DNA of 9,802 nucleotides, from the NCBI GenBank assembly GCA_021160245.1, contig JAGHCW010000191.1:1-9802 (forward strand). Direction: 5' to 3'. The notes beneath the pieces are model-generated. The model had not been told where the DNA came from. It worked only from the letters and a program-made list of their open reading frames with translations, and made no database searches. Of this stretch, positions 1 through 9,802 are shown piece by piece. Source of the DNA: a bacterium (GTDB lineage: Bacteria; B130-G9). Both the position numbers and the translations under genes were made by a program. Position 1 is the first letter of the stretch. Each line of letters begins with the position of its first letter.

Positions 1-1202
1 CCCCCATACCCCCCACCTAAACTGCAAGTCTTTGATCCATCGAGCGGCGCTGAGACTTCTGGCCAGTAGCCAAAATTGGAGCCCATAAGCACGTCATTTC
101 TATCAACCCCGGCGACCGCAAGCACGCTCGGGTAAGCGCCGGGATATACGGGAAGGAAGACTCCAGAATTGCCAGCGACCGCGAACATCAGAAGGCCGTT
201 GTCCCGGGCGTATTGAAACGCAGCCAGTCCGGTCTTTGAGCAGCGATAGTACCCCCCAAAACTCGCCTGCATCACTCTTGCCCCGTTGTCCGCGGCATAC
301 ACAACATTTCTGGCGCCCATAAACTGCTGCGGCTGATATTCATAGACGGTCGGCATAACCGACGCCTTCCACAAAATGCCGGCTATGCCAATACCGTTGT
401 TGCCTCGCGCCGAATAGACAGAAGTGCAAGCCACGCCATGCCCCGCAAAAGGCAGGAATGGATCGCATATATCTGGCGTGTCTGTGGAGAAGTTCCAGCC
501 GTGAATGTCCCCGGGGAAGCCATTTGTATCGTATTCCGGCCCATTTTTCTCCTCCGGATTATTCCACATCGAGCCCATAAGATCAGGATGATCATCCGTG
601 TAGCCCCCGTCTATCGCACAGATGACAATGTTGGTTGAGCCCGTGGAAATCGCCCACGCCTCGGGGCAGTGCATCTGCCTAAGCGAATTCTGCTCGGGAA
701 ACAGGGGATCATCGGGCACGATGTAATCATCTGTCGAGATGAGGCCATACTCCGGCGGTGGTGGCTGGTAATCCTCGCCATAATCGACTGGTGGCTCAGG
801 CTTGAATGGTTGATATATTGCCTCGGCCCACACAACGCCTGGGGCCTTGCTGAGCCAGTAGGCGGCGTCCAGGGGGTTCTCTGACCGTGGCAGAGTGAAT
901 CTGTATATTAGCGCCAGATCGACGAAATCGCTGCTTCGACTCCCGCCCTTCGAGACACTCCCTCCATGTCCCGCAAACACTCGCTCAACCGGGCCACCAT
1001 CGAGCTGCACGCGCATCGCCTCAAGCTCAGCTAATTTGAATTCCCCATCAATGACCGCGGGCGCGACACCACGATCGCCCTCTGGCAATAGCGCCACCAC
1101 AATATCAGTAGCAATCGTTACAGTAGGCAGCAGACTCAGACAGAGCACCAGAGCCATAAACTCGACTGCACAAAAATCAGCAAGACCTTGACGCATTGGC
1201 AT
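1..1202 (-). CDS. Secreted subtilisin-like (peptidase S8) serine protease, C-terminal part beyond window
   Basis: Four hundred codons are open from ATG at 1202 to the left edge. Residues 1-32 look like a Sec signal peptide: Arg4, then a hydrophobic stretch (about 12-30) ending near TIATD. Residues 33-130 resemble an inhibitor-like propeptide, followed by a Pro-rich linker (134-150). The S8 catalytic domain begins around 160. Asp198 lies in the AIDGG motif before HPDL, His255 in GHGVAC, and the oxyanion-hole Asn345 in AVAGNSG. The Ser motif (GTSMA type) would fall left of the window. The spacing of these blocks, and motifs such as WNNPEE and GNNGIGIAGI, are typical of extracellular S8 proteases. 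Oddities are DGG instead of DTG and HGVA instead of HGTH. Start: GGAG lies 4 nt before the ATG; another in-frame ATG lies at 1196. It is separated from rtcB by about 470 bp with its own promoter candidate. Probably an exported protease; substrate unknown. Confidence 0.9.
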   Translation of the reverse strand, partial: MPMRQGLADFCAVEFMALVLCLSLLPTVTIATDIVVALLPEGDRGVAPAVIDGEFKLAELEAMRVQLDGGPVERVFAGHGGSVSKGGSRSSDFVDLALIYRFTLPRSENPLDAAYWLSKAPGVVWAEAIYQPFKPEPPVDYGEDYQPPPPEYGLISTDDYIVPDDPLFPEQNSLRQMHCPEAWAISTGSTNIVICAIDGGYTDDHPDLMGSMWNNPEEKNGPEYDTNGFPGDIHGWNFSTDTPDICDPFLPFAGHGVACTSVYSARGNNGIGIAGILWKASVMPTVYEYQPQQFMGARNVVYAADNGARVMQASFGGYYRCSKTGLAAFQYARDNGLLMFAVAGNSGVFLPVYPGAYPSVLAVAGVDRNDVLMGSNFGYWPEVSAPLDGSKTCSLGGGYG

Positions 1203-1215
1203 AGTACTCCTTCAT
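1177..1215 (-). other. Possible 12-codon mini-ORF overlapping the protease start
   Basis: ATG at 1215 opens a 12-codon frame (MKEYYANASRSC) that ends at TGA 1177-1179 and overlaps the protease start in a different frame. GGAGTACT lies 8 nt before this ATG. The same octamer recurs 17 nt downstream as the protease ribosome-binding sequence, so each start has its own copy. It could be a leader peptide for translational coupling, or chance. There is no evidence that it is translated. Confidence 0.25.
1203..1210 (-). promoter_or_regulatory. Ribosome-binding site of the S8 protease (duplicated at 1220-1227)
   Basis: On the minus strand AAGGAGTACT runs directly into ATG at 1202, which supports that start. 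GGAGTACT is repeated exactly at 1220-1227, giving two possible ribosome-docking sites 17 nt apart. Confidence 0.6.
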
Positions 1216-1355
1216 TCAAAGTACTCCGTTAATCTAGCTAGTAATCGCTGCAAATTATCCATCCATGGTTGCGACAATGCATACCATCTTCACAGCCGCA
1301 CTCTATTCTTGCCATCCTCAATGCTCTCCACAATCCTCTCCTCGCTCAGAATAGT

Positions 1356-1376
1356 TGGATAAAATAGACTTATCCA
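1356..1376 (-). repeat. Hairpin at the predicted 5' end of the protease mRNA, related to the upstream repeats
   Basis: TGGATAA (1356-1362) and TTATCCA (1370-1376) form a perfect 7-bp stem with a 7-nt loop. Read on the minus strand it contains GTCTATTTTATCCA, which matches GTCTATTTTGATCCA of the element at 1503-1520 except for one missing G. If the predicted start near 1378 is right, the hairpin would lie within the first ~25 nt of the transcript, either as a transcript-stabilising stem or as a DNA operator. Confidence 0.5.
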
Positions 1377-1388
1377 TCCCGATAGTTT

Positions 1389-1404
1389 AGCAGGTTATGT
1401 GCCA
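1389..1404 (-). promoter_or_regulatory. Candidate sigma-54 (-24/-12) promoter for the S8 protease
   Basis: The minus strand reads TGGCACATAACCTGCT. The sigma-54 consensus is TGGCACG-N4-TTGCW, so the invariant GG (1403-1402) and GC (1391-1390) are present with exactly 10 nt between them. Mismatches are A for G at position 7 and C for the first T of TTGC. Transcription would start near 1378, leaving a leader of about 176 nt. A short inverted repeat, TTATG-TGC-CATAA (1395-1407), overlaps the -24 box and could be an independent operator. Identification is from pattern only. Confidence 0.5.
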
Positions 1405-1413
1405 TAATGTGAA

Positions 1414-1427
1414 TTGTCTCACGACAA
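1414..1427. repeat. Inverted repeat TTGTC-N4-GACAA just upstream of the -24 element
   Basis: TTGTC at 1414-1418 and GACAA at 1423-1427 form a perfect 5-bp hyphenated dyad with a 4-nt centre. It is centred about 43 bp upstream of the predicted start site, a plausible spot for a regulator. It is short enough to be chance. Confidence 0.3.
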
Positions 1428-1454
1428 AGGCCTAAGAGCCGCCATTTAGCCGAC

Positions 1455-1471
1455 GGCGCGCAAAGTGCGCC
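1455..1471. repeat. GC-rich hairpin, 7-bp stem with AAA loop
   Basis: GGCGCGC (1455-1461) pairs with GTGCGCC (1465-1471) with one G-U pair and a 3-nt AAA loop. It lies about 200 nt downstream of the rtcB stop. No T-run follows on either strand, so it is not a standard intrinsic terminator. It may stabilise an RNA 3' end or be a protein-binding dyad. Confidence 0.4.
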
Positions 1472-1502
1472 CGGATACTACACCTATGCTTACTCTCGCA
1501 AG

Positions 1503-1520
1503 TGGGTCTATTTTGATCCA
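1503..1520 (+). promoter_or_regulatory. Repeat element A: TGGGTC-N6-GATCCA, possible enhancer/operator
   Basis: TGGGTC (1503-1508), 6-nt spacer TATTTT, GATCCA (1515-1520). With flanking bases it is an 8-bp dyad (1501-1508 with 1515-1522, one G-T pair). It is centred about 133 bp upstream of the predicted sigma-54 start site, within the range usual for enhancer-binding-protein sites. The same asymmetric sequence recurs at 1582-1600 and 1609-1626. Confidence 0.5.
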
Positions 1521-1524
1521 CTCT

Positions 1525-1536
1525 CGAGGCGCCTCG
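1525..1536. repeat. 12-bp perfect palindrome CGAGGCGCCTCG
   Basis: CGAGGC directly abuts its reverse complement GCCTCG. It lies between repeat elements A and B. With no loop it is more likely a DNA-level dyad than an RNA hairpin. Function unknown. Confidence 0.4.
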
Positions 1537-1581
1537 CTTGCCTTTCGCACGCTGATTGCCCTTTAACAGACAATCTGCAGC

Positions 1582-1600
1582 TGGATCAATAATTGACCCA
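1582..1600 (-). promoter_or_regulatory. Repeat element B: TGGGTC-N7-GATCCA
   Basis: On the minus strand: TGGGTC, a 7-nt spacer (AATTATT), then GATCCA. All 12 half-site bases match element A, including the same internal dyad mismatch, and TTGATCCA is shared as an octamer. It is in the opposite orientation to A, so A and B together form a long-range inverted repeat of about 19 bp around a 61-bp centre. Centred about 213 bp upstream of the predicted start site. Confidence 0.5.
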
Positions 1601-1608
1601 CCCCCTTC

Positions 1609-1626
1609 TGGATCAAATCAGAGCCA
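1609..1626 (-). promoter_or_regulatory. Repeat element C: TGGCTC-N6-GATCCA
   Basis: On the minus strand: TGGCTC, spacer TGATTT, GATCCA. It matches element A at 11 of 12 half-site positions with the same spacer length. It lies in the same orientation as element B with centres about 26 bp apart, and ends 47 bp downstream of the rtcB stop codon. Confidence 0.45.
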
Positions 1627-1672
1627 TCTCCTCACTCTCAATCCCAGGGCCCCAGTGCAACCCTCTGCTGGG

Positions 1673-3124
1673 CTATCCCTTTATGACGCCGATCGGTTTA
1701 AGGCGGGCGACTTTCTTGGAGATTCCCGTTTCGTGGACGACGCGGATGACCTCATCGATGTCCTTGTACGCCTCGGGCATTTCTTCCGCTAGGGTCTTGC
1801 GCGAGGCGGAGCGGACGGTGATGCCGCGCTGCTTCAGTTCCTCATCGATGCGTCTCCCTTTGGCGCTTTTGATGGCTTGGTGGCGGCTGAGGACCCTTCC
1901 CGCGCCGTGCGATGTGCTGCCAAAAGTTTCCCTCATCGCCGTCTCGGTTCCGGCGAGAATGTACGAGGCGGTGCCCATGTCGCCGGGGATGATCACCGGT
2001 TGCCCAACGGGTCGATACTCCTTGGGGAGCTCCGGGTGGCCGGGCGGGAATGCCCTTGTCGCGCCTTTGCGGTGAACCACAAGGGTCTCCTTGCGGCCGT
2101 CCATATCGTGTTTCTCGCGCTTCAGAATGTTGTGCGCCACATCGTAGAGGAGGCGGATGCCGTGCTGGGCTGGGCCGATACCGAGAGCGCGCTCCAGCGA
2201 CTCGGTCGCCCAGAAGCCGAGTACCTGCCTGTTGGCCCAGGCATAGTTCGCGGCACAGCTCATCGCCTCGATATACTCGCGACCCTCCTTGGACTCGGTC
2301 GGGGCACAGACCAATTGCCTGTCCGGAATCTCTATGCCGTACGTGGGGAATGCCCTGGCGAGCTTCGCCAGCTGGTCGGTGCATACTTGGTGGCCGAATC
2401 CCCGCGACCCCGAGTGGATCATGATCGTCATCTGTCCCCTAAACAGCCCATACGCCTGTGCCGCCCCGTCATCGAAAATCTCCTCGACGAGCTGGACCTC
2501 CACGAAGTGGTTTCCGGCGCCGAGCGTGCCCACCTGCTCGAAACCCCGCTGGTAGGCCTTGCTGCTGACCATGTCTGGGTTGGCTTCGGTGATGCAGCCA
2601 CTCGACTCGGTGTGATCGAGGTCCGAGGCGTTGCCGTAGCCCTCACTCGTTGCCCACCGCGCTCCCTTTCTCAAGAGATCGGTTAGGCTCCGCTTGTTCA
2701 GCTTGATCTTGCTTCGCATTCCCACCCCACACGGGATGGTCCGCAGCAGCTCGCCCACAAGGTCGGAAAGGTGTGGCTGAACGTCCCGGGCGGTTAGGTT
2801 AGTCGTTAAGAGCCGGACGCCGCAGTTGATGTCGTAGCCGACCCCACCCGGGGTAACGACTCCGTCGCGCTCTCGAGTGGCGATGACGCCACCGATGGGC
2901 AGGCCGTAACCGAAATGAATATCTGGCATAGCGAGTGAGGCTCGGACAATGCCGGGGAGGCAGGCGGCGTTGGCGACCTGCTCCAGGGGGTCGGATGAGC
3001 CCCGGCCCTGAAGTAGCCGCTCGCTGGCGTAAATGAGGCCATCAACTCTCATGCCGCTCTTGTAGGAACGGGGCAGGCGCCATTTGAATCGCCCCGTCTT
3101 CTTGAGGCTGGATTTGGCGATCAT
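1673..3124 (-). CDS. rtcB: RtcB family RNA-splicing ligase (3'-phosphate/5'-hydroxyl RNA ligase)
   Basis: 483 residues, the long RtcB form found in archaea and many bacteria (E. coli RtcB is about 408). RtcB uses Mn2+ and GTP to join RNA 2',3'-cyclic phosphate or 3'-phosphate ends to 5'-OH ends, in tRNA splicing or RNA repair. Visible family motifs: GGVGYDINCGVR (Asp98, Cys101, metal), GAGNHFVEVQ (His206, metal), HSGSRGFGHQ (His237, metal), DVAHN (His331, metal), PGDMGTASY (380-388) and SHGAGR. His406 in the last motif is the expected guanylylated histidine. The full metal and nucleotide set appears intact, so the enzyme should be active. ATG at 3124 is preceded by GGGGAG and lies 11 nt after the pyrK stop, which suggests co-transcription with the pyr genes. 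No RtcA, archease or CARF-type RtcR regulator is adjacent. Confidence 0.96.
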   Translation of the reverse strand: MIAKSSLKKTGRFKWRLPRSYKSGMRVDGLIYASERLLQGRGSSDPLEQVANAACLPGIVRASLAMPDIHFGYGLPIGGVIATRERDGVVTPGGVGYDINCGVRLLTTNLTARDVQPHLSDLVGELLRTIPCGVGMRSKIKLNKRSLTDLLRKGARWATSEGYGNASDLDHTESSGCITEANPDMVSSKAYQRGFEQVGTLGAGNHFVEVQLVEEIFDDGAAQAYGLFRGQMTIMIHSGSRGFGHQVCTDQLAKLARAFPTYGIEIPDRQLVCAPTESKEGREYIEAMSCAANYAWANRQVLGFWATESLERALGIGPAQHGIRLLYDVAHNILKREKHDMDGRKETLVVHRKGATRAFPPGHPELPKEYRPVGQPVIIPGDMGTASYILAGTETAMRETFGSTSHGAGRVLSRHQAIKSAKGRRIDEELKQRGITVRSASRKTLAEEMPEAYKDIDEVIRVVHETGISKKVARLKPIGVIKG

Positions 3125-3135
3125 CTCCGGCTCCC

Positions 3136-4152
3136 CTACATTCTGTATATAACTCTATATCCGTCAAAGACGGGTCCTTCAGTGCAGACCCTTTCATAGT
3201 GGAAAGCGGCTTCGCGAGCGTCGTCAGTTAAGTCCTTTATGCGAGTTGCGCAGCCGAGGCACGTTCCGGCGCCACAAGCCATCTTCTCTTCCAGGACGAC
3301 CAGGAATTGTCTCACCGAGTAATGTCTGGCGGTCTCTTCGAGTGCCTCAAGCATTGGCGCGGGACCGCAAGCGGCTAGCATAGTCTTTTCCGCGTACGCG
3401 GGATTGGCGCGGAACAATCGCTCGACAAGTTCGCAAGCGGTTCCGCAGAATGCCCCCTGGTCTCCTGGATAAATAGATGCGACCATTGACGGGACGAAGA
3501 TGTCGAACATGCGCGAGACTACAAGCCTGAGCGGTTCTGTCCCCTTCGGAATTGCCCAGCGATGATGAGGCACGACTTCGGTAAGTGAGAGTCGAACGGG
3601 GCTTTCTTCTTTGCTATTGACGCCGAGTATGAATAGAGGTGGATGGCCACCTGCAAGCAGCGATTTGCAGAGCAGATTCACGCCGGAGATGCCCACTCCG
3701 CCAGCCACGAGCAGCGTTTTCTTACATTCGAGTGGGTTGAACCCATTGCCTGTGGGTCCGAGAAAACGCAAGCGATCGCCCGGCTCAACTCCGGACAAAG
3801 ACAATGTGCCCCGACCAACCACCTTGAACAGCAGCGTCAGCAAGCCATTTGGGCGACCCGGCGCTTTCACATAATCGAATATGCTCATCGGGCGAAGCAG
3901 CATGGTTCGGTCTTGAGGCACACCCATATCAAATCGGGAGAGGCGAGTTGAGAATTTCGTGGCCCTGGTTTGCTGCGAGTCATAGCTATGGGGCTGAGGT
4001 GATATCAGGATAAACTGCCCGGGCGCCGGGTGGGGGAACTCCATGGGCATATTCAGCGTTAGGCGGCAGAAAGCTCCTCGAATGGTCTTCCGTCGCACGG
4101 AACAGACGCCCGCGAGTTTGGCTTTCTCCGCATTAGCAGACAAGTTTGCCAT
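3136..4152 (-). CDS. pyrK: Dihydroorotate dehydrogenase electron-transfer subunit (FAD, [2Fe-2S])
   Basis: 338 residues of the ferredoxin-reductase-like PyrK family. In class 1B dihydroorotate dehydrogenase this subunit passes electrons from PyrD's FMN through a 2Fe-2S cluster and FAD to NAD+. The sequence shows the FAD motif RPMS (87-90), GRGTLSLSGVEPGDRL (113-128), the nucleotide motif LLVAGGVGISG (147-157), CGPAPML (262-268), and the cluster ligands Cys293, Cys298, Cys301 and Cys323 (C-x4-C-x2-C-x21-C). It is longer than typical PyrK (about 256 in Bacillus subtilis); about 35 extra residues lie at 51-86, before RPMS, and more in the NAD-binding half (about 182-230). The start overlaps the end of pyrC by 20 nt and has only a weak ribosome site, suggesting translational coupling. 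No pyrD is visible. Other flavin reductases (e.g. hydrogenase gamma subunits) share the fold, but the operon favours PyrK. Confidence 0.87.
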   Translation of the reverse strand: MANLSANAEKAKLAGVCSVRRKTIRGAFCRLTLNMPMEFPHPAPGQFILISPQPHSYDSQQTRATKFSTRLSRFDMGVPQDRTMLLRPMSIFDYVKAPGRPNGLLTLLFKVVGRGTLSLSGVEPGDRLRFLGPTGNGFNPLECKKTLLVAGGVGISGVNLLCKSLLAGGHPPLFILGVNSKEESPVRLSLTEVVPHHRWAIPKGTEPLRLVVSRMFDIFVPSMVASIYPGDQGAFCGTACELVERLFRANPAYAEKTMLAACGPAPMLEALEETARHYSVRQFLVVLEEKMACGAGTCLGCATRIKDLTDDAREAAFHYERVCTEGPVFDGYRVIYRM

Positions 4153-5479
4153 CCATCATCTTTATCTTGCCGGCCGTTATCGTCACGACCGGGGCGCCGG
4201 TCAGCGACCAGCCGGCGAAGGGGCAGTTCTTGCCCTTGGAATGGAAATTACTTGGATCAATTGTCACCTCTTTCTGAAGGTCGAGTATCGTAATATCTGC
4301 GATCTCGCCCTCGCGCAGTGTCCCCTTCTGCATGCCGATTGCCCTTGCCGGACCAACGGTCAGTTTCTCAATCAGAATCTCTATCGGGAGTCCCTTTTTA
4401 TGGTGCAATCTGTCGAGGCAGACCGGAACCGCGCTCTCCAGACCCACTATACCAAATGGGGCGGAAATGTAGTCCCGGCTCTTGTCCGTGGATGTATGAG
4501 GCGCGTGGTCAGTCGCGATTGCGTCCAACGTCCCGTCGATTAGGCCCTCAATCAAGGCGTCGATGTCGGCCTGGGTTCTCAACGGCGGATTGACCTTTGT
4601 ATTAGTGTCATATTCCGCCACCGCCTCGTCCGTCAGCGTTAGGTGATGAGGCGCGACCTCGGCGGTAACGTTCAGCCCGGCGGCCTTGGCCTGCCTGACT
4701 AGGTCTAGCGACTTGGCGGTGGAGACGTGGGCGATGTGAACCGGCACTCCGGTGAGTTCGCAGAGCGCGATGTCCCTGAACACCATAATCGTCTCCGCTT
4801 GGGGTGGTATTGGCGGCAGCCCAAGAGTTGTGGAGACTATCCCTTCGTTCATGGCGCCGCCGGCTGCTAGCGTCTTGTCCTCGCTGTGGGATATGACCTT
4901 GACGCCAAAGCTGCTCGAGTACTCAAGCGCCCGTCTCATGACCATCCCGTCCATCACACAGTCGCCGTCGTCAGTTATCGCGACTATGCCAGCTTCGGCC
5001 ATCTCGCCGATACTCGCCAGGGCTTTGCCCTTTCTACCAAGAGTTATCGCGCCTGCGGGAAAAACATGAACGTACCCGTGCTTCTTCGCCTCACTTAAAA
5101 CAAAGAGCGCCTGGGACTGATTGTCGATTGCCGGATTCGTATTGGGCATTGTAACGACGGAGGTGAAGCCCCCGGCCGCTGCGGCCATCATGCCCGTCTC
5201 AATGGTCTCGGCGTCTTCATATCCGGGCTCTCTGAAATGAACGTGAATGTCAACGAATCCCGGGGCCACAATAAGGCCCGTTGCATCTATGACGATGAAC
5301 TCCTTGTTGAGAGTGGATTCGTCAATCGACTCGCCCAGTTTTAGGACGTCTGCGCCCTCTGTGTCGGTCTGGGAATCGGAGAGGCGTTTGATGACTCCGT
5401 TTTCAATTTGGATGTCGCCGACTAGATCGATTCCGTCGCCTGGTGAGATTATTCTGCCGCCTTTAATCACCAATTTCAT
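4133..5479 (-). CDS. pyrC: Dihydroorotase, class I (amidohydrolase superfamily)
   Basis: 448 residues from the chosen start. It cyclises N-carbamoyl-L-aspartate to dihydroorotate, the third step of UMP synthesis. Features: a beta-sandwich N-terminal part; the metal motif [13 protein letters not shown] (His79, His81, substrate Arg83); the MPNTNP motif (111-116); AITDDGDCV (metal-bridging Asp region, 168-175); His198 (ISHSE); His251 (HIAHVS); KVNPPLR (295-301); and the catalytic ATDHAPH motif (Asp324). The C-terminal [11 protein letters not shown] block is also typical. The Asp in place of a carboxylated Lys fits class I enzymes of about 45 kDa, which often pair with PyrB. ATG at 5479 is preferred because AAGGAG lies 6 nt upstream and [10 protein letters not shown] begins the conserved fold; an in-frame ATG at 5497 would add six residues. 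It overlaps pyrB by 17 nt. Confidence 0.96.
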
Positions 5480-6398
5480 ATATGCTCCTTCCGCCAAGCA
5501 ATAGAAGTAACACGGCCATCCGAATCGCCACGCCGTTTTTTACCTGCTCCAATATGACCGAGAGGGGTCCGTCCGCGACTTCCGGGTCTATCTCAACGCC
5601 GCGGTTAATCGGCCCGGGGTGCATGATTATGCAGTCCGGCTTTAGATACTTGAGGTGTTTTGTCTTCAGGCCGAAGTATCGATTATATTCCCTGAGCGAG
5701 GGGAACCGAGGGGCCATATCCCGCTCAGCTTGAATGCGAAGCGCCATTACAACATCGGCCCCTTCGATTGCTTCCTGGACGCTTGAGGTTACATCCACAC
5801 CCATCTTCTGAATATCGAATGGGAGCATCGACCTTGGGCCCATCACTTTCACAAAGGCGCCCATTTTCTTCAGACATAGAATGTTGGACCTGGCAACGCG
5901 GCTTCGAGCTATGTCACCCAGTATGGCAACCTTAAGTCCTTCGATCTCTTTCTTCTTCTCCCGCATCGTCATCAGATCAAGCAAAGCCTGCGTTGGATGC
6001 TCGTGGAAGCCATCACCGGCGTTTATGACGCTAGCTTGCATCAGCTGGGCAAGCTGATGGGGGAAGCCCGCTACGCCGTGCCTTATTACCACTACGCTCG
6101 GCCCCATGGCTGCCAGATTCTTAGCGGTATCTACTAGGGTCTCGCCCTTCGATATGCTGCTTGTGCTCACGGAGAAATTGACCGTGTCAGCGGAAAGCCG
6201 TTTCTGTGCTATCTCAAAAGAGAGCCGCGTTCTGGTACTCGTCTCAAAGAAGAGATTGATCACCGTTCTGCCTCGTAGTGTCGGCACCTTCTTAACGGTT
6301 CGCTCGTTTATCCCCTTCGTCGACTCGGCGAGGTCCAGGATCACTGATATCTCGACCGGGGAGAGACCCGCAATGCCTAAGATGTCCTTTCTCTTCAT
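5463..6398 (-). CDS. pyrB: Aspartate carbamoyltransferase catalytic subunit
   Basis: 311 residues, the usual length. It condenses carbamoyl phosphate with aspartate, the committed step of pyrimidine synthesis. The carbamoyl phosphate site STRTR is at 54-58, Lys84 of the 80s loop is in SKGET, HPTQ is at 134-137, [11 protein letters not shown] (161-171) begins the aspartate domain, and HPGPINRG (260-267) is the typical C-terminal motif. No pyrI regulatory gene is adjacent, so allosteric control of the E. coli type is unlikely. The start codon overlaps the pyrR stop as ATGA and has GAGG about 10 nt upstream. Its end overlaps pyrC, and the pyrC ribosome site lies inside it. Confidence 0.97.
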
Positions 6399-7000
6399 TT
6401 GCTGTCCTCGATCTCTCTAGTGTCTTTGTGATGTGGGCAAAACACGACCTTGTCCTCTCCGTCCATCGTCTTGACCAGGACATTCAGCCATTGCTTCGGT
6501 GTAGTCTTGACGCTGATGCCCAGGAAATCCGCCTGAATCGGCAGCTCTCTTAGACCTCTGTCTATGAACTCCACGAGCCGAATAGATTTCGTTCTGCCGA
6601 GGTCAGCAAAACAAAGGAGCGCGGCGCGCACGGTTCTTCCCGTGAAGAGGACATCATCAACCAAGAACACCGTCTTGCCATCAATGGAGAAATCTATTTT
6701 GCTATCTCGTATCTCCGGCTGAAGACCTATAGCCCCAAAATCGTCCCGATAGAATGTTATGTCCAACGTGCCAACATCCACATAGCGACCGGTCCGCTCC
6801 ATGAAGCCGTTGGCGAGGCGCCGAGCCAAGTGAACGCCTCTTGACCTAATGCCGATGAACGCAACATCGGTTTGGTCTTCTAGCGATGCCAATATCTCCG
6901 AAAGGAGGCGATCAAGCGTTTCCTTGAACTGCTTAGCGTCGGCAATTACTAGTTCATCTTTCTGGCCGGTCAGGTCTATCGTTTGCATATTCCCGCCCAT
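6395..7000 (-). CDS. pyrR: PyrR: pyrimidine operon regulator / uracil phosphoribosyltransferase
   Basis: 201 residues (197 from the internal ATG at 6988). PyrR is a phosphoribosyltransferase-fold protein that in Bacillus binds pyr mRNA in response to UMP/UTP versus PRPP, and can also make UMP from uracil and PRPP. Numbering from Met 6988, GIRSRG is at 46-51, [10 protein letters not shown] at 75-84, the PRPP loop [10 protein letters not shown] at 110-119, and [17 protein letters not shown] at 141-157. All are close to Bacillus PyrR, with a C-terminal tail of about 20 extra residues including CPHH. The gene begins 6 nt after the activator gene stop, so there is no room for a PyrR leader/attenuator. 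Either start is possible; only 6988 has a G-rich stretch (GGGCGGG) close upstream. Neighbouring pyrB and pyrC support the assignment; RNA targets, if any, are not visible here. Confidence 0.93.
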
Positions 7001-7006
7001 TTATGT

Positions 7007-8380
<1,374 letters not shown>

Positions 8381-8396
8381 TGTGTCCTCCGCTCCT
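8381..8396 (-). promoter_or_regulatory. Ribosome-binding site deciding the TTG start of the activator
   Basis: The minus strand reads GGAGCGGAGGACACA before TTG at 8380, a strong GGAGG at normal spacing. The frame upstream runs to a stop at 8399-8401 with no ATG or GTG, so TTG is the best start that keeps the whole receiver domain. Confidence 0.65.
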
Positions 8397-8406
8397 TCTT
8401 ACGCGC

Positions 8407-9802
8407 TCATGCTTCAGGCGCAGATCCGGGCCAGCTCTGTGCCCCGGGCAACTCAATCATGAACCTAGTACCTTTAGGCACGTTGTTTTGAACTCGAATA
8501 TATCCATTGTGGTCCTCTATTATCCTCTGAACAATGGCCAATCCGAGACCTGTGCCCCGCTTCTTGGTTGAGAAATAGGGGAGAAACAGCTTGTCTTTGC
8601 TCTCGTGATCAATCCCTTTGCCATCGTCGGAGACCTCTATACGAACTATCTTCAGCACGGGATCATAGTGGGTGGCTATCTCTATCGTGATGAAATCCGT
8701 TGCCGCCTCAATAGCATTCTTTATCAGGTTCCGGAATACTTGCTTCATCTGCTCGACGTCGATATTGGTCTGCGGGACGGAGTCGTCGAATAAGAGCTCT
8801 ATCTTCGCATTCTGAAGACTGCCGTCATAAAGGGCAATGACATCGGTTATTACCTTGTGGATATCGCCCCGGCGCGTGTGAACTGCGGGCATTCTGGCAA
8901 ACCGCGAGAACTCGTTTACTAGGAGTTTCAGGCCGTTGATCTCCTGGATTATCGTATCAACGCATTCCTTGAAAAGACCATCCTGGTCCGCACCCAGCTT
9001 CCCAGCCTGCTTCTGCAGCCTCTGGGCATAGAGCTGAATTGGCGTCAGAGGATTCTTGATCTCGTGCGCTATCCTCCGAGCAACCTCTCGCCAAGCGGCT
9101 GCCTTCTTCGCCTTCAGAAGCTGGGACAGGTCCTCAAACACCACAACAAAGCCCATGTCGCTATCTGATGTGTCTCTTAAGAGTGTTAGTGTTGTAAGAA
9201 GCGCTCTCGTATCCCCTCGAACGGTTACATGACACTCGCGCTCTCGGATGTTCCGCTTCGTCTTCAAAATCGTGTGAACCAAATCTCCAAGCTCTTTGAG
9301 ATCGGGATCAAAGAACACATCTTTGTAATCACGTTGGACGCAGCGCTCTTCCTTCAAGTTTAAAATTGAGAGGGCTGCCTCATTAACAGTCGTTATCTTG
9401 CCTTTGATGTTGAGCGAGACGACCCCGGTGGCAATGTTGGACAAGATCGCCTCCATGTGACGCCGACGACGGTCGTAGTCACGGCTGGAGCGGGACAGTT
9501 TGTTCTCCGCGTTGTCCGCCGCCGTCTTGCTAGCCTTCAAATCGGCGGACATCATGTTGAACGCATTCAACAATAGCCCCATCTCGTCGTCGCTCTCGCC
9601 GCTCAGAGAAACGCCTAGCTCACCTCTTGCGACCGATGCAAGCCCATGCAACAACATCTCAACAGGCCGGGTCATCATCTTAGCGACATAAAAGCCAAAC
9701 CAGGTCGCGGCAAATATGATCAGTAGTGTCAAGATCAAAACGAGAAGCACGTATGTCGCCTGCCTCCCCTCCTGCTCTGCTGAAATCAGCCTGAATCGGC
9801 GG
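8407..9802 (-). CDS. ntrY: NtrY-like membrane sensor histidine kinase, N-terminus beyond window
   Basis: 464 codons are visible, open to the right edge. The GTG at 9750 lies inside the membrane helix and is not the true start. Numbering from it: transmembrane helix (about 1-22), HAMP linker (23-75, TRPVEMLLHGLASVARGELG), coiled coil (75-98), PAS domain (about 100-215, ILSNIATGVVSLN), HisKA H-box with phospho-acceptor His229 in HEIKNPLTPIQL, and HATPase_c with N-box NLIKNAIEAA (341-350), G1 SDDGKGID (374-381), F-box PYFST and G2 GTGLGLAIV (399-407). The domain order and H-box match NtrY, the partner of NtrX; the missing part should hold further transmembrane helices and a sensing region. It stops 26 nt before the activator gene, so the two form a classic kinase-regulator pair. 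The signal sensed cannot be told from this window. Confidence 0.92.
   Translation of the reverse strand, partial: RRFRLISAEQEGRQATYVLLVLILTLLIIFAATWFGFYVAKMMTRPVEMLLHGLASVARGELGVSLSGESDDEMGLLLNAFNMMSADLKASKTAADNAENKLSRSSRDYDRRRRHMEAILSNIATGVVSLNIKGKITTVNEAALSILNLKEERCVQRDYKDVFFDPDLKELGDLVHTILKTKRNIRERECHVTVRGDTRALLTTLTLLRDTSDSDMGFVVVFEDLSQLLKAKKAAAWREVARRIAHEIKNPLTPIQLYAQRLQKQAGKLGADQDGLFKECVDTIIQEINGLKLLVNEFSRFARMPAVHTRRGDIHKVITDVIALYDGSLQNAKIELLFDDSVPQTNIDVEQMKQVFRNLIKNAIEAATDFITIEIATHYDPVLKIVRIEVSDDGKGIDHESKDKLFLPYFSTKKRGTGLGLAIVQRIIEDHNGYIRVQNNVPKGTRFMIELPGAQSWPGSAPEA

Follow-up and report, generated by a model that had tools for sequence, protein, structure and literature searches.

The window analysed here, G000:C63, is one complete contig of 9802 bp from a MAG of 3.43 Mb that is 95% complete, and its interest centres on the gap separating the 3' end of rtcB from the gene of an exported subtilase (Peptidase_S8). 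The subtilase gene, cut by the contig end, occupies 3..1202 on the minus strand, with the ribosome-binding-site-like sequence GAAGGAG before the ATG at 1202. In the same orientation, at 1404-1389, stands a predicted sigma-54 promoter, TGGCACATAACCTGCT, with TGGCAC as its -24 and TGCT as its -12 element and a start predicted near 1378; the -24/-12 promoter proposed in the initial annotation of this DNA is real in form. Further out in the gap are three elements, read on the minus strand as putative activator sites. Element A (1503..1520) is the proximal site, of an 18-bp class, and reads TGGATCAAAATAGACCCA towards the promoter and TGGGTCTATTTTGATCCA on the plus strand; element B (1582..1600), the distal site, is of a 19-bp class and reads TGGGTCAATTATTGATCCA; and element C (1609..1626; TGGCTCTGATTTGATCCA) is a third, outermost and optional site. 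Their centres lie 120.5, 200 and 226.5 bp, respectively, upstream of the -12 GC, within the usual 80-250 bp for promoters dependent on an enhancer-binding protein (EBP), element C being 26.5 bp beyond the distal site and starting 222 bp upstream of the -24 hexamer.

The coordinates that the initial annotation gave to A, B and C were right, as was its count of matching half-site bases (12/12, 12/12 and 11/12). It had also described them as three copies of one asymmetric element, a picture that has to be replaced by one of a proximal class (A), a distal class (B) and an optional third site (C). Similarly, GGG opposite TCC had been taken as the mark of true repeats; since relatives show fully symmetric palindromes at the same positions, this shared mismatch is local variation and does not define the sites.

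Within the window, the pattern TGGRTC-N6-GAKCCA with at most one mismatch yields five strand-wise matches against 0.23 expected, a number reached by none of 200 shuffles, and the distal consensus TGGGTCAA-N3-TTGACCCA with at most two mismatches yields one, element B, against 0.00 expected. The form of the promoter is by itself not significant: with at most one mismatch allowed, the window has three matches where 2.5 are expected. The elements could in principle be chance near-palindromes in a gap, and a single -24/-12 match alone is indeed to be expected in the window, but the shuffle tests, the specificity of the proximal-type sites and the scores of the promoter intervals (both given below) all contradict such an origin, the probability of which we regard as vanishingly small.

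Genome-wide tests, made as pattern searches with reversed-pattern controls, place the three elements in a recurrent module composed, in order, of an optional third site, a distal site, a proximal site and a -24/-12 promoter, TGGCAC-N6-TGCT. There are seven such modules in G000 and 15 in the three other genomes of the phylum, which belong to the same family. The proximal dyad is TGGATCA-N4-TGATCCA, often decayed in G000 to TGGATCAA-NN-TAGAGCCA. An 18-mer identical to A is found at G000:C142:14110 and, beyond this exact copy, near copies occur on contigs C142, C94, C224, C112, C191 and C104 of this genome; the pattern of element A with one to three mismatches, together with the exact second copy, gives 10 matches, whereas the reversed pattern gives 0, and throughout the G000 searches reversed patterns gave no matches or far fewer. 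Two or three sites accompany six of the 26 TGGCAC-N6-TGCW matches in G000, the other 20 being without sites; counted from the first base of that motif, the sites of the six lie at roughly -115 to -127, always close to either -116 or -127, and at roughly -184 to -198. The seventh member (C104), the promoter of which is the TGGCAT variant TGGCATGTTTAGTGCT, was recovered through its sites. Third sites are found 35-38 bp beyond the distal site at C142, C112, C104, G002:C37 and G001:C85, the offset over all members carrying one ranging from 26 to 38 bp further out. At C112 the asymmetric sites are flipped, while their positions are unchanged.

The search was extended to 98 genomes (G000 and 97 more, of which three belong to its family), and repeated site matches proved to be restricted to the family, the phylum being represented by the four genomes G000, G001, G002 and G003. 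The 15 additional sigma-54 promoters of the same geometry in the three relatives came from searches for the sites conducted without reference to promoters: in G002, 15 strict distal-type sites are spread across 12 contigs, 11 of which yield such promoters and one an orphan, and there are three promoters in G001 and one in G003. When 21 of the promoters are aligned and distances are measured from the -12 GC, the distal centre is 188-215 bp upstream, in most cases 197-207 bp, and the proximal centre falls into two classes, at 119.5-124.5 bp (17 promoters) and 131.5-134 bp (4 promoters), which differ by about one helical turn. A promoter match of at least 8/10 is present within a 55-bp interval in all 21 aligned members as against 2.8% of random intervals, and a 10/10 match in 14 of the 21 as against 0.4%. 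Across the four genomes, 23 of 24 proximal-type matches lie inside such promoters, with 0 for the reversed-pattern control, and the sole strict distal-type match without a promoter is that at G002:C251. The initial annotation had envisaged that copies might be spread at random or within genes, or be lost in relatives; almost all lie 100-240 bp ahead of a -24/-12 promoter, and the architecture is retained in three relatives, including upstream of a protease homologue on G002:C210 with the same sites and promoter. Likewise, homologues of the C104 gene in G001 and G003 have conserved sites.

The DNA between the sites is much less constrained in sequence. Spacer identity is mostly at the shuffled baseline, the exceptions being C63/C224 (75% identical), a few G002 and G001/G003 pairs; within G000, where only C63/C224 departs from this baseline, the geometry is thus kept while the intervening sequence diverges. 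These data bear on the possibility, raised in the initial annotation for positions 1502-1601, that A and B form the terminal inverted repeats of a MITE-like element of ~100 bp; a REPIN-like element is considered with it. Near-palindrome pairs 66-92 bp apart are indeed multi-copy, and the likeness of the C63 and C224 spacers would fit such an element, but most interiors are unrelated and vary in length by discrete steps, the copies keep a fixed distance from, and one side of, their -24/-12 promoters, the flipped sites of C112 have stayed in place, and no target duplication is seen. Single orthologous promoters, moreover, have been kept across genera (G000:C104, G001:C85, G003:C343). Multi-copy transposable units of 100 bp, for which the DNA between copies of the sites would be alike, are not what is found; the variable, unrelated interiors and the conserved promoter distance lead us to reject the mobile-element reading as very improbable.

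Base composition, on the other hand, is ordered in both spacers. In the window, the distal-proximal spacer (1521..1581, minus strand) has helically phased G+C/A+T and the proximal-promoter spacer (1405..1502, minus strand) is in helical phase with the -12 element. Over the promoters the G+C periodicity is 10-10.5 bp in both, with powers of 3.1 and 2.6 versus 1.26 in 227 intergenic control windows; the corresponding Mann-Whitney p values of 3e-7 and 1e-4 are to be read as guides, as the periodicity was noticed post hoc and the promoters are not wholly independent of one another. The phase of G+C is near-constant, with R 0.69 relative to the distal site and R 0.81 relative to the -12 element, rising to 0.74 and 0.85 when similar promoters are dropped. 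An EM search for a discrete second spacer motif returned only a diffuse GGCC/AT pattern, which is the 10-bp periodicity itself. The phased composition likely represents an encoded bend or loop. At sigma-54 promoters such as those of the orp operons, IHF or intrinsic bends between the EBP site and the promoter help looping (PMC3897727); the bend proposed here would be comparable in position, its signal differing in that it consists of helically phased G+C in both spacers.

The tie to promoters, the retention in relatives and the unrelated spacers together support the reading, already offered in the initial annotation, of the elements as enhancer sites of a sigma-54 activator. Given the sequence evidence, we hold it very probable that the three elements serve a single sigma-54 EBP as upstream activating sequences, the promoter concerned being that of the secreted subtilase. 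Protein binding, looping and activation, rather than repression, are what we infer for these sites: EBP dimers would bind the distal, the proximal and the optional third sites and, so bound, would nucleate an AAA+ hexamer; the helically phased spacer DNA would loop and so bring this hexamer to sigma-54 RNA polymerase at TGGCAC-N6-TGCT, and ATP hydrolysis by the EBP would open the promoter. Some sigma-54 promoters are known to have repressors or architectural proteins, which provide precedents for another assignment, in which the sites bind a repressor or other non-EBP regulator (e.g. an antagonist or a nucleoid protein) and the EBP binds elsewhere. Yet EBP sites typically are, as here, dyads of 18-19 bp in tandem layout and 120-240 bp upstream, repressors usually overlap the promoter, and the spacers contain no other palindrome of comparable information, so that on these sequence features we judge this assignment improbable.

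On the activator reading, the same module would control a small regulon within the phylum, most of its members encoding exported proteins and one a structured RNA candidate. A sigma-54 enhancer system is of a known kind; the motif and the regulon are new. We consider it reasonably likely that the promoters make up a phylum-specific sigma-54 regulon (exported proteins and one structured RNA) under a rigid promoter module, with two enhancer classes, one-turn spacing steps, bent spacers of phased composition and a previously undescribed activator site. This regulon has been defined from sequence alone for an uncultured phylum on which hardly any literature exists, the nearest named relative being Coatesbacteria, and its 22 promoters, with their discrete spacing classes and phase-locked spacer composition, would form a good test set for selection on DNA geometry in sigma-54 looping.

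The factors required for such a system are encoded in these genomes. The rpoN gene is present at G000:C176 and is found in three of the four genomes; G001 (95% complete) gave no Sigma54_DBD match, although it has many EBPs and, at three promoters, the module, and this is probably an assembly gap. G000 has seven full-length EBPs and one shorter, and six EBP orthogroups (C63, C53, C177, C86, C210, C165) are common to all four genomes, so that phylogenetic profiling cannot choose the cognate EBP. One candidate for the activator is the NtrX-like response regulator of the window itself (7007..8380, minus strand), which has a canonical GAFTGA and a Fis-type HTH, lies 5.4 kb from the sites and is adjoined by a histidine kinase (8407..9750, minus strand), the frame of which may begin further upstream. 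It is, together with an unrelated TPR-type EBP on G002:C210, the only EBP linked to the sites. The GAFTGA loop is canonical in all members examined of the window NtrX-like regulator and of the C177 EBP; in the C86 (GAYTSA) and C210 (GAFTDA) EBPs of G000 it is degenerate, which makes these two less likely activators. No convincing site was found at the EBP loci and, as no module member stands at an EBP gene, there is no clue from autoregulation. Five EBPs were scanned, and among the families listed none of the five reached a named NCBIfam equivalog cut-off.

How, then, do these sites compare with those of known systems? NtrC enhancers, as at glnA, consist of palindromes in tandem that precede a -24/-12 promoter by 100-140 bp or more, and activate by looping. 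The present sites are likewise tandem palindromes upstream of a -24/-12 promoter, but the NtrC box TGCACC-N5-GGTGCA is absent and there are two site classes of different length; the initial annotation was correct that the site sequences do not fit this box. Similar in its targets is the PEP-CTERM box of the PrsK/PrsR system, an EBP-type motif, sometimes repeated, combined with a sigma-54 promoter, which comparative genomics revealed in the long gaps that precede many single genes encoding exported proteins (Haft et al. 2006, PMC1569441). The likeness extends to the pairing of an EBP-type motif with a sigma-54 promoter before genes for exported proteins. However, motif 1 of that system has 17 nt ending in TTTACA and precedes the promoter motif by 63 nt on average (PMC1569441), as against TGGGTCAA-N3-TTGACCCA and TGGATCA-N4-TGATCCA at about 200 and 120 bp here. 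In a scan of five EBPs, of the response-regulator or PAS type, no score came up to the PrsR cut-off (TIGR02915) of 502.6 bits, the highest being 436; the EBPs of C63, C53 and C177 fell below it and those of C165 and C210 were not listed at E 1e-100. By motif, by distance and by the five EBPs scanned, the present sites do not conform to the PEP-CTERM/PrsR box. The sites of FlrA, DVU2894 and other GTCA-type EBPs, yGTCA-N6-TGACr (Kazakov et al. 2015, PMC4641369), share with ours an inverted repeat with a GTCA...TGAC core, and differ from the GTCA-N5-TGAC of the distal and the ATCA-N4-TGAT of the proximal sites, in which the outer TGG/CCA is also conserved. In the literature we found no described activator site that matches the motif.

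Most genes downstream of the module encode signal-peptide-like N termini, as judged by eye. The predicted exported-type targets include, besides the window subtilase, beta-helix proteins (C94, C112 and several in G002) and a PQQ-like propeller protein (C104), the protease being thereby linked to beta-helix and propeller proteins with which it is probably exported. The protein downstream of the G002:C348 promoter has no signal peptide, and at C142 the first reading frame appears only at +486. Protease homologues on G000:C76, G002:C378 and G002:C9 have open frames of ~1400 codons, and these paralogues are without sigma-54 module sites; a further homologue, on contig JAFGIT010000288.1, lies within an operon and is also without sites.

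The promoters of G000:C191 and G002:C288 and the second promoter of G001:C85 are followed by no clear adjacent sense gene. In place of such a gene, these three contigs have a conserved and strongly folding sequence, at L152:3867-4050 (G000:C191), L079:385-559, minus strand (G002:C288) and L128:1655-1838 (G001:C85), with a core, GGGAATGCTGCCGCGTGCC, that sits within a long branched hairpin; the folding z scores are -4.0, -1.9 and -2.8, respectively. It occurs once in each of the three genomes and in none of 38 other genomes searched, and is family-restricted. An Rfam search of these loci gave no match, and we regard the sequence as a candidate sigma-54-dependent small RNA.

Some minor features may be added. 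The orphan distal-type site of G002:C251 (L085:506-524), which lacks a proximal partner and a sigma-54 promoter, has a half-degenerate neighbour and is possibly a relic of a lost member. An Rfam search of the window likewise gave no match. Just past the predicted start of the protease transcript, positions 1356-1376 of the window form a perfect inverted repeat, TGGATAA-N7-TTATCCA, which has AGTCTATTTT and ATCCA in common with element A; it may represent a fourth, degenerate site or, alternatively, a 5' hairpin. A 12-bp palindrome, CGAGGCGCCTCG, is found in the spacer at 1525-1536 and again, similarly placed, in the C94 promoter spacer (L051). Finally, the 8-mer GAGGCGCC recurs across G000 near terminator-like hairpins and RNA stems.
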